Assembly (NCBI RefSeq): GCF_030408575.1 | Contig: NZ_CP047047.1 | Coordinates: 682,001 to 746,000 of the forward strand | Source of the DNA: Corynebacterium auris | Lineage (GTDB): Bacteria > Actinomycetota > Actinomycetes > Mycobacteriales > Mycobacteriaceae | DNA length: 64,000 nucleotides | Direction: 5' to 3' | Shown: positions 1 to 64,000 of the stretch, one piece after another | How positions within the stretch are numbered: the stretch's first letter is position 1 | How the letters are laid out: the number at the start of each line of letters is the position of its first letter | The notes under the pieces: model-generated | The model's database searches: none | What the model was told of the DNA's origin: nothing | The model's input: the letters and a program-made list of their open reading frames with translations, nothing else | Program-made: the position numbers and the translations under genes

Positions 1-169
1 CGGCGTTGAGTCGGCGCAGCGCACGCGCCAGCGATGCCGGCAGGTTCAGCCGCGATGTCAGGGCGGCCAGCGAGGGCGGGGTGGGAAAGGTGGCGTCGGG
101 GCGGGCCTGGATGAGCGTGCGCAGCTCCTCGTCCGACATCGCGGCGAGGGCGGAGATGAGATCGTCCAT
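1..169 (-). CDS. Helicase-associated domain protein, N-terminal part only
   Basis: The reverse strand from an ATG at 169 reads MDDLISALAAMSDEELRTLI and stays open to the window edge, so only about 56 residues are visible. The opening, with an alternating Leu/Ala helix, 'SDEELRTLIQARPD' and then 'TPPSLAALTSRL', resembles the start of actinobacterial helicase-associated proteins encoded next to an XPB-type helicase (Rv0862c in M. tuberculosis, close to rpf and csp genes). Seen: start codon and reading frame. Inferred: the family, from this short stretch plus gene neighbourhood. The rest of the gene lies outside the window. Confidence 0.6.
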   Translation of the reverse strand, partial: MDDLISALAAMSDEELRTLIQARPDATFPTPPSLAALTSRLNLPASLARALRRLNA

Positions 170-222
170 TATGGGGGTGAGTGTACGTGCGTTTTGGCGG
201 CGGACGTGAAAGAATATGGGGT

Positions 223-414
223 ATGGTTAAAGACGTAGAAAAGATCGGCCGCAAGAACCCGGCCTGGCCCGAATACACTCCCACGGGCCACCCCGTCACC
301 GAGATCACTTCCTCCCTCGCCGGCGCATCCAGCCCCTTCGGGGACGACCTGATCCTTCCCCGCCCGTACGAGGAAACCGGCTACGTCCACCCCACCACGC
401 GCATCAACCGTTAA
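223..414 (+). CDS. Conserved small hypothetical protein (63 aa)
   Basis: A 63-residue protein starting at ATG 223 (MVKDVEKIGRKNPAWPEYTP) and ending in TTRINR. An upstream in-frame GTG at 181 would add 14 residues with unlikely composition (MYVRFGGGRERIWG), so the internal ATG is preferred. It sits divergent to the helicase-associated gene and is followed by a strong terminator. It has no signal peptide or membrane segment and is rich in Pro, Thr and Gly. The position matches a small conserved gene beside the helicase pair in related genomes. I do not recognise a function. Confidence 0.65.
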   Translation: MVKDVEKIGRKNPAWPEYTPTGHPVTEITSSLAGASSPFGDDLILPRPYEETGYVHPTTRINR

Positions 415-433
415 ACGCGCCCAGAGCGCAGTA

Positions 434-475
434 AACCGCCTGCCCCGGCGATAACGCCGGGGCAGGCGGTTTTTC
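434..475. terminator. Bidirectional intrinsic terminator
   Basis: A near-perfect 17-bp stem (aaccgcctgccccggcg paired with its complement) closes a short AT loop and is followed by a T run at 470-474. It lies between two converging genes, the small protein and rpf. The complementary strand carries only a short U run. Confidence 0.85.
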
Positions 476-498
476 GCGTAGCGCCCGTTGAGCCGTGC

Positions 499-1328
<830 letters not shown>

Positions 1329-1428
1329 CCGACACTTTATAGCTTTGTAACGATTGAGTCACGTAAGCGACACGGAACGGCCATCAAACCGTCCCATATG
1401 ACAGTGTTTTCGCAGGTCATGCGCGTAG

Positions 1429-1444
1429 TGTGAACTATGTCACG
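1429..1444. promoter_or_regulatory. Candidate GlxR (CRP-type) operator
   Basis: The 16-mer TGTGA-ACTATG-TCACG matches the corynebacterial GlxR consensus TGTGA-N6-TCACA at 9 of 10 fixed positions. It lies between the divergent rpf leader and the cold-shock gene, about 40 bases upstream of the latter's -10 (TATGAT, 1485-1490). GlxR-cAMP controls rpf genes in C. glutamicum, which supports the reading. Confidence 0.65.
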
Positions 1445-1535
1445 CGCAATGGAGGCTGCTCTTCTCTCCCGCCCCGCGCGCGGGTATGATAGGCGGTCTT
1501 TACAGGACTTATCGCAAAAGAAAGAGGGGACGGAC

Positions 1536-1919
1536 ATGCCGATTGGAAAGGTGAAGTGGTTCGACGCGGACAAGGGCTTCGGCTTTGCGTCCAACCCGGG
1601 CGACGAGGACGTCTTTATCAGCAAGTCCGTCCTGCCCGAAGGCGTGGAGGACCTCGTCGCAGGCCAGCGCATTGAGTTTGACTTCGCGGCCGGGCGCAAA
1701 GGCCCCCAGGCGCTGCGCGTCGCCGTGCTCGAAACGCCGAAGCGGCGCCCCGTCCACCGCCGCAAGCCCGAGGAGCTGGGCAGCATGCTTGCCGACGTCA
1801 TGACGCTCATCGAAACCCAGGTCCAGCCGGCACTGACCGCCGGGCGCTACCCCGAGCGCAAGGAAGCGCGCCAGGTGGCGGAGATCCTCCGTGCCGTGGC
1901 GAAGGAGCTCGACGCCTAA
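1536..1919 (+). CDS. cspB: Cold-shock domain protein with C-terminal helical extension
   Basis: A 127-residue nucleic-acid-binding protein. Residues 1-68 are a cold-shock domain with RNP1-like KGFGFASN and RNP2-like DVFISKSVL motifs; the rest is a charged helical tail ending AVAKELDA, which makes it about twice the length of classical CspA. ATG 1536 is chosen because it gives the standard MPIGKVKWFDADKGFGF start and has the ribosome binding site AAAGAGGGGA. Upstream in-frame codons encode non-CSD sequence. The same long form sits near rpf in related genomes. Likely an RNA chaperone. Confidence 0.88.
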   Translation: MPIGKVKWFDADKGFGFASNPGDEDVFISKSVLPEGVEDLVAGQRIEFDFAAGRKGPQALRVAVLETPKRRPVHRRKPEELGSMLADVMTLIETQVQPALTAGRYPERKEARQVAEILRAVAKELDA

Positions 1920-1934
1920 CTGAACGGCCGCGTC

Positions 1935-2432
1935 CTATTCGAAGGCGACCGACCACGTTGCCAGCACGGGGGTTTCCTCCCCGCCTGCGGCAGCGTCCAC
2001 GGTGAGGAAGGAGACCTCGGCGACGACGAGGCGCGCGCCGTCCTTCACGGGGTCCGCGGTGGCGTTTTCCGCTTGGCCGGACTGGAAAAGCTGCTCCTCG
2101 TTCGCCCCCGGGTCGTCGTAGATGGTGAGAAGCTTCCAACTGGAGGAGGCGATCTCCTCCGGCAGGGTGAAGGTGACCGGCGAGGACTCGTCCAGCTCGA
2201 ACCTGGGGGGCTCGCCGCCGTCGCACTGTTCGTCGAGCTCGCAGATGGTGTACGGCTCCACGAGGAGCACGGAGTCCCCGTTGGCTACTTCCACCCGCAG
2301 CTCGCCCGGCGGGGTGATGGGCCGGGAGCGCTGCCACTCAAGGAAGAGCGCGAAGCCGCCCACGACGAGGGCGACGCCCACGACAAGGACGAGCAGCTGC
2401 GCCCAGGCGGGCACCTTCTTGGTTGAGCTCAT
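1935..2432 (-). CDS. DUF2771 membrane-anchored protein
   Basis: A 165-residue protein with one N-terminal membrane helix (residues about 10-29, LLVLVVGVALVVGGFALFL) and an extracytoplasmic remainder rich in Glu and Asp containing two Cys residues (TICELDEQCDG). It matches the DUF2771 family of corynebacteria by architecture and location. ATG 2432 is taken because it directly precedes the anchor; the longer open frame runs into the upstream gene. It begins 10 bases after the glutaminyl cyclase stop and is probably co-transcribed with it. Function unknown. Confidence 0.72.
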   Translation of the reverse strand: MSSTKKVPAWAQLLVLVVGVALVVGGFALFLEWQRSRPITPPGELRVEVANGDSVLLVEPYTICELDEQCDGGEPPRFELDESSPVTFTLPEEIASSSWKLLTIYDDPGANEEQLFQSGQAENATADPVKDGARLVVAEVSFLTVDAAAGGEETPVLATWSVAFE

Positions 2433-2442
2433 GGCGGTGAGT

Positions 2443-3228
2443 CTAACCGGCGGGTTCGAAACTGACGCGGTACAGGTCGGGCCAGCGTTTGCCCGCGAGG
2501 TAGAACTCGTCGGTGCCCGGGATGTGAGCGATGCCGTTGAGGACGTTATTCGGGTCGGGGGCTGCGTTGTTCTCCAGCCCGGACGCATCGATCACGGCCG
2601 TGACCGCGCCCGAGTCGGCGTCGATGCGGAGGATATCGGTGGTGAGGAAGACGTTGGCGTACACCGCGCCGCCCACGCACTCGAGCTCGTTGATCCCGCT
2701 GACGGGGCTGCCCTCCAGGGTGACCTCGAAGCGCTCGCGCTCCTGCATCGTCTCGGGGTCCATCCGCCGCAGGTAGCTGGTGCCATCGGAATAGATCAGC
2801 TCGTCCTGGCGCGCGCACAGGCCCCAGCCCTCCCCGTCGATTCCGGCACGCCCCGTCTCTTCCAGCGTCTCGGCGTCGCGCTGGATGGCCACCCCGTTGC
2901 GCCAGGTCAGCTGCCACAGGTGCTCGCCCGCGCGGGTGATGCCCTCGCCGAAGTACTCCGGATCGAGCCCGGCGCTGACCAGCTCGTCGCCCTCGACCGT
3001 GCGGCGGTACACCCGCGACTCGCCCTCCTGGCCGGTGCCCACGTAGAGGGTGCCGTCCTCGGCGACCTCGAGGCCCTGGGTGAAGCTGCCGGGGTCAAAG
3101 TCGTAGCGGGCCTGGACGACCGCCTGCAGCTGCTCCGGACCTTCGGCGGCGGCCGAGCACGCCGCCGCGCCGGGCAGCACGACGGAAAGCACGGCGAGGT
3201 AGCAAAAGGCGCGCGCAGAAAGACCCAT
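2443..3228 (-). CDS. Glutaminyl-peptide cyclotransferase, exported lipoprotein type
   Basis: A 261-residue protein of the bacterial/plant-type glutaminyl cyclase family, a five-bladed propeller that converts N-terminal Gln to pyroglutamate. Residues 1-24 form an export signal ending in a lipobox-like AAAC. Family landmarks are FDPGSFTQGLEV, YVGTGQEGES, the repeated IDADSG-type blade turns, GINELECVGGAVYANVF and the terminal NVLNGIAHIPGTDEFYLAGKRWPDLY (in parts). ATG 3228 is preferred; an ATG four codons upstream is possible. It sits divergent to the DUF3027 gene with a very short shared promoter region and forms an operon with the DUF2771 gene. Confidence 0.85.
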   Translation of the reverse strand: MGLSARAFCYLAVLSVVLPGAAACSAAAEGPEQLQAVVQARYDFDPGSFTQGLEVAEDGTLYVGTGQEGESRVYRRTVEGDELVSAGLDPEYFGEGITRAGEHLWQLTWRNGVAIQRDAETLEETGRAGIDGEGWGLCARQDELIYSDGTSYLRRMDPETMQERERFEVTLEGSPVSGINELECVGGAVYANVFLTTDILRIDADSGAVTAVIDASGLENNAAPDPNNVLNGIAHIPGTDEFYLAGKRWPDLYRVSFEPAG

Positions 3229-3265
3229 GCTCACTATCATGCACCACCTCACGCATAATGAGTGC

Positions 3266-4000
3266 GTGTCTGCTTCCACCAGATCTTCCCGTTCCTCCCG
3301 CCCCCGCCGCCCGTTGCTGGGGGACCGGGCCGTCGCCACCGCCAGGGAGGCCCTCGAAGAGATCGCCGGGGGCGAGGTGGGCGAGCACATCGGCGTGGCG
3401 GGGGTAAGCCCCAACGTGGCCACCCACCGCTTCGCGGCGGACGAGCCGGGCTACCCGGGCTGGGAGTGGAACGCGGTCGTGGCCTGCGCCACCGGCTCCA
3501 CCTGGGTCACCGTCAACGAGGTTGCGCTCGTTCCCTCGCCGAGCGGCGACGCCCTCGAGGCGCCCGACTGGGTGCCCTACTCCGAGCGCCTGCGGCCCGG
3601 GGACCTCGGCCCGGGCGACCTCATGGCGCCCGCGCCCGACGACGACCGCCTCACCGAGGATTCCTTCTCCCGCGACGCCGTGACCTTCGCCGGGCGCGAC
3701 ACCAAGCGTTACCTCACCCGCGCCGGGTTAGAGGACGCGAAAACGCGCTGGCGCACCGGCGAGTTCGGTCCCAACAGCGAGTTCGCCGAGCAGGCCACCC
3801 TGCACTGTCGCAGTTGCGCGTTCTGGGTGCCGCTGGGTGAGCCCGTCGGCGACAACTTCGGGGTGTGCACCAACGAGTACTCCGCCGACGGGCGCGTCGT
3901 GGCCGCCAGCTACGGCTGTGGGGCGCACTCCGACACCGAGGTTGACACGGAGGCCAGCTCCGCGGGCACGCCTTACGACGACGAAAAGCCCCTGTACTAG
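3266..4000 (+). CDS. DUF3027 protein with Cys cluster
   Basis: A 244-residue cytoplasmic protein of the actinobacterial DUF3027 family. The first half contains GVSPNVATHRFAADEPGYPG and WEWNAVVA; the C-terminal part holds HCRSCAFWVPLG, then FGVCTNEYSADGR and YGCGAHS, a four-Cys arrangement that could bind a metal. GTG 3266 is chosen because a -10-like CATAAT (3253-3258) ends 7 bases upstream, suggesting a leaderless transcript. Neighbours are the glutaminyl cyclase (divergent) and an aminotransferase-like gene (convergent). Function unknown. Confidence 0.75.
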   Translation: MSASTRSSRSSRPRRPLLGDRAVATAREALEEIAGGEVGEHIGVAGVSPNVATHRFAADEPGYPGWEWNAVVACATGSTWVTVNEVALVPSPSGDALEAPDWVPYSERLRPGDLGPGDLMAPAPDDDRLTEDSFSRDAVTFAGRDTKRYLTRAGLEDAKTRWRTGEFGPNSEFAEQATLHCRSCAFWVPLGEPVGDNFGVCTNEYSADGRVVAASYGCGAHSDTEVDTEASSAGTPYDDEKPLY

Positions 4001-4043
4001 GCGCGTGGTACTGGGCGCGTGATACTGGGCTCGTACAAACTGT

Positions 4044-4739
4044 TTAGAACGACGAGGCCCGCGCCCGACGCAGCTCGTTGACCTCCCTGTGCGTCGGAAG
4101 CCCGGCGCGTTGCAGCGCGGTGCGTCCGCCGACGGTCGCGGCGTACTCGCGCCAACCGGAGACGAGGCGCGCTCCGTAGACCGGGTCGACCAGCCAGGTT
4201 TCCGCCTCCATGAGATCTGCGACGCGGAAGCCGGCCGGGGCGGGATCGATCGTCGCGCCCCGCCACGCGAGGATGTCCAGCACGCCGTCCAGCGCGATAG
4301 AGGGCGTCGTATGCGGGTGCCCCGATACCCGCACGCGCGCGGTGCCGTCGGTCGCGATAGTGAGCAGGGCCGCGGCGATGGCCTGGGGGACGCGGGAGTG
4401 GGCGTCGATAAGCAGGCCCTCGTGCGTGGACAGCGAGGCGAGGGCGAAGCGCTGCCACCCGCAGTCGGGGCCGTGCACGGCCGGGTTTTCCCGCTCGTCG
4501 CGCAGCGGGGAGGAATCGACGGTGATTTCCTCGGGCGAGGGGGTCAGCGGGCGCAGGGAAAGCGCCGCGAGGCCGCCGCTGACCTCGATTACCGCCCGGC
4601 GGGTGCCCGAGACGAGGGAGAGGCGCACGCGAAGGCGGTTCAAATCGGCCGCGGACACACCGAGCGCGCGGAGGGCCCGGGCGTAGGCGGGCGCGTCGAC
4701 GACGGTGCCCTCCGTGACCACGAAGGAAAAAACCTGCAC
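4044..4739 (-). CDS. Class IV aminotransferase-like protein, probably lacking the PLP lysine
   Basis: A 231-residue protein whose C-terminal two-thirds resembles the aminotransferase class IV fold (branched-chain aminotransferase/4-amino-4-deoxychorismate lyase). Landmarks are HGPDCGWQ, EGLLIDAHSRVPQAIAAALL, HPHTTPSIALDGVLDILA and DLMEAETWLVDPVYGARLVSGW. Where active members carry the Schiff-base Lys (KG), this protein reads NPAVHG. The N-terminal domain is also short. GTG 4739 is chosen for the GAGGAG ribosome binding site. It may be a non-catalytic or repurposed paralogue. Family assignment is from motif resemblance only. Confidence 0.55.
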   Translation of the reverse strand: MQVFSFVVTEGTVVDAPAYARALRALGVSAADLNRLRVRLSLVSGTRRAVIEVSGGLAALSLRPLTPSPEEITVDSSPLRDERENPAVHGPDCGWQRFALASLSTHEGLLIDAHSRVPQAIAAALLTIATDGTARVRVSGHPHTTPSIALDGVLDILAWRGATIDPAPAGFRVADLMEAETWLVDPVYGARLVSGWREYAATVGGRTALQRAGLPTHREVNELRRARASSF

Positions 4740-4834
4740 GACAATACTCCTCAATTTCTCATTTCGCCCCGGCGGTGACAGGCTTAGACCGACAACTTCA
4801 TCGCGCGAGAACGCACAACGAAGGGAAGCAGTAC

Positions 4835-6292
4835 GTGAGTACCAGCGAATCCACAGCACGGCGCCGCCCCGGCGGAGGGCTCGACCGATTTTTTCACATC
4901 ACCGAGCGCGGCTCCACGGTAGGCACCGAGGTGCGCGGCGGAGTGGTCACCTTCTTCGCCATGGCCTACATCGTCCTGCTGAACCCGCTGATCATCGGAA
5001 CGAGCCCGGACCGCGAGGGCGTGGTCCTCGGCGTCCCCCAGGTCGCGGCGGCGACGGCCCTCGCGGCCGGCGTGATGTCCATCCTGTTCGGCGTGGTGGC
5101 CAAGTACCCCTTCGGCATCGCAACGGGCCTGGGGCTCAACACGCTCGTCGCCGTGACCCTCGTCGGCCAGCAGGGGTTGACCTGGCCGGAGGCGATGGGG
5201 CTGGTCGTCATCGACGGCATCATCATCTGCATCCTCGCCGTCACCGGTTTCCGCACCGCCGTCTTCCGTGCCATCCCGGATTCGATGAAGGCGGCGATGT
5301 CCGTCGGCATCGGCATGTTCATCGCGCTCATCGGGCTCGTTGACGCCGGATTTGTCCGCCGCGTTCCCGACGAGGCGATGACTACCGTTCCGGTCCAGCT
5401 CGGCATCGACGGCTCGATTGCCTCGTGGCCCACTTTCGTCTTCGTCATCGGCCTCCTCATCTGCGGCTTCGCCGTGATCCGCAACATCCCCGGCGGGCTG
5501 TTCCTCGGCATCGTGGCCACCACGGTCATCGCCCTGATCGTCGAGGCTGTCGTCGGCGCCGGCTCTGCCGCCGATTCGCCCTCGGGGTGGGCGCTGGCGG
5601 TGCCCTCCCTGCCTGATTCCCTCGGCGGGGTGCCCGACTTGTCCATCGTCGGCGACGTCGACCTCTTCGGCGCCTTCGTCCACGCCGGCGTCGTCGCCGC
5701 CTCGCTGCTCGTGTTCACCCTCGTTTTGGCGAACTTCTTCGACGCGATGGGCACCATGACCGCCCTGGGCCGCCAGGCGCAGCTGACCGACGACAACGGC
5801 GAGCTGCCCAACCTGAAGCGCGCCCTGGTCGTCGAGGGCTTCGGCGCTGTCCTCGGCGGCGCCGCGTCCTCCTCGTCCAACACCGTCTTCGTGGACTCCT
5901 CGGCGGGCATCGCCGACGGCGCCCGCACCGGGCTGGCCAACGTGGTCACCGGCGTGCTGTTCCTGCTCGCCATGTTCTTCACCCCGCTCTACGGCATCGT
6001 GCCCATCGAGGCCGCCGCCCCCGTCCTCGTCGTCGTGGGCGCACTCATGATGATGCAGGTGGGCACCATCGAGTGGTCGAAGTTCTACATCGCCCTGCCT
6101 GCCTTCCTCACCATCGCCACCATGCCGTTTACCTACTCCATCGCCGACGGCATCGGCGTGGGCTTCATCTCGTTTACGCTGATGGCGCTGTTTGCGGGCA
6201 AGCGCAAAGAGATCCACTGGATCATGTGGGTCATCTCCGCGCTCTTCGTCGTCTTCTTCGCCCACGGCCCGATCATGGAGGCCCTGGGATGA
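4835..6292 (+). CDS. Purine permease of the AzgA/PbuG type (NCS2)
   Basis: A 485-residue polytopic membrane protein with about 12-14 hydrophobic segments. The start LDRFFHITERGSTVGTEVRG and the TFFAMAYIVLLNP segment are typical of AzgA-type guanine/hypoxanthine:proton symporters. NFFDAMGTMTALGRQA and the SSSNTVFVDSSAGIADGARTG loop form the substrate/coupling region. GTG 4835 follows the ribosome binding site AAGGGAAG; an in-frame ATG at 4775 would add an unlikely basic extension. Its stop overlaps the start of the methyltransferase gene (ATGA), so the two are translationally coupled. Exact purine specificity cannot be read. Confidence 0.82.
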   Translation: MSTSESTARRRPGGGLDRFFHITERGSTVGTEVRGGVVTFFAMAYIVLLNPLIIGTSPDREGVVLGVPQVAAATALAAGVMSILFGVVAKYPFGIATGLGLNTLVAVTLVGQQGLTWPEAMGLVVIDGIIICILAVTGFRTAVFRAIPDSMKAAMSVGIGMFIALIGLVDAGFVRRVPDEAMTTVPVQLGIDGSIASWPTFVFVIGLLICGFAVIRNIPGGLFLGIVATTVIALIVEAVVGAGSAADSPSGWALAVPSLPDSLGGVPDLSIVGDVDLFGAFVHAGVVAASLLVFTLVLANFFDAMGTMTALGRQAQLTDDNGELPNLKRALVVEGFGAVLGGAASSSSNTVFVDSSAGIADGARTGLANVVTGVLFLLAMFFTPLYGIVPIEAAAPVLVVVGALMMMQVGTIEWSKFYIALPAFLTIATMPFTYSIADGIGVGFISFTLMALFAGKRKEIHWIMWVISALFVVFFAHGPIMEALG

Positions 6293-7110
6293 CGCGCCGC
6301 ACCACCATCACCGACCCCGCCGACCCGCGCCTCGACGACATCCGCGACCTGAAGCACTCGGACACAAAGAAAGACCTCGTCTTCGCCGAGGGCCCCCTCG
6401 TGTGCGGCCGCCTCGTCGAATCCCGCTTCCCCGTCCGCAGCGTCATCGGCTTCGGCGGCCGGCTCGATTCCTTCCTCGCCGACTTCGGCGCCCAGCTGCC
6501 GCCGGGCGTGCCCGTCTACGAGGTCACCCGCGAGCTGCTTGGCTCGGTCGCCGGCTACGACATGCACCGCGGCCTGCTCGCGGTGGGGGAGCGCCCCGCC
6601 CCGCTGAGCGTCGCCGAGGTCATCGAAGGCGCCCGCACCGTCGTCGTCCTCGAGGGGGTCGGCGACCACGAGAACATCGGCTCCATCTTCCGCAACGCCG
6701 CCGGCATGGGCGTCGACGGCGTGCTTTTCGGCGCCGCCACCGCCGACCCGCTCTACAGGCGCAGCGTCCGCGTGTCCATGGGCCACGCGCTGCGCACCCC
6801 GTTCGCCCACCTGGACGGCACGAGCACGACGTGGCAGCGCTCGCTGGAGCAGCTTCGCGACGAAGGCTGGTGGCTCGTCTCCCTCACGCCCGCCGACGGC
6901 GCCGTCCACATCAAGGACGCCCTGGCCGGCCGGGAAAACGACAAAGTTGCGCTCCTCGTCGGCGCGGAAGGGCCGGGCCTGACCGAACACGCGATGCGCG
7001 CCACCGACGTGCGCGCGAAGATCCCGATGGCCGAGGGCACGGACTCGCTCAACGTCGCCACCTCGGCCGCCGTCGCCTTCTACGAAAGGGCGCGCCAGGC
7101 AGGCGCCTAG
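6289..7110 (+). CDS. TrmH/SpoU-family RNA 2'-O-ribose methyltransferase
   Basis: A 273-residue SPOUT methyltransferase. The N-terminal substrate-binding part contains KDLVFAEGPLVCGRLVESR. The C-terminal knotted domain carries motif 1 (LEGVGDHENIGSIFRNAAGMGVDG, in parts), motif 2 (LLVGAEGPGLTEHAM) and motif 3 (IPMAEGTDSLNVATSAAV). The AdoMet-binding knot and the catalytic Arg/Asn residues are present. Position beside sepH matches Rv0881 in M. tuberculosis. It overlaps the permease by 4 bases and the convergent downstream gene by 4 bases at a shared CTAG. Substrate (rRNA or tRNA site) unknown. Confidence 0.85.
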   Translation: MTRRTTITDPADPRLDDIRDLKHSDTKKDLVFAEGPLVCGRLVESRFPVRSVIGFGGRLDSFLADFGAQLPPGVPVYEVTRELLGSVAGYDMHRGLLAVGERPAPLSVAEVIEGARTVVVLEGVGDHENIGSIFRNAAGMGVDGVLFGAATADPLYRRSVRVSMGHALRTPFAHLDGTSTTWQRSLEQLRDEGWWLVSLTPADGAVHIKDALAGRENDKVALLVGAEGPGLTEHAMRATDVRAKIPMAEGTDSLNVATSAAVAFYERARQAGA

Positions 7111-7967
7111 CGGTCCGAGTGCCGGATGCGCTCGGCGATGCGCTCGCGCACGGTGCGCGCCTGGCGCTTGATACCGCGGCCGACGCGGCGGGCGGCGGCG
7201 ACGGTGGCGTCGGCAAGCCTGGCGAACTCGTCGCCCTCGGCCTCGGAGGATTCCGTGACCTCGTAGTCGTCGTAGCCCGCCTCACCCGCGGCGAATGCGG
7301 CGGCGACCTCGGAGACAGTCTTAGTGGTGGGCTTAGTGGTGGGTGCGGGCGAGTCGATCTTGGGCTCCGGGCGCCCGTCAACGGCGTAGCCCACGACGTG
7401 GATATCGGGTCCGGCGGGTGAGACCGGAACGCCGATCCAGTTCTCCTCGGCCACACGGGCGAGGTCGGCCGGGTCGAAGGGCAAAGAAATCCCGCCGACC
7501 TGCTCGGCCTCCTCGCCCGCCCAGAAGGGAAGCTCGAAGGGGTCGGGAAGGCCGACATCCTCGAGGACGGCGTTGCGGGTCGCGGCGAAGGCGCGGCGCA
7601 CCTGCGTGCCGGCGAAGTGGGCGAAGCCGGCGAAGTCGCTGTCGGTGCCCGCGGCGAAAATATAGGTGTCGGAGGAGGGCAGGCTCGCGCGCAGCTGCGG
7701 CAGCGCCTGTGAGAGGACGGAGACGTCCTCGACGAAGGTGCGCACCACCGCCACGCCGGGGTAACCCGCGATGTAGAACTCCGCCGGGCCCGGGGTGGAG
7801 GAGCGGTTGAGGGGGAACTCTCCGATCGGCGTGATGGGCCAGGAGGGGTTGAGCTGGGCGAGCAGCTTGCGCCCGAAGCCGCGGTCCGCCCGGGGCTCGC
7901 CGCCTAGGACGGCGGCGGGGTCGGCGGCGGTGACGAACCAGACGGTGACAACGGCGGGGTAGTTCAT
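7107..7967 (-). CDS. DUF6928-like hypothetical protein
   Basis: A 286-residue cytoplasmic protein. The start MNYPAVVTVWFVTAADPAAV and the following GEFPLNRSS and EFYIAGYPGVAVVRTF segments resemble actinobacterial DUF6928 proteins. The middle contains FELPFWAGE and the C terminus is a Lys/Arg-rich helical tail (GRGIKRQARTVRERIAERIR), preceded by a Thr/Pro-rich linker. ATG 7967 follows sepH by 10 bases, so both are probably in one transcript, a hint of a linked role that is not proven. Its stop codon shares CTAG with the convergent methyltransferase gene. Confidence 0.6.
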   Translation of the reverse strand: MNYPAVVTVWFVTAADPAAVLGGEPRADRGFGRKLLAQLNPSWPITPIGEFPLNRSSTPGPAEFYIAGYPGVAVVRTFVEDVSVLSQALPQLRASLPSSDTYIFAAGTDSDFAGFAHFAGTQVRRAFAATRNAVLEDVGLPDPFELPFWAGEEAEQVGGISLPFDPADLARVAEENWIGVPVSPAGPDIHVVGYAVDGRPEPKIDSPAPTTKPTTKTVSEVAAAFAAGEAGYDDYEVTESSEAEGDEFARLADATVAAARRVGRGIKRQARTVRERIAERIRHSDR

Positions 7968-7977
7968 CGTTTTCCCT

Positions 7978-8832
7978 TTACTTGCGCGGGCGCTTCGTGT
8001 TGGTGCGCACGCCGAGCAGGACGTCTTCCCAGTGCGGGGTGACGGCGCGGCGCGAGCGCTTCTGGGGCCGGGATTCGGGTTCGGGGTGCTGGAGGAAGTC
8101 GCCCTCGGCAACGACGTCTTCGGCGTCCCCGCTGTCCGCGGCCCCAGTGCCCGCGGCGGGCCCCGGGGGAGCGTCGTTGGCGTCGTTGACCGCGGTCAGC
8201 GAGCGCACTGGCGGCGCGAAGTCGGGGTCGGTCAGGTCGGCGGCCGCGGCGTTGCGCGCTTCCGTGGTGGGAGCGGAGCCCATCGAGCGGCTAAACGACC
8301 ACAGTGCCTCGTTGTCGCTCAGCCCGGCCTGCCAGCGCAGGTGGACCACCCAGTCGTCGCCGGGCTCGCGGGTGGCGTCCCAGGTAGCGGCGGAAATGGA
8401 GTGGCCGCGGGCCGCGAAGGCGGTAGCGAGGATCTCGAAGAGGGTCAGCTTGGCCGGGCCGTTTTCGCGCACAGGGTGCGACTGCTTCGCCGCCTCGGCG
8501 ACCTGCGCGCGCTCGAGGAGAACCGGGTGGGCGTAGACCTCGAGGCGGCTGACGGCCACCCCCATCTCCTCCGCGAGCTCCTCGGGGGTGGCGCCGCCGC
8601 GGATGCGCGACTGGATCTCGTTGGGGCGCAGCGATAGGGGCGTCGAGAAGCGCGGGTCCGGCTCGGGCAGGCTGCGCTCGGCCGCGACCTCGGTGAAGGT
8701 GGGGGTTTCATCGGCGGGTTCAGTGCTCCCGTCGAGCTCGGCGCGCGCGAGCTGGTAGCGGACGCCGTCCGCGTCGCGGAGAACGTAGAAGGTCTCCGTC
8801 GATTCCTCCTCGATGAGGTGCAGCTCGCGCAT
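7978..8832 (-). CDS. sepH: SepH, septation protein (DUF3071)
   Basis: A 284-residue protein of the SepH/DUF3071 family, an actinobacterial cell-division factor that stimulates FtsZ assembly. The conserved N-terminal domain begins MRELHLIEEESTETFYVLRD and includes LSLRPNEIQSRIRGGATPEELAEEMGV (in parts), a helix-turn-helix-like element, and the paired blocks LFEILATAFAARGHS and DDWVVHLRW. The C-terminal third is disordered, Pro/Ala/Asp-rich and ends in a basic stretch HWEDVLLGVRTNTKRPRK. It lies beside serC, as does Rv0883c beside serC in M. tuberculosis. Confidence 0.9.
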   Translation of the reverse strand: MRELHLIEEESTETFYVLRDADGVRYQLARAELDGSTEPADETPTFTEVAAERSLPEPDPRFSTPLSLRPNEIQSRIRGGATPEELAEEMGVAVSRLEVYAHPVLLERAQVAEAAKQSHPVRENGPAKLTLFEILATAFAARGHSISAATWDATREPGDDWVVHLRWQAGLSDNEALWSFSRSMGSAPTTEARNAAAADLTDPDFAPPVRSLTAVNDANDAPPGPAAGTGAADSGDAEDVVAEGDFLQHPEPESRPQKRSRRAVTPHWEDVLLGVRTNTKRPRK

Positions 8833-8906
8833 TCAAACTCCTTCAGTCGATTGAGGGCGTGGACGAGGCCGTAGGCAATGTGACCAGCTTAACTCATGCG
8901 CTGCGG

Positions 8907-10052
<1,146 letters not shown>

Positions 10053-10070
10053 TTAAGCAGTTGCGAAGTT

Positions 10071-10086
10071 TGCATAACAGTATGCA
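10071..10086. promoter_or_regulatory. Inverted repeat in the serC promoter
   Basis: A perfect 6-bp inverted repeat with a 4-base spacer (TGCATA-acag-TATGCA). On the serC strand it contains -10-like hexamers (CATACT, TTATGC), so a bound regulator would block or gate serC transcription. No regulator can be named from this sequence. Confidence 0.45.
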
Positions 10087-10137
10087 CTACCGGTGTTGAG
10101 CGGGGTCAACTGTGGTGGGGGTTCAAAAGCGCGAATG

Positions 10138-10168
10138 TTGTCGTGCGTATCACAAACTTTGCTAGGAT
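10138..10168 (+). promoter_or_regulatory. gltA promoter region with degenerate GlxR-like site
   Basis: TGTCG-TGCGTA-TCACA (10139-10154) keeps one perfect and one imperfect half of the GlxR consensus, followed by a -10-like TAGGAT (10163-10168). In C. glutamicum gltA is under GlxR and carbon-source control, which makes the reading reasonable. The predicted start leaves a 5' leader of about 115 bases. Confidence 0.5.
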
Positions 10169-10200
10169 TGGCTCCTACAGAGATCCTCCCCTTAAGAAGG

Positions 10201-10272
10201 CCACCCCGAGGTATCCCAACGCCCGGAGTATCCCAGCGTGGGCACCGCGGGGTGGTGTTTGGGGGGCGCCCC
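10201..10272 (+). promoter_or_regulatory. Structured 5' leader of gltA
   Basis: CCACCCCG (10201-10208) pairs with CGGGGTGG (10248-10255). The loop holds two imperfect copies of GTATCCCAACGC/GTATCCCAGCG. A second element, the 10-base palindrome GGGGCGCCCC (10263-10272), sits 13 bases before the ribosome binding site GGAAAGG. The structure could affect translation or message stability. It matches no riboswitch class I know. Confidence 0.45.
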
Positions 10273-10293
10273 TATTTCGTGGAAAGGTAAAAA

Positions 10294-11589
<1,296 letters not shown>

Positions 11590-11613
11590 GCCGCCCGAGC
11601 CCGGAGTACCCGT

Positions 11614-11668
11614 ACCGCCGAGAGTGACGTTTCCCTTATACTTGGGAGCGCATTCTCGGCGGTTTTTC
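11614..11668 (+). terminator. gltA terminator with embedded fkpA promoter
   Basis: ACCGCCGAGA (11614-11623) pairs with TCTCGGCGGT (11654-11663), followed by TTTTT, which makes an intrinsic terminator. The 30-base loop contains TATACT (11637-11642), a good -10 hexamer for the downstream fkpA gene. A transcript started there would carry only the 3' arm of the stem and would not be terminated. Confidence 0.7.
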
Positions 11669-11689
11669 GTTAATTAAGGAGTATTCATT

Positions 11690-12049
11690 ATGGAAAAGCC
11701 CAGCATTGAGGTTCCGCAGGAGCCGGCCCCCGTAGACCTCGTGATCGAGGACCTCACCATCGGCGAAGGGGACGAGGCCGTCGCCGGCGGTTACGTCAAG
11801 GTCCACTACCTTGGCGTGGACTACGAAACCGGCGAGGAGTTCGACTCCTCCTGGGACCGCGGCGAGGCCGCGGAGTTCCCGCTCGCGGGCCTCATCGAAG
11901 GCTGGCAGGAGGGTATCCCCGGCATGAAGGTCGGCGGCCGCCGAGAACTGACCATCCCGCCGGAGAAGGCCTACGGCCCCGCGGGCGGCGGGCACCCGCT
12001 GTCGGGGCGCACCCTCGTTTTCGTCATCGACCTGCTCGACGCGAACTAG
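11690..12049 (+). CDS. fkpA: FKBP-type peptidyl-prolyl cis-trans isomerase
   Basis: A 119-residue single-domain FKBP that isomerises X-Pro bonds in the cytoplasm (no signal peptide). Active-site landmarks are VKVHYLGVDYETGEEFDSSW, EFPLAGLIEGWQEGIPGMKVGG (in parts), RRELTIPPEKAYGPAGG and the closing LVFVIDLLDA. ATG 11690 follows AAGGAG. The gltA-fkpA order is conserved in corynebacteria. Confidence 0.93.
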   Translation: MEKPSIEVPQEPAPVDLVIEDLTIGEGDEAVAGGYVKVHYLGVDYETGEEFDSSWDRGEAAEFPLAGLIEGWQEGIPGMKVGGRRELTIPPEKAYGPAGGGHPLSGRTLVFVIDLLDAN

Positions 12050-12112
12050 CGCGCCGTCTCTCGGCCAAGCTGCTGGCCCCTTGCGCCGCCTTCCGGTGGC
12101 ACAATAGGGGCC

Positions 12113-12946
12113 ATGCGCATTCCTGTTACCACCCTCAACGACGGTTACGACCTGCCCCTGCTCGGCCTGGGCACCTACAAGCTCCCGGGGGAGGAGGTGG
12201 GCACGATTGTCCGCACCGCCATCGAGCTCGGCTACCGGCACATTGATACCGCAGCGCTCTACGGCAACGAAGCCGAGGTAGGAAAGGCGATCCGAGACGC
12301 GATCGCGGCCGGGGACGTCACCCGCGAGGAGCTCTTCGTCACCACCAAGCTGTGGAACGACGACCAGCACCGCGCGGGCGAGGCCTACCAGGAGTCGCTG
12401 AAGCGCCTCGGCCTGGACTTCGTGGACCTGTATCTCGTGCACTGGCCGTGGCCCCAGCGCGGGCTCTACACCGAGGCCTTCGATCAGCTGACTAAGCTGC
12501 AGGGCCTGGGGCAGCTGCAGTCCGTTGGCGTGGCCAACTTCTACCCGGAGGTCCTCGATGAGGTAATCGAGGCAACCGGGGTTGTCCCCGCGCTCAACCA
12601 GGTGGAGCTCCACGTCGGCTTCACCCAGCCGGAGTTGCGCGAGTACCACCGCGAAAAGGGCGTGCTCACGGAGGCATGGGCGCCCCTGGCGCGTGGCGCG
12701 AACTTCGACGCCCCAGAGATCGTGGCCGTCGCCGACAAGCACGGGGCCACCCCGGCGCAGGTCGTCTTGGCGTACCTCATGGGGCTGGGGTGCTCGGTGA
12801 TCCCGAAAACGGCGAACCCGCAGCGGTTGGTGGAAAACCTCGCCGCGGTGGAGCTCGAGCTCGACGCGGAGGACGTGGCGGCGCTGGGCGCCGTGGAGAG
12901 CGGGCGTATGTGGGGCGATCCCCGCGTGTTCCCGGAGAGCCGTTAA
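12113..12946 (+). CDS. Aldo/keto reductase (2,5-diketo-gluconate reductase type)
   Basis: A 277-residue NADPH-dependent oxidoreductase with a TIM-barrel fold. The catalytic tetrad is readable: Asp in YRHIDTAALYGNE, Tyr in the same motif, Lys in VTTKLWNDDQHR and His in LYLVHWPWP. The cofactor loop appears as SVIPKTANPQRLVEN. It most resembles the DkgA/YvgN group. A -10-like CACAAT about 10 bases before ATG 12113 suggests a leaderless transcript. Physiological substrate unknown. Confidence 0.88.
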   Translation: MRIPVTTLNDGYDLPLLGLGTYKLPGEEVGTIVRTAIELGYRHIDTAALYGNEAEVGKAIRDAIAAGDVTREELFVTTKLWNDDQHRAGEAYQESLKRLGLDFVDLYLVHWPWPQRGLYTEAFDQLTKLQGLGQLQSVGVANFYPEVLDEVIEATGVVPALNQVELHVGFTQPELREYHREKGVLTEAWAPLARGANFDAPEIVAVADKHGATPAQVVLAYLMGLGCSVIPKTANPQRLVENLAAVELELDAEDVAALGAVESGRMWGDPRVFPESR

Positions 12947-13150
12947 GACCGCGGGGGTACACATACTATCTTTCGTTTAGGCAGGTGAGGGGGCCTGCCG
13001 GGGGTGGCGGGGGGAGCGCCTGACGCGTAGTAAGGCAAAACCTATCTTTTGCTCGTGTGCATTGGGTTACATTCTTCATGTCTGGTTGCGCGCACCATAG
13101 TGCTGCCTGCAACGGCATTTTCAGTGACAGAGCAAAGAAAGGATGAGGCC

Positions 13151-13492
13151 GTGTCCCAAGGATCGACCCGCGTCCCCACCCGCCGCGAGCCCTCCCCGGG
13201 CGAATTCGAGGCGATGCAGAAAAGCCCCGAGTTTCAAGGACTGCGCAAGGCGTACCGGGGGTTTACCTTCCCGGTCTCCGCGGCGTTTTTCATCTGGTAC
13301 CTCTTCTACGTCCTCGTGGCGACGTTCTTCGCCGACGCCATGGCACAACCCTTCCTGGGGCTGAACGTAGGTATCTGGCTGGGCATTCTCCAGTTCGTGA
13401 CAACGTTCCTCATCACGTGGGCCTACGTGGTCTACGCCAACAAGAACATCGAGCCGCGCGCGGCGCGCATCCGTGAAGAGATGGAGGGCTAG
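13151..13492 (+). CDS. DUF485 membrane protein, partner of MctC
   Basis: A 113-residue protein with two membrane helices (about residues 37-60 and 72-96) and the DUF485 signature SPEFQGLRKAYRGFTFPVSA plus FLITWAYVVYANKNIEP. GTG 13151 is chosen because of GAAAGGATGAGG just upstream. It ends 6 bases before mctC. DUF485 genes typically precede acetate/monocarboxylate symporter genes, as cg0952 precedes mctC in C. glutamicum, suggesting a small accessory subunit. Confidence 0.88.
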   Translation: MSQGSTRVPTRREPSPGEFEAMQKSPEFQGLRKAYRGFTFPVSAAFFIWYLFYVLVATFFADAMAQPFLGLNVGIWLGILQFVTTFLITWAYVVYANKNIEPRAARIREEMEG

Positions 13493-13498
13493 AAAGAG

Positions 13499-15154
13499 AT
13501 GAATACCCTGTACCTGGCTCAGGAGGCGGCGGAAGCCGAGGGCGTGGGCAACCCGCTGCTCAACATCGCTATCTTTGCCGTCTTCATCATCGTCACCCTC
13601 TTCATCGTCACCCGCGCCGGGAAGACCACGAGCGAGTCCGCCGACTTCTACACCGGCGGCGCCTCCTTCTCCGGCACGCAAAACGGCCTGGCCATCGCCG
13701 GCGACTACCTCTCTGCAGCCTCGTTCCTGGGCATCGTCGGCTCGATCGCGCTGACGGGCTACGACGGGTTCCTCTACTCCATCGGCTTCTTCGTGGCGTG
13801 GCTCGTGGCGCTGCTGCTGGTGGCCGAGCCGCTGCGTAACGTTGGCCGCTTCACCATGGCGGATGTGCTGTCCTTCCGCCTGCGCCAGAAGCCGGTCCGC
13901 GTCGCGGCCGCCTTCGGCACCCTGTTCGTCTCGCTGTTCTACCTGATCGCGCAGATGGCGGGCGCCGGCTCGCTCGTCTCGGTGCTGCTCAACCTGCACT
14001 CCTTCGGCGCCCAGGCCGCGTGCGTGCTGGTCGTCGGCATCGTCATGATCGCCTACGTGCTCATCGGCGGCATGAAGGGCACCACCTACGTGCAGATGAT
14101 TAAGGCCGTGCTGCTCATCGGCGGTGTGGCCATCATGACCGTTTTGGTGTTCGTCGCCGTGCGGGGCGGGTTCAACACCCTGTTCAGCGACGCCGTGGAC
14201 ATGCACGCGGGCTCCCAGTACATCCAGGAGCAGGGCTACGAGGCCTCTGAGATCCTCGCCCCTGGTCTGCGTTACGGCGCCACGCTGACCTCGCAGATCG
14301 ACTTCATCTCGCTCGGCCTCTCCCTGGTCCTCGGTACCGCCGGCCTGCCGCACGTGCTCATGCGCTTCTACACCGTGCCCACCGCGACGGAAGCGCGTAA
14401 GTCCGTGACCTGGGCCATCGTCCTTATCGGCGCCTTCTACCTGCTCACCCTGGTCCTCGGCTACGGCGCCGCGGCCCTCGTCGGCCCGGACCGCATCCTG
14501 GCCGCGCCCGGTGCGGCGAACGCGGCAGCGCCGCTGCTCGCCTTCGAGCTGGGCGGATCCATCTTCATGGCGCTCATCTCTGCCGTCGCCTTCGCCACCG
14601 TGCTGGCGGTCGTCGCGGGCCTGGCGATTACGGCCTCCGCGTCCATCGCCCACGACGTCTACGACGCTGTGCTTCGCGACGGCCAGGCGACCGAGGCGGA
14701 GCAGGTTCGCGTCTCCCGCATCACCGTGGTGGTCATCGGCATCGTCGCTATCGTGCTCGGCATCTTGGCGATGAGCCAGAACGTCGCCTTCCTGGTCTCC
14801 CTGGCCTTCGCCGTCGCGGCCTCGGCGAACCTGCCGACCATCCTGTACTCGCTGTACTGGAAGCGCTTCAACACCACCGGTGCCGTCGCTTCGATCTACA
14901 CCGGCCTGGGCTCGGCCCTGCTGCTGATCATCCTGTCGCCGGCTGTCTCCGGCGCGCCGAACGCGATGTTCCCGGACGCTGATTGGGCGATCTTCCCGCT
15001 GACCAGCCCCGGCATCGTCTCCATCCCGCTGGCCTTCCTCGCCGGCGTGGTGGGCACGTTCCTGGGCAAGCCCGACAACCTCGACCACCTCCAGGCGGAG
15101 ATGGAGGTCCGCTCCCTGACGGGTGTGGGCGTCGAGGCCCCGGTCGACCACTAA
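13499..15154 (+). CDS. mctC: Monocarboxylate (acetate/propionate/pyruvate) sodium-solute symporter
   Basis: A 551-residue sodium:solute symporter with about 13 membrane segments. Family features: SADFYTGGASFSGTQNGLAI, GDYLSAASFLGIVG, LPHVLMRFYTVPTATEARKS and the sodium-site region AVVAGLAITASASIAHDVYD. Its length and the upstream DUF485 partner match MctC of C. glutamicum, which imports acetate, propionate and pyruvate. An intrinsic terminator follows within 20 bases. Confidence 0.9.
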   Translation: MNTLYLAQEAAEAEGVGNPLLNIAIFAVFIIVTLFIVTRAGKTTSESADFYTGGASFSGTQNGLAIAGDYLSAASFLGIVGSIALTGYDGFLYSIGFFVAWLVALLLVAEPLRNVGRFTMADVLSFRLRQKPVRVAAAFGTLFVSLFYLIAQMAGAGSLVSVLLNLHSFGAQAACVLVVGIVMIAYVLIGGMKGTTYVQMIKAVLLIGGVAIMTVLVFVAVRGGFNTLFSDAVDMHAGSQYIQEQGYEASEILAPGLRYGATLTSQIDFISLGLSLVLGTAGLPHVLMRFYTVPTATEARKSVTWAIVLIGAFYLLTLVLGYGAAALVGPDRILAAPGAANAAAPLLAFELGGSIFMALISAVAFATVLAVVAGLAITASASIAHDVYDAVLRDGQATEAEQVRVSRITVVVIGIVAIVLGILAMSQNVAFLVSLAFAVAASANLPTILYSLYWKRFNTTGAVASIYTGLGSALLLIILSPAVSGAPNAMFPDADWAIFPLTSPGIVSIPLAFLAGVVGTFLGKPDNLDHLQAEMEVRSLTGVGVEAPVDH

Positions 15155-15170
15155 GACCGGAAGAGAAGAA

Positions 15171-15197
15171 AAAGGGGACCGCGAGGTCCCCTTTTTT
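15171..15197 (+). terminator. Intrinsic terminator of the DUF485-mctC operon
   Basis: GGGGACC (15174-15180) and GGTCCCC (15185-15191) form a tight stem around a GCGA loop, followed by seven T. The last T is the first base of the convergent gene's stop codon region. Confidence 0.9.
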
Positions 15198-16039
15198 TAC
15201 TTGCCCAGTATTGCCCGGGCGGCGCTTACCACCTGGTCAACGGGCAGCTGCGAGGAGGCTTGGCTGGAGGCCTGCACCGCCTGCTGAAGCGGGCCGGGGG
15301 CTGGCGGGAGAGAAGCGCCGCCGGGCGTCCACTGGCCCCAGTCGGTGGCGAAAACGTTGTTGACGTCGCATTCGACGCCGTCGATAAAGGTCCGCCGGCC
15401 CGAGGGCTGGTGCAGCTGGGCGCGGGGGTGGATGCGGCCGCCGGAGCCCCAGTCGTGCATCCAGAAGTAGGTGCCGATGCCATCTTCGACGCACCATTGG
15501 ATCACGTTGTAGTTGCCGTACACTCCCGTCTGGTACCCGGCGGCGCCCAGCGCAGCCGAGAAGGCGCGCAGGTAGGGGCGAATCTGGGAGTCGTACTGGG
15601 CGCGGGTGGGGTTATCGTCGATGGCCACGTAGATCGGGCGCCCCGTCGGCCCGCCCGCGGCGCGGTGCAGCGCGATGGCTTGCGGGGCGTGGGTGGTGGC
15701 CCCGGCGGCTCCGGCCAGCCAGTCCGCAGTGTCACCTTTGCCGTACTGGTAGACGGAGGCCGTGGCGAGCCCGTTGACGCGGAAATCCTCCGTTTCGTTG
15801 GATAGGACGGGCTTGCCGCGCATCCAGGACGCGCCCGGGCGTGGCTGGGAGACGTAGCGCACGGCGCCAAGGTGGCCGGCGGCCCGGACGGAGCGGCCCG
15901 TGGGCACGCCCGCCGAGTAGTCGAGCACCGTGCCAAGCACGCGGGGCTGAGCGGCGGCGCGCGGCGCGAGGGCACCTGCTGCTGCGGCGGTGGCGGCGGC
16001 CGTGAAGAAGTCGCGGCGGGTGAAGCGGCGGTGGGTCAT
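15197..16039 (-). CDS. Tat-exported DUF1906 (glycoside-hydrolase-like) protein
   Basis: A 280-residue secreted protein. The N terminus MTHRRFTRRDFFTAAATAAA carries a twin-arginine motif (RRDFF) and a hydrophobic Ala-rich core ending ARAAAQP. The remainder resembles DUF1906: VLDYSAGVPTGRSVRAAG, GRPIYVAIDDNPTRAQYD, QTGVYGNYNVIQWCVEDG and a closing block TFIDGVECDVNNVFATDWGQW (in parts), similar to Rv2525c. The family has a TIM-barrel glycosidase-like fold and probably acts on cell-wall material; activity unproven. Convergent with mctC. Confidence 0.82.
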   Translation of the reverse strand: MTHRRFTRRDFFTAAATAAAAGALAPRAAAQPRVLGTVLDYSAGVPTGRSVRAAGHLGAVRYVSQPRPGASWMRGKPVLSNETEDFRVNGLATASVYQYGKGDTADWLAGAAGATTHAPQAIALHRAAGGPTGRPIYVAIDDNPTRAQYDSQIRPYLRAFSAALGAAGYQTGVYGNYNVIQWCVEDGIGTYFWMHDWGSGGRIHPRAQLHQPSGRRTFIDGVECDVNNVFATDWGQWTPGGASLPPAPGPLQQAVQASSQASSQLPVDQVVSAARAILGK

Positions 16040-16129
16040 GGGTTCCTCCTGGCGGTCCCACGGGTAACTGGAGTTGACACGCGTAACTTATCACCTTCGG
16101 CCGGACCCCGGGGGAGTAGCCTGTCCGGC

Positions 16130-16921
16130 ATGACTGCACTCACCCACACTCCCGACGAGCTGCACGGTGCCCTCGGCGGTGCCACGGCCATCAGCCTCGT
16201 GCCCACCATGGGGGCGCTGCACGAGGGCCACCTCTCCCTCGTGCGCGAGGCGGCGAAGCTGGACGCGCCAGTGGTGGTGAGCATCTTTGTTAACCCCCTC
16301 CAGTTCGCCCCGGGCGAGGACCTCGACGCCTACCCGCGCACGCTCGCCGAGGACCTCGCCCTGCTCGAGGGGGAGGGCGTCGCCGCGGTTTTCGCCCCGA
16401 GCGTGGCCACGATGTACCCGGCGGGCCCGCGCACCACCATCCATCCCGGCCCCACCGGCGCGATTTTGGAGGGCGCGTCGCGCCCGACGCACTTCGCCGG
16501 GGTGCTCACGGTCGTCGCCAAGCTGTTTGCCCTCACCCGCGCCACCGACGCCTTCTTCGGGGAGAAGGACTACCAGCAGCTCGTGCTCATCCGGCAGATG
16601 GTGGAGGACCTCAACCTGCCCGTGCGCGTCCACGGCTGCCCGATCGTGCGCGAAGAATCGGGGCTGGCGATGTCCTCGCGCAACCGCTACCTGTCTCCGC
16701 GTGAGGCCGAGGTGGCGCGCGTGCTGTCGCAGGCTTTGGCCACGAAGGACGTCGATAAGGCGCGCATGCTTATCGACGCCACCGAGGGCGTCGACCTCGA
16801 CTACCTCGAGCTCACCACGGCGGGGCTCGAACCGGTCGCCGCGGGCTACGCGGGCCCGAAGCGGCTGCTGGTGGCCGCGCGGGTGGGATCGACGCGGCTG
16901 ATAGACAACGTGGCGGTCTAG
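16130..16921 (+). CDS. panC: Pantothenate synthetase
   Basis: A 263-residue ATP-dependent ligase joining pantoate and beta-alanine. Signatures: LVPTMGALHEGHLSLVREA (ATP-binding HXGH type), VVSIFVNPLQFAPGEDLDAY, THFAGVLTVVAKLF, FFGEKDYQQLVLIRQM and SGLAMSSRNRYLSPREA. It is slightly shorter than most PanC proteins. Unusually, panB faces it on the opposite strand, and the two stop codons share CTAG at 16918-16921. In C. glutamicum panB and panC form one operon. Confidence 0.94.
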   Translation: MTALTHTPDELHGALGGATAISLVPTMGALHEGHLSLVREAAKLDAPVVVSIFVNPLQFAPGEDLDAYPRTLAEDLALLEGEGVAAVFAPSVATMYPAGPRTTIHPGPTGAILEGASRPTHFAGVLTVVAKLFALTRATDAFFGEKDYQQLVLIRQMVEDLNLPVRVHGCPIVREESGLAMSSRNRYLSPREAEVARVLSQALATKDVDKARMLIDATEGVDLDYLELTTAGLEPVAAGYAGPKRLLVAARVGSTRLIDNVAV

Positions 16922-17721
16922 AACGTGTGCTCGTCGGTGGGGAACGTGGCCTCCGCCACTGCCTGCTTGTAGGCCGCGGCGGCGCGCGCCAGCTCCTCGC
17001 CAACGGCGCCGAACTGGCGCACGAAGCGCGGCCTACGCCCGCCGGCGGGCAGGTCGGCCAAGTCCTGCCACACCAGCACCTGCGCGTCGGTGCCCGCGCC
17101 CGCGCCGATACCGATGGTGGGGATGGGGCAGGCCTGCGTGATCTGCGCGGCGAGCGCCGCCGGGACCATCTCGAAGACGACCATGTCCGCCCCGGCGTCG
17201 ACGACGGCGTCCGTGTCCTCCTGCACGGAGGCCCGCTGCACCTTGAAACCGCCGAGGTTGTCCACCGACTGCGGGGTGAACCCCACGTGGGCGCACACGG
17301 CCAGGCCCGCGTTTTTCAGCGCGCGGATCCGCCCCGCCATCCGTGCCCCGCCCTCGAGCTTGACCATGTGCGCGCCGCTGCGGCGGACGAGCTCGGTGGC
17401 GCTTTTGACGCACTGCTCGTCGCTGGCCTCGTAGGTGCCGAAGGGCAGGTCCACAACCACGAGCGCGTTGCCCGCACCGCGCACCACCGCGGCGGCGAGG
17501 TAGGCCATCTCGTCGAGGGAGACCTGGTTGGTCGTCTCGTAGCCGAAGACGACGTTGGCGGCCGAGTCGCCCACGAGCAGGCACTCGATCCCCGCGGCGG
17601 CGAAAACGCGCGCCGTGGAGTAGTCGTAGGCGGTGAGCATGGCCCACTTTTCGCCGGAGCGCTTCTTCGCCTTCAGGTCGGATACCCGGACCTTTGTGGT
17701 TGGGGAGAGGTAGCTGGTCAT
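16918..17721 (-). CDS. panB: 3-methyl-2-oxobutanoate hydroxymethyltransferase
   Basis: A 267-residue enzyme adding a hydroxymethyl group to ketoisovalerate in pantothenate synthesis. Motifs: MLTAYDYSTARVFAAAGIEC, LLVGDSAANVVFGYETTNQV, HMVKLEGG, VCAHVGFTPQSVDNLGGFKV and PTIGIGAGAGTDAQVLVW. The metal-binding Asp (VGDS) and the Lys/Glu of VKLEGG are present. Convergent with panC rather than in tandem; it needs its own promoter, upstream of 17721, close to the end of the gntP-family gene. Confidence 0.94.
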   Translation of the reverse strand: MTSYLSPTTKVRVSDLKAKKRSGEKWAMLTAYDYSTARVFAAAGIECLLVGDSAANVVFGYETTNQVSLDEMAYLAAAVVRGAGNALVVVDLPFGTYEASDEQCVKSATELVRRSGAHMVKLEGGARMAGRIRALKNAGLAVCAHVGFTPQSVDNLGGFKVQRASVQEDTDAVVDAGADMVVFEMVPAALAAQITQACPIPTIGIGAGAGTDAQVLVWQDLADLPAGGRRPRFVRQFGAVGEELARAAAAYKQAVAEATFPTDEHTF

Positions 17722-17756
17722 GGGGACAGTCTAAAAGGCGCCAGATCTGACACGCA

Positions 17757-19181
17757 CTAGGCCAGAACCAGCCCGAGAACCCAGATGAACGCCATGGACG
17801 CGACCCCCATCAGGGCCGTCACCACCGTTTGCGAGCGGTAGGACTGCTGCGGAGTGAGCTGCGAAAGGTTGGTGACCACCCAGAAGTGGCTGTCGTTGGC
17901 GTGGGAGACGACGAGGGAGCCGGCGGCAATCGCCATCACGGCCAGCCCCACCTCGACGGGGTCGGCCAGCCCGAGCGCGGGCAGCAGCGGGGCGACGATG
18001 CTGGAGGTGGTGGCCATCGCGACAGTTGTCGAGCCCTGCGCCGTCTTGAACATCGCGGTGACGAGGAAAGGGAACAGCAGCCCCAGGTGGGACAGCTGCG
18101 TGGCGTTGTCCGCGATGAAGTCCACCACGTCCGTCGCCGCGATTACGCGTCCGAGCACCCCGCCGGCGGCGGTGATGAGCAAAATCGGCCCGACGGTGCG
18201 CAGCCCCTCCTCCGTGAAGGAGTGGAAGCTGCCCGCCATGCCGGTTTGCACGAGCAGGAAGAACGCTAGGACGAACCCGATGGCCAGCGAGATCGTCGGG
18301 GTGCCCAGAAAGACCACGAGCGCCCCGGCGCCCTCGCGGTAGTCCAGCGCGGTGGCCACGGAGCCTGCGGCCATGAGCAGGATCGGGGCGAGGATGGGGG
18401 AGACGGACAGCGCCGTCGACGGCAGGCGCGTGTAGGAGGCGCGCAGCTTCTCGTAGGCCGCCGCGACGTCCCCGTCCGGCACGGCCTCGCTCTCCGGGGT
18501 GGTGATGCGCGAGCCGATGTAGACCGCGTAGGCGTAAGCCACCGCGAGCGCCGGCAGGGAGACGAGCGCGCCGAGCCCGATGATGAGCAGCAGGCTGTCC
18601 TCCAGCCCCAGGTTCGCGGCCGCGGCGATCGGCCCCGGGGTGGGCGGGATGAACACGTGTGAGGTGAACAGGCCCGCCGACAGGGCGATCGCCATGGCGA
18701 CGGGGGAAGCCCCGGTGCGCTGGGCCAAGGCCTTGCGCACCGGGTTGAGGATGACGTAGCCGGAGTCGCTGAACACAGGGATGGAAACCACCCAGCCCAT
18801 CAGCTCGATGGCCAGGACCGGGTGGCGGGTGCCGATGACGCGCACGAGGGCGTCGGCGAGCTGAAAGGCCGCCCCCGTCTTCTCGAGGAGGAGGCCGATG
18901 AGCGTGCCGAAAATGATGACGAGGCCGAAGGAAGCGAAGGTCTCGGCGAAGCCCTCGCCGATGAGGGTGGCGATGCCCGGCGTCTTAACCTCGCCGTCGG
19001 GGCCCACGGCGTCGAGCAGCGGCACGCCGCCGACGAGGCCGAACGCCAGCGAGACCCCAAGAAGCGACAGGAAGGGATGGACCTTCAGGGCCGAGATCAT
19101 GAGGATCAAAACGGCGATGGCGACGGCGAACGCCGCCATGAGCGGCAGGCCGGTCATGGTGCTCCAATCGGTTCTATTCAC
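17757..19181 (-). CDS. GntP-family gluconate (or related acid):proton symporter
   Basis: A 474-residue membrane protein with about 12-14 hydrophobic helices. GntP landmarks are KVHPFLSLLGVSLAFGL, VIIFGTLIGLLLEKTGAAFQ, VSIPVFSDSGYVILNPVRKALA (in parts), SHVFIPPTPGPIAAAANLG and AQGSTTVAMATTSSIVAPLL. Two starts are possible. GTG 19181 has a -10-like TAACAT a few bases upstream (leaderless). ATG 19157 has a close GGAG. It probably imports gluconate or a similar hydroxy acid. No gluconate kinase gene is adjacent. Confidence 0.83.
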   Translation of the reverse strand: MNRTDWSTMTGLPLMAAFAVAIAVLILMISALKVHPFLSLLGVSLAFGLVGGVPLLDAVGPDGEVKTPGIATLIGEGFAETFASFGLVIIFGTLIGLLLEKTGAAFQLADALVRVIGTRHPVLAIELMGWVVSIPVFSDSGYVILNPVRKALAQRTGASPVAMAIALSAGLFTSHVFIPPTPGPIAAAANLGLEDSLLLIIGLGALVSLPALAVAYAYAVYIGSRITTPESEAVPDGDVAAAYEKLRASYTRLPSTALSVSPILAPILLMAAGSVATALDYREGAGALVVFLGTPTISLAIGFVLAFFLLVQTGMAGSFHSFTEEGLRTVGPILLITAAGGVLGRVIAATDVVDFIADNATQLSHLGLLFPFLVTAMFKTAQGSTTVAMATTSSIVAPLLPALGLADPVEVGLAVMAIAAGSLVVSHANDSHFWVVTNLSQLTPQQSYRSQTVVTALMGVASMAFIWVLGLVLA

Positions 19182-19230
19182 GCGGAGGAATATGTTAGAC
19201 GGCCCGGGGCGCGGCTTCTATGCTGTGTGA

Positions 19231-20658
19231 GTGTTTTCCCGTACCCTGCCAGCGCTCCTGGCCGCGGCCGCCCTCGCCGTGGGCGCGCCCCTAGCAGCCG
19301 CGACCTCGGCCGTGGCGACGATGCACGGCGACGCCGAGTCCTCCGACACCTTCGCGTTCGCCGGGCCCGCCCCGGGCCCTCTCCGGGCGGACTTCCACGT
19401 CAAGGCGGCGGCGTGTCCGACGATCCTGGCCGATTCTGACGGTGCGATCTGGGCGCTGTGCACGAAAATCATCGACCGCGCGCCCGTGGCCATGCTCCTT
19501 GACCCGCTAAGCGGCAAAACCCTCGCCAGCATGGACATCCCCAAGGGCTCCCTGCTCGGCGGCGTCTACGCCTACCTCGACGAACGCGGCCGGCTGGTCC
19601 TGGTCACGGGGAACAACGAGCTGGTCAAGCTGGCCAAGAACACCGGCGGCGGCGCGGCCACCATCGCCGTCGACGAGCGCTTCAACGTGGCCGGACTCCT
19701 CGCGCCGGGCGACTCCGTGGTCGGGCTCGTGCCCGATTCCGCCGGCAACATCTGGCTGGCCACGGCCCGCGGGCGCGTGGGCGTGCTCGCCGCCGACGAG
19801 GGCAACCATTCTGCCCCCGCGCTGCGCGAGTTCCAGCTGGGGCAGGCCACGCCGGGCGCGGGCGAGCGCATCGACAACTCCATCTCCGCCCACGGCGAGC
19901 GCGTCGCGGTGGCGACCTCGCACGCCCTCTACGTGCTGACGGCCGACCGCGGGGTGCTGTGGCGCCAACCCTACGACCGCGGCAGCGCCCGCAAGCCCGG
20001 CCAGCTGAGCTGGGGCACCGGCGCGACGCCCACGTTCTTCGGACCCACGGGCGGCGAGTACGTGACCATCACGGACAACGCCGACGACCAGGAGCACCTG
20101 CTGGTCTACTCCGCCGCCGACGGCGCTCCGGTCTGCTCGGCCCCGCTGTTTAGCCCAGGGCGCAGCGGCACGGAGAACTCGGCGATTGGGGTGGGCACCT
20201 CCGTGGTCGTCGCCAGCACCTACGGCTACCCCTACCCGGCGGTGCCGGAGGGTGCCGGGCCGAGCAACCCGCCGCTGGCCGCCTTCACCGGTGGTATGGA
20301 GCGCTTCGAGGTGCCGGAGGCCGCCGGGGGGCAGTGCGTGCGCTCCTGGTCCCAGCCCATCGCCTCTGCGGCCGTGCCGCGCCTGTCCACCGCGAACAAC
20401 ACGATCTACACCGTCGAGCGCCCGCCGCTTTTCGGCGTGACCGGCCTCGCCTTCGACGCCATTACTATCGACGCCTCCACGGGCGCCGTGACCTCCCGCA
20501 ACCGAATCGCCCACACCCCGCTGCGGGACACCCTGGAGATGGTGGGCACGATCACGCCCGGGGGCGTGTGGTGGCAGGGCGCGGTCACGGGCGTGTACCG
20601 GATGGAGGCGGGCGGCCCGGGCGGGCTGTCCTCCTGGCAGTCGTCCTCCGCAGGTTAG
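19231..20658 (+). CDS. Secreted propeller-like hypothetical protein
   Basis: A 475-residue exported protein. GTG 19231 opens a signal peptide (MFSRTLPALLAAAALAVGAP, cleavage probably after AAATSA). The mature part has repeating motifs typical of beta-propellers (DSDGAIWALCTK, DSAGNIWLATARGRVGVL, ADGAPVCSAPL, IDASTGAVTSRN) and several Cys. I do not recognise a specific family; it may bind or degrade an extracellular ligand. A -10-like TATGCT ends six bases upstream of the GTG, suggesting leaderless transcription. Divergent from the GntP gene, possibly sharing regulation. Confidence 0.65.
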   Translation: MFSRTLPALLAAAALAVGAPLAAATSAVATMHGDAESSDTFAFAGPAPGPLRADFHVKAAACPTILADSDGAIWALCTKIIDRAPVAMLLDPLSGKTLASMDIPKGSLLGGVYAYLDERGRLVLVTGNNELVKLAKNTGGGAATIAVDERFNVAGLLAPGDSVVGLVPDSAGNIWLATARGRVGVLAADEGNHSAPALREFQLGQATPGAGERIDNSISAHGERVAVATSHALYVLTADRGVLWRQPYDRGSARKPGQLSWGTGATPTFFGPTGGEYVTITDNADDQEHLLVYSAADGAPVCSAPLFSPGRSGTENSAIGVGTSVVVASTYGYPYPAVPEGAGPSNPPLAAFTGGMERFEVPEAAGGQCVRSWSQPIASAAVPRLSTANNTIYTVERPPLFGVTGLAFDAITIDASTGAVTSRNRIAHTPLRDTLEMVGTITPGGVWWQGAVTGVYRMEAGGPGGLSSWQSSSAG

Positions 20659-20723
20659 GCGGCGTTGGCTGGGTGGATTTTTGGAAATTATTTGCAATAG
20701 CCGTTGAAGGTTCTCCGAAACGG

Positions 20724-20758
20724 ACGTATCGTGGTTATGTCACCGAAAAACGATACGT
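20724..20758 (+). promoter_or_regulatory. Inverted repeat before the 3-hydroxyacyl-CoA dehydrogenase gene
   Basis: ACGTATCGT (20724-20732) and ACGATACGT (20750-20758) form a perfect 9-bp inverted repeat, spaced 17 bases, ending two bases before the ribosome binding site AAGGAGA. A -10-like element (TTATGT) lies between the arms. It could be a repressor operator or an RNA hairpin that hides the ribosome binding site. Confidence 0.5.
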
Positions 20759-20774
20759 TCAAGGAGACGGATTT

Positions 20775-21653
20775 ATGACTGACATCAAGAATGTGACCGT
20801 TCTTGGCGCTGGCGTCCTCGGCGCTCAGATTGCCTTCCAGATTGCTTACAAGGGCTTCAACGTGACGTCGTGGGACATCGACGATGACGCGGTGGAGGCT
20901 GCGAAGAAGCGCTTCGATTCCTTCGAGGACCGCTACGTCGGCGAGGTCGAAGACGCCACGAAGGAGGGTGTCGCCGAGGCCCGCGAGCGCCTGAAGCAGA
21001 CGTCCGACTTGGAGGAGGCCGTGAAGGAGGCCGACCTCATTATCGAGGCCGTGCCGGAGAAGGCCGACATCAAGGACGACGTGTGGTCCAAGGTGGGCAA
21101 GGCTGCCAAGGAGGGGGCAATCTTTAGCTCTAACTCCTCGACGATGCTGCCCTCCGACATTGCGCCGTCGAGCGGGCGCGAGGAGGACTTCCTGCACATC
21201 CACTTTGCCAACAACATCTGGGTGCGCAACATCGCCGAGATTATGCCGCACAAGGGCACCAAGGACGGGCTCGTGGAGACGCTGACCGAGTTCGCCGAGG
21301 AGATCGGCATGGTGCCGGCCGTGCTGGAGAAGGAAAAGGGCGGCTACATCCTCAACTCCCTGCTCATCCCGCTGTTGCGGGCGGCACAGGAGCTGTGGAT
21401 CGATGGTTACGCCACGATCGAGGACATCGACAATGACTGGAAGGTGTCCACCGGCTCGCCGGACGGTCCGTTCGAGATCATGGATCTGGTGGGCCTGCGC
21501 ACGCTCTACGCCATCGAGTCCAACGAGATCGAAAAGGGCGACGTCCCCGAGTGGCAGGAGCGCTTTGTCAAGACCGTCAAGGAGGACTACCTCGACGAGG
21601 GCCGCTACGGCGCCGAAAACGGCAAGGGCTTCTACGACCACAGCGAGAAGTAG
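20775..21653 (+). CDS. 3-hydroxyacyl-CoA dehydrogenase
   Basis: A 292-residue NAD-dependent dehydrogenase of the 3-hydroxybutyryl/3-hydroxyacyl-CoA family. The N-terminal Rossmann fold has GAGVLGAQIAFQIAYKG followed by WDIDDDAVEAA. LIIEAVPEKADIK and FSSNSSTMLPSDIA follow, with the catalytic His in HIHFANNIW and Glu in AEIMPHKGT. The C-terminal domain ends GRYGAENGKGFYDHSEK. ATG 20775 is set by the Rossmann start and by AAGGAGA. It could act in fatty-acid or butanoate turnover; no other beta-oxidation gene is adjacent. Confidence 0.88.
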   Translation: MTDIKNVTVLGAGVLGAQIAFQIAYKGFNVTSWDIDDDAVEAAKKRFDSFEDRYVGEVEDATKEGVAEARERLKQTSDLEEAVKEADLIIEAVPEKADIKDDVWSKVGKAAKEGAIFSSNSSTMLPSDIAPSSGREEDFLHIHFANNIWVRNIAEIMPHKGTKDGLVETLTEFAEEIGMVPAVLEKEKGGYILNSLLIPLLRAAQELWIDGYATIEDIDNDWKVSTGSPDGPFEIMDLVGLRTLYAIESNEIEKGDVPEWQERFVKTVKEDYLDEGRYGAENGKGFYDHSEK

Positions 21654-21675
21654 CGTGAGCTAAACCTTCGGGCAG

Positions 21676-21715
21676 CCCGCGCGGTGGCACATCAGGTGCC
21701 GCTGCGCGGGTTTTC
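21676..21715 (+). terminator. Intrinsic terminator after the hydroxyacyl-CoA dehydrogenase gene
   Basis: CCCGCGC (21676-21682) pairs with GCGCGGG (21704-21710), extended inside by GGCAC/GTGCC, and is followed by TTTTC. Confidence 0.85.
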
Positions 21716-21916
21716 TCATGCTTATCGACGCCACGGCTCACGCGCAGGGCCCAGCACATGGATCTCCATTTGAGCGCCCGGTTCGGCGCGCGGCGGGGAC
21801 CGCGCCGAGCACAACGCCCTCGTCCCCGGCGCCGGGGGTGTCTATAGTGAAGGACACCGCGCCTGCGGCGCGCAGGAAACGACCGTACACCTCGAATGAC
21901 AGGAATGGGAGAACCT

Positions 21917-22675
21917 ATGACTCGCACACTCAAGGCTTTGGGAGCTACTGCCGCGGCCGCCGGGCTTCTGGCGGTGGCGGGCTGCAGCGAGCAGGAGGAT
22001 CCTGTCGGCTCCGCCCCGGAGACGGCCCAGGACGATCCGGCGAACGCGCAGAACGCGGAGAGCCCTTCGCCCGCCCCGGCGGACGATACCGCGGCGGAGG
22101 AGCCCGCAGATCACGACTTCACCACGCTGCTTGAAGGCATTACCTACAAGGACCAGCAGATCAGCGTGGGCACGCCCGAGGAGATCGCGCAGTTCAAGGA
22201 GGTCGCCGAACTCACCAGCGGCGAGTTCGAAGACGTCAGTGTCGAGCCGCCTGCCTGCGACGAGGCGTTCCGGGAGAGCTCGGGTTCCTTCGACTCCTCG
22301 CAGATCGCGCCCGAAACGCTGACGATCGGCACCGCGATCATCGACGACCTCAACATCGTCGCCTACGACTCGTCCATCGCGGACGATCCGCTGGCTAACG
22401 CGGCGGTCAACCTCGACCAGTGCAGCTCCATGACTGTCGAGGTGGCGGGCCTCACCCAAACCGTCACGGTCGAGGAGCAGCCCTTCGAAGCCGACGCGGA
22501 GGACGGCTACTCGATGATCCAGACCACCGACGTCGGCGACGGTCAGCCCTTGCAGGTGTACAGCACCCTCGCGGAGAAGAACGGCGCCATCGTTAGCCTG
22601 AGCACCAGCGCGACCGACGAGGCGTCCATTCAGGCCGTCAACGACACTCGGGGCATGATCCTCGAGCGCCTCTAG
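21917..22675 (+). CDS. Secreted lipoprotein of unknown function
   Basis: A 252-residue lipoprotein: signal peptide MTRTLKALGATAAAAGLLAV with lipobox AVAGC, then a low-complexity acidic/Pro linker (residues about 25-65), then a compact domain with Cys residues in PPACDEAF and LDQCSSMTVEV. The pattern (a domain with one disulphide and a 'TVTVEEQPFEAD... GYSMIQTT' sheet) is like mycobacterial Lpq-type proteins of the DUF5642 kind, but I am not certain of the family. ATG 21917 follows GGGAGA. It is the last gene before the accessory block. Confidence 0.72.
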   Translation: MTRTLKALGATAAAAGLLAVAGCSEQEDPVGSAPETAQDDPANAQNAESPSPAPADDTAAEEPADHDFTTLLEGITYKDQQISVGTPEEIAQFKEVAELTSGEFEDVSVEPPACDEAFRESSGSFDSSQIAPETLTIGTAIIDDLNIVAYDSSIADDPLANAAVNLDQCSSMTVEVAGLTQTVTVEEQPFEADAEDGYSMIQTTDVGDGQPLQVYSTLAEKNGAIVSLSTSATDEASIQAVNDTRGMILERL

Positions 22676-23020
22676 GGCCACCCCGGAGCAAGCAGCGGGC
22701 CCCGACGCCCCGCCCGGATACTCAGTATCTTGAGCCTTCCCCTCGAGGCGAGGGGAGGAGGGGCCAGGTCTGTTGGCACCCAAGGCTTGTGGCGTCACCG
22801 TCATTGCAATCATTGCGTTCACCGTGGGCATCAGGAACCACTTATATCGCGCGTTCCGGCATGCTCCGGCCACGTCTGATCTGATGTAGGTAGTCCAGTT
22901 CGGCTTGGGAAGTGGTCCGTTTCGGCGCGGAAAAGTAGCCCATTACCCCGTTGCGTCGCAGGTTCGCCCCGGGTCTGGTGGAGGCTTTCAAGCCCGGGAA
23001 AGATGATGAGAGTCCGACGG

Positions 23021-23815
23021 TACCGAGGAAGTACAGCGTTGAGTTCTAGCAGCGGGCTACGCGGTGAGCGATGAACTCTCGGACGGGCCCTGATTCGGCC
23101 TGCGGGGCGATCAGGCGGGCCGCCGGTCAGTTCGGGGTGCACCGTGGAGCGTTGCGGAGGTGGGTCCGTCAGGCCGAGCTCGAACGTGAAGTCCGTCAAC
23201 TGCGCCGGGCCAACGAGATGTGGAAGACGAGCGTGGCTTTATCGGCCAACACTGGGGCCGGTTCGTGCTTGAGCCGATCTGTGGCGGCTTGAAGGATGTC
23301 GTGCGCAGAACGCTCCGCGCGATCACTCCGCCGCCCAGGCCAGATCGCCCCCGGCACGCGGGAATCTCGGCGTCTGGCTGGCCGAGGGCATCGGGGTGCC
23401 CGCAAGATCAGCCGGAAGTTCGTTGCCGCCGCGATGCAGCTCTGGCTCGCCGATCTGACCTACGTTCGCGCGCACGCGGGCTGGCCCTCGTGGTGCTCGT
23501 CATGGACGTTTTTCCTTGGATGATCGCCGGCTGGCGAGTATCCGCGCCACACTGCGTACCGGTCTGGCGCTCGACGCCCTCAACACGGGCCTGATACATC
23601 ACAGCGATACAGGAAGCCCAGTGTCGAGCGGCGCGCCAAAGCCTAGCGCATCCGCAACCCGATCATGCGGCCCACAAGCGGCTGAAACAACGTCGCCGAG
23701 TCCGGCGAATAGTAAACCACCGACGGCTTCACGGTGCGACCAGGCTCGCCCCGCCAGCCGGGTTCGAGGCCAGTCACCGTGCACTTGGCCCCCTGGTTGC
23801 GCCAGTAAGAGGACG
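23021..23815 (+). pseudogene. Decayed IS3-family transposase (orfA and orfB remnants)
   Basis: Fragments of both IS3 transposase frames survive. OrfA begins near 23021 (PRKYSVEF), is broken by in-frame stops at 23047 and 23065, and continues RRAAGQFGVHRGALRRWVRQ and RRANE. OrfB pieces follow in shifting frames: LADLTYVRAHAGW near 23450, ALDALNTGLIHHSD near 23570-23610, and VNHRRLHGATRLAPPAGFEA near 23715-23780. The remnant ends where the ABC transporter gene stops. No terminal inverted repeats were recognised. The stretch 22676-23020 before it contains no gene I can support. Confidence 0.8.
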
Positions 23816-23818
23816 TGG

Positions 23819-25471
23819 TTACGCATCTGTAGACTGCCTCCTTTTTGGTGTGCTTTCGACGATCTTTCCGTCGGCCACTACGAGGGTCCGTTCTGCCAGA
23901 CTCACGATGTTTGCATCGTGGGAGGTGAAGATGACCGTGGAATCGGTCTCCAACAACCTGCTCATGGACAGCTCTGCTGACGTTGAATCGAGAGCGGATG
24001 TTGGCTCATCTACAAGGATGACCGGCGATTTTTGAAGGACAGCGCGGATGATGGCAACTCGCTGTCGCTCCCCGCCCGACAATCCACTATTACCGGAGCC
24101 TACTAACCTGCTTAGTCCATCGGCGCTGGCAAACTTCTTCAACCCGAACTGATCTAGCATGGCGATTAGTATTTCGTCGCCGAAACTCTCCTCTGTGCCG
24201 AGGATCAGGTTCTCTCTGAGCGTGCCGGGAAGTAGGTCAGGCTCCTGTTCAACATACGCAACCATGGTTCGAAGAGCCCTTCTGTTCCAGTCTTCGAGGT
24301 CTTGTCCTCCAACACGGATATGGCCGGACGAGACATCGTAAAACTTCAGCAGAAGACTGAATATGGTGGTTTTCCCGGCGCCAGAAGCGCCTGTGAGCGC
24401 CACTTTCTCGCCTGCGGGCACCGTTATGGATGCGTTATCTAAGATCGTTTGCCCCTCCCGGCTGTACGAGACTGAGTCAAACTCAACGGAGCCAGCGGGG
24501 ATGGACCTGGGACCGGGAAGCGAATCTGACTCGGTTGAATCTTCGACTTCGAGGCTGAAAAGCCGGTTAATTCTGTCCAGTGCCCCTCGCGCTTCAAAGA
24601 AGGTGCCAAGGGACTGAGACACCTGCACGATCGGGGCAAGCATCAGAAATAGCGCGGTAACGAAGACGGTAAGTGACTCTCCCGACAAATCACCGTTGCT
24701 CAACCTAATGGAGCCGAAAAGAACAACCGCGAGAAGTGCAATGTAGGACGTTACAGTGCTCAAGGGCTCAAGAACGGCTTCTACAAAACTCATCCTCCGC
24801 CGGTTTCGGTAGGCGTGGTCGATCTCGGTTGCCAAGTTGCCAATGACTCTCGTTTCCACCCGAAAAGCCTTGATAGTTCGAATTGCAGATAACGCCGACT
24901 GGAGAATGTCCCCGAGCGCTGCAAGGTGGTCTTGTACTTTCGAAGAGTGGTTTTGTAGCGAGCTCGAGATAGCCACAATAACCACTAAGGCCACCAGCAG
25001 CACTGCTACAACAACCAGGAGCAATTTCCAGTCCACCACCGCCATATAGATAAGCGCACCGATGATGACGGTGAACCCCCCGACGAAATCAGTAAGGGTG
25101 GAAGAAAAAGCAGTACTCACGATGGAGGTATCTGACGTGACCCGTGTGGTAAAGCTACCTGACCCGCCCTTTTCGAACTCGCCCACCCGCAGGTAGAGAA
25201 GGTGATTCGTGATCTTTTTGCGCATGTCACGGACCGTTCGATCCGCTGCGATTGAGACCACGTACATAGTGGCGGCTGTCAAAAGGGTTGAGCCCAGAAT
25301 AGCTAGCAGCAGCAGTACAAGGGGTTGCTGAAACTCTCCGCTACTGACTCCGGATATCAATTGGCCGACGAGCGCGGGTTGGAAAAGAGTAACAACGGTG
25401 GTTAACAATGACAGGACGATTCCTAGAGTGATCAGCCCAGCATTGCTCCGCAGAAGGTTAAAGACAGTCAT
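23819..25471 (-). CDS. ABC exporter, fused permease and ATPase, low-GC and probably acquired
   Basis: A 550-residue half-transporter. Residues about 1-290 hold six membrane helices (LITLGIVLSLLTTVVTLFQP and others). Residues about 325-550 are the nucleotide-binding domain: Walker A GASGAGKTT, Q-loop YVEQEPDLLPG, signature LSGGERQRVA, Walker B VILVDEPTSALD and the H-loop His in IFTSHD. This is the MsbA/lantibiotic-exporter layout; it probably works as a homodimer. Its base composition is clearly poorer in GC than its neighbours. It lies between an IS remnant and a tRNA, which suggests horizontal transfer. Substrate unknown. Confidence 0.85.
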   Translation of the reverse strand: MTVFNLLRSNAGLITLGIVLSLLTTVVTLFQPALVGQLISGVSSGEFQQPLVLLLLAILGSTLLTAATMYVVSIAADRTVRDMRKKITNHLLYLRVGEFEKGGSGSFTTRVTSDTSIVSTAFSSTLTDFVGGFTVIIGALIYMAVVDWKLLLVVVAVLLVALVVIVAISSSLQNHSSKVQDHLAALGDILQSALSAIRTIKAFRVETRVIGNLATEIDHAYRNRRRMSFVEAVLEPLSTVTSYIALLAVVLFGSIRLSNGDLSGESLTVFVTALFLMLAPIVQVSQSLGTFFEARGALDRINRLFSLEVEDSTESDSLPGPRSIPAGSVEFDSVSYSREGQTILDNASITVPAGEKVALTGASGAGKTTIFSLLLKFYDVSSGHIRVGGQDLEDWNRRALRTMVAYVEQEPDLLPGTLRENLILGTEESFGDEILIAMLDQFGLKKFASADGLSRLVGSGNSGLSGGERQRVAIIRAVLQKSPVILVDEPTSALDSTSAELSMSRLLETDSTVIFTSHDANIVSLAERTLVVADGKIVESTPKRRQSTDA

Positions 25472-25507
25472 TATTCAAACACCCTGGTTCAGGCTCTAGC
25501 CGGAGGA

Positions 25508-25717
25508 CTACAGTTGATGCAGTGCCTCAGCGATTCCATTTCGCACCCTAAAACGATAGCAAAAGACAGGATCCTCATCTTGCGCGTAGCCTGCCGAACG
25601 GACCGGCATCACCCCATACTCAGATGTGGAGGGCGAGACCTCCTCGGCTGAGAGTGTCCGTTTGTTCGTGTATGAGGTTCTGATCTGAAAGAGTTTCACG
25701 CACAAAACACCTGACAC
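25508..25717 (-). CDS. Orphan small ORF upstream of the ABC exporter (69 aa)
   Basis: A reading frame from GTG 25717, reading MSGVLCVKLFQIRTSYTNKR and ending FRVRNGIAEALHQL, 36 bases before the transporter gene and on the same strand. An in-frame TAG lies two codons upstream of the GTG, so it cannot be longer. It has no export signal or leader-core pattern. It may be a small co-transcribed protein or the 3' remnant of a larger deleted gene; the second fits the decayed surroundings. No homologue recognised. Confidence 0.35.
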   Translation of the reverse strand: MSGVLCVKLFQIRTSYTNKRTLSAEEVSPSTSEYGVMPVRSAGYAQDEDPVFCYRFRVRNGIAEALHQL

Positions 25718-25805
25718 CCTCTAGGAAACCAAGAAAAAGAGCCTCTACGAAACCCGGGGCTTGACACACCCCAGAACAAAAACAACTGGGATGCCGGTCC
25801 GTCCA

Positions 25806-25850
25806 GCATGTCGCGACTCATGCGTCAAGCATGACGCGACTCATGACAAA
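25806..25850. repeat. Two-copy tandem repeat beside tRNA-Arg
   Basis: GCATGTCGCGACTCATGCGTCAA (in two parts, 25806-25828) is followed directly by GCATGACGCGACTCATGACAAA (25829-25850), about 23 bases per unit with few differences. Each unit has a CATG...CATG symmetry. The array ends two bases from the 3' end of the tRNA gene, at the edge of the low-GC accessory block. Confidence 0.6.
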
Positions 25851-25851
25851 G

Positions 25852-25924
25852 CGCCCCAGAGAGGAATCGAACCTCCGACACCGGCTTTAGGAGAGCCGTG
25901 CTCTATCCACTGAGCTACTAGGGC
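25852..25924 (-). tRNA. tRNA-Arg(CCU)
   Basis: The reverse strand folds as a full cloverleaf: acceptor GCCCTAG/CTGGGGC, D-arm GCTC-AGTGGATA-GAGC, anticodon stem CGGCT/AGCCG with loop CTCCTAA (anticodon CCT), T-arm GGAGG-TTCGATT-CCTCT and discriminator G at 25852. The CCA end is not encoded. Confidence 0.93.
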
Positions 25925-25941
25925 AATACAGGTAGCGTACC

Positions 25942-26181
25942 CTACGCGTTAAGCTCCTCGTACTTGGCCTTGACCTGCGCGAACGGCGGGTTGGTGTCGT
26001 GGGTGCCGTCGGAGTAGCGCACGGTGGGCACGACGCGGTTGCCGCCGTTGACGGACTCGACCCAGGCGGCGGCCTCGGGGTCCTGGTCCACGTCGACGAC
26101 CTCGTAGTCCATGTCGGTGCCGCTCAGGGCGGCGAGCAGTGAGCGGCAGAAGGGGCACCAGGTGGTGGCGTAGATGGTCAT
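25942..26181 (-). CDS. mrx1: Mycoredoxin (glutaredoxin-fold, mycothiol-dependent)
   Basis: A 79-residue thioredoxin-fold protein starting [20 protein letters not shown] with the redox motif CPFC. The TVRYSDGTHDTNP segment contains the usual SDGT element; the family cis-Pro is in RVVPTVRY. It closely resembles mycoredoxin-1, which uses mycothiol to reduce mixed disulphides. Its start overlaps the folA stop (ATGA), placing it third in a thyA-folA-mrx1 operon. Confidence 0.9.
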   Translation of the reverse strand: MTIYATTWCPFCRSLLAALSGTDMDYEVVDVDQDPEAAAWVESVNGGNRVVPTVRYSDGTHDTNPPFAQVKAKYEELNA

Positions 26182-26654
26182 GCTGTCCTTTCGAAACGTT
26201 GGGACGTGTAGCGCAGCCCGCTTGTCGACGTCTCCCAGCCCGCCTCGGAAACCAGCGTGAACGCGTCGGGAATGCGGGGCGCGTAGACGGGGGTGGAGGG
26301 GGCGGTGCGGGCGTCGATAAGCGTGCGCTCGATGACGTCCACTGTATCGAGCGTGGCGGCGTAGAGCTGCGCCCCGCCGATGATCCAGGCGTCGCCGTCG
26401 AACTCCTCCGGCGGCCGCGGCACGACGGTGGCGCCGCGCGACCACTCGCCGGGCGCGCGCGAGGAGACGACGATGTTATCCCGGCCCGGAAGCGGGCGCA
26501 CCTGGAGCGACTCCCACGTGGTGCGCCCCATGATGACAGGGTGGCCCAGCGTCACGGCCTTGAAGCGCTTGAGATCCTCGGGGAGGTGCCACGGCATGCC
26601 CGCGCCGTCGCCGATGACGCCGTCGAGGTCCTCGGCCCAGATCGCGCCGATCAT
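26178..26654 (-). CDS. folA: Dihydrofolate reductase
   Basis: A 158-residue enzyme reducing dihydrofolate with NADPH. Landmarks: [32 protein letters not shown] with the catalytic Asp position filled by Glu/Asp in [31 protein letters not shown] and [13 protein letters not shown]. Start at ATG 26654 overlaps the thyA stop (ATGA), and the gene's stop overlaps mrx1. The coupling to thyA is functionally sensible, since ThyA produces dihydrofolate. Confidence 0.94.
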
Positions 26655-27448
26655 ACGGACACCTGCGCTGTGATGGTGGGGTGGGGGGCGTAGCCCTCGA
26701 CAGCGATGTCGTCGAAGGTGTACTCGAACAGGGAGGGCGCCTTGCGCAGCGCGAGCTGCGGGTAGGGCCGCGCCGTTCGGGAGAGCTGCTCCTTGGCCTG
26801 CGCGATGTGGTTGTTGTAGATGTGGCAATCCCCGCCCGTCCAGATGAGCTCGCCGACTTTCAGCCCTGTCTGCTGGGCAAACATGTGGGTCAAAAGGGCG
26901 TAGGAGGCGATGTTGAAGGGCACCCCGAGGAACATGTCGGCCGAGCGCTGGTAGACCTGCATGGACAGGGTCCCCTCGGCGACGTAGAGCTGAAACAGCA
27001 GGTGGCAGGGCAAAAGCGCCATCTTGTCCAGCTCGGCGACGTTCCACGCCGAAACCAGGTTGCGGCGCGAATCCGGGTTGTCTCGCAGCGTCGCAAGCGC
27101 CTGCTCGATCTGGTCGACGTGCCGGCCGTCCGGGGTGGGCCAGGAACGCCACTGCACGCCGTAGACCGGGCCGAGCTCCCCGGTGTCGTCGGCCCACTCG
27201 TTCCAGATGCGGATGTTGTTGTCCTGCAGCCAGCGTACGTTGGACTCGCCGCGGAGGAACCACAGCAGCTCTCCGACGACGCCCTTGAAGTAGATGCGCT
27301 TGGTGGTCAGCAGGGGGTAGGCCTCGGAGAGGTCGTAGCGCAGCTGGCGGCCGAAGACGCTGAGCGTCCCGGTGCCGGTGCGGTCGCCTTTCGGGGTTCC
27401 GTTGGTGAGGACGTCGTCAAGCAGGTCCTCGTAGGGGGTGGGAACCAT
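26651..27448 (-). CDS. thyA: Thymidylate synthase
   Basis: A 265-residue ThyA that methylates dUMP using methylene-tetrahydrofolate. Motifs: [52 protein letters not shown], the catalytic Cys in [31 protein letters not shown] and [10 protein letters not shown]. It leads a tightly overlapping thyA-folA-mrx1 operon. The upstream CysQ gene ends only 10 bases before it, so it may be part of the same transcript. Confidence 0.95.
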
Positions 27449-27458
27449 GGATACCTTT

Positions 27459-28232
27459 CTAGGCCGCGGGGCCTTCGTAGTCGCCGTGCTCGTCGCGGAA
27501 GGCGGCGCAGATGCTCAGGATCTCCTCGGCCAGCTCGGGGCGGCAAATGAGCAGGTCGGGGATGTAGGTGTCCGCGTTGTTATAGCGCAGCTCGGAGCCG
27601 TCGAGGCGCGAGCAGTGCAGCCCCGCCGCCAGCGAAACGCCCACGGGCGCGGCCTGGTCCCACTCGTACTGCCCGCCGGCGTGGACGTAGGCGTCGTAGT
27701 CGCCGAGCAGGACGCGCATCGCCTTCGCTCCCGCCGATCCTACGCCGACGGTGTCAAAGCCGAGCGCCTCGGCCACCGCCCCCGCGATCGCCGGCGGGCG
27801 GTTGCGCGACAGGGCGATCTTGCGCGCGTACGGGCCCGAGACGTGGCGCACGTCCGAGGACTTGAACACCACCCCCAAGTCCGGCAGGCCCACCGCGGCG
27901 TGGGTGGGCACCCCGTTTTCCACCAGTGCGACGTGCACAGCCCAGTCCTGGCGGCCGGTGGCGAACTCCTTGGTGCCGTCGAGCGGGTCGACGATCCACA
28001 CCCGGTCCTTGCCCAGGCGCTCCTGGTTGTCCGCCGCCTCCTCGGAAAGGAAGCCGTCCTCCGGGCGGTGCTGGGACAGCACCCGGGCGATCCAGTTCTG
28101 GGCGAGGTCGTCGCCCGCCTCGCCGAGCTCGCGGCCCCGCAGCAGGCCGACACCCCGGATGCCCTTGAGAATCTCGCCGGTGCCCTGCGCGATCAGGTTG
28201 GTCAGCCGGAAGTCAGAGTACGAAGCCGTCAT
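27459..28232 (-). CDS. cysQ: 3'(2'),5'-bisphosphate nucleotidase / inositol-phosphatase family (CysQ)
   Basis: A 257-residue Mg-dependent phosphatase. Metal-binding motifs are [32 protein letters not shown] (DPLDGT) and the C-terminal [20 protein letters not shown], where WD binds metal. The KEF after DPLDGT is characteristic of CysQ, which removes phosphate from PAP generated during sulfate assimilation. Divergent from lhr with a very short intergenic region; upstream of thyA. Confidence 0.88.
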
Positions 28233-28261
28233 GGTTATGACCCTACCGTAGAGTGACAGCC

Positions 28262-31200
28262 ATGCCCGAGGAGATTCTGGAGCGCTTCCACCCCCAGGTA
28301 TCCACCTGGTTCCGGGAGGTTTTCGCCGCGCCCACCCGCGTCCAGGCCGAGGCGTGGGAGTCCATCTCGGCGGGGGAGAACTCCCTGGTGGTCGCCCCGA
28401 CGGGCTCCGGTAAAACGCTCGCGGCCTTCCTCTGGTCCCTCAACAGCCTCGTCGAACGCGCGGGGCAGCAGGCCCTGCCCATCGACGGCGCGCAGACCTC
28501 CACGCACGGCGGGGTGCGGGTGCTCTACATCTCCCCGCTCAAAGCGCTCGGCGTCGACGTGGAAAACAACCTGCGCGCCCCGCTCAACGGCATCGCGCGG
28601 GTGGCGCAGCGCCTCGGCCGCGACATGCCCGACATCTCCGTGGCGGTGCGCTCGGGAGACACCCCGCAGGCCGAGCGCGCCCGCCAGCTGCGCCGGCCGC
28701 CGGACATCCTCATCACCACGCCCGAGTCCCTCTACCTCATGCTCACCTCCAAGGCGGCGGGGATCCTGGCAAGCGTGGACACCGTCATCGTCGACGAGAT
28801 CCACGCGCTCGCCGGCACCAAGCGCGGCGTGCACCTCACCCTCTCGCTGGAGCGCCTCGCGCTCATCGCCGGGCACTTCCAGCGCATCGGCCTGTCCGCC
28901 ACGGTGCGGCCGTTAGACGAGGTGGCGAACTTCCTCGGCCCGCGCACGAACATCATCAACCCGCCGGGGGAGAAGAAGTGGGAGCTCGACGTCGCAGTGC
29001 CCGTCGAGGACATGAGCGACCTGCCGGTGCCCGAGGACGCCTCCACCATCGGCGAGGCGGTCATCGACGACCAACTCGACGCACCCGCGGCGAGCCCCAG
29101 CATCTGGCCCCACATCGAGCGCGCCGTCTACGAGCAGGTCATGGAGCACCGCTCGACCATCGTCTTCGTCAACTCCCGCCGCTCGGCGGAGCGCCTGACC
29201 AGCCAGCTCAACGAGCTGTGGGCGAAAGAGCACGACCCCGAGAGCCTGAGCCCTGCTTTACGACGCCCCCCTGCCCAACTGATGAAGGCCACCGACACCG
29301 CGGGCCACGCCGCCCCGGTCATCGCCCGCGCCCACCACGGCAGCGTGTCCAAGGAGGAGCGCCTGCTCACCGAGACGATGCTCAAGGAGGGCTCGCTGCG
29401 CGCCGTCGTGTCCACCTCCTCTCTCGAGCTGGGTATCGACATGGGCGCGGTGGACCTGGTCGTCCAGGTCGAGTCCCCGCCCTCGGTCGCCTCCGGCCTG
29501 CAGCGCGTCGGGCGCGCCGGGCACACGGTGGGCGCCGTCTCGGAGGGCACCTTCTACCCGAAGCACCGCGCCGACCTCGTGCAAACGGCGGTGACGGTGC
29601 CGCGGATGCGCGCCGGAATGATCGAAAAGCTGCACACCCCCGTCTCCCCGCTCGACGTGCTCACGCAGCAGACGATCGCCGCCGTGAGCGTCGCCGACCT
29701 CGACGTCGACGAGTGGTACGACACCGTGCGCCGCGCCTGGCCCTACCGCGACCTCGCCCGCGAGGTCTACGACGCCGTGATCAACCTGGTCATCGGCGTC
29801 TACCCCTCAACCGACTTCGCCGACTTGCGCCCGCGCGCAGTGCTCGAGGGAAACGTGCTGTCAGCCCGGCCCGGGGCGCAGCGCGTGGCGGTGACCAGCG
29901 GCGGCACCATCCCGGACCGTGGCATGTTCGGCGTGTTCCTCGTCGGCGCGGAGGACGCGGCGCCGCGGCGCGTCGGCGAGCTCGACGAGGAGATGGTCTA
30001 CGAGTCCCGCGTCGGCGACGTGTTCACCCTCGGAGCGTCGAGCTGGCGCATCGAGAACATCACGCGCGACCAGGTGCAGGTCAGCCCGGCGCCCGGGCAC
30101 ACCGGCAGGCTACCCTTCTGGTCCGGCGACGGCCTGGGCAGGCCCTACGAGCTGGGGCTGGCGCTCGGGCAGTTCCGCCGCGAGGCGGGGGAGAACCTCG
30201 ACCCGGCCCTCGACGACAATGCGCGCCGCAACCTGTTGGCCTACCTCGACGAGCAGCGCGAGGCGACGGGGATAGTCCCCGACGAAAAGACCCTCGTGCT
30301 CGAGCGCTTCACCGACGAGCTGGGGGACTGGCGGGTGGTCCTGCACACGCCCTTCGGCAAGGGCGTCAACGCCGCGTGGGCGCTGGCCGCCGGGTGGCGG
30401 GTGTCCCAGGAGACGGGCATGGACGCCCAGGCCGTCGCCGGCGACGACGGCATTGTCCTGCGCCTGCCGCAGGGGGAGAAGGAGCCGGGCGGGTCGCTTT
30501 TCATCTTCGACGCCGAGGAGATCTCCGACATCGTCACCGAGCAGGTGGGCAACTCCGCCCTGTTCGCCTCGCGCTTTCGCGAGTGCGCCGCCCGCGCCCT
30601 GCTGTTGCCGCGGCGCAACCCCGGCAAACGCGCCCCCCTGTGGCAGCAGCGCCAGCGCGCCCAGCAGCTCCTCGACGTCGCCCGGAACTACCCGTCCTTC
30701 CCGATCATCCTGGAGACGGTGCGCGAGTGCCTCCAGGACGTCTACGACCTGCCCTCCCTGCGCACCGTGATGGGAGACATTGCCACGCGGCGCGTGCGCA
30801 TCGCCGAGGTCACCACCGACCAGCCCAGCCCCTTCGCCTCCTCGCTGCTGTTCAACTACACCGGCGCGTTCATGTACGAGGGCGATACCCCACTGGCGGA
30901 AAAGCGCGCCGCCGCGCTCTCACTGGACCCGGCCCTTCTGGCCAAGCTGCTGGGCACTGTCGAGCTGCGCGACCTGCTCGACCCGGAGATCATCGCGGAG
31001 GTCGACGCCTCGCTGCGCCGCCTCGGCCGCGCCACCACGCCGGAGCAGTTCGCGGACACGCTGCGCATGGTGGGCCCGGTGCCCCTCGACGAGCTCGCCG
31101 ACTACACGCCCGTGCCCCTGGCCGGGCTGGAGTCCTCCCTCGGCGCGCGCGTGATGCGGGTGCGCATCGGCGGCCGCGAGCACATCGCCCAGAGCCTCGA

Positions 31201-32836
31201 CGCGCCGCTGCTTCGCGACGGCCTGGGCATCCCCGTCCCGCCCGGCGTGGCCGCCCGGCAGGCCACCGTCCCCGACGCCCTGACCCAGCTGGTCAACCGC
31301 TGGGTGCGCACCCGCGGCCCGTTCACGCTGCGCGACCTCGCGAGCGCCTTCGGCCTCGCCATCGGCGCGGCCCACGCCGCGCTGGACCCCGACAAGGTGG
31401 TCGAGGGCCGCTACCGCCAGGGGGTTCAGGAAAAGGAGTACGTCGCCCCCGAGGTGCTGCGCCTGATCCGCTCCCGCTCGCTGGCCCGCGCCCGCGCCCA
31501 GACCCGCCCGGTGAGCCAGTCCGCCTACGGGCGCTTCGTGCCTGCCTGGCTCAACGTGGCCCCCGTCGGTGTCACGCCCGCGCTGCGCGGCGCCGACGGC
31601 GTCTTCGCCGCCGTCGAGCAGCTCGCCGGGGTGCGCCTGCCCGCCTCGGCGTGGGAGTCGTGGATCCTGCCCTCGCGCGTCGGCGACTACCGCCCCGAGA
31701 TGCTCGACGAGCTCACCTCCTCCGGCGAAATCGCCATCGTCGGCGCCGGCAAGGCCGGCGCGCGCGACCCGTGGATCATGCTCCTGCCCACCGACTACGC
31801 CGCCCAGCTCGCCCCGCAGGTGGACGAGCCTTTGCTCTCGCTCACCCAGGCGCAGGTGATGGAGAAAATCCGCGCCGGGGGAGGGTTTTTGTTCACCGAC
31901 CTGCTCACCGGGTCGACCACTGCGGAGGAGCTGCGCGAATCGGTGTGGGACCTGGTGGAAGCGGGGCTCGTCTCCCCGGACTCCTTCGCCCCCATCCGCG
32001 CGCGGCTGGCCGGGGGCAGGACCGCGCACCGGGCGCGGCGGCGTCCCTCGCGCTCGCGGGTGCGCTCGGGGCGGACCTCCTTTAGCTCCGCCACCCCGCC
32101 CGACATGGTGGGGCGCTGGGCGGCCTCGCCCGCCGCCGACGCTGACCCCACGCGCCGCTCCGTGGCGCTCGGGGAGGCGTGGCTGGACCGTTACGGGATG
32201 GTCACCCGCGGCGCGGTGGTGGCCGAGGACGTCGTCGGCGGTTTCGCCCTGGCCTACAAGGTGCTCAGCGGCTTCGAGGAATCGGGCAAGGCCATGCGCG
32301 GCTACCTCATCGACGGCCTCGGCGCGGCCCAGTTCTCCACGCCCGCCACCATTGACCGCCTGCGCGGACACCAGGATTCCGAGGACGTCGCCGGCTGGCC
32401 CTCCGGCACGCGCGAGCCGCGCGTCTACGTCCTCGCCGCCACCGACCCCGCTAACCCCTACGGCGCGGCGCTGCCCTGGCCGGAGCAGGGCCCGACGCGC
32501 AGCGCGGGCGCCGTCGTCGTGCTTATCGACGGCCTCCTCGCCGCCCACCTCACCCGCGGCGGCAAAACCATGACGACGTTTTTCGACCACTTCCCGCCGG
32601 ACACCGGCGACCCGCTCGAGACCGTCGTCGCGGCCCTGGCCGAGGCCGTCGAGCGCGGCCGGATGCGCCCGGTCAGCGTGGAAAAGCTCAACGGAGAGTC
32701 CGCCTACCGCCTGCGCGACTACGGCGCCGCCGTAACGCCCCGCGGCGCGCGCATCGGCGGGTCGGCCGCCGCCGCGCCCAAGCGGCGGGGCAGGACGGTG
32801 GCCGAGGCCGTCGATGAGCTCAGCTTCGACGACTAG
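28262..32836 (+). CDS. lhr: Lhr-type ATP-dependent helicase
   Basis: A 1524-residue long-form superfamily 2 helicase. RecA-like domain 1 has the Q-motif region PTRVQAEAWESI, Walker A APTGSGKTLAAF, DEIHALAGTKRG and SAT (LSATVRP). Domain 2 has IVFVNSRRSAERL and the QRVGRAGH motif. A winged-helix and Lhr-core region follow, then a large C-terminal portion typical of the full-length bacterial protein. ATG 28262 is used; GTG 28253 would add three residues. The neighbouring nei gene is a conserved partner (Rv3296-Rv3297), linking it to DNA repair. Confidence 0.93.
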   Translation: MPEEILERFHPQVSTWFREVFAAPTRVQAEAWESISAGENSLVVAPTGSGKTLAAFLWSLNSLVERAGQQALPIDGAQTSTHGGVRVLYISPLKALGVDVENNLRAPLNGIARVAQRLGRDMPDISVAVRSGDTPQAERARQLRRPPDILITTPESLYLMLTSKAAGILASVDTVIVDEIHALAGTKRGVHLTLSLERLALIAGHFQRIGLSATVRPLDEVANFLGPRTNIINPPGEKKWELDVAVPVEDMSDLPVPEDASTIGEAVIDDQLDAPAASPSIWPHIERAVYEQVMEHRSTIVFVNSRRSAERLTSQLNELWAKEHDPESLSPALRRPPAQLMKATDTAGHAAPVIARAHHGSVSKEERLLTETMLKEGSLRAVVSTSSLELGIDMGAVDLVVQVESPPSVASGLQRVGRAGHTVGAVSEGTFYPKHRADLVQTAVTVPRMRAGMIEKLHTPVSPLDVLTQQTIAAVSVADLDVDEWYDTVRRAWPYRDLAREVYDAVINLVIGVYPSTDFADLRPRAVLEGNVLSARPGAQRVAVTSGGTIPDRGMFGVFLVGAEDAAPRRVGELDEEMVYESRVGDVFTLGASSWRIENITRDQVQVSPAPGHTGRLPFWSGDGLGRPYELGLALGQFRREAGENLDPALDDNARRNLLAYLDEQREATGIVPDEKTLVLERFTDELGDWRVVLHTPFGKGVNAAWALAAGWRVSQETGMDAQAVAGDDGIVLRLPQGEKEPGGSLFIFDAEEISDIVTEQVGNSALFASRFRECAARALLLPRRNPGKRAPLWQQRQRAQQLLDVARNYPSFPIILETVRECLQDVYDLPSLRTVMGDIATRRVRIAEVTTDQPSPFASSLLFNYTGAFMYEGDTPLAEKRAAALSLDPALLAKLLGTVELRDLLDPEIIAEVDASLRRLGRATTPEQFADTLRMVGPVPLDELADYTPVPLAGLESSLGARVMRVRIGGREHIAQSLDAPLLRDGLGIPVPPGVAARQATVPDALTQLVNRWVRTRGPFTLRDLASAFGLAIGAAHAALDPDKVVEGRYRQGVQEKEYVAPEVLRLIRSRSLARARAQTRPVSQSAYGRFVPAWLNVAPVGVTPALRGADGVFAAVEQLAGVRLPASAWESWILPSRVGDYRPEMLDELTSSGEIAIVGAGKAGARDPWIMLLPTDYAAQLAPQVDEPLLSLTQAQVMEKIRAGGGFLFTDLLTGSTTAEELRESVWDLVEAGLVSPDSFAPIRARLAGGRTAHRARRRPSRSRVRSGRTSFSSATPPDMVGRWAASPAADADPTRRSVALGEAWLDRYGMVTRGAVVAEDVVGGFALAYKVLSGFEESGKAMRGYLIDGLGAAQFSTPATIDRLRGHQDSEDVAGWPSGTREPRVYVLAATDPANPYGAALPWPEQGPTRSAGAVVVLIDGLLAAHLTRGGKTMTTFFDHFPPDTGDPLETVVAALAEAVERGRMRPVSVEKLNGESAYRLRDYGAAVTPRGARIGGSAAAAPKRRGRTVAEAVDELSFDD

Positions 32837-32870
32837 CGCTACACTGCTCGGATGCGAGAAAGGCCAACCG

Positions 32871-33662
32871 ATGCCCGAAGGTGATTCCGTCTACCAGCTG
32901 GCCGCGCGCCTGAAGTGGATGGAAGGCCGCCGCGTGACCCGCTGCGACCTGCGCGTTCCCCGCTACGCCACGGTGGATTTTTCCGGCACGCTCTGCCGGC
33001 GCGTCTGGCCCTACGGCAAGCACCTGTTCATGCAGTTCGGTGCGGACATCCTGCACACGCACCTGAAAATGGAAGGAACGTGGGCCATTCACCGTGCCGG
33101 CGCCCGGTGGAGAAAGCCCGGCCACACCGCCCGCGTGGTGCTGCGCCTCGACGACCCCAAAGGGGAGATCGAGCTGGTGGGCCACCAGCTCGGGCTGGTG
33201 GATGTTTTTCCCGCCCGCGAGTACCCCCAGCGTATGGGCTACCTCGGCCCGGACATGCTGGCGGAGAACTTCGACCACGAGGAGGTGGCGCGCCGCATTC
33301 GCAGCCACCCCGACCTGGAAATTGGCAGGGCGCTGCTGGATCAAAAAAACGCGGCCGGGATCGGCAACGAATACCGCGCCGAGATCTGCTTCATCGCCGG
33401 GGCGCATCCAGCTGAACCGGTGCGCCGGGTGGACGTCGACAAGCATGTGCGCATCGCGCGCAAGCTGATGTGGGCGAACCGAAACTCCCCGGTCCGGGTG
33501 ACCACGGGGATCAAGCGGGCCGGGGAGACGAGCTACGTCTTCGGGCGCAACAACAAGCCCTGCCGCAGGTGCGGCACGCTGATTACCAAGGGCTTCCTCG
33601 GCGGGGCGGGCGATCTGGAGCGGGTTATCTGGTGGTGTCCTTCGTGCCAGCCTTCTCCTTGA
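32871..33662 (+). CDS. nei2: Endonuclease VIII-type DNA glycosylase (Nei2)
   Basis: A 263-residue Fpg/Nei DNA glycosylase/AP lyase. After Met removal the catalytic Pro-Glu is in MPEGDSVYQ. Landmarks are KHLFMQF, DILHTHLKMEG, GRALLDQKNAAGIGNEYRAE, SYVFGRNNKPCRRCG and the zinc finger closing WWCPSC. ATG 32871 is set by the mandatory N-terminal PEGD. It sits 34 bases after lhr and probably shares its transcript. Its 3' end overlaps the convergent dedA gene by 38 bases. Confidence 0.94.
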   Translation: MPEGDSVYQLAARLKWMEGRRVTRCDLRVPRYATVDFSGTLCRRVWPYGKHLFMQFGADILHTHLKMEGTWAIHRAGARWRKPGHTARVVLRLDDPKGEIELVGHQLGLVDVFPAREYPQRMGYLGPDMLAENFDHEEVARRIRSHPDLEIGRALLDQKNAAGIGNEYRAEICFIAGAHPAEPVRRVDVDKHVRIARKLMWANRNSPVRVTTGIKRAGETSYVFGRNNKPCRRCGTLITKGFLGGAGDLERVIWWCPSCQPSP

Positions 33663-34260
33663 CCGCGCGCCAGATGAAGAAGGCCACGATACCCACGATG
33701 ATCAGGGCGAGGATGACGTAGACAACGTTGGAGTAGGTGTTGATGTACTCCTCGACAATGCTCCAGTTCTCCCCGAGGTAAAAGCCAAGCGTGATGAGGA
33801 TGATGTTCCACACCGCCGAGCCCAGCGTGGTCCACAGGCCGAAGGTGAGCAGATTCATACGTGCCAGCCCAGCGGGGATGGAGATGAGCGAGCGCACCCC
33901 CGGGATGAGGCGGCCGATGAGCACCGAAGCCCGGCCGTACTTGTCGAAGAAGTCGAGGGCCTTGTCGACGTCCGACTCCTTGACCAGCCACATCCAGTCC
34001 GCGATGCGGCGCAGCCTGTCCGCCCCGAGCCAGGCGCCGAGCCCGTAGAGGATGTACGCGCCGACCACCGCGCCGACGACAGACCAGATGAACACCGCGA
34101 CGAAGTTCAGTGAGCCCTGGGACACGGTGAAGCCCGCCAGGGGCAGGACCACCTCGGAGGGGATCGGCGGGAACAGGTTTTCCAGCAGGATGGCGATGCC
34201 GACGCCGGGGGCGCCGAGCACCTCCATCAGGTTGACGATCCAGTCGATGATCGCTTGCAT
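33625..34260 (-). CDS. DedA-family membrane protein
   Basis: A 211-residue integral membrane protein with the DedA/SNARE-associated domain: LENLFPPIPSEVVLPLAGF, the re-entrant segment, KYGRASVLIGRLIPGVRSLISIPAGLARM (in parts) and WNIILITLGFYLGENW. Recent work links DedA proteins to lipid-carrier (undecaprenyl phosphate) flipping and pH homeostasis; that role here is inference. The reading frame continues 38 bases into the end of nei2 on the opposite strand. Confidence 0.88.
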   Translation of the reverse strand: MQAIIDWIVNLMEVLGAPGVGIAILLENLFPPIPSEVVLPLAGFTVSQGSLNFVAVFIWSVVGAVVGAYILYGLGAWLGADRLRRIADWMWLVKESDVDKALDFFDKYGRASVLIGRLIPGVRSLISIPAGLARMNLLTFGLWTTLGSAVWNIILITLGFYLGENWSIVEEYINTYSNVVYVILALIIVGIVAFFIWRAVKEKAGTKDTTR

Positions 34261-34308
34261 GTGTGGGGAGCCTTCCTCAGGGGACCAAAATCAGCCCCTC
34301 ATTGTGCC

Positions 34309-35796
34309 CTATTGCACCTTGAGCGACCAAGTGTGCACCGGCGCGCCGTCCTCCTCGTTGCGTAGGTATTGCCTGAGAACCCTTTCGAGGGCCTCCATCC
34401 GCTCCGGGCTGCCGGGGGTGGTGCCTGCCCCGACCTCGTTCAGCGCGGCGAGCTGCCAACTCGCGCCGTTCTGGCGGCGGCGGGCACGCCCCTCGATGAT
34501 GCCGAGGTACTCGTCGATGCTGGCCTCGTCGACGTCCAGCGACGCCAGCCCCTCGCGCGCCTGGGGGAGTAGGTGGTCGACGACGAGCTCCGCGACCTCG
34601 ATGGTGCCCAGGGTGGGCCACATCATCCTGGCGCTCAAACCGTCGCGGGCGCCGGCCTCGAAGTTCGCTGCGGCCTGCTCGAAACGCAGCCGCGACCACA
34701 CGGGCCGGTTCTGCGTGCCCAGGTATTTCACCAGGCCGTAGTAGAAGGCGGCGTCGGCCACCATGTCCTTGACGGTGGGGCCGGCGGGCAGCAGGCGGTT
34801 TTCCACCCGGATGTGGGACAGCTCCCCGTTGGGGTCGTAGATGGGGCGGTTCCACCGCCACACGGTTCCGTTGTGCAGGTTGAGGTAGTGCAGCCCGGGG
34901 TTCTCGCCGGTCATGATGGGCTTGCCCGCCTCGACGCGGCCCTCGGGGATGAGCGGGGAGAAGTAGCGCACGTTCTCCTCGAACAGGTCGAACACGGAGG
35001 TGATCCACCGCTCGCCGAACCAGACGCGGGGGCGCACACCCTGGTTGATGAGCTCCTTGGTGCGGGTGTCGATGGACTGCGTGAACACGGGGATGCGGGA
35101 TTCGTGCCAGAGGCGCCGGCCGAGGAACAGCGGCGAGTTTGCGCTCAGGGCCGCCTGCACCCCGGCGATGGCCTGGGAGGCGTTCCACGCCGCAGCGAAG
35201 CGGTCGGGCGCGACCTGCAGGTGCAGCTGCATCGAGGTGCAGGCCGACTCGGTAGCGATGCCCTCGAAGTCGTGCTCGACGCTTTCCACCCGGCTCAAGC
35301 CGATGCGGACCAGCTCGCCGCGCGACTCCATGACGGAGTTGTTGAGGCCCCGGTAGCGAAACTCGTTGGTGATCCACTCCGGGTCCTCGAGGAACTCCGT
35401 GGTCAGGGTTGGTAGCGTGCCGATCATCGCTACGCGCACCCCGCAGGCTGCGGCCGCATCCTTGGCCGCGCGCAGGCGCGCGCTGAGGGCGGCTTCCAGC
35501 TGCGCGAGGCCGTCGCCAGCCGGGCTTGACGGGGGCAGGTTGAGTTCGATGTTGTAGGCGCCGATCTCGGACTGGTAGTCCTCGTCCAGGTGCTCTAGCA
35601 CGTCCTGGTTGCGCCGGGCCGGGCGCATCTGATCGTCGACGAGGTTGAGCTCCAGCTCGAGGCCGATGGTGCCCTGGTTGATGAACTCGGCGCGCTGCAG
35701 GTGGCGGTCGAAGACCTCGAGCTCGTCCTCCAGGCGCTTGCGGTAGATCGAGCGCTGCCGCGCCGTGTAGGTGTCCGTGGAAAGTGAGTCGCCCAT
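34309..35796 (-). CDS. Glutamate-cysteine ligase-family (GCS2-like) protein
   Basis: A 495-residue protein of the carboxylate-amine ligase fold. Landmarks: FINQGTIGLELELNLVDDQM, SEIGAYNIELNLPPSS, ACTSMQLHLQVAPDRFAAAW, FDLFEENVRYFSPLIPEG and WRWNRPIYDPNGELSHIRVENR (in parts). Actinobacteria use mycothiol rather than glutathione, so a true gamma-glutamylcysteine role is uncertain. ATG 35796 lies one base after the pgi stop, so it is certainly co-transcribed with pgi; the logic of that pairing is unclear. Confidence 0.8.
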   Translation of the reverse strand: MGDSLSTDTYTARQRSIYRKRLEDELEVFDRHLQRAEFINQGTIGLELELNLVDDQMRPARRNQDVLEHLDEDYQSEIGAYNIELNLPPSSPAGDGLAQLEAALSARLRAAKDAAAACGVRVAMIGTLPTLTTEFLEDPEWITNEFRYRGLNNSVMESRGELVRIGLSRVESVEHDFEGIATESACTSMQLHLQVAPDRFAAAWNASQAIAGVQAALSANSPLFLGRRLWHESRIPVFTQSIDTRTKELINQGVRPRVWFGERWITSVFDLFEENVRYFSPLIPEGRVEAGKPIMTGENPGLHYLNLHNGTVWRWNRPIYDPNGELSHIRVENRLLPAGPTVKDMVADAAFYYGLVKYLGTQNRPVWSRLRFEQAAANFEAGARDGLSARMMWPTLGTIEVAELVVDHLLPQAREGLASLDVDEASIDEYLGIIEGRARRRQNGASWQLAALNEVGAGTTPGSPERMEALERVLRQYLRNEEDGAPVHTWSLKVQ

Positions 35797-35797
35797 G

Positions 35798-37435
<1,638 letters not shown>

Positions 37436-37516
37436 GGGCTCCTCCTCGACTCATAAGTGCCAGCTTCTTTTAACGCTAGTGAAAAAGTCCCAGGTGCGTG
37501 CGTATTGTTGAGGAGC

Positions 37517-37822
37517 ATGAGCATTGTGAAGATCAACGCGATCACCGTTCCCGCTGGCGGCGGCGAGGAGCTGGAGCGCCGGTTCGCCGCCCGCAAGCAC
37601 GCGATCGACGAGCAGCCCGGCTTCGAGGGCTTCCAGTTGCTGCGCCCCGTCAAGGGCGAGGAGCGCTACTTTGTGGTCACCCGCTGGGCGGACGAGGCCT
37701 CCTACGAGGCGTGGTGGCAGGGGCAGGGCAGGGCCTCGCACGCGGGCCAGGAGCGCACCCCCGTCTCCTCCCGCGCTGAGCTGCTTGAGTTCGAGGTTGT
37801 GCTCGATTCGCTAGAGCAGTAG
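37517..37822 (+). CDS. mhuD: Haem-degrading monooxygenase, MhuD/IsdG type
   Basis: A 101-residue dimeric ABM-fold protein. Asn7 (MSIVKIN), Trp66 (AWWQG) and His75 (RASHAG) fall at exactly the positions of the catalytic Asn, Trp and haem-ligand His of M. tuberculosis MhuD. This supports haem breakdown with iron release instead of a generic quinone monooxygenase. ATG 37517 follows AGGAG. Divergent from pgi. No haem-uptake gene is adjacent. Confidence 0.82.
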   Translation: MSIVKINAITVPAGGGEELERRFAARKHAIDEQPGFEGFQLLRPVKGEERYFVVTRWADEASYEAWWQGQGRASHAGQERTPVSSRAELLEFEVVLDSLEQ

Positions 37823-37830
37823 CGCCCCTT

Positions 37831-38124
37831 CTAGCCCAGCTTCCCGCGGCCGAGGCGGAGCAGAATCGACGCCAAGGCTGGCCCGTCTTCGCCGAGCTCG
37901 TCGCGGAACTGGTTGATGATGGCTACCTCGCGCGTGTAGACGAGCTTGGTGCCGCCCGAGCCCATGCGTGTCCTGCCGATCGCCTGTGACACTTGGGAAC
38001 GCCGCTTGACCGCGTCGAGGATGACCCTGTCGAGGCGGTCGATCTCCTTGCGGTACTGCTGAATCTCCGCGTCCGACAGCGGGTCGTCGGTGCCCGAGGG
38101 CAGGCGGATGTCGAAATCGCTCAT
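37831..38124 (-). CDS. Chorismate mutase (AroQ class, short actinobacterial form)
   Basis: A 97-residue all-helical protein converting chorismate to prephenate for Phe/Tyr synthesis. The family core is EIQQYRKEIDRLDRVILDAV, then KRRSQVSQAIGRTRMGSGGT with active-site Arg/Lys, and VYTREVAIINQFRDELG. It resembles Rv0948c, a weakly active enzyme that is boosted by complex formation with DAHP synthase. The pcrA neighbour is likewise conserved (Rv0949). Confidence 0.9.
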   Translation of the reverse strand: MSDFDIRLPSGTDDPLSDAEIQQYRKEIDRLDRVILDAVKRRSQVSQAIGRTRMGSGGTKLVYTREVAIINQFRDELGEDGPALASILLRLGRGKLG

Positions 38125-38194
38125 GCTGGGAGATTATGCCACCGCAGTCGCGCCGCTGGGCGTGTCGGGAGGGGATTGTAGGGTGGAGTTCATC

Positions 38195-40495
38195 ATGAAC
38201 TCAGATCTCGTTTTGGGCCTTAACCCGCAGCAAGAGGCCGCCGTGACGCACTCGGGCGGCCCCCTCCTTATCGTCGCCGGCGCGGGCTCCGGAAAGACGG
38301 CGGTGCTCACCCGGCGTATCGCTCACCTGCTGCAGGACCGGGGGGTGGCACCGTGGCAGATTCTGGCGATTACCTTCACCAACAAGGCCGCCGCGGAAAT
38401 GCGCGAACGCGTGGGCCAGCTGGTCGGCCCGGACGCCGAGCGCATGTGGGTGGCCACCTTCCACTCCGTGTGCGTGCGCATCCTGCGCCAGCAGGCCCAG
38501 CTCGTGCCGGGGCTGAACACGAACTTCACCATCTACGACAGCGATGATTCGCGCCGCCTGCTCGGCATGATTGCCAAGGACTTCAACCTCGACTTAAAGA
38601 AGTTCTCCGCGCGCACGCTGGCCAACGCTATTTCCAACCTGAAAAACGAGCTGGTGGGGCCCGAGCGCGCGGCCGCGGACGCGGCGCGAACGCGCAACCC
38701 CTTTGAGACGACCGTCGCCGAGGTGTACGGGGAGTACCAGCGGCGGCTGCGCCAGTCCAATGCCCTCGATTTCGACGATCTCATCGGGGAGGTCGTGCGC
38801 ATTTTCGCCGAGCACCCCCAGGTTACCGAGTACTACCGGCGCCGCTTCCGGCACGTGCTGGTGGACGAGTACCAGGACACCAACCACGCCCAGTACGCCC
38901 TGATCCACACCCTCGTGGGCACCGGCCCCGACGCCCCGGAGCTGGCAGTTGTGGGTGATTCAGACCAATCGATCTACGCTTTCCGCGGCGCGACGATCCG
39001 CAACATCGAGGAATTCGAACGCGACTACCCGGATGCCACGACCGTCATGCTGGAGCAGAACTACCGCTCCACGCAGACGATCCTCAGCGCGGCGAACGCC
39101 GTCATCGCGCAGAACGAGGGGCGGCGCCCCAAGAGGCTGTGGACGGACCAGGGCACAGGGGACAAGATCGTCGGCTACGTCGCGGACAACGAGCACGACG
39201 AGGCGCGCTTTATCGCCACCGAGATCGATACGCTCGCCGACTCCGGGGTGCCCTACTCCGACATCGCGGTGATGTACCGCACCAACAACGCCTCGCGGGC
39301 CCTGGAGGACATCTTCATCCGCTCGGGCATCCCATACAAGGTAGTGGGCGGGACGCGCTTCTACGAAAGGCGCGAGATCCGCGACATCGTGGCCTACCTC
39401 AAGGTGCTGTCTAACCCGGACGACACCGTCGCGCTGCGGCGCATCATCAACGTGCCCAAACGCGCCATCGGGGACAAAGCCCAGGCGATGGTGGCGCTGC
39501 ACGCGGAGAACCGCGGCATCAGCTTCGGGGCCGCGTTGCGCGAGGAGGTGCCCATGCTCGCCACTAGGGCGCGCAACGCGATCGATCGTTTCCTTTCGCT
39601 GATGGACGGGCTGCGCGCCGCTCAGGAGGACATGCGCAACGAGGCCACAGGGGAGCCGGACCTGGGCGAGCTGGTCTCGCGCATCCTGGAGGAGACCGGC
39701 TACCGCGCGGAACTGGAGGCGTCCAACGACCCTCAGGACGGGGCGCGGCTGGACAACCTCAACGAGCTGGTGTCGGTGGCGCGCGAGTTCTCCTCCGAGG
39801 CGGCGCTGCAGGTGGCGTACATGAGCCAGGAGGAGATCGATGACGCCCTCTCCGAGGGCGAGCCCATGCCCGGTAGCCTCGAGGCCTTCCTGGAAAAGGT
39901 CTCGCTGGTAGCCGACGCCGACCAGGTCCCCGACACCGAGCAGGGGGTAGTCACGCTGATGACCCTCCACACGGCGAAGGGGCTGGAGTTTCCCTGCGTC
40001 TTTGTCACCGGCTGGGAGGACGGGCAGTTCCCGCACCTGCGCGCGCTGGGGGACCCGGCGGAGCTGGCGGAGGAACGCCGCCTGGCCTACGTGGGCATCA
40101 CGCGAGCGAAAAGGCGCCTATACCTGACCCGCGCCGCGCTGCGCGCCTCCTGGGGGACCCCGGTGACGAACCCGCCCAGCCGCTTCCTCGCGGAGGTGCC
40201 GGATGAGCTCGTGGAGTGGCGGCGCAGCGGCCCAGAGGGGGAGGACGCCGGGAGCCATGACGCGTGGGGGACTCGCAGGCCCCGCAGCAGGCCAGCCGGG
40301 GCGGGCACCCGAGCCAGGGTGAATAAGAACCTCCAGCTCGCGCCTGGGGACAGGGTGAACCACGCAAAATACGGCCTCGGCACCGTGCAGACCGTGGAGG
40401 GGTCGGGGGTGCGCGAGACCGTGACCGTCGATTTCGGCTCGTCGGGGACCGTGCGGCTCATGCTCATCGGCGGGGTGCCGATGGAAAAGCTCTAG
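38195..40495 (+). CDS. pcrA: UvrD/PcrA-type ATP-dependent DNA helicase
   Basis: A 766-residue superfamily 1A helicase. Motifs: LNPQQEAAVTHSGGP (Q), VAGAGSGKTAVLTRRI (I), ITFTNKAAAEMRERV (Ia), VDEYQDTNHAQY (II), VVGDSDQSIYAFRGA (III), EQNYRSTQ (IV), TLMTLHTAKGLEFPCVF (V) and EERRLAYVGITRAKRRLYL (VI). The C-terminal tail NHAKYGLGTVQTVEG is the RNA-polymerase-interacting Tudor-like domain. ATG 38195 gives the conserved start. Roles: nucleotide excision repair and replication restart. The last codon overlaps the convergent peptidase gene at CTAG. Confidence 0.94.
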   Translation: MNSDLVLGLNPQQEAAVTHSGGPLLIVAGAGSGKTAVLTRRIAHLLQDRGVAPWQILAITFTNKAAAEMRERVGQLVGPDAERMWVATFHSVCVRILRQQAQLVPGLNTNFTIYDSDDSRRLLGMIAKDFNLDLKKFSARTLANAISNLKNELVGPERAAADAARTRNPFETTVAEVYGEYQRRLRQSNALDFDDLIGEVVRIFAEHPQVTEYYRRRFRHVLVDEYQDTNHAQYALIHTLVGTGPDAPELAVVGDSDQSIYAFRGATIRNIEEFERDYPDATTVMLEQNYRSTQTILSAANAVIAQNEGRRPKRLWTDQGTGDKIVGYVADNEHDEARFIATEIDTLADSGVPYSDIAVMYRTNNASRALEDIFIRSGIPYKVVGGTRFYERREIRDIVAYLKVLSNPDDTVALRRIINVPKRAIGDKAQAMVALHAENRGISFGAALREEVPMLATRARNAIDRFLSLMDGLRAAQEDMRNEATGEPDLGELVSRILEETGYRAELEASNDPQDGARLDNLNELVSVAREFSSEAALQVAYMSQEEIDDALSEGEPMPGSLEAFLEKVSLVADADQVPDTEQGVVTLMTLHTAKGLEFPCVFVTGWEDGQFPHLRALGDPAELAEERRLAYVGITRAKRRLYLTRAALRASWGTPVTNPPSRFLAEVPDELVEWRRSGPEGEDAGSHDAWGTRRPRSRPAGAGTRARVNKNLQLAPGDRVNHAKYGLGTVQTVEGSGVRETVTVDFGSSGTVRLMLIGGVPMEKL

Positions 40496-41181
40496 GACGA
40501 GTAGGTGTCGATGCCCTGCTCGAGCAGCCATACCTGCGGGTCAACCTGGTTGACGCCGTCGGGCTTGATCTCGAAGTGCAGGTGCGGCCCCGTCGACTGG
40601 CCCTCGCTGGCGATGGTGGCAATCTGCTCCCCGGCGGCGACGCGCTGACCCACCGCGACGCTGTACTCGGCCATGTGCCCGTAGACGGAGACTTCGCCGT
40701 GGTCGTGCTCGATGACGACCCAGTTGCCGAAACCGCGGGCCGGGCCAGCGTTGATCACGGTGCCGTCCATGACGGCGTAGATGGGGGTGCCGAAGTCGTT
40801 GGCGATGTCGACGCCGAGGTGCATCGCCCCCCAGCGCGGCCCGAAGCCGGAGCTGATGCGGCCCGAGGCGGGCAAGATGACGGTGCGCCCGTCGGCGGTC
40901 GCGCCACGCTGCTGCACGACCGTGTTGCCGGGATCCTCGGGCAGGGTGATCCCGAGCCGCTCGCCGATGATGCGGGGGTCATACACCACCTCGTAGTCTC
41001 CGGCCTTCAGCGTCGCTCCGGTGACGGTGATCTTGGCTGCGGCCTTGGCCAGCGCGCTGACGAGCTCCTGCTCGCTGGACACCGGCTCCCCGCCGATATT
41101 GATAGTGAGGGCGTGCGCGGGCGCGATGGTGGTGAATGCGACGGCTAGGGCCGTTGCTGTGGTGAGGAGAATACGCTTCAT
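40492..41181 (-). CDS. Secreted M23-family metallopeptidase/LytM protein
   Basis: A 229-residue exported protein: signal peptide MKRILLTTATALAVAFTTIA to AHA, an N-terminal region, then an M23 domain with GRISSGFGPRWGAMHLGVDI (zinc His and Asp), NWVVIEHDHGEVSVYGHMAE and STGPHLHFEIKPDG (HLHFE). The zinc ligands H..D and HxH are present, so it may be active on peptidoglycan cross-links. It is a paralogue of the next upstream gene. Its stop shares CTAG with pcrA. Confidence 0.88.
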   Translation of the reverse strand: MKRILLTTATALAVAFTTIAPAHALTINIGGEPVSSEQELVSALAKAAAKITVTGATLKAGDYEVVYDPRIIGERLGITLPEDPGNTVVQQRGATADGRTVILPASGRISSGFGPRWGAMHLGVDIANDFGTPIYAVMDGTVINAGPARGFGNWVVIEHDHGEVSVYGHMAEYSVAVGQRVAAGEQIATIASEGQSTGPHLHFEIKPDGVNQVDPQVWLLEQGIDTYSS

Positions 41182-41403
41182 ACGTTCGAGATACCTTTTC
41201 ACTTCAATTGAGCCGTCTACCGCGTTAGAATCTATCGCTCGCTGTGGCGCCGGGCAACGCCTCAGCCAGGGTTTTTGGCGAATGCATGTTCTGTTTTCGA
41301 GTGAAATCCCAGTTCAGCGACCCCGAAACGCAAGTGAAAAATGTTGAAATTGTTACGAATGGTGGGGGTGGTGGGTACCCCCGCCCCCGCGCAGTGTGGC
41401 ACG

Positions 41404-41438
41404 AAAAAACCCCGGCGGCGCCAGCGGCGCTACCGGGG
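41404..41438 (-). terminator. Intrinsic terminator of the second M23 gene
   Basis: On the reverse strand CCCCGGTAGCGCCGCTGGCG and its complement form a GC-rich stem, ending in TTTTTT (41404-41409). Confidence 0.85.
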
Positions 41439-41453
41439 CAGAAGGCGTTCGCG

Positions 41454-42182
41454 TTAGAGCGTGATGCCGCGTTCGGCGAGCCACGGCACCGGATCGATCG
41501 GGGTGGTGCCGTCGGGGTGGATCTCGAAGTGCAGGTGCGAGCCGGTGGAGAAGCCCTCGTTGCCCATGCCGGCGATCTCCTGGCCGGCCTCGACCTGCTG
41601 GCCCACGGTGACGCCGAGGGTGGACATGTGGCCGTAGACGGACACGGCCCCGTCCTCGTGGCGGATGCGGATCCAGTTGCCAAAGCCCTGGGCCGGCCCG
41701 GCGTCGATCACGGTGCCGGAGGCGACGGCGCGGATCGGGGTGCCGATGACATTGGCGATGTCGATACCGTTGTGCATGGCTCCCCAGCGCACGCCGAAGC
41801 CGGAGGTAAAGGTTCCGTCGGCGGGCTTGATGCTCAGCGGGAGGCGGGCGGCGGCGTCGAGCTTGGCCACGATATCGGAGTGCTGCACAGCCTTGTCGAG
41901 CTGCTCGACGAGGTTCTCGACCGGCTTGTACTCGGCGATGGCCAAGACCTGAGGCGCGGCCGCGGAGGCATCGGGCACCGCGCTGCTCGAATCCGAGGCA
42001 AGCTCAAAATCAACGTTAGATTCGACGTTCTTGTCGCTGCTCAGGGCGGCTGCTGCGGCGCCGGAGACGCCAGCGGTGGAAACAGCACCCGTCGTAACGG
42101 CGACGAGCGCGACACGGCCCTTGTTGGGGGACTGCTTGCGGTGCTTTCCGCCCTTGCGAGCCTGCGAAGTCGAAGTGATCAT
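41454..42182 (-). CDS. Secreted M23-family metallopeptidase, second copy
   Basis: A 242-residue paralogue of the downstream gene. The N terminus is basic (ARKGGKHRKQSPNKGRVALV) followed by a hydrophobic export segment and an Ala-rich stretch. The M23 domain has TFTSGFGVRWGAMHNGIDIA, NWIRIRHEDGAVSVYGHMST and STGSHLHFEIHPDG. ATG 42182 follows AGAGG. It corresponds in position to Rv0950c. Probably a peptidoglycan endopeptidase acting in growth or division. The leader region contains a GTTAC-type palindrome. Confidence 0.88.
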   Translation of the reverse strand: MITSTSQARKGGKHRKQSPNKGRVALVAVTTGAVSTAGVSGAAAAALSSDKNVESNVDFELASDSSSAVPDASAAAPQVLAIAEYKPVENLVEQLDKAVQHSDIVAKLDAAARLPLSIKPADGTFTSGFGVRWGAMHNGIDIANVIGTPIRAVASGTVIDAGPAQGFGNWIRIRHEDGAVSVYGHMSTLGVTVGQQVEAGQEIAGMGNEGFSTGSHLHFEIHPDGTTPIDPVPWLAERGITL

Positions 42183-42255
42183 CAATGCCTCTTTTAGATC
42201 GTCCGTAAGGTCACACCGTGGGAGGGGATTGTAACCTTCCTGTTATCTACGAACG

Positions 42256-42266
42256 GTTACTGTAAC
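42256..42266. promoter_or_regulatory. GTTACTGTAAC palindrome upstream of M23 gene
   Basis: A perfect 11-base palindrome (GTTAC-t-GTAAC) about 74 bases before the peptidase start, with a further GTAACC at 42229. Cell-wall peptidase genes of actinobacteria are MtrA targets and MtrA sites contain GTAAC-like half-sites, so this is a candidate, not a proven, site. Confidence 0.35.
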
Positions 42267-42384
42267 GAATCGGTTTCGGTAAGGCAAGCCAGTTGCCAAA
42301 AATATTTCTTCGCTTGCGCGCCGCCGAGTGTTACGGGGGTGTCTTGGGGTCTCTCAGCCCGGCCGAGTGGCACTCTTGGAGGCG

Positions 42385-43812
42385 ATGAGCAACAAGTCGA
42401 GCCCCCGAGCAAGCAGCAACCGGAAAGAACGCACGCGGCGGAAACCCGTCCGCGCCAGCGTTCCCGCCTCCACGCGCCGCCCGGAGCAGCCGAACGCGCC
42501 CACGACGCTGGGGCGCAGGCTGCGTCAGTATCTTCCTTCCATCGTGATCCCGCAGCTCGTGATCGTGCTTATTGTTACGGTCCTCTGCCTCGCTGCGATC
42601 GGGGGAACGGGCGCGCCGATGGCCTACCTACCCGGCTCCATCGGCTCCGCGTGGCTCGCGGTCCACGGGGCGCCGCTGCGTTACGACGGGGTGACTCTCG
42701 GCATCCTTCCCCTCTTGCCCGTTATGGGTGTGATCGCGCTTCTCGCGGCGCGGGTGCGCGCCGCGATTCGTTCACGGGTCAGTGTCGCGGACCTTTTTGT
42801 CCTGGTTTCTCTTACGGCCGCGACCTCCCTGACGCTGAGCGCTATCGCGCTGTTCATGGTCGGCGACGCCTCGACGGTCTACCCGGTCGAGCTGCCCCCC
42901 GTCGCGCCTGCGCTGCTGACGCCGCTTGCTGTTCACGGAGTGGCCTTCGCGGTGGGGATGGGAACAGTTCTGTGGCGGGCGCTCGCACGCCGCTACAAGG
43001 TGCCGGAGTTCGTCGTCGCCTCGGCGCAGTCCGCCTCGCGCTTATTGCCCGTCCTGCTCGGAGCGGCCGGGGCCGCGTTCTTGGTTTGCCTCGCGGCCGG
43101 GCACGAGCGCGTCGGCGATCTCATCGAGGAGTTCCCCGTCTTGTCCACCGGTGGGGCAGTGGCTATCGGCGTGCTGAGTCTTCTGTACCTGCCCAATGCC
43201 GCGGCGGCGGCGCTCGGGGTCCTCATGGGCGGCAGCTTCGGCTACGCGGACGCGGAGGCTTCGCTCTTTGCGGTCGACAACGTCGCCTTCCCGCCGCTGC
43301 CGCTTTTCGGGGCGATCCCAGGCGAGGCCGCCGCCTGGGCGCCCGCGCTCATGCTCGTTCCCGCGGCCATCGTCATCTACTGGGCCGTGTCGCACGTGCT
43401 GCGGGCGCGGGCTTCGCTTCTTTACGTCTTTGCCACGGCCGCGTGGCTGGCGGCCTTTTGCCTCGTGCTCACCCTCTTGTCCGGAGGCGCCGCCGGGGCC
43501 TACGGCTGGGTCGGGGTGAATCCGGGGACCTTCCCGTTGCTAGCCTTCGCGTGGGTGGCGGTGCCGGGAGCGATCGCGTGGGGTGTGCTCCGGGCGCGCC
43601 AGGGGGGCGTCGATAAGCAAGCTGAGGTGGAGGAGCCCGTGGGGCCGGAAGAAACTGGGCCGGAAGAAACGCCAGAGCGAGACGAACCTGAAGTAACAGA
43701 GCCTGAACCGGAGGAGGCGGAAACGGAGGGGACGGAAACGGAAGATGAAGAAGAGGTGAAACCGGAGGGCGGCGGCAGCACGAAGTGGGTGCCCCCTGAG
43801 ACGCAGGGCTGA
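42385..43812 (+). CDS. perM: PerM-like polytopic membrane protein (DUF6350)
   Basis: A 475-residue membrane protein with about nine to ten helices between residues 50 and 415 and a highly acidic disordered tail (EEPVGPEETGPEETPERDEP and onward). It begins with a basic cytoplasmic segment (SNKSSPRASSNRKERTRRKP). Order perM-purN-purH matches Rv0955-Rv0956-Rv0957, where PerM supports cell division under stress. ATG 42385 follows TTGGAGG. Family assignment rests on topology, acidic tail and synteny. Confidence 0.78.
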   Translation: MSNKSSPRASSNRKERTRRKPVRASVPASTRRPEQPNAPTTLGRRLRQYLPSIVIPQLVIVLIVTVLCLAAIGGTGAPMAYLPGSIGSAWLAVHGAPLRYDGVTLGILPLLPVMGVIALLAARVRAAIRSRVSVADLFVLVSLTAATSLTLSAIALFMVGDASTVYPVELPPVAPALLTPLAVHGVAFAVGMGTVLWRALARRYKVPEFVVASAQSASRLLPVLLGAAGAAFLVCLAAGHERVGDLIEEFPVLSTGGAVAIGVLSLLYLPNAAAAALGVLMGGSFGYADAEASLFAVDNVAFPPLPLFGAIPGEAAAWAPALMLVPAAIVIYWAVSHVLRARASLLYVFATAAWLAAFCLVLTLLSGGAAGAYGWVGVNPGTFPLLAFAWVAVPGAIAWGVLRARQGGVDKQAEVEEPVGPEETGPEETPERDEPEVTEPEPEEAETEGTETEDEEEVKPEGGGSTKWVPPETQG

Positions 43813-43833
43813 GGCGGGTCTACACTCAGGTGC

Positions 43834-44418
43834 GTGACTGAACGCGCCGCCATACAAGCTGCCGTCCTCGTGTCGGGTTCCGGCACGTTGCTGCAGGCGA
43901 TCCTCGATAACCAGGGCGAGTCCTATACCGTCGCGCTCGTCGTGGCCGACCAACAGTGCACGGCCCTGCAGCGGGCCGAAAATGCCGGGGTTCCCACGGA
44001 AACGATCGCCTTCGGTGGGAACCGCCGGGCGTGGAACGAGCGCCTGCGTGACGCGGTGGCGGCCGTGTCCCCTGACATCGTCGTCTCGGCCGGGTTCATG
44101 CGCATCCTCGGCCCGGAGTTCCTCGAGCGCTTCGAGGGGCGGCTCATTAACACGCACCCCGCGCTGCTGCCGGCCTTCCCGGGCGCGCACGCGGTGCGTG
44201 ACGCTATGGCGTACGGGGTGAAAGTCACCGGAACCACCGTCCACTACATCGACGAGGGCGTGGACACCGGGGAGATCATCGCCCAGAAGGCGGTGGAGGT
44301 GCTCGACGGGGACACCCAGGAGCAGCTCCACGAACGAATCAAGCAACACGAGCGCGCGCTGATTGTCGATGTCCTGCGGCGCGCGACCATCAACGACGGA
44401 AAGGTCACGTTCCCATGA
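43834..44418 (+). CDS. purN: Phosphoribosylglycinamide formyltransferase
   Basis: A 194-residue PurN transferring formyl from 10-formyl-THF to GAR. Motifs: [17 protein letters not shown], the catalytic Asn/His in [21 protein letters not shown] (in parts) and the Asp in [22 protein letters not shown] -10-like TACACT (43820-43825) lies 8 bases before GTG 43834, so leaderless initiation is likely. It overlaps purH by 4 bases (ATGA). Confidence 0.95.
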
Positions 44419-45941
44419 CGGAAAACCGCATCGCCATCAAGCGCGCACTGGTCAGCGTCTACGACAAGACCGGCGTGGACGCGCTCGCCCGCGCCCTCGG
44501 CGAGGCGGGGGTGGAGATCGTCTCCACGGGCTCCACAGCCAGGCGCATCGCCGAGGCCGGGGTCGCGGTGACGGAGGTGGCCGACATCACGGGCTTCCCC
44601 GAGGTTCTGGAGGGGCGGGTGAAAACGCTGCACCCCGCAGTCCACGCTGGCATCCTCGCCGACTTGCGTAAGGATGATCACGCCGCGCAGCTGCGGGAGC
44701 TCGGCATCGAGCCCTTCCAGCTCGTGGTGGTCAACCTGTACCCCTTCGAGGAGACCGTGGCTTCCGGTGCCAGCTTCGACGAATGCGTCGAGCAGATCGA
44801 CATCGGGGGCCCGTCGATGGTGCGCGCCGCGGCAAAGAACCACCCCTCGGTGGCCATCGTCACCTCCCCGCAGCAGTACGGCGACCTCGAAGAGGCCATT
44901 GCGGCCGGCGGCTTCACCGCCGAACAGCGCCGCGTTCTCGCGGCACAGGCGTTCGCGCACACCGCGGACTACGACGCCGCCGTCTCCGACTGGATGGAGG
45001 AGCAGCTCGACGCCGAGGACTCCGGCGAGCTGCGCTACGGGGAGAACCCCCACCAAAGCGCGCGCCTTATCAACGAGGGCTGGGGGCTTGCCGACGCCCT
45101 CCAGCACGGCGGCAAGGAGATGAGCTACAACAACTACCAGGACGCGGACGCGGCCTGGCGGGCGGCGTGGGACCACGAGCGCGCCTGCGTGGCCATCATC
45201 AAGCACGCCAACCCCTGCGGTGTCGCCGTGTCCGACGGCTCCATCGCGGAGGCGCACCGCAAGGCCCATGCCTGCGATCCCGTCTCCGCCTACGGCGGGG
45301 TTGTCGCCGCCAACCGTGAGGTCACCCTGGAGATGGCGCGCCAGATCAAGCCGATCTTCACCGAGGTCATCCTCGCTCCTTCGTACGCCCCGGAGGCCCT
45401 CGAGCTTCTGAAGGAGAAGAAGAACCTGCGGATCCTCGAGGTCGAGCCGGAGCGCTCGCACGAGGAGATCCGCCAGATCTCCGGCGGGTTCCTTGTCCAG
45501 GAGCGCGACACGTATCAGGCCGAGAGCGACGACCCGGCGAGCTGGACCCTGGCCGCCGGCGAGCCGGCCAGCCCCGAGTGCCTCGCGGAGCTCGAGTTCG
45601 CCTGGCGCGCGGTGCGCTGCGTGAAGTCCAACGCGATCCTCATTGCCTCGGACAACGCCTCCGTGGGCATCGGCATGGGCCAGGTAAACCGCGTCGATTC
45701 CGCGAAGCTCGCCGTCGAGCGCGCCAATACCCTCGACGCGGGCCGCAACCGCACCAGCGGAGCGGTCGCCGCCTCCGACGCCTTCTTCCCCTTCGCGGAC
45801 GGCTTCCAGGTGCTTGCCGACGCCGGCATCACCGCCGTGGTCCAGCCCGGCGGCTCCATTCGCGACGACGAGGTCATTGCCGCCGCCAAGGAGGCGGGCG
45901 TGACCATGTATCTCACCGGGACTCGTCATTTTAGCCACTAG
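44415..45941 (+). CDS. purH: Bifunctional AICAR transformylase/IMP cyclohydrolase
   Basis: A 508-residue enzyme for the last two steps of IMP synthesis. The N-terminal cyclohydrolase domain has [32 protein letters not shown] and [18 protein letters not shown]. The transformylase domain has [41 protein letters not shown] and [19 protein letters not shown], ending [19 protein letters not shown]. Length and order are normal. Translationally coupled to purN. Confidence 0.96.
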
Positions 45942-45945
45942 AGCA

Positions 45946-46752
45946 ATGCGCCGGGCCGCCTGCCTCATCGCCGCCCTCGTGGTGGCGGGATGCAGCCCGG
46001 CCCCCGATAGCGCACCCGAGCAGCCGGCCATCGAGACCCTGCGCGTCAGCGTACCCAACGTGTGGGACCCGGACGTGGTAGCGAGCCTGCACGATCTCAT
46101 GGACAACCTGGAGACCGAATACGGCGGGACGGTGGGTATCGCCATCGCGGGGCCGGGCAGCGTTTTGTCGTGGGGGGATAACACCCCGCAGGCGGCATGG
46201 TCGACGATCAAGGTGCCCATCTCCATCGCCGCCTACGAAGAAGACCCGGAGTTCGCCGAGGAATTGGCGCCCGACGCGCTGACGATCTCGGACAACGACG
46301 CGGCCTGGACCCTCTGGGACGGGCTGAGCGAGGGCGCAGTGGACCGCGTCCTGTACGACGCCAACGTGGGAATGGAGAACTCGGTCCAGGAGCCGCTCGG
46401 GGCCATGGAGTTTACGGTGAGCCAGCAGGCGACTCTCGCGGCGAACCTGCCCTGCATCGACGGCGCGCAGCGCGTTCTCGAGCTGATGGGCGAAATCACC
46501 GAGGAGCAGGCCTACGGGCTGGGCCGGATCGAGGGAGCGGAGTTCAAGGGGGGTTGGGGCGACGACGAGGACGGCAATTACCTCGTGCGCCAACTCGGCC
46601 TGCTCCCTCACCCGAACGGCGGGCAGATCGCCGTCGCGCTTGTCGTGGCGCCAGAATCGGGAGGCTATGACGACGCACAGGCCATGGCCGACGAAATCGC
46701 GGCGCGCCTGGACGTGGTGCGCGAGGCGCTGCCCGTGGTCCGCTGCGGCTAG
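45946..46752 (+). CDS. Beta-lactamase-like serine hydrolase lipoprotein
   Basis: A 268-residue lipoprotein: short signal MRRAACLIAALVVAGC with lipobox VAGC, then a class A beta-lactamase/penicillin-interacting fold. The STIK (SxxK) nucleophile motif is in AAWSTIKVPISIAAY; SDND matches the SDN motif; EFKGGWG matches the KTG box with Gly for Thr. It may be a peptidase or beta-lactamase. Starts 5 bases after purH. Its stop overlaps the convergent amtR stop at CTAG (46749-46752). Confidence 0.75.
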   Translation: MRRAACLIAALVVAGCSPAPDSAPEQPAIETLRVSVPNVWDPDVVASLHDLMDNLETEYGGTVGIAIAGPGSVLSWGDNTPQAAWSTIKVPISIAAYEEDPEFAEELAPDALTISDNDAAWTLWDGLSEGAVDRVLYDANVGMENSVQEPLGAMEFTVSQQATLAANLPCIDGAQRVLELMGEITEEQAYGLGRIEGAEFKGGWGDDEDGNYLVRQLGLLPHPNGGQIAVALVVAPESGGYDDAQAMADEIAARLDVVREALPVVRCG

Positions 46753-47426
46753 GAGCCGGCCTCCTGGACCTGCGAAACGAGGTCCAAAGTGCGCATGCCG
46801 CGATTGTCGGGCAGGTCGGCGTGGAGGACGTCAAGCACCGCGTCTGCGATCATGACCGAGGGGGCGGGCAGGGCGTCGTCGACAAGCGGAAAGGGGGCTT
46901 TGCCCGTGTTGTCGCGCATCTCGACGGCGGAGAGCGTCATGTGGAAGGGAAGCTCGATGCGTGGGTCGTCGTCGCCGACGATGGAAGCGGCGAGGTCGCG
47001 GAAGATTCCCTCGAGCTCGGCGCGGGCCTCGTGGTAGGCGTTGAACTCCGGCGAGACGGCAATGGGCAATTGATAGAGCCTGCCGATGTTCCAATTGGAG
47101 GAAAGCAGGATTCGTGTCTCCGCGGCGACAAGTGCCCACAGCTTGAGCGCCGGTGACTCGTCCGACTTCGCCAAATCGGAGGCGAGATCGAGGGAGGGCT
47201 GGACGGTGCCCATGAGCAGCGTGAGGAAGATGTCGGCCTTGGAGGGGAAGTGGTAGTACAGCGAGGCCTGGCGGATGCCGACAGCCTCGGCGATCTGGTG
47301 CGTCGACGTCGTGGCGAAGCCCTGGGTGGTGAAGAGCTCCGATGAGGCGTCGAGGATTTCCTCTCGCGCCGTTGTGCCCCGGCGCCGCGGGCTGTTTTTC
47401 CTCGGCCGACCGACCGATTTGGCCAT
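46749..47426 (-). CDS. amtR: AmtR, TetR-type master regulator of nitrogen control
   Basis: A 225-residue TetR repressor. The DNA-binding domain is REEILDASSELFTTQGFATT, STHQIAEAVGIRQASLYYHF then PSKADIFLTLL, almost the sequence of C. glutamicum AmtR; the preceding GRPRK and later NIGRLYQLPI and ELPFHMTLSAVEMR also match. It lies between purH and the rpsR operon as in C. glutamicum. AmtR represses ammonium uptake and assimilation genes and is released by adenylylated GlnK. ATG 47426 gives the conserved MAKSVGRPRK start. Confidence 0.92.
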   Translation of the reverse strand: MAKSVGRPRKNSPRRRGTTAREEILDASSELFTTQGFATTSTHQIAEAVGIRQASLYYHFPSKADIFLTLLMGTVQPSLDLASDLAKSDESPALKLWALVAAETRILLSSNWNIGRLYQLPIAVSPEFNAYHEARAELEGIFRDLAASIVGDDDPRIELPFHMTLSAVEMRDNTGKAPFPLVDDALPAPSVMIADAVLDVLHADLPDNRGMRTLDLVSQVQEAGS

Positions 47427-47467
47427 CGCTGAGCCTGCCTTCCTCAATTCCAACCTGTTCACCAAAA

Positions 47468-47489
47468 GGTACACGAGCACGGTACACGA
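47468..47489. repeat. Direct repeat in the amtR promoter region
   Basis: GGTACACGA occurs at 47468-47476 and again at 47481-47489, a 13-base period, upstream of amtR. The pattern could bind a regulator in tandem; no regulator is identified. Confidence 0.4.
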
Positions 47490-47506
47490 CCGGCAGGCGC
47501 GGGTAC

Positions 47507-47540
47507 GAAAACACCCGCCCCGGATTTAGTGGGGCGGGTG
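47507..47540 (-). terminator. Terminator of the rpmB-rpmG-rpsN-rpsR operon
   Basis: CACCCGCCCC (47512-47521) and GGGGCGGGTG (47531-47540) form a 10-bp stem; read on the reverse strand it is followed by TTTT (47507-47510), 38 bases after the rpsR stop. Confidence 0.88.
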
Positions 47541-47577
47541 GGTCGAAAGACTCTACGCTGTTATCGTCAACCGAGTC

Positions 47578-47829
47578 TTAGCGGCTGGTGAACGGCAGAA
47601 GAGCCATCTCGCGGGCGTTCTTCACCGCGGTGGACACCTGGCGCTGCTGCTGCGGCGTCAGGCCGGTCACGCGGCGGGAACGGATCTTGTGACGGTCGGA
47701 GATAAAAAGACGCAGGGTCTCAATATCCTTGTAGTCAACCTGCTCGATGCCCTTGGCCTTGAGCGGGTTCTTCTTCGGGCGGCGGGACTGCTCCATGCGC
47801 GCCCTGCGGTGGTTGTTGTTGCGCTTCAT
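47578..47829 (-). CDS. rpsR: Ribosomal protein bS18
   Basis: An 83-residue small-subunit protein with the conserved core [40 protein letters not shown] and [10 protein letters not shown]. It lacks Cys. ATG 47829 is set by the typical MKRNNNHRR start; the frame is open further upstream without family similarity. It is the last gene of a four-gene ribosomal operon with S14, L33 and L28. Confidence 0.95.
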
Positions 47830-47845
47830 AGTTTCAGGCTCCTCC

Positions 47846-48151
47846 TTACCACGAAGACTTGCGGACGCCCGGCAGCTCACCGCGGTGAGCCATCTCGCGC
47901 ATGCGGACACGGGACAGGCCGAACTTACGGAGGTAACCGCGCGGGCGACCATCGTGGGAATCGCGGTTGCGGACGCGCACCGGGGAGGCGTCACGCGGCT
48001 GGCGGTTCAGCTCGAACTGTGCATCGAGACGATCCTCGTCGGAGGTCTCGGGGTTACGGATGATCGCCTTGAGCTCAGCGCGGCGCTCCGCGTAGCGAGC
48101 GACGATCTCCTTGCGCTTCTCGTTCTTGGCGATCTTAGACTTCTTAGCCAT
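47846..48151 (-). CDS. rpsN: Ribosomal protein uS14, zinc-free long form
   Basis: A 101-residue S14 starting [20 protein letters not shown]. Conserved: [20 protein letters not shown] and [20 protein letters not shown]. It has no Cys residues, so it is the zinc-independent long paralogue, not the short CxxC form. It lies four bases after rpmG. Confidence 0.95.
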
Positions 48152-48154
48152 AAA

Positions 48155-48319
48155 TTATCGCTCCTCGCGGAATTCGACGTGCTTGCGAACGATCGGATCG
48201 TACTTCTTCAGCGTGATGCGATCCGGGTTGTTGCGCTTGTTCTTGCGGGTGACGTAGGTGTAGCCGGTGCCCTCGGTGCTCTTGAGCTTGATGATGGGGC
48301 GGATATCGTTACGTGCCAT
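48155..48319 (-). CDS. rpmG: Ribosomal protein bL33, zinc-free form
   Basis: A 54-residue L33 starting [20 protein letters not shown] and ending [11 protein letters not shown]. It has the family core [20 protein letters not shown] but no zinc-ribbon Cys. Its ATG overlaps the rpmB stop by one base (TAATG) and its stop lies 3 bases before rpsN. Confidence 0.95.
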
Positions 48320-48555
48320 TAGACCTTCTCACCTCGCGCGCGGATAGCGGCGACGACAGACTCGATGCCGTCGCGGTCGATGATCTTGAGTCCCTTGGTG
48401 GAAACCGTCAGGGTGATGGTACGGCCCTCGGAGGGCAGGTAGAACCGCTTCTTCTGCACGTTGGGGTTCCAACGGCGCGAGTGGCGGCGGTGCGAGTGCG
48501 AGACGGTCTTGCCGAAACCCGGCTTCCGTCCCGTGACCTGGCAATGTGCCGACAT
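48319..48555 (-). CDS. rpmB: Ribosomal protein bL28
   Basis: A 78-residue L28: [20 protein letters not shown], then [20 protein letters not shown] and a C-terminal [18 protein letters not shown]. Only one Cys remains, so it cannot form the zinc site of the Cys4 paralogue. It is first in the operon; a consensus-like promoter lies about 115 bases upstream. Confidence 0.94.
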
Positions 48556-48672
48556 GGGTTAGCTTCCTTCTCTTCTGCCGCCCACGCACTGACTGCCGGT
48601 GAGGGAGGCACAGCGCCCGAGGTGTGAGGTCCGTCGAGGGTGCCGGTAGCAATCGGTTGACGCAGGCGTAAA

Positions 48673-48700
48673 CGTGTACTTCGACAACAGCGGTAGTCAA
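48673..48700 (-). promoter_or_regulatory. Promoter of the rpmB operon
   Basis: On the reverse strand TTGACT (48695-48700) and TACACG (48673-48678) are separated by 16 bases. It lies inside the intergenic region between rpmB and the permease gene. I saw no AT-rich Zur-type palindrome near it. Confidence 0.5.
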
Positions 48701-48721
48701 CAATACAGGCTCAGGCGCCTA

Positions 48722-49786
48722 TCACCTAATCGCGAAAACGCCGGCGGCGACGGCCACGGGTGCGAGCACGGCACCGCAGCACGCGAAGGTGCGCCACGGC
48801 AGGTCAACACCTGCCCGTCGAAGCTGATCGTGCCACAACAGAGTAGCCAGGGACGCCCACGGAGTGACAAGGGGACCGAAGTTCACGCCAACCAGGAGGG
48901 GCAGCGACGCGTTCGGGTCCTCCAGCAGCAGGTACGCGGGGAGGTTGTTGATGAGGTTCGCGCCCGCCGCCCCCGCCAGCGCCGCGCAGAGCGGGTGAGC
49001 GTCGGGCGGGAAGGAAACATCGGGGAGGAAGGCGGCGGCGGAGGAGACCGCGACCACGAGGCACAGGGCCTGCCAGGGGATGAGGCCTCGCAGGGAAATG
49101 GGGCCCGCGATCGCCGCCATGGCCACAGCGGAGGCTGCGGCGGTGAGCCAGAAAGGCAGGGGGGTGAGTAGGGCGAACACCGTCAGCCCGACGATCACCA
49201 GCGCGGCTCTCGGGGCAGGAACGTCACGGCCCGGCGCCGCGGGCTTTCCGGCGGGCCAATACGCCCGGGCGCAGTACGAGGCCGCCACCGCGACGCCGAT
49301 ACCTGCGAGGGCGGGCGCCCACGAGGCGGCGAGGAAGTCGTACGGGCCGGCGAAGAAGCGCAGCGCCATCAGGTTGGTCAGGTTCGAGACCGGAAGCATG
49401 AGGGAAGACAGGTTGGCCACCCACACTACCGACAAGGCGAGTGCGGTGGTGCTCAGTCCGTTGCGGCGGGCGAGCGCGACCGCCAGCGGCGTGAGCATGA
49501 GCGCTGTCGTGTCCAGCGAGAGGAAGACGGTGACCAGGACGCTTAGCGCAAGGAAGCAGGCCCAGGTGTAGCGCGTGCCTTCGATGCGCGAGGCTAGGTA
49601 GGCGAATACGCCCTCGCGCGCAGCCAGGTTCACCATCGCGGACATTCCCGCGGCAAAGCCGAGCACCGGAGCGAGCTGGGAGGCGAGGCCTTGCGCGGCT
49701 CCGGGGTCGGTCAGGGCCAGGGCGGCGAAGGCGGCCACCGCCGCCGAAGGCCACCAGAGAAGCGACGCGAATCGGGAAAGGCGCAC
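48722..49786 (-). CDS. ArsB/SLC13-type anion permease
   Basis: A 354-residue membrane protein with about ten helices. Landmarks are LGFAAGMSAMVNLAAREGVF, LSLDTTALMLTPLAVALARR, WVANLSSLMLPVSNLTNLMA and the mirrored GAAGANLINNLPAYLLLEDP with GVNFGPLVTPWASLATLLWH. The SNLTN and NNLPA motifs are typical of ArsB/CitMHS-like ion transporters. It could export arsenite or move an organic anion. No ars genes are adjacent. It is shorter than typical 12-helix ArsB. Confidence 0.75.
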   Translation of the reverse strand: MRLSRFASLLWWPSAAVAAFAALALTDPGAAQGLASQLAPVLGFAAGMSAMVNLAAREGVFAYLASRIEGTRYTWACFLALSVLVTVFLSLDTTALMLTPLAVALARRNGLSTTALALSVVWVANLSSLMLPVSNLTNLMALRFFAGPYDFLAASWAPALAGIGVAVAASYCARAYWPAGKPAAPGRDVPAPRAALVIVGLTVFALLTPLPFWLTAAASAVAMAAIAGPISLRGLIPWQALCLVVAVSSAAAFLPDVSFPPDAHPLCAALAGAAGANLINNLPAYLLLEDPNASLPLLVGVNFGPLVTPWASLATLLWHDQLRRAGVDLPWRTFACCGAVLAPVAVAAGVFAIR

Positions 49787-49999
49787 CGAGGTAGTCTAAG
49801 CCGCTGGGTTCGTGGTGGGCGCCCGGGTGGCGTCGTCAAGCATGCTGGTGGGATTAGGTAAACGCGCGCGGGGGCGGTAATATGTTGCGGGTTGTCCGGC
49901 TTAGGCCGGGCCCTGACCATTTTCGCACCCAACTCGGGCACGATCCGCCCTGTGGCAGGAACCGACCCGAAGTTCAATCCTGAGGGAGACGAATAAGAG

Positions 50000-50272
50000 A
50001 TGAAGAATGAGATCCACCCGGATTACCACCCGGTGATCATTCAGGACGGTAATACCGGGCACAAGTTCCTGACCCGTTCCACCATGACCTCCGACCGCAC
50101 GGATACGTGGGAGGACGGCAACGAGTACCCGCTCGTCGTCGTCGATGTGACCTCCGAGTCCCACCCGTTCTGGACCGGTGCGCAGCGTCTCATGGACACC
50201 GCCGGCCGCGTTGAGAAGTTCAACAAGCGCTTCGGCGGCATGGCTCGCCGCAAGAAGAAGACCGCCAACTAG
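50000..50272 (+). CDS. rpmE2: Ribosomal protein bL31, type B (zinc-free)
   Basis: A 90-residue L31 of the B type: [20 protein letters not shown], then [20 protein letters not shown] and [10 protein letters not shown]. It lacks the CxxC of the zinc form. The long B-type loop is present. It precedes rpmF by 33 bases. A -10-like TAATAT lies about 120 bases upstream in an otherwise gene-free region (49787-49999). Confidence 0.94.
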
Positions 50273-50305
50273 GGCACCGAGAAGGTCGAAGGAGGATAAG
50301 AAAGC

Positions 50306-50479
50306 ATGGCAACCCCTAAGTTCCGCAAGTCCCGCGCAAACACGCACGCCCGCCGCTCGCAGTGGAAGGCGAACAACCCTGAGCTGCAGACCGTCAAGAT
50401 CGACGGCCAGGAGGTTCGCATCCCGCGCCGTCTGGTGAAGGCGGCCAAGGCCGGGCTTATCGACGTCGAGCAGTTCTAA
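50306..50479 (+). CDS. rpmF: Ribosomal protein bL32
   Basis: A 57-residue L32: [40 protein letters not shown], then [17 protein letters not shown]. The C-terminal zinc Cys pairs of the common form are absent. ATG 50306 follows AGGAGG. A strong terminator follows. Confidence 0.94.
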
Positions 50480-50489
50480 AACTCTCGTC

Positions 50490-50520
50490 AACCGGGCAGC
50501 TTTCGGGCTGCCCGGTTTTT
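50490..50520 (+). terminator. Terminator of rpmE-rpmF
   Basis: AACCGGGCAGC (50490-50500) pairs with GCTGCCCGGTT around a TTTCGG loop, followed by a T run. Confidence 0.9.
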
Positions 50521-50538
50521 CATATTCGAATCTTATTA

Positions 50539-50557
50539 TACCCCGATTGACGGGGTA
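50539..50557 (+). promoter_or_regulatory. Inverted repeat in the mprA promoter
   Basis: TACCCCG-attga-CGGGGTA, a perfect 7-bp inverted repeat, lies just upstream of several -10-like AT-rich hexamers (GATACG, TATAAG, CATAAT) and 27 bases before the mprA ATG. MprA-type regulators control their own operon, so this may be an autoregulatory or extracytoplasmic-stress site. Confidence 0.45.
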
Positions 50558-50583
50558 CGATACGTATAAGTCATAATGTAAAC

Positions 50584-51282
50584 ATGAAAATTCTTGTGGT
50601 CGATGATGAACAGGCGGTGCGCGAATCTCTGCGCCGCTCACTGATGTTTAACGGATACGAGGTGGTCCTCGCGGAGGACGGCGAGCAGGCGCTCGCCTCG
50701 ATCCGCCACGAGCAGCCCGATTTGACCATTCTGGACGTAATGATGCCCAAGCTCGACGGGCTGAGTGTGTGCCGCAACCTGCGGTCCACCGGTTATGAAA
50801 AGCCGATTCTTATGCTTACCGCCCGCGACGGCGTCGCTGACAGGGTAGCTGGCCTCGACGCGGGGGCGGACGATTACCTGTCCAAGCCGTTCGCGCTCGA
50901 GGAGCTCCTGGCCCGGATGCGCTCGCTGCTGCGCCGGGCGAACCTCGAGTCCGTCTCCGGTGGCCGGCGCGGGGGCAAGAGCCTGCAATTTGAGGACTTG
51001 GAGCTGCACACCGATACCCGGGAGGTGCGCCGCGGCGAGCGGGCGATCTCGTTGACCCGCACCGAGTTTTCGCTTCTGCGCTACTTCCTGGAAAACCCCC
51101 GGCAGGTGCTCTCCCGCCAGGACATTCTGGAAGAGGTCTGGGGCTACGATTTCCCCACCTCGGGCAACGCCCTCGAGGTGTACATCGGCTACCTGCGGCG
51201 GAAGACGGAGGCGGGCGGTGAAGACAGGCTGATCCACACCGTCAGAGGGGTCGGATACGTCCTGCGGGAGTCCGCCCCGTGA
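50584..51282 (+). CDS. mprA: Two-component response regulator MprA
   Basis: A 232-residue OmpR/PhoB-type regulator. Receiver: [20 protein letters not shown] with acidic pair DD, phospho-acceptor Asp in [13 protein letters not shown], Thr in MLTARDG and Lys in [14 protein letters not shown]. The winged-helix DNA-binding domain contains [20 protein letters not shown] and [12 protein letters not shown]. Next to mprB and pepD, it matches the MprAB (CgtSR2) envelope-stress system. Its TGA overlaps the mprB GTG. Confidence 0.93.
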
Positions 51283-52664
51283 CAGAGCGGGGCCTTCACC
51301 CAGCAGCGGACCCGACGCTGCGCACACTCGTGACAATTTTGGTCGGTGTGCTCCTCGTCGGTGCCGCCACCGTAGCGTGCTACTGGGTCGCCCAGGAAGC
51401 CGTCGAGGCAAGCACGGACGACGAGCTGGAAACGAAGGCCTGCGTCCTCCTCGAGGATATCGAGGAGGCCAGCGGCGTCGAGGATATGGCGCGCAACCTG
51501 ACCGCCTTCAAGCGCTTCAACCCGGACGTCAGGGCCGCCTACGTTTTCCCCGGCAACGCCGCCTATATCGGGGACTCCGTTCCGGTCGGGGGCGAGTTCG
51601 TGCGCGACGACAATGGGGTGGAAACCTCGGTGCGTGAGGTCGGCGGCGAGCGAGTGGTGGTCAAGCGAGGGCCGGAAAACAGCGCGGTGGCCCTCGCGCA
51701 GAGCCCGGACCCGGAAAAGCACCTCCTGCGGGGCCTGGGCATTATCTTCGTCGTGGTTGTTGGGCTGGCGCTGCTGCTTAGCTGGGCGGTCGGCGAACTC
51801 GTGGCGCGGGCGGCCATGCGGCCGATCCGGCGCCTGGAGCAAGCGGTGGAGCACGTGAGCAACACCGAGGAGCTGCGCGGAATCACAGTCGAAGGCGACG
51901 ACGAACTGGCGCGGCTGAGCTCCGCGTTCAACGGGATGATGGAATCGTTGGCGGAATCCAGGCGCCGCCAGGCCCGCCTTGTCGTTGACGCGGGCCACGA
52001 GCTGAAAACGCCCCTCACGTCGATGCGCACGAACATCGAGCTGCTCATGATGGCGAGTCGCTCCGGGCAGTTCGAGCAGCTGCCGAAGGAGGAAAAGGAC
52101 GCCTTGGAGCGCGATGTCATCGCGCAAATGGACGAGATGTCCGCGCTGATCGGCGATCTGATTGATCTCGCCCGCGAGGACGAACCGCCCAGGCAAACTC
52201 TTCCGGTCCGCGTCGACGAGGTCGTGCGGGAGGCGCTCGAGAGGGTAAAAAGACGCCGCTTGGACGTCACCTTCGACGCCGTGCTCGACCCGTGGGTCGT
52301 GCACGGGGACCGCCACGAGCTGGCCCGCGTGCCTGTCAACCTCCTCGACAACGCGGCGAAGTGGTCGCCGGCGGGTGCCACCGTGCGCCTCAGGCTGGAG
52401 GCCGGGCGCCGGGAGGCTGCGCTCACTGTCGACGATTCCGGCCCAGGTATCCCAGCAGGGGAGCGCGAGCGCGTCTTCGAGCGCTTTTACCGCTCGCCGG
52501 AGGGCCGGGCGATGCCGGGGTCGGGGCTCGGGCTTGCCATTGCCAAGCACGTGGTGGAGCGCCACGGCGGGACAATCGAGGCGGGGGAGTCGGACGACGG
52601 TGGGGCGCGCTTCCGCGTGGTGCTGCCCGGGTGGGAACCTGCCGGGGCCAACGTCGCCCAGTAA
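51279..52664 (+). CDS. mprB: Sensor histidine kinase MprB
   Basis: A 461-residue membrane kinase. Two helices (about residues 16-38 and 151-171) enclose a sensor domain. A HAMP segment ([20 protein letters not shown]) leads to the H-box [20 protein letters not shown]. The ATPase domain has N-box [13 protein letters not shown]1 [19 protein letters not shown] and G2 [18 protein letters not shown]. It phosphorylates MprA. GTG 51279 overlaps the mprA stop (GTGA), so translation is coupled. Confidence 0.93.
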
Positions 52665-52740
52665 ATGCACAGACAACGTTACGAGGCGCCGCCCCCGCCC
52701 ACTAGCCGCCACGCAGAGGGAAAAGGAATAATGGGCGCTT

Positions 52741-53931
52741 ATGAGTAATAACTTGCCGCCGCAGCCGTACGAGCCGGAGCGTCGGCCCGTCACCTCCGAA
52801 CCTACCGCTGACCAGCCCGAGGTCTCTTCCCCGCCCGCAACCAACCAGCGCAAGGGCCCCGGTGTCGGGACCGCCATCGCGGTGGCGGCGGTCACGGCGC
52901 TGCTCATCGGAGCGGGCGCCGGTTACGCGGGCGGGACCTTCGCCAGCAATAACTCCCAGGCAGAGGCGTACAACGCCCTGCAGGCCGAAAGCGTCAGCAG
53001 CGACAGCCCCGCGCCCGAGGGCTCCGTCGAGGAGGTCGCCTCGGCGGTCCTTCCCGCCGTTGTCTCCCTCGAAGTGGCGGGTCGCACGGGCGTGGCCGAG
53101 GGCTCTGGGTCCATCATCTCCTCCGACGGCTACGTTCTGACCAACCACCACGTCATCTCCGCGGGCGAGAACGGGGCGGCGGAAATCGTGGTCACGCTCA
53201 ACGACGGCTCCCGCCACAGCGCGACTTTCGTGGCCTCCGACGTGGACACCGATATCGGCGTGGTCAAGATCGACGACGCGGCGAACCTGCCAGTGATCAA
53301 CTTCGGCGACTCCGACGACCTCCAGGTAGGCCAAGACGTCGTGGCCGTCGGCTCCCCGCTCGGCCTCTCGGCGACGGTGACCAGCGGCATCGTATCCGCC
53401 CTCAACCGTCCCGTCCGCGCCGCCCAGGGGTTCACGGAAAGCTCGCTGATGGACGGCATCCAGACAGACGCCGCCATCAACCCCGGAAACTCCGGCGGCC
53501 CGCTTGTGGACATGAACGGCAACCTCGTGGGCATGAACTCCGTCATCGCGTCGCTGTCGACGGGCATGGGCGGCGAATCCGGCTCGATCGGACTCGGCTT
53601 TGCCATCCCGTCGAACTTTGCCAAGCGGGTCGCGCAGCAGCTCATCGAGACGGGCGAGGCGACGCAGCCGATGCTCGGCGTGCAGGTAGACATCCGCAAC
53701 ACCGGCGGAGGCGCCTTCGTCGCCGGGGTGGAGCCGGGCAGCCCGGCGGACGAGGCCGGCCTGGAGGTCGGCGACGTGATCACCCGCCTGGGCGATCGCC
53801 CCATTGATACCGCAGACGCGCTTATCGCGGCGACGCGGTCCCGGGACTTCGGCGAGACCGTTGAGCTGGAGGTTCGTCGGCAGGGAACCGATGAGGTTGA
53901 AACGGTGGAGGTAACGCTCAGTTCGGAGTAA
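52741..53931 (+). CDS. pepD: HtrA-family serine protease PepD
   Basis: A 396-residue membrane-anchored protease. Residues about 40-62 form the membrane helix (GTAIAVAAVTALLIGAGAGY). The trypsin-like domain has the triad His in LTNHHVIS, Asp in DTDIGVVKI and Ser in GNSGGPLVD, followed by a C-terminal PDZ domain (MLGVQVDI to GDVITRLGDRP). It degrades damaged envelope proteins and modulates MprAB/SigE signalling in mycobacteria. A five-codon frame (ATG 52731 to TAA 52748) overlaps the start. Confidence 0.93.
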   Translation: MSNNLPPQPYEPERRPVTSEPTADQPEVSSPPATNQRKGPGVGTAIAVAAVTALLIGAGAGYAGGTFASNNSQAEAYNALQAESVSSDSPAPEGSVEEVASAVLPAVVSLEVAGRTGVAEGSGSIISSDGYVLTNHHVISAGENGAAEIVVTLNDGSRHSATFVASDVDTDIGVVKIDDAANLPVINFGDSDDLQVGQDVVAVGSPLGLSATVTSGIVSALNRPVRAAQGFTESSLMDGIQTDAAINPGNSGGPLVDMNGNLVGMNSVIASLSTGMGGESGSIGLGFAIPSNFAKRVAQQLIETGEATQPMLGVQVDIRNTGGGAFVAGVEPGSPADEAGLEVGDVITRLGDRPIDTADALIAATRSRDFGETVELEVRRQGTDEVETVEVTLSSE

Positions 53932-54031
53932 GTTCATAGCGGAACAGGCATATGTCGCCCGCCAACGACCCCGGCGACTGTGGCTTTAGACACGGCGGCT
54001 TTGGACACCGCGCTCACCGAAGGAGAACGTC

Positions 54032-54601
54032 ATGACGGACGCACTGGAATCTCTCGACACGTATGAGCTCAGCGAGCCCGACGAGGCGGTTCTCCTCGCG
54101 GCTGAAAAGGAGGAACAGCCCCTGCTGCCCACCGCGCTGGTAGTGCTCGTCTCCGACTACCGCTTCGAAGCGGAGGGCGACGACACGGACCGCTTGGTGT
54201 GCGAGCTCCTCGGGGAGTTCGGCTTCACCATCGACGGTGTGGTGCGCGTCAAGTCCAAGAAGTCGGATATCCGCAAGGCCATTGAGACAGGCGTGGTCGG
54301 CGGGGCCGACCTCGTGCTCACCGTCGGCGGGACCGGAGTGGGGCCGCGGGATAAGACTCCGGAGGCGACGCGCAGCGTCATCGACAAGCTGGTGCCGGGC
54401 GTGGGGCAGGCCATCCGGTCCTCCGGCCAGGCGTGCGGCGCGGTTGACGCGTGCACCTCGCGCGGAATCTGCGGGGTGTCGGGCTCGACGGTGGTGGTGA
54501 ACCTCGCGCCCTCGCGCCAGGCCATCCGCGACGGGATCTCCACCTGCGCGCCCCTGGTGACCCACCTGGTGGGCGAGCTCAACCAGTACAGCCTCCCGTG
54601 A
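54032..54601 (+). CDS. moaB2: MoaB/MogA-like molybdopterin adenylyltransferase homologue
   Basis: A 189-residue protein with the molybdenum-cofactor-binding fold: VLVSDYRFEAEGDDTDRLVC, DLVLTVGGTGVGPRDKTPEA (GGTG motif) and GICGVSGSTVVVNLAPSRQA. An N-terminal 30-residue extension (TDALESLDTYELSEPDEAVL) is rich in acid residues. The order pepD-moaB2-mscL matches Rv0983-Rv0984-Rv0985c. Whether it truly works in cofactor synthesis is open, because no other moa gene is near. Confidence 0.87.
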   Translation: MTDALESLDTYELSEPDEAVLLAAEKEEQPLLPTALVVLVSDYRFEAEGDDTDRLVCELLGEFGFTIDGVVRVKSKKSDIRKAIETGVVGGADLVLTVGGTGVGPRDKTPEATRSVIDKLVPGVGQAIRSSGQACGAVDACTSRGICGVSGSTVVVNLAPSRQAIRDGISTCAPLVTHLVGELNQYSLP

Positions 54602-54759
54602 CGCGCCCGCGCAGGCGGGCGAAGCGCCCGGCGGACGTGGACTACGACCGCGAGGCGGACACACCGACGGAAGGCAGCGCGACCGGCGTCGAGCGCATCG
54701 ACGAGGACTTCTACAGAAACGAAAGGCCCCCGCACTACGGGGGCGACTGGGACGGCTAG
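54598..54759 (+). CDS. Small conserved-looking protein coupled to moaB2 (53 aa)
   Basis: GTG 54598 overlaps the moaB2 stop (GTGA) and opens a 53-residue frame: a basic start VTRPRRRAKRPADVDYDREA, an acidic middle (GVERIDEDFYRNE) and an aromatic end PPHYGGDWDG. The 4-base overlap and the patterned composition argue for a real, translationally coupled gene. No membrane segment. Function unknown. Confidence 0.65.
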   Translation: MTRPRRRAKRPADVDYDREADTPTEGSATGVERIDEDFYRNERPPHYGGDWDG

Positions 54760-54769
54760 AGAAAATGCG

Positions 54770-55207
54770 CTAGCGGGGCTCTTGCCGGCTGTGGGCACCA
54801 CCCGCCGCACCGGAGGCCTGATCCGCGAGGAGGTCGCGGATCTCGGTGAGCAGCTCCGTGTCGGTCGGCGCGGGCGTTTCCTCGGCGACACCGCGGTGAC
54901 GTTTTTGCAGCTGGTCGAGCTTGTTCATCGGGGTGACGATGAAGAAGTAGACGACGGCGGCGATGAGCAGGAAATTGATGATCGCCGTCAGCAGCATGCC
55001 GAAGTCCAGCGCCGTGTCTTCCCGGCCCGGCAGGATGTGGATTTTCAGGCCGCCGACCTCGGCCCCGCCGAAGACGTTGAGCAGGGGGTTGATGATCGCG
55101 TCCGAAAAGGCGGTGACGATCGCGGTGAACGCGGAGCCGATGACGACGCCGACCGCGAGTTCGACGACGTTGCCGCGCAGGATGAAGTCCCTGAAGCCTC
55201 TGAGCAT
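54770..55207 (-). CDS. mscL: Large-conductance mechanosensitive channel
   Basis: A 145-residue MscL: MLRGFRDFILRGNVVELAVG (N-terminal helix and TM1), VVIGSAFTAIVTAFSDAIIN, then TM2 LLTAIINFLLIAAVVYFFIV and a cytoplasmic C-terminal bundle TELLTEIRDLLADQA. It forms a homopentamer opening under hypo-osmotic tension. ATG 55207 is set by the conserved start. Confidence 0.95.
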   Translation of the reverse strand: MLRGFRDFILRGNVVELAVGVVIGSAFTAIVTAFSDAIINPLLNVFGGAEVGGLKIHILPGREDTALDFGMLLTAIINFLLIAAVVYFFIVTPMNKLDQLQKRHRGVAEETPAPTDTELLTEIRDLLADQASGAAGGAHSRQEPR

Positions 55208-55300
55208 GTTTCTCCTTAGTAGCGCCCCTGGGGCGCGTGGTCGTGGAAGTGTAACGGACACGGCCACGATAATCACGGGGCTCAGCGCCAGTAAAACGGC

Positions 55301-55912
55301 TTAGGGCGGCGGCGTTTCCAGCACGACGGTCAGCGGCGCGGCGAGGGAGGCGGCCGCGACGGCGGCCGCCTCGTCGGCGCGCAAAAGAAGCAGCACGCTC
55401 GGCTCGTCCGTTTCCTTCGCGGCCACCACGACACGTGCGCCAGCGGCCACCGTCACAGGTGCCCCCGTCTCCGCGGCCAAGGTGATCACCCTGACGTGGG
55501 CGCCGTGGTGCAGCAGAGGAATGATCTCCGGCTCGGCGAGGACGACGGGGACCATGGTGTAGTCCCCGTCCGGGGCCAGGCTGCGGCTCAGCTCTGGGCC
55601 GACGAGCCGGGTTGCCGTCACGACCTCCCCCGCTGCGGCAGCCGCGGCCAGGGTCTTGTTCTCCGCCTCCCCGGGGTCGGTGAGCGCACCGGCCGGAACG
55701 GCCCCGGGGGGCATGCGGCGCACCTCAACGTCACCGCTTTCCAGGACCGTGCCGGCCGCAACGTCGCGCGCAAAGACGAGCACGGCGGGCTCGCCAGCCC
55801 GCGAGGCGGCGGCGCTGAGCGCGGCGGCTGCGACCAAGATCAGGGCCGCGGCGCGGCGAACAAGGACGCTGCGGCGGTGGCTGGGGGTGCACAGGGCGTC
55901 GAGGAGTTTCAT
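55301..55912 (-). CDS. SAF-domain protein, exported or membrane anchored
   Basis: A 203-residue protein: basic N terminus (SHRRSVLVRRAAALILVAAA) with one hydrophobic helix, then a SAF domain (FARDVAAGTVLESGDVEVRR, LAPDGDYTMVPVVLAEPEII, LHHGAHVRVITLAAE). It resembles RcpC/CpaB-like SAF proteins but lacks Tad pilus genes nearby. Located beside the folate cyclo-ligase gene. Function unknown. Confidence 0.75.
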   Translation of the reverse strand: MKLLDALCTPSHRRSVLVRRAAALILVAAAALSAAASRAGEPAVLVFARDVAAGTVLESGDVEVRRMPPGAVPAGALTDPGEAENKTLAAAAAAGEVVTATRLVGPELSRSLAPDGDYTMVPVVLAEPEIIPLLHHGAHVRVITLAAETGAPVTVAAGARVVVAAKETDEPSVLLLLRADEAAAVAAASLAAPLTVVLETPPP

Positions 55913-55939
55913 ACCTCCATTAGACGCAGCGGGGCCGAC

Positions 55940-56515
55940 CTAGGTTCCCGGAAACTGCATGACCCGGCTCGGGGTGAGCGCCGCGGCGACGGGAACGTCG
56001 TGGGCGTCGTGGGGCACGTGGTCGAGGACGTCCTCGTCGTAGACAAGCGCGGCGACGGGCACGCTGAGCCCGGCGAGGGCGCGGTCGTAGTAGCCCGCTC
56101 CCTTGCCCAGGCGCATGCCCTGCGTATCGACGGCGAGCGCCGGCGCCAGCACGACATCGCACGAGCGCAGGACGCGGGAGGTAAACCTGGCGCCGGTGGG
56201 CTCGGTGATCCCCAACGCTCCCTCGGTGGCGGCGGCGCCGTCGTAGACGGCCCAGGCCAAGACGCCGTCGGGCAGGGAGATGGGGAGGAAAACGGTGCGG
56301 CAGGCCTCGGCGAGCGCCGGCAGAAGGGCGTCCCCGCCCGGCTCGGAGGGGAGCGGGAAATAGGCCGCGACGTTGCCCGTCATGCCGCGCTCACGCACGA
56401 AGGCGGCGGCGTTGCGGGCGAGCGCCGCGTCCAGTTCCGCTTTGGTTGAGGGCGAGGCGCGGAGGGAACGTCGATAAGCAATGCGCTCCTGGCGGACGTC
56501 CTGTTTTGTGCTCAT
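55940..56515 (-). CDS. 5-formyltetrahydrofolate cyclo-ligase
   Basis: A 191-residue ATP-dependent enzyme returning 5-formyl-THF to the active folate pool. Motifs: RQERIAYRRSLRASPSTKAE, the DVVLAPALAVDTQGMRLGKG element and GAGYYDRAL (RLGKGAGYYDR is the family signature). ATG 56515 gives the normal length; the frame is open further upstream without family similarity. Divergent from galU, as Rv0992c is from Rv0993. Confidence 0.9.
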   Translation of the reverse strand: MSTKQDVRQERIAYRRSLRASPSTKAELDAALARNAAAFVRERGMTGNVAAYFPLPSEPGGDALLPALAEACRTVFLPISLPDGVLAWAVYDGAAATEGALGITEPTGARFTSRVLRSCDVVLAPALAVDTQGMRLGKGAGYYDRALAGLSVPVAALVYDEDVLDHVPHDAHDVPVAAALTPSRVMQFPGT

Positions 56516-56581
56516 GGCCACTATTGTCGCACAGGAGTCAAAGAGCGGGTGGCGCCTCGGGGGCGGGTAAGCTCGGCAATT

Positions 56582-57538
56582 ATGCAGAATTCCAACACGA
56601 GCCCGCTGCAGGGTGTCAAGACGGTCGTCGTGCCCGCTGCCGGGATGGGGACGCGCTTTTTGCCCGCGACGAAAACAGTGCCCAAGGAGTTGCTGCCGGT
56701 GGTGGATACCCCGGGCATCGAGCTGATCGCGGCGGAGGCCGCGCAGCTCGGGGCGCAGCGGATGGTGGTGGTCACCGCGCCTGAGAAGCAGGAGATCATG
56801 CGGCATTTCGGCTCGTTTGAGCACCTGTGTGAGACGCTCGCGGAGCGCGGTAAGACTGCGGAGGTGGACAAGGTCTCGCGCGCCGCGGGCCTGATCGAGG
56901 CCGTCGCGGTGGAGCAGAGCGCGCCCCTGGGCCTCGGACACGCCGTCGGCTGCGCGGAAAGCGCTCTCGCGGACGGCGAGGACGCGGTGGCGGTCATGCT
57001 GCCGGATGACCTCGTGTTGCCCCGCGGCGTGATGGAGAAGATGGCGCAGGTGCGCGCGCAGCTCGGGGGCTCGGTGCTGTGCGCGTTCAACGTCCGGCGG
57101 GATGAGGTGTTCAACTACGGCGTTTTCGACGTCGAGGAGCTTCCCGCCGAGGTGAGCGCGGGGTTGGGGGATTTCGAGGTCAAGCGCGTGCGCGGCATGG
57201 TGGAAAAGCCCGCGCCCGAGGATGCCCCGTCGACGCTCGTCGCCGCCGGGCGCTACTTGCTCGACCGGGCCATTTTCGACGCCCTGCGCCGCATCACGCC
57301 GGGCAAGGGCGGGGAGCTGCAGCTTACCGACGCCATCGAACTGATGATTCGGGAAGGCCACCCCGTCCACGTTGTCGTCCACGAGGGAAAGCGCCACGAC
57401 CTGGGCAACCCCGGCGGCTACATTCCCGCCAACGTCGACTTCGGCCTGCGCAATGAGAAGTACGGACCGGCGCTGTACAAGGCGGTCAAGCGGATCATTG
57501 AGGAGTTTGAGGCGGAAAACCCCCACCTGGCGCAGTAG
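56582..57538 (+). CDS. galU: UTP-glucose-1-phosphate uridylyltransferase
   Basis: A 318-residue nucleotidyltransferase making UDP-glucose for cell-wall arabinogalactan, trehalose and glycogen. Motifs: VVVPAAGMGTRFLPATKTVP, KELLPVVDTPGIELIAAEAA, AVMLPDDLVL, the catalytic Lys in GMVEKPAPEDAPS and GKGGELQLTDAIELM. It leads galU-glp-rimJ-glpR. Confidence 0.94.
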   Translation: MQNSNTSPLQGVKTVVVPAAGMGTRFLPATKTVPKELLPVVDTPGIELIAAEAAQLGAQRMVVVTAPEKQEIMRHFGSFEHLCETLAERGKTAEVDKVSRAAGLIEAVAVEQSAPLGLGHAVGCAESALADGEDAVAVMLPDDLVLPRGVMEKMAQVRAQLGGSVLCAFNVRRDEVFNYGVFDVEELPAEVSAGLGDFEVKRVRGMVEKPAPEDAPSTLVAAGRYLLDRAIFDALRRITPGKGGELQLTDAIELMIREGHPVHVVVHEGKRHDLGNPGGYIPANVDFGLRNEKYGPALYKAVKRIIEEFEAENPHLAQ

Positions 57539-57594
57539 GCGGGTACATTTTCACTCAATCTTCTCCCAATCGCTGAAAGGGGTAGGACACGTCC

Positions 57595-58854
57595 ATGCGC
57601 AGCGTTGAAGACCAGCTGGCGATGGTGATCGATGCCGCCGCGGCGCCCGACCCCATCCGCGTGAACATTGCCGACGCCCTCGGGCTCATGTGCGCTGAGG
57701 AGGTCGCCGCGACGCGTTCTCTGCCGGGCTTTTCGCAGGCCGCGGTCGACGGCTACGCGGTGCGGGCCGTCGACGTCGGCGGGGCGGTCGCCCTCGGTTC
57801 GCGCGAAAACCCCGGGCCCGTCGATGCGTCCCTTCCCGTCGTCGGCGAGGTCGCCGCGGGCTCGCAGAAGCCGCTGCGCCTGCAGCCCAGGCAGGCCGTC
57901 CGTGTGGCCACGGGCGCTCCTCTTCCCACTCTGGCAGACGCCGTCCTGCCCCTCGAGTGGACCGACCGCGGCCGCAAGCGCGTCAGCGCGTTGCGCTCCG
58001 TGCGCACGGGGGACTTCGTGCGCAAAGAGGGCGACGACATCCAGCCGGGCGATGTCGCCGTGAGCGCCGGGGCGGTGCTCGGCCCGGCGCAGATTGGGCT
58101 TTTGGCCGCCACCGGACGGGACAAGGTGCTCGTGCATCCCCGCCCGCGCGTCGCGGTGATGGCCTACGGGCTCGAGCTCGTCGACATCGGCCGCGACCCC
58201 GGGTTGGGGCAGGTCTACGACGTCGCCTCGTACGCGCTGGCGGCCGCGGCGCGCGAAGCGGGCGCGGACGTGCAACGGGTGGGCATCATCAACGCCGAGC
58301 CGCGGCGGCTGAAGGAAACCATCGCCAACCAGGTCGCGCGCAGTGAGCTCGTGGTGATCCTCGGGGCGGTCGGCGGCAGCGGCGCGGGCGCCGTTCAGGA
58401 GGCACTCGCCGAGCTCGGCGAGATCGACACCACCCGGGTGGCCATGCACCCCGGCTCCGTCCAAGGCTTCGGGCTGGTGGGGAACGAGCGCATCCCCGCC
58501 TTCCTGCTGCCCGCGAACCCCGTGAGCGCGCTGGTCATCTTCGAGACGATCATCCGGCCGGCGATCAGGGCCTCACTTGGCAAGCGCGCCCCTTCGCGCC
58601 GGGCCGTTCACGCCCGCTCGCTTGGCGCCATCCAGTCCATCCCGGGCCGGCGCGGCTTTATCCGCGCGCGCCTCATGCGCGACGCCGAGACGGGGGATTA
58701 CCTGGTCCAGGGCCTCGGCGGGCCCGGCGGCGGCCCCGCCCACCTGCTCGCGGGCTTCGCCGACGCCAACGCCATGATCGAGGTCCCCGAGGACGTCACC
58801 GAGATCCGCCCCGGCGACGTGGTCGACGTCGTCTTCCTCCAACAGCGCTCCTGA
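57595..58854 (+). CDS. glp: Gephyrin-like MoeA paralogue (Glp)
   Basis: A 419-residue MoeA-fold protein: SVEDQLAMVIDAAAAPDPIR, the domain 1 block SLPGFSQAAVDGYAVRAVDV, RKEGDDIQPGDV, LILGAVGGSG-like core VVILGAVGGSGAGAVQ and LPANPVSALVIFE. The catalytic MPT-Mo transferase signature is partly changed (GAVGGSG). It corresponds to the corynebacterial Glp that binds FtsZ and works with the membrane receptor GLPR (two genes downstream). Possibly not a molybdopterin enzyme. Confidence 0.85.
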   Translation: MRSVEDQLAMVIDAAAAPDPIRVNIADALGLMCAEEVAATRSLPGFSQAAVDGYAVRAVDVGGAVALGSRENPGPVDASLPVVGEVAAGSQKPLRLQPRQAVRVATGAPLPTLADAVLPLEWTDRGRKRVSALRSVRTGDFVRKEGDDIQPGDVAVSAGAVLGPAQIGLLAATGRDKVLVHPRPRVAVMAYGLELVDIGRDPGLGQVYDVASYALAAAAREAGADVQRVGIINAEPRRLKETIANQVARSELVVILGAVGGSGAGAVQEALAELGEIDTTRVAMHPGSVQGFGLVGNERIPAFLLPANPVSALVIFETIIRPAIRASLGKRAPSRRAVHARSLGAIQSIPGRRGFIRARLMRDAETGDYLVQGLGGPGGGPAHLLAGFADANAMIEVPEDVTEIRPGDVVDVVFLQQRS

Positions 58855-58861
58855 GCTGTCG

Positions 58862-59524
58862 ATGATGCGCTTCCTTATGGCAGGCAGCCCCTACACCCCG
58901 GGGTGGCCCGAGTCAACGCCCGCGCTGGTGCTACCCGGTGGGGGGCATGTTCACCTGCGCCCCGTGCGCGGGCGCGACGGGCGCGCCTGGTCACAGGCAC
59001 GCCTGGCTGACGAAGCCTGGCTCAAACCGGTCGAGCCGACGGTGCCGGACACGTGGGAAAGCGCCCACAGCCCGGCCGCCTGGCGGCGCAACTGGGCCAA
59101 CCTGCGCGGCATGGCCGCCGACGGTACCGTCGTGCCCCTCGCCATCGAGGTCGACGGCCGCTTCGCGGGGCAGGTGACCCTTGGCAACATCCAGCACGGC
59201 TCCGTCAGCGAATGCTGGATCGGCTACTGGGTTCACTCCGCCTACATGGGGCAGGGGGTAGCCACGGCGGCATGCGCCCTCGGCACCGACCACGCCTTCG
59301 CGCGCGTCGGGCTGCACCGCGTGACCGCAACCTACCTGCCCTCCAATCCCGCCTCCGGCCGGGTCCTCGCCGCGAACGGCTACCGGGAGGAGGGCTACCT
59401 GCGGCGCAACCTGCATATCGACGGCCAGTGGCGCGACCACCATTTCGTCGCGCTGAACAAGGAGGACTACCGGGAAAGCGCCGTCGTGAGGCTTGTCGCC
59501 GCGGGCCGAGCGCGGCCCGCCTAG
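58862..59524 (+). CDS. rimJ: GNAT N-acetyltransferase (RimJ/RimL type)
   Basis: A 220-residue acetyltransferase. The acetyl-CoA motif is YMGQGVATAACALGTDHAF, preceded by LAIEVDGRFAGQVTLGNI and followed by NPASGRVLAANGYREEGYLR, all typical of RimJ/RimL-type protein N-terminal acetylation enzymes. Starts 7 bases after glp. Conserved between glp and glpR (Rv0995), but the target is unknown. Confidence 0.88.
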   Translation: MMRFLMAGSPYTPGWPESTPALVLPGGGHVHLRPVRGRDGRAWSQARLADEAWLKPVEPTVPDTWESAHSPAAWRRNWANLRGMAADGTVVPLAIEVDGRFAGQVTLGNIQHGSVSECWIGYWVHSAYMGQGVATAACALGTDHAFARVGLHRVTATYLPSNPASGRVLAANGYREEGYLRRNLHIDGQWRDHHFVALNKEDYRESAVVRLVAAGRARPA

Positions 59525-59636
59525 GCCGACCTTTTTGCCGCTCATTCTGCGGCGTGCCTGCACGGTTGATGCAGTGCGGGCCGATAGCGTTGGAGTGATT
59601 CTCCGAGTGCAGCGTTAGCAGAAAGGTGGCGAGCCC

Positions 59637-60722
59637 ATGGGCAGCCTCAGCCTGGTCATCGTCTTGATCATCGTCGTGTGGGCGATCGTCCTCGCCCCGA
59701 TGGTGATGGGCAACAACAAGCCGATCCGCCGCTCCGGCGAGGGCTACGAGGAAACTCGCGTGCTTCACTCCGGTGGTACCGCACCTGTGCCGGGTCGGCG
59801 CCGCCCCCGGCTGACTCGCGCCGACGTCCACCGCTTCGAGGAAGACACCCAGGACTACGAAGTCGTCGAGGTGGAAGGTGACGCGCCGGAAAGGGAAGGG
59901 GGAGTGTCGCTGCGCGGATTCTTCGCTCGCCGCGATGAGCCCCTCGAGGGGGAGGTCGTGGAGGACGAAGCGGTTGTCGCCGCTAACGCCCCCGACGCTG
60001 AGGACGCCGCGGACTCCTCGTCCGCTGCGGACGCTGCGGACGAGCCGGACGCTTCCGGTTCCACCGCTTACTCGCTGCTGCTGGAAGAAGAGGAGGAGCA
60101 GGGGCCCTATGCCCTCGAGGACTCCTACGTCTCGCCCGCGGACTACGGCTACGTCACCGAGGACTATGCCGCCGCAGCCGGCGAGAGCGCCGACGGGGAG
60201 CACTCCGCGCTTCCGGAGGCGGCCGAAGACGAGGCCCCGGAAGAATCCGAGGAGTTGACCGACGAGGAAATCGAATTCGCCCGCGCCCGGCGTGGCCGCG
60301 GTGGCTGGGACCCGGACCGCGAGCAGGACTCCAAGGAGGACCGCTTCAAACGCCGCCAGCGCACGCTGGGCGGGCTGATCATCGCCGACGTACTTGCCTT
60401 CGTCGCAGCGTTCGTCCTCGGCGGGTGGGTCTGGCTTGTGCCGGTCGCGACCATCGCTCTGACCGTCTGGTTCATGGTCGCCCTGCGCCAAGTGGTGCGC
60501 GAGGAGCGTGCGTTGCACGCGCGCCGCGTCCGCCAGCTGCGGCGCGCCAGGATGGGTGTGGTTACGGCGGGAAGTTCGGCCGGTGCCTCCCCTTTTCGCC
60601 GACCTCCGGGCGCGGTGATGGTGGAGCGCGACGATGAGAGCCCGGACTTCGACGATCTTCCCCTCTACGCCGGCGAGCCGTCCGAGCGGCCCACGGGCCA
60701 CACCGTAGCCCGCGCCAGCTAG
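59637..60722 (+). CDS. glpR: GLPR/SepX-like membrane protein
   Basis: A 361-residue protein with an N-terminal membrane helix (LSLVIVLIIVVWAIVLAPMV), a long acidic disordered cytoplasmic region (residues about 70-225, e.g. EEEEEQGPYALEDSY), and two C-terminal helices (LGGLIIADVLAFVAAFVLGG and WLVPVATIALTVWFMVAL). Position after glp-rimJ corresponds to Rv0996 and to the Glp receptor that links Glp to division and polar growth; Streptomyces SepX is the homologue. ATG 59637 follows AGAAAGGTGG. Confidence 0.82.
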   Translation: MGSLSLVIVLIIVVWAIVLAPMVMGNNKPIRRSGEGYEETRVLHSGGTAPVPGRRRPRLTRADVHRFEEDTQDYEVVEVEGDAPEREGGVSLRGFFARRDEPLEGEVVEDEAVVAANAPDAEDAADSSSAADAADEPDASGSTAYSLLLEEEEEQGPYALEDSYVSPADYGYVTEDYAAAAGESADGEHSALPEAAEDEAPEESEELTDEEIEFARARRGRGGWDPDREQDSKEDRFKRRQRTLGGLIIADVLAFVAAFVLGGWVWLVPVATIALTVWFMVALRQVVREERALHARRVRQLRRARMGVVTAGSSAGASPFRRPPGAVMVERDDESPDFDDLPLYAGEPSERPTGHTVARAS

Positions 60723-60819
60723 CCCTTCTGAACTGCCGGTTTAGTCTTCTGGCGGGGCAGGAGTAAAGTCATCTCTGCGCCGGGGCACAGGCACCGGGGC
60801 ACAGGCACTTCGGTGCACT

Positions 60820-60892
60820 GGGGCTATAGCTCAGTTGGTAGAGCGTCGCGTTCGCAATGCGAAGGTCAGGGGTTCGATTCCCCTTAGCTCCA
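60820..60892 (+). tRNA. tRNA-Ala(CGC)
   Basis: A full cloverleaf: acceptor GGGGCTA/TAGCTCC, D-arm GCTC-AGTTGGTA-GAGC, anticodon stem TCGCG/TGCGA with loop TTCGCAA (anticodon CGC), T-arm GGGG-TTCGATT-CCCC and discriminator A. A short T-rich terminator follows. The 5' flank carries a repeat of CCGGGGCACAGGCA. An 11-base copy of its T-arm is found again at 62634-62644. Confidence 0.94.
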
Positions 60893-60899
60893 CAATGAG

Positions 60900-60934
60900 G
60901 ACGCTCACCTCGGGAGGAGGTGGGCGTCTTTTCT
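60900..60934 (+). terminator. Terminator after tRNA-Ala
   Basis: GACGCTCACCTC and GAGGTGGGCGTC pair (one mismatch) around a GGGAG loop, followed by TTTT. Confidence 0.85.
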
Positions 60935-61484
60935 GTTTTCCGGGGAGGGGTGCTGCAGCTGTTCAGCCCGTGTCACACCGGCGTTGATGTACGAGGGGGC
61001 GCACTACAACCACCAGCCCCGCCACGCGCCTGCCCCACGGCGCGCGGGTGTTGCGAGCGCTCCCCGAAAGGTAGCCCGCTGGGTGAGATTTCACGCGTCG
61101 CTAGCTTCGGTAAAGAGTCGCATCGGCGTGACGTCCCGCGAAGTTCCGAACGTCGCTGAACGGTTAACTGCCGTGCTTGGGTCAGCCGCCCAGGGAAACC
61201 GTGGCGTCGCCCGCTGGGCGTCCGCCCAGCCCCTTGAGTTCGATACTCTGTCGATTCATATGAAGCGCGCTCATCAAACGTGCGCTTGCCTTCTCGGATG
61301 CGGTAACCGTTCCCTCCCCTCAACGTGAATAGAAGCGTAAATCGCGATGAATGTTATGCTCACGCAAGTGAATAAAAACATCTCGGCTCCTGCTGCGGGC
61401 TTTAGGTGATGGTAGCTTTGGACGCATCCCGGAAAGTGCTTTCTGGGATCTCGCTATCGTCAACCTGAAAAGAAGGTGAAGTAA
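60935..61484 (+). other. Gene-poor leader region of the Cys-rich peptide locus
   Basis: No protein gene can be supported here. Its right part becomes AT-richer than the flanks. It holds a -10-like TATGCT (61355-61360) with a purine-rich downstream stretch, giving a predicted 5' leader of about 118 bases. A second weaker promoter-like pair (TTGAGT, GATACT) lies near 61232-61247. A hairpin with an 11-bp stem (ATCCCGGAAAG with CTTTCTGGGAT, 61426-61449) sits 35 bases before the peptide start codon. Confidence 0.5.
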
Positions 61485-61613
61485 ATGTCCACTTTGATTA
61501 ACGCGTTGTCGGACGACATCTCGACTGGCTCCTCCAGGCTCGTGTCCGAGGTCCGAGCCCATCACCGCTCGCTGCTCTTGCCCCCCCCGGCGGGCTGCTG
61601 CTGCGGCGGCTAA
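61485..61613 (+). CDS. Small Cys/Pro-terminal peptide (42 aa), possible leader or RiPP precursor
   Basis: ATG 61485 follows GAAGGTGAAG, a good ribosome binding site, and opens a 42-residue frame. It has a Ser/Asp-rich front (MSTLINALSDDISTGSSRL), a basic middle (VSEVRAHHRS) and an end LLLPPPAGCCCGG. The frame lies within an AT-richer island after tRNA-Ala. PPP is a known ribosome-slowing motif, and three successive TGC Cys codons follow. Candidate roles: a translational attenuator, a modified peptide, or a metal-binding peptide. No RiPP-modifying enzyme is visible in the window. I do not recognise the family. Confidence 0.6.
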   Translation: MSTLINALSDDISTGSSRLVSEVRAHHRSLLLPPPAGCCCGG

Positions 61614-61625
61614 ATCGCGGGCGTA

Positions 61626-61669
61626 GCTGCGGGATATCTGGGTTCCCCAAAAACCAGGCCTCCCGCAGC
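61626..61669 (+). promoter_or_regulatory. Hairpin after the peptide gene, with competing pairing
   Basis: GCTGCGGGA (61626-61634) pairs with TCCCGCAGC (61661-61669), with an inner CTGG/CCAG stem. The second arm can also pair with GCTGCGG inside the last Cys codon and Gly codons (61600-61606). The two foldings are mutually exclusive. A ribosome stalled on the Cys codons would block the upstream copy. Confidence 0.6.
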
Positions 61670-61718
61670 ATAACTTCTATCCCAAATTCAAAACTGCTTA
61701 CAGTTTGGAGGCCGACGC

Positions 61719-62339
61719 TTGATTCTTGTAGCTATCGTGGTAGCCGAGGTTTTGTTCTGGATTCTACTTCTCGCTGGACTTTTGACTCGGTATGCATTGC
61801 GGGCCCCCCGGATCGGGGCCGGGTTGTTAATTGCCACTCCCGTCGTTGATCTTGCACTATTAGTTCTTACCTACGTCGACTTGAGTTCCGGAAAGTCGTC
61901 GAATTTCGCTCACGGTTTATCCGCTATATATATCGGATATTCCATCACACTTGGGCCGACAATCATTCGAACCCTAGACAAGCGGTTCGCTCGCCGTTTC
62001 GGAGAATCGGATCCGAAGGGGTCTGATCCTGACACAAACCCCTACGACGAAGCAGTGTCAAACTGGAAGCGTGCGTGTATGGGTTCGCTCATCAGCGTTA
62101 TCTTGCTTTGTGCGGGAATTCTAGTCACCGGATTGCAAGGCGCGTTTTGGTTAATCTATTGGGTTTTCGTTGCTGTATTTATCGTGGTTCTGTGGTGGTT
62201 TATCGGCCCGTACCGGGAGAAAAGGAAAACCACAAAGAATAGTTCTGGGACAGCTAATTCAGCTCTTCCGAAAGACTCAGAGGGACCCGACTCCGGAGAG
62301 ACTGCTAAGGAGCGGAGGAGTACTGGCTTGCCTAAATGA
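61719..62339 (+). CDS. YmcC-like integral membrane protein
   Basis: A 206-residue membrane protein with TTG start after TTTGGAGG. About five hydrophobic segments lie at residues 2-23, 34-52, 64-80, 119-138 and 143-163. The first half (LLAGLLTRYALRAPRIGAGL, ATPVVDLALLVLTYVDLSSG, HGLSAIYIGYSITLGPTIIR) resembles the YmcC-type family of Bacillus and actinobacteria. The C-terminal tail is polar and charged (KTTKNSSGTANSALPKDSEG). It lies 105 bases after the Cys-rich peptide and is probably co-transcribed. Function unknown; base composition is poorer in GC than the core genome. Confidence 0.72.
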   Translation: MILVAIVVAEVLFWILLLAGLLTRYALRAPRIGAGLLIATPVVDLALLVLTYVDLSSGKSSNFAHGLSAIYIGYSITLGPTIIRTLDKRFARRFGESDPKGSDPDTNPYDEAVSNWKRACMGSLISVILLCAGILVTGLQGAFWLIYWVFVAVFIVVLWWFIGPYREKRKTTKNSSGTANSALPKDSEGPDSGETAKERRSTGLPK

Positions 62340-62663
62340 CTCCACGATGGGGAAATTGCGAAATGGTGAGGTCAGAAACAGGGCACGGCGATGGTGCCTC
62401 GATCCCGCGCTTGTTACTGTTGCCCGGCGGCATGACGCAGCCGTCGCGCCACGCTGCTTCACTTTCACTGCTTGCCAGGTCGATAATTTCGCGACGGATA
62501 CTCCTCCTCTCGTTCAAGACGTGGGATGTGGTGGGGGATTTAATTTCCGAGCTGTTGGGAAGCTTGAGGTCCTGGATCGGTGTTGATCCAGACGAGGCGG
62601 GTATGCATACGGCTACGCCCTTGACATCACGCAGGGTTCGATTCGTACGGGCTGGCGCTGAAA
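62340..62663. other. Decayed DNA with an 11-base tRNA-Ala T-arm copy
   Basis: No intact gene. Short open frames exist on both strands without recognisable motifs. GGGTTCGATTC at 62634-62644 equals the T-arm of the tRNA-Ala at 60870-60880, and lies where the AT-richer island gives way to high-GC sequence. This looks like the right end of an inserted segment. Confidence 0.45.
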
Positions 62664-62841
62664 ACATTCCGCCTTCTGTGCCGCGCGTAACGACGCCCTC
62701 GCCAACGTCCTCATCATCGCCGCCGGTCTGGCCACCTTCGTGGGGCCCGCAGTGTGGTTCGACATCATCGTCGGGCTCGTCATCGCGGTCGTGAACCCCA
62801 GCGCCGTCAAGGAGGCCTTCGAGGGGACCGACAGCGACTAG
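62664..62841 (+). pseudogene. 3' remnant of a cation diffusion facilitator gene
   Basis: The frame reads FCAARNDALANVLIIAAGLA, then TFVGPAVWFDIIVGLVIAVV and ends NPSAVKEAFEGTDSD with TAG at 62839-62841. RNDALANV plus the two helices match transmembrane segments 5-6 of CDF-type metal exporters, but no start or N-terminal part remains upstream. It ends 9 bases before the convergent ThDP gene's stop. Confidence 0.7.
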
Positions 62842-62849
62842 CCGGTCCG

Positions 62850-64000
62850 CTAGCTCGGCGAGGCGTGCTCCTGGTCCACGAGCACGTGAAGGAGGGCCAC
62901 CCGGCCGTCGGCGAGCGCGTCGAAGGCGCGTCCGACCGCGGCGTCGACCTCGTCGGCGCCTGAGAGGGTTTCGGCCCACGCCCCGAGGGAGCGCGCCCAC
63001 GCCGCGAAGTCGGGGTTGTCGAGCTGGGTGCCGGAGACGCGCCCCGGGTACAGCTTTTCCTGGTGCTGGCGGATCGTGCCGTACTCGGCGTTATCCACAA
63101 GCACCACGAGCATCGGCGCGTTGTAGCGCACTGCGGTGACGATCTCCTGGCCGTTCATGAGCAGTTCCCCGTCGCCGCTGAACGCCACGATGGTGCGCTC
63201 GGGGAGCGCGAGCTTCGCCGCAAGCGCCGCGGGCACGCTGTAGCCCATCGCCCCGAGCCGCGTGGCCAGCATCGACGGGTAGGTCCGGGTGGGGAAGAAG
63301 CGCTGCGGCCAGGCGCAGTGGTTGCCGGCCCCGAAGGTGCACAGGGCGTTATCGGGCAGTCGCTTCACGACGGCTCGCATCACGTCATTGAAATCCACAG
63401 CGCCGTCGGCGACGTCGTCGAAGGTGGTGGGGGTGGAAAACTGCTCGTGGTGGGCGCGCGCGCTGTTAAACCACTCCGCGGTGTCCGGCGCGCCCGCCAG
63501 GTCGATGCGGTCCAGGGTGGTGGCAAAGACGCTGGGGTCAGCGAGGATGTGGTGGGTGACGCAGCTCGCGTGGCCCTTCAGCTCGGCGTCGGCGCTGACG
63601 ACGATGGTGCAGGCGTCGGGGTCCTGGCGCAGGGTGAAGTTGTCGGTCGGCTTGTCGCTGAGCTTCGCGCCGAGGCAGACGACGACGTCGGCGGTATCCA
63701 AAAGCTCCGCGGCGTGGTCGCTTCTGGCGGTGCCGAGCCAGCCGGCGTTGGCGGGGGAGTCGAAGTGGATGCGGTCCGAGGCGCGGAACTCGCCGAGGAC
63801 GGGAATCTGGTGCTTTTCGGCGAAGTGGCGAACCGCCTCGCACGCGTCCTGCGTCCATCCTTGCGCGCCAGCGACGACGAGGGGACGCTCGGCGCCGCGC
63901 AGCGCCCCGGCCACCACGTCGATGTCCTTCGGCGAGACAGCGCCGTGGGCGGGGGCGATCGGGTGGGAAAGCTGGCCCTCAAAGGGCAGCTCGATGAGGT
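62850..64000 (-). CDS. ThDP-dependent enzyme of the acetolactate-synthase type, N-terminus outside window
   Basis: The visible C-terminal 380 or so residues of a thiamine-diphosphate enzyme. The middle domain is ALRGAERPLVVAGAQGWTQD. The C-terminal ThDP/Mg domain has FGAGNHCAWPQRFFP, GAMGYSVPAALAAKLALPER and GDGELLMNGQEIVTAVRYNA ending in VDN, the GDG...N cofactor motif, then EYGTIRQHQEKLYPGRVSGT. It resembles acetolactate synthase large subunits and benzoylformate decarboxylases, but no partner genes are visible, so the reaction is not assigned. Confidence 0.82.
   Translation of the reverse strand, partial: LIELPFEGQLSHPIAPAHGAVSPKDIDVVAGALRGAERPLVVAGAQGWTQDACEAVRHFAEKHQIPVLGEFRASDRIHFDSPANAGWLGTARSDHAAELLDTADVVVCLGAKLSDKPTDNFTLRQDPDACTIVVSADAELKGHASCVTHHILADPSVFATTLDRIDLAGAPDTAEWFNSARAHHEQFSTPTTFDDVADGAVDFNDVMRAVVKRLPDNALCTFGAGNHCAWPQRFFPTRTYPSMLATRLGAMGYSVPAALAAKLALPERTIVAFSGDGELLMNGQEIVTAVRYNAPMLVVLVDNAEYGTIRQHQEKLYPGRVSGTQLDNPDFAAWARSLGAWAETLSGADEVDAAVGRAFDALADGRVALLHVLVDQEHASPS

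Follow-up and report, generated by a model that had tools for sequence, protein, structure and literature searches.

With a probability of about 0.95, the Corynebacterium auris locus described here, which lies within the analysed DNA stretch of 64,000 nucleotides (the window), is what remains of a plantazolicin-type gene cluster (TOMM/LAP class, linear azole-containing peptide) that was probably acquired horizontally. This reading draws on homologous precursors in other genomes, the same gene order in two of them (G245 and G253), synteny broken by a 5.8-kb gap, and the absence of YcaO and SagB matches from the genome. The cysteine-tailed peptide encoded at the locus is most likely not a cysteine-sensing switch. 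The features of the locus are collected in Table 1.

Table 1 Features of the decayed cluster and its flank in the window
Feature	Position	Strand	Basis
Decayed plantazolicin-family precursor ORF, 42 codons	61485..61613	+	homology to G245 and G253
Leader part in ancestral frame, 25 codons	61485..61559	+	18/25 identical to G245 (72%)
Core part, read out of frame as HHRSLLLPPPAG, frame regained for CCCGG	61560..61610	+	alignment to G245, frame reading
Remnant of ancestral core start, A-R-C-S-C, in shifted frame	61567..61581	+	frame 1 reads SEPITARCSC
Hairpin after precursor gene	61626..61669	+	predicted fold; 2x2 internal loop here, 15 stacked pairs in G245
Intact membrane protein, 206 aa, TTG start, cluster-associated	61719..62339	+	six helices in predicted model
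PznL-like methyltransferase pseudogene	62323..62686	+	alignment to G245; 3' part deleted
Cation-efflux gene 3' remnant, 5' part gone, deletion junction with short GCGCG overlap	62687..62841	+	blastn junction, letters
TPP-enzyme gene, flanking, syntenic with G245	62850..63998	-	family match, alignment

Precursor homologues in other genomes

The predicted 42-residue ORF with a ribosome-binding site is present at its position: it begins with ATG, is preceded by AGAAGGTGAAGTAA and encodes MSTLINALSDDISTGSSRLVSEVRAHHRSLLLPPPAGCCCGG. A search with this peptide over 242 genomes of the genus gave matches in 153 of them at E ≤ 10, nearly all weak; ORFs were tabulated for 17 of the matched loci, with those on the minus strand left unreversed, and L019, L034 and L020 were read closely (L020 looked unrelated). 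Two intact relatives hold up among the matches listed. The first, in G245, matches at 60% over residues 1-42 (E 9.5e-5), while the second, in G253, matches at 52% over the same residues with an E-value of only 0.05, and its homology was accepted because of the end-to-end alignment and synteny. The G245 peptide (MSSLINALPAEISTGSSKIVSEVQAFEPTAARCTCTTLPCCCCCGG) and the GTG-start G253 peptide (STLINKLPPAVSTDSSKIVSEVQAFEPTAARCSCTTIPCCCCCGG) are both followed by a relative of the window membrane gene and both terminate in FEPTAARC(T/S)CTT(L/I)PCCCCCGG. The former is identical to the NCBI record "plantazolicin family TOMM peptide" of Corynebacterium timonense, and we infer that G245 represents this species.

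The G253 precursor matches the family model TIGR04218 (2e-24, 85.2 bits, cut-off 45), and G245 and G253 are the 2 of the 242 genus genomes in which this model is found above its cut-off. The sole further likely precursor among them (34.9 bits, below the cut-off) is a divergent one in G211 (L058 1480-1605; also L065), ending FEPTAARCSCSSSTCCVLCVKK. The window peptide itself matched no NCBIfam model at E ≤ 1, TIGR04218 included, which is expected of a decayed precursor yet is no positive proof. The window precursor is nevertheless homologous to TIGR04218 members at a syntenic place, indicating plantazolicin-type LAP/TOMM ancestry. Of the RiPP precursor that had been named as a fallback, the ancestry was therefore upheld (homologues, TIGR04218, the named NCBI record); a working precursor was not, no YcaO or SagB match being found in the window genome. 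A database precursor of 44 aa with an intact core (P0004) has VRA and CSC in common with the window; it and a relative of the membrane protein (P0008, 82%) are both on 6704-base contigs and are probably on one contig, a nearer intact relative of the window locus.

Intact clusters in relatives

The gene order in G253 is precursor, membrane protein, methyltransferase, a 235-aa protein (presumably pznJ, by position only), C protein, YcaO, SagB and a CAAX-type protease. G245 has relatives of every one of these genes, the enzymes and the 235-aa protein being 47-85% identical, and Rothia aerolata has the same genes, which from the methyltransferase onward are 94-99% identical to those of G253. The cluster enzymes of the intact relatives match TIGR03604, TIGR03605 and TIGR03882, with 1 YcaO match each in G245 and G253, and the intact G253 methyltransferase matches the solved plantazolicin enzymes BpumL (2.9e-16) and BamL (7.8e-11). 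A fourth, more distant cluster is that of G211, in which YcaO lies approx. 3 kb downstream of the precursor, accompanied by relatives of the methyltransferase, C protein and SagB. The check proposed for a RiPP, i.e. a modification enzyme near a conserved peptide, gave YcaO/SagB clusters in the G245 and G253 relatives, in support of RiPP ancestry. The ORF product of these relatives would be a precursor with a leader to which the C protein binds; going by the named families, the Arg-Cys-(Thr/Ser)-Cys-Thr-Thr... core would be converted to azoles by YcaO and SagB, then cleaved and N-methylated.

According to PMC4603692, plantazolicin clusters are reported in Corynebacterium, Brevibacterium and Clavibacter, and the precursors are approx. 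45 aa long with Arg-first cores. With the pzn cluster of Bacillus velezensis FZB42 the intact relatives share the precursor family model, YcaO, SagB, C protein, CAAX-type protease and PznL-like methyltransferase, the sequence comparison being limited to the solved methyltransferases. Unlike FZB42 pzn, for which PMC4517070 gives the order pznFKGHIAJC DBEL, the corynebacterial operon has the membrane gene directly after the precursor. Among the literature matches listed, no title or abstract start concerned this locus or a corynebacterial plantazolicin relic.

Decay of the window copy

The window and G245 are collinear on both sides of the locus, with 80-82% DNA identity in long blocks. The blastn junction reveals that the window lacks approximately 5.8 kb present in G245: the 3' part of the methyltransferase, the next five genes and the 5' part of the cation-efflux gene (intact at L048:5285-5893, a PF01545 match). 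Since part of a neighbouring chromosomal gene is gone, this is a deletion in the window lineage. All that is left of a PznL-type N-methyltransferase at the locus is a truncated fragment with CTG where G245 aligns ATG and a frameshift near 62539. The precursor differs from that of G245 by 8 nt in length just before the core and by 4 nt before the Cys tail, and between these differences the window core is in the wrong frame; an in-frame core starting with Arg and heterocyclisable residues is absent, and the A-R-C-S-C remnant is legible in another frame.

In the window genome (G000, the one genome of this species covered) there were 0 YcaO matches and no TIGR03605 match (SagB-type dehydrogenase) at E ≤ 1, and therefore maturation looks impossible here. 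The C protein (TIGR03882) is absent from the window locus; two matches elsewhere in this genome (32.9 and 16.1 bits) are below the cut-off of 36.9, and this model also has matches in 11 of 14 control genomes. In comparison with the C. timonense cluster, the locus has the same chromosomal place and the same order (precursor, hairpin, membrane gene, methyltransferase), but it shows no in-frame core, its methyltransferase is broken, and the J, C, D, B and protease genes are gone. With the core frame-shifted, the methyltransferase frameshifted and cut, and approx. 5.8 kb deleted, no product would be made.

It could be argued that the frame-shifted ORF still yields an unmodified peptide with a function of its own, be it metal binding, antimicrobial action or regulation, given its open frame, its ribosome-binding site and partly conserved leader codons. 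We consider this highly improbable: an open frame over the 51-nt tail is no evidence either way, since it is also kept in 92% of 20,000 base shuffles, the window peptide matched nothing but its own copy when used as query in a protein search, and the leader changes are near the neutral ratio (4 synonymous / 6 non-synonymous on the window branch, P 0.21), counts that neither show nor exclude selection. That the precursor is in fact intact and appears broken through misassembly of the poly-C run, as the eight-C run within the core might suggest, is very unlikely; the 8-nt difference lies upstream of this run, and the loss of maturation genes and of parts of two others is no base-calling error.

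Hairpin downstream of the precursor gene

The original prediction described a translational attenuator in which two copies of GCTGCGG compete for one downstream arm. Both copies exist (61600-61606 and 61626-61632), as does the 3' arm TCCCGCAGC at 61661-61669; the spacing of 20 bases was wrong, the second copy starting 13 nt beyond the stop. Both heptamers recur on the + strand of the window (29 occurrences of GCTGCGG, 14 of CCGCAGC), and since Cys-Gly codons spell GCTGCGG, a match of the ORF to the hairpin carries little weight. The 131-nt window stretch was predicted to fold with a z of -2.17 (3 of 200 shuffles as stable). A strong hairpin with its main stem 4-12 nt after the precursor stop was found in all 5 loci folded, with z values of -2.17 (window), -3.89 (G245), -3.94 (G253), -4.78 (Rothia) and -5.38 (G211); these loci are few, and those of G253 and Rothia are close to each other. 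The window hairpin has the weakest z of the five and fewer stem pairs than that of G245. The hairpin sequences differ among lineages; in G211 the stem resembles a terminator and carries a T run. The G253 (L049 ~7831-7885) and R. aerolata (L053 ~7902-7960) hairpins have the stem in common, and their loops are nearly reverse complements, as if the loop had been flipped.

An attenuator, in which a ribosome on the Cys codons (or stalled on Pro) would pick the hairpin controlling the membrane-protein gene, finds some support in the Cys codons adjoining the stop, in the hairpin 12 nt downstream and in a stretch of the final ORF codons that is exactly complementary to the 3' arm (8 nt in the window, 7 nt in G245). 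Leader ORFs with a Cys run ahead of cys operons are described in Actinobacteria (PMC1262725), a subject that Canestrari (2020) reportedly also treats. Such ORFs likewise combine a short reading frame with Cys codons adjoining the stop, but those of Mycobacterium and relatives, according to PMC1262725, precede cys/cbs genes and are without conserved terminator hairpins, whereas the window ORF is a precursor relic, homologous to precursors that lead maturation clusters in relatives. No sulfur-assimilation gene was found downstream, the membrane gene matching no sulfur-gene family in Pfam or NCBIfam. Complementarity of at least 6 nt between Cys codons and 3' arm is missing in G253, R. aerolata and G211 (for the latter two the ORF piece was extended 3 nt beyond the stop), so that a conserved mutually exclusive pairing is not seen across the five loci: the hairpin is present in 5 of 5, the complementarity in 2 of 5. 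Stalling on PPP fails likewise, PPP being found in 0 of 4 other precursors (G245, G253, Rothia, G211) and arising in the window where the core is out of frame. By eye no T-run follows the stem (ATAACTTCTATC), and the terminator scan was blank at this hairpin, though its loop limit of 3-8 nt could not cover the 12-nt loop. We therefore give the attenuator very little credence; the pattern, as judged from sequence comparison, fits a precursor-boundary hairpin and not an attenuator conserved among the lineages.

Hairpins located after precursor genes can act as leaky terminators. In the intact clusters the hairpin, placed after the precursor and before the maturation genes, would most likely serve as such a leaky terminator or as an mRNA stabiliser, giving more precursor than enzyme message; a narrow literature query found nothing on hairpins after precursor genes.

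The retained membrane-protein gene

The window membrane gene is 82% identical to the G245 cluster gene and 70% to that of G253. Its description as "YmcC-like" was not substantiated, since the protein scored below cut-off with all Pfam and NCBIfam models. PADLOC gave nothing for this protein, a Foldseek search of the structural model (mean pLDDT 68.7, pTM 0.48) against the PDB gave no match at E ≤ 0.001, and the PDB sequence-profile search only matches with E of 0.37 and above. Closer homologues are carried by G242, G082 and G264, with no further cluster gene in their 3.5-kb loci. Two Brevibacterium loci (L054 and L055) have homologues at 46% and 50%, with no precursor-like ORF detected by the motif filter. 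No leader ORF was seen by eye upstream of the homologues in 17 loci, 5 minus-strand ones being left out.

Selection was assessed from changes on the window branch polarised by G253, the membrane gene being counted over its first 185 codons and the sites unresolved by G253 being left out (15 in the membrane gene, 18 in the methyltransferase, 0 in the leader). The counts, synonymous / non-synonymous, were 9/7 for the membrane gene (P 0.009 against neutral, small counts) and 4/17 for the methyltransferase fragment (P 0.79); these two differ by Fisher P 0.036, uncorrected for several tests. On the G245 branch they were 11/14 (P 0.035) for the membrane gene, 8/7 (P 0.014) for the methyltransferase and 0/1 for the leader. 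Comparison of 8/7 with 4/17 thus indicates that the methyltransferase was constrained in the G245 line, not in the window line. Another alignment gave membrane counts of 9/6 (window branch) and 11/14 (G245 branch). On the window branch, as far as such small counts allow, the membrane gene looks selected and the methyltransferase fragment looks neutral.

The membrane gene dN/dS between the window and G245 was 0.44 (0.26-0.73), above those of flanking moeA (0.07) and the TPP gene (0.16); it was 0.14 for window-G253 and 0.09 for G245-G253 (dS saturated in both), and 0.26 for G253-Rothia. These values and the counts point to a modest constraint; a portion of the branch is older than the deletion. 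Differences between window and G245 by codon position were even in the methyltransferase fragment (17/18/21), near even in the membrane gene (26/14/29), and 26/13/141 and 48/31/132 in moeA and the TPP gene, respectively. The dS against G245 is lower in the remnant (61719-62690; membrane gene 0.22) than in the flanks (moeA 0.60, TPP 0.67), perhaps because the cluster was exchanged later or differs in codon bias.

Being intact and seemingly selected on the window branch, the membrane gene may have been retained, perhaps as a self-protection gene, to which its linkage to the cluster and its retention point indirectly. A bolder version, which is possible although rather doubtful, is that it remained under selection after loss of the antibiotic, as orphan self-protection against neighbours still making a plantazolicin-type antibiotic, and that its family is an unrecognised actinobacterial plantazolicin immunity protein. 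There is nearly an even chance that the protein has a stand-alone, general role and was caught up in the cluster, its retention then being silent on self-protection; this alternative bears on the retained gene alone and does not conflict with the relic reading. Homologues are found in 41 of the 242 genus genomes and 6 of 24 genomes of other genera, and TIGR04218 exceeds its cut-off in no genus genome besides G245 and G253; a general membrane role is therefore at least as likely as immunity. Against it speaks the position of the G245, G253 and Rothia relatives, each immediately downstream of the precursor within a full cluster.

Origin of the cluster

The GC content of the cluster is 0.51 in G245 and G253, as against 0.67 for the window. 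G020 and G021 present an empty site: the 361-aa, efflux and TPP genes are immediate neighbours, and the 4.6 kb retrieved contain neither a cluster nor a tRNA. Judged by GC content and the empty site, the data are consistent with an acquisition in the line common to the window and G245, followed by loss in the window line. In both the window (60820-60892) and G245, the 361-aa gene and the cluster have a tRNA gene between them, which ARAGORN identifies in G245 as Ala (cgc); the retrieved G020 and G021 loci are without it. Between tRNA and precursor, G245 has a gene that looks transposase-like by eye (L048 13129-14271), absent from the window. Elsewhere in the window, Rfam matches comprise a c-di-AMP riboswitch (1136-1275, - strand) and an L31-Corynebacteriaceae leader (49932-49987, + strand).

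Significance

The window locus is a decayed member of a known RiPP class, that is, ordinary biology in which the retained membrane gene is mildly interesting; its product may protect against related azole peptides or have a general membrane role. A false regulatory candidate is hereby removed, and it is seen that the relic of a RiPP precursor can resemble a leader-peptide attenuator. The locus also presents a natural deletion, in which the working precursor and the enzymes are gone while one membrane gene persists, and this points to a possible plantazolicin-immunity gene in Actinobacteria.
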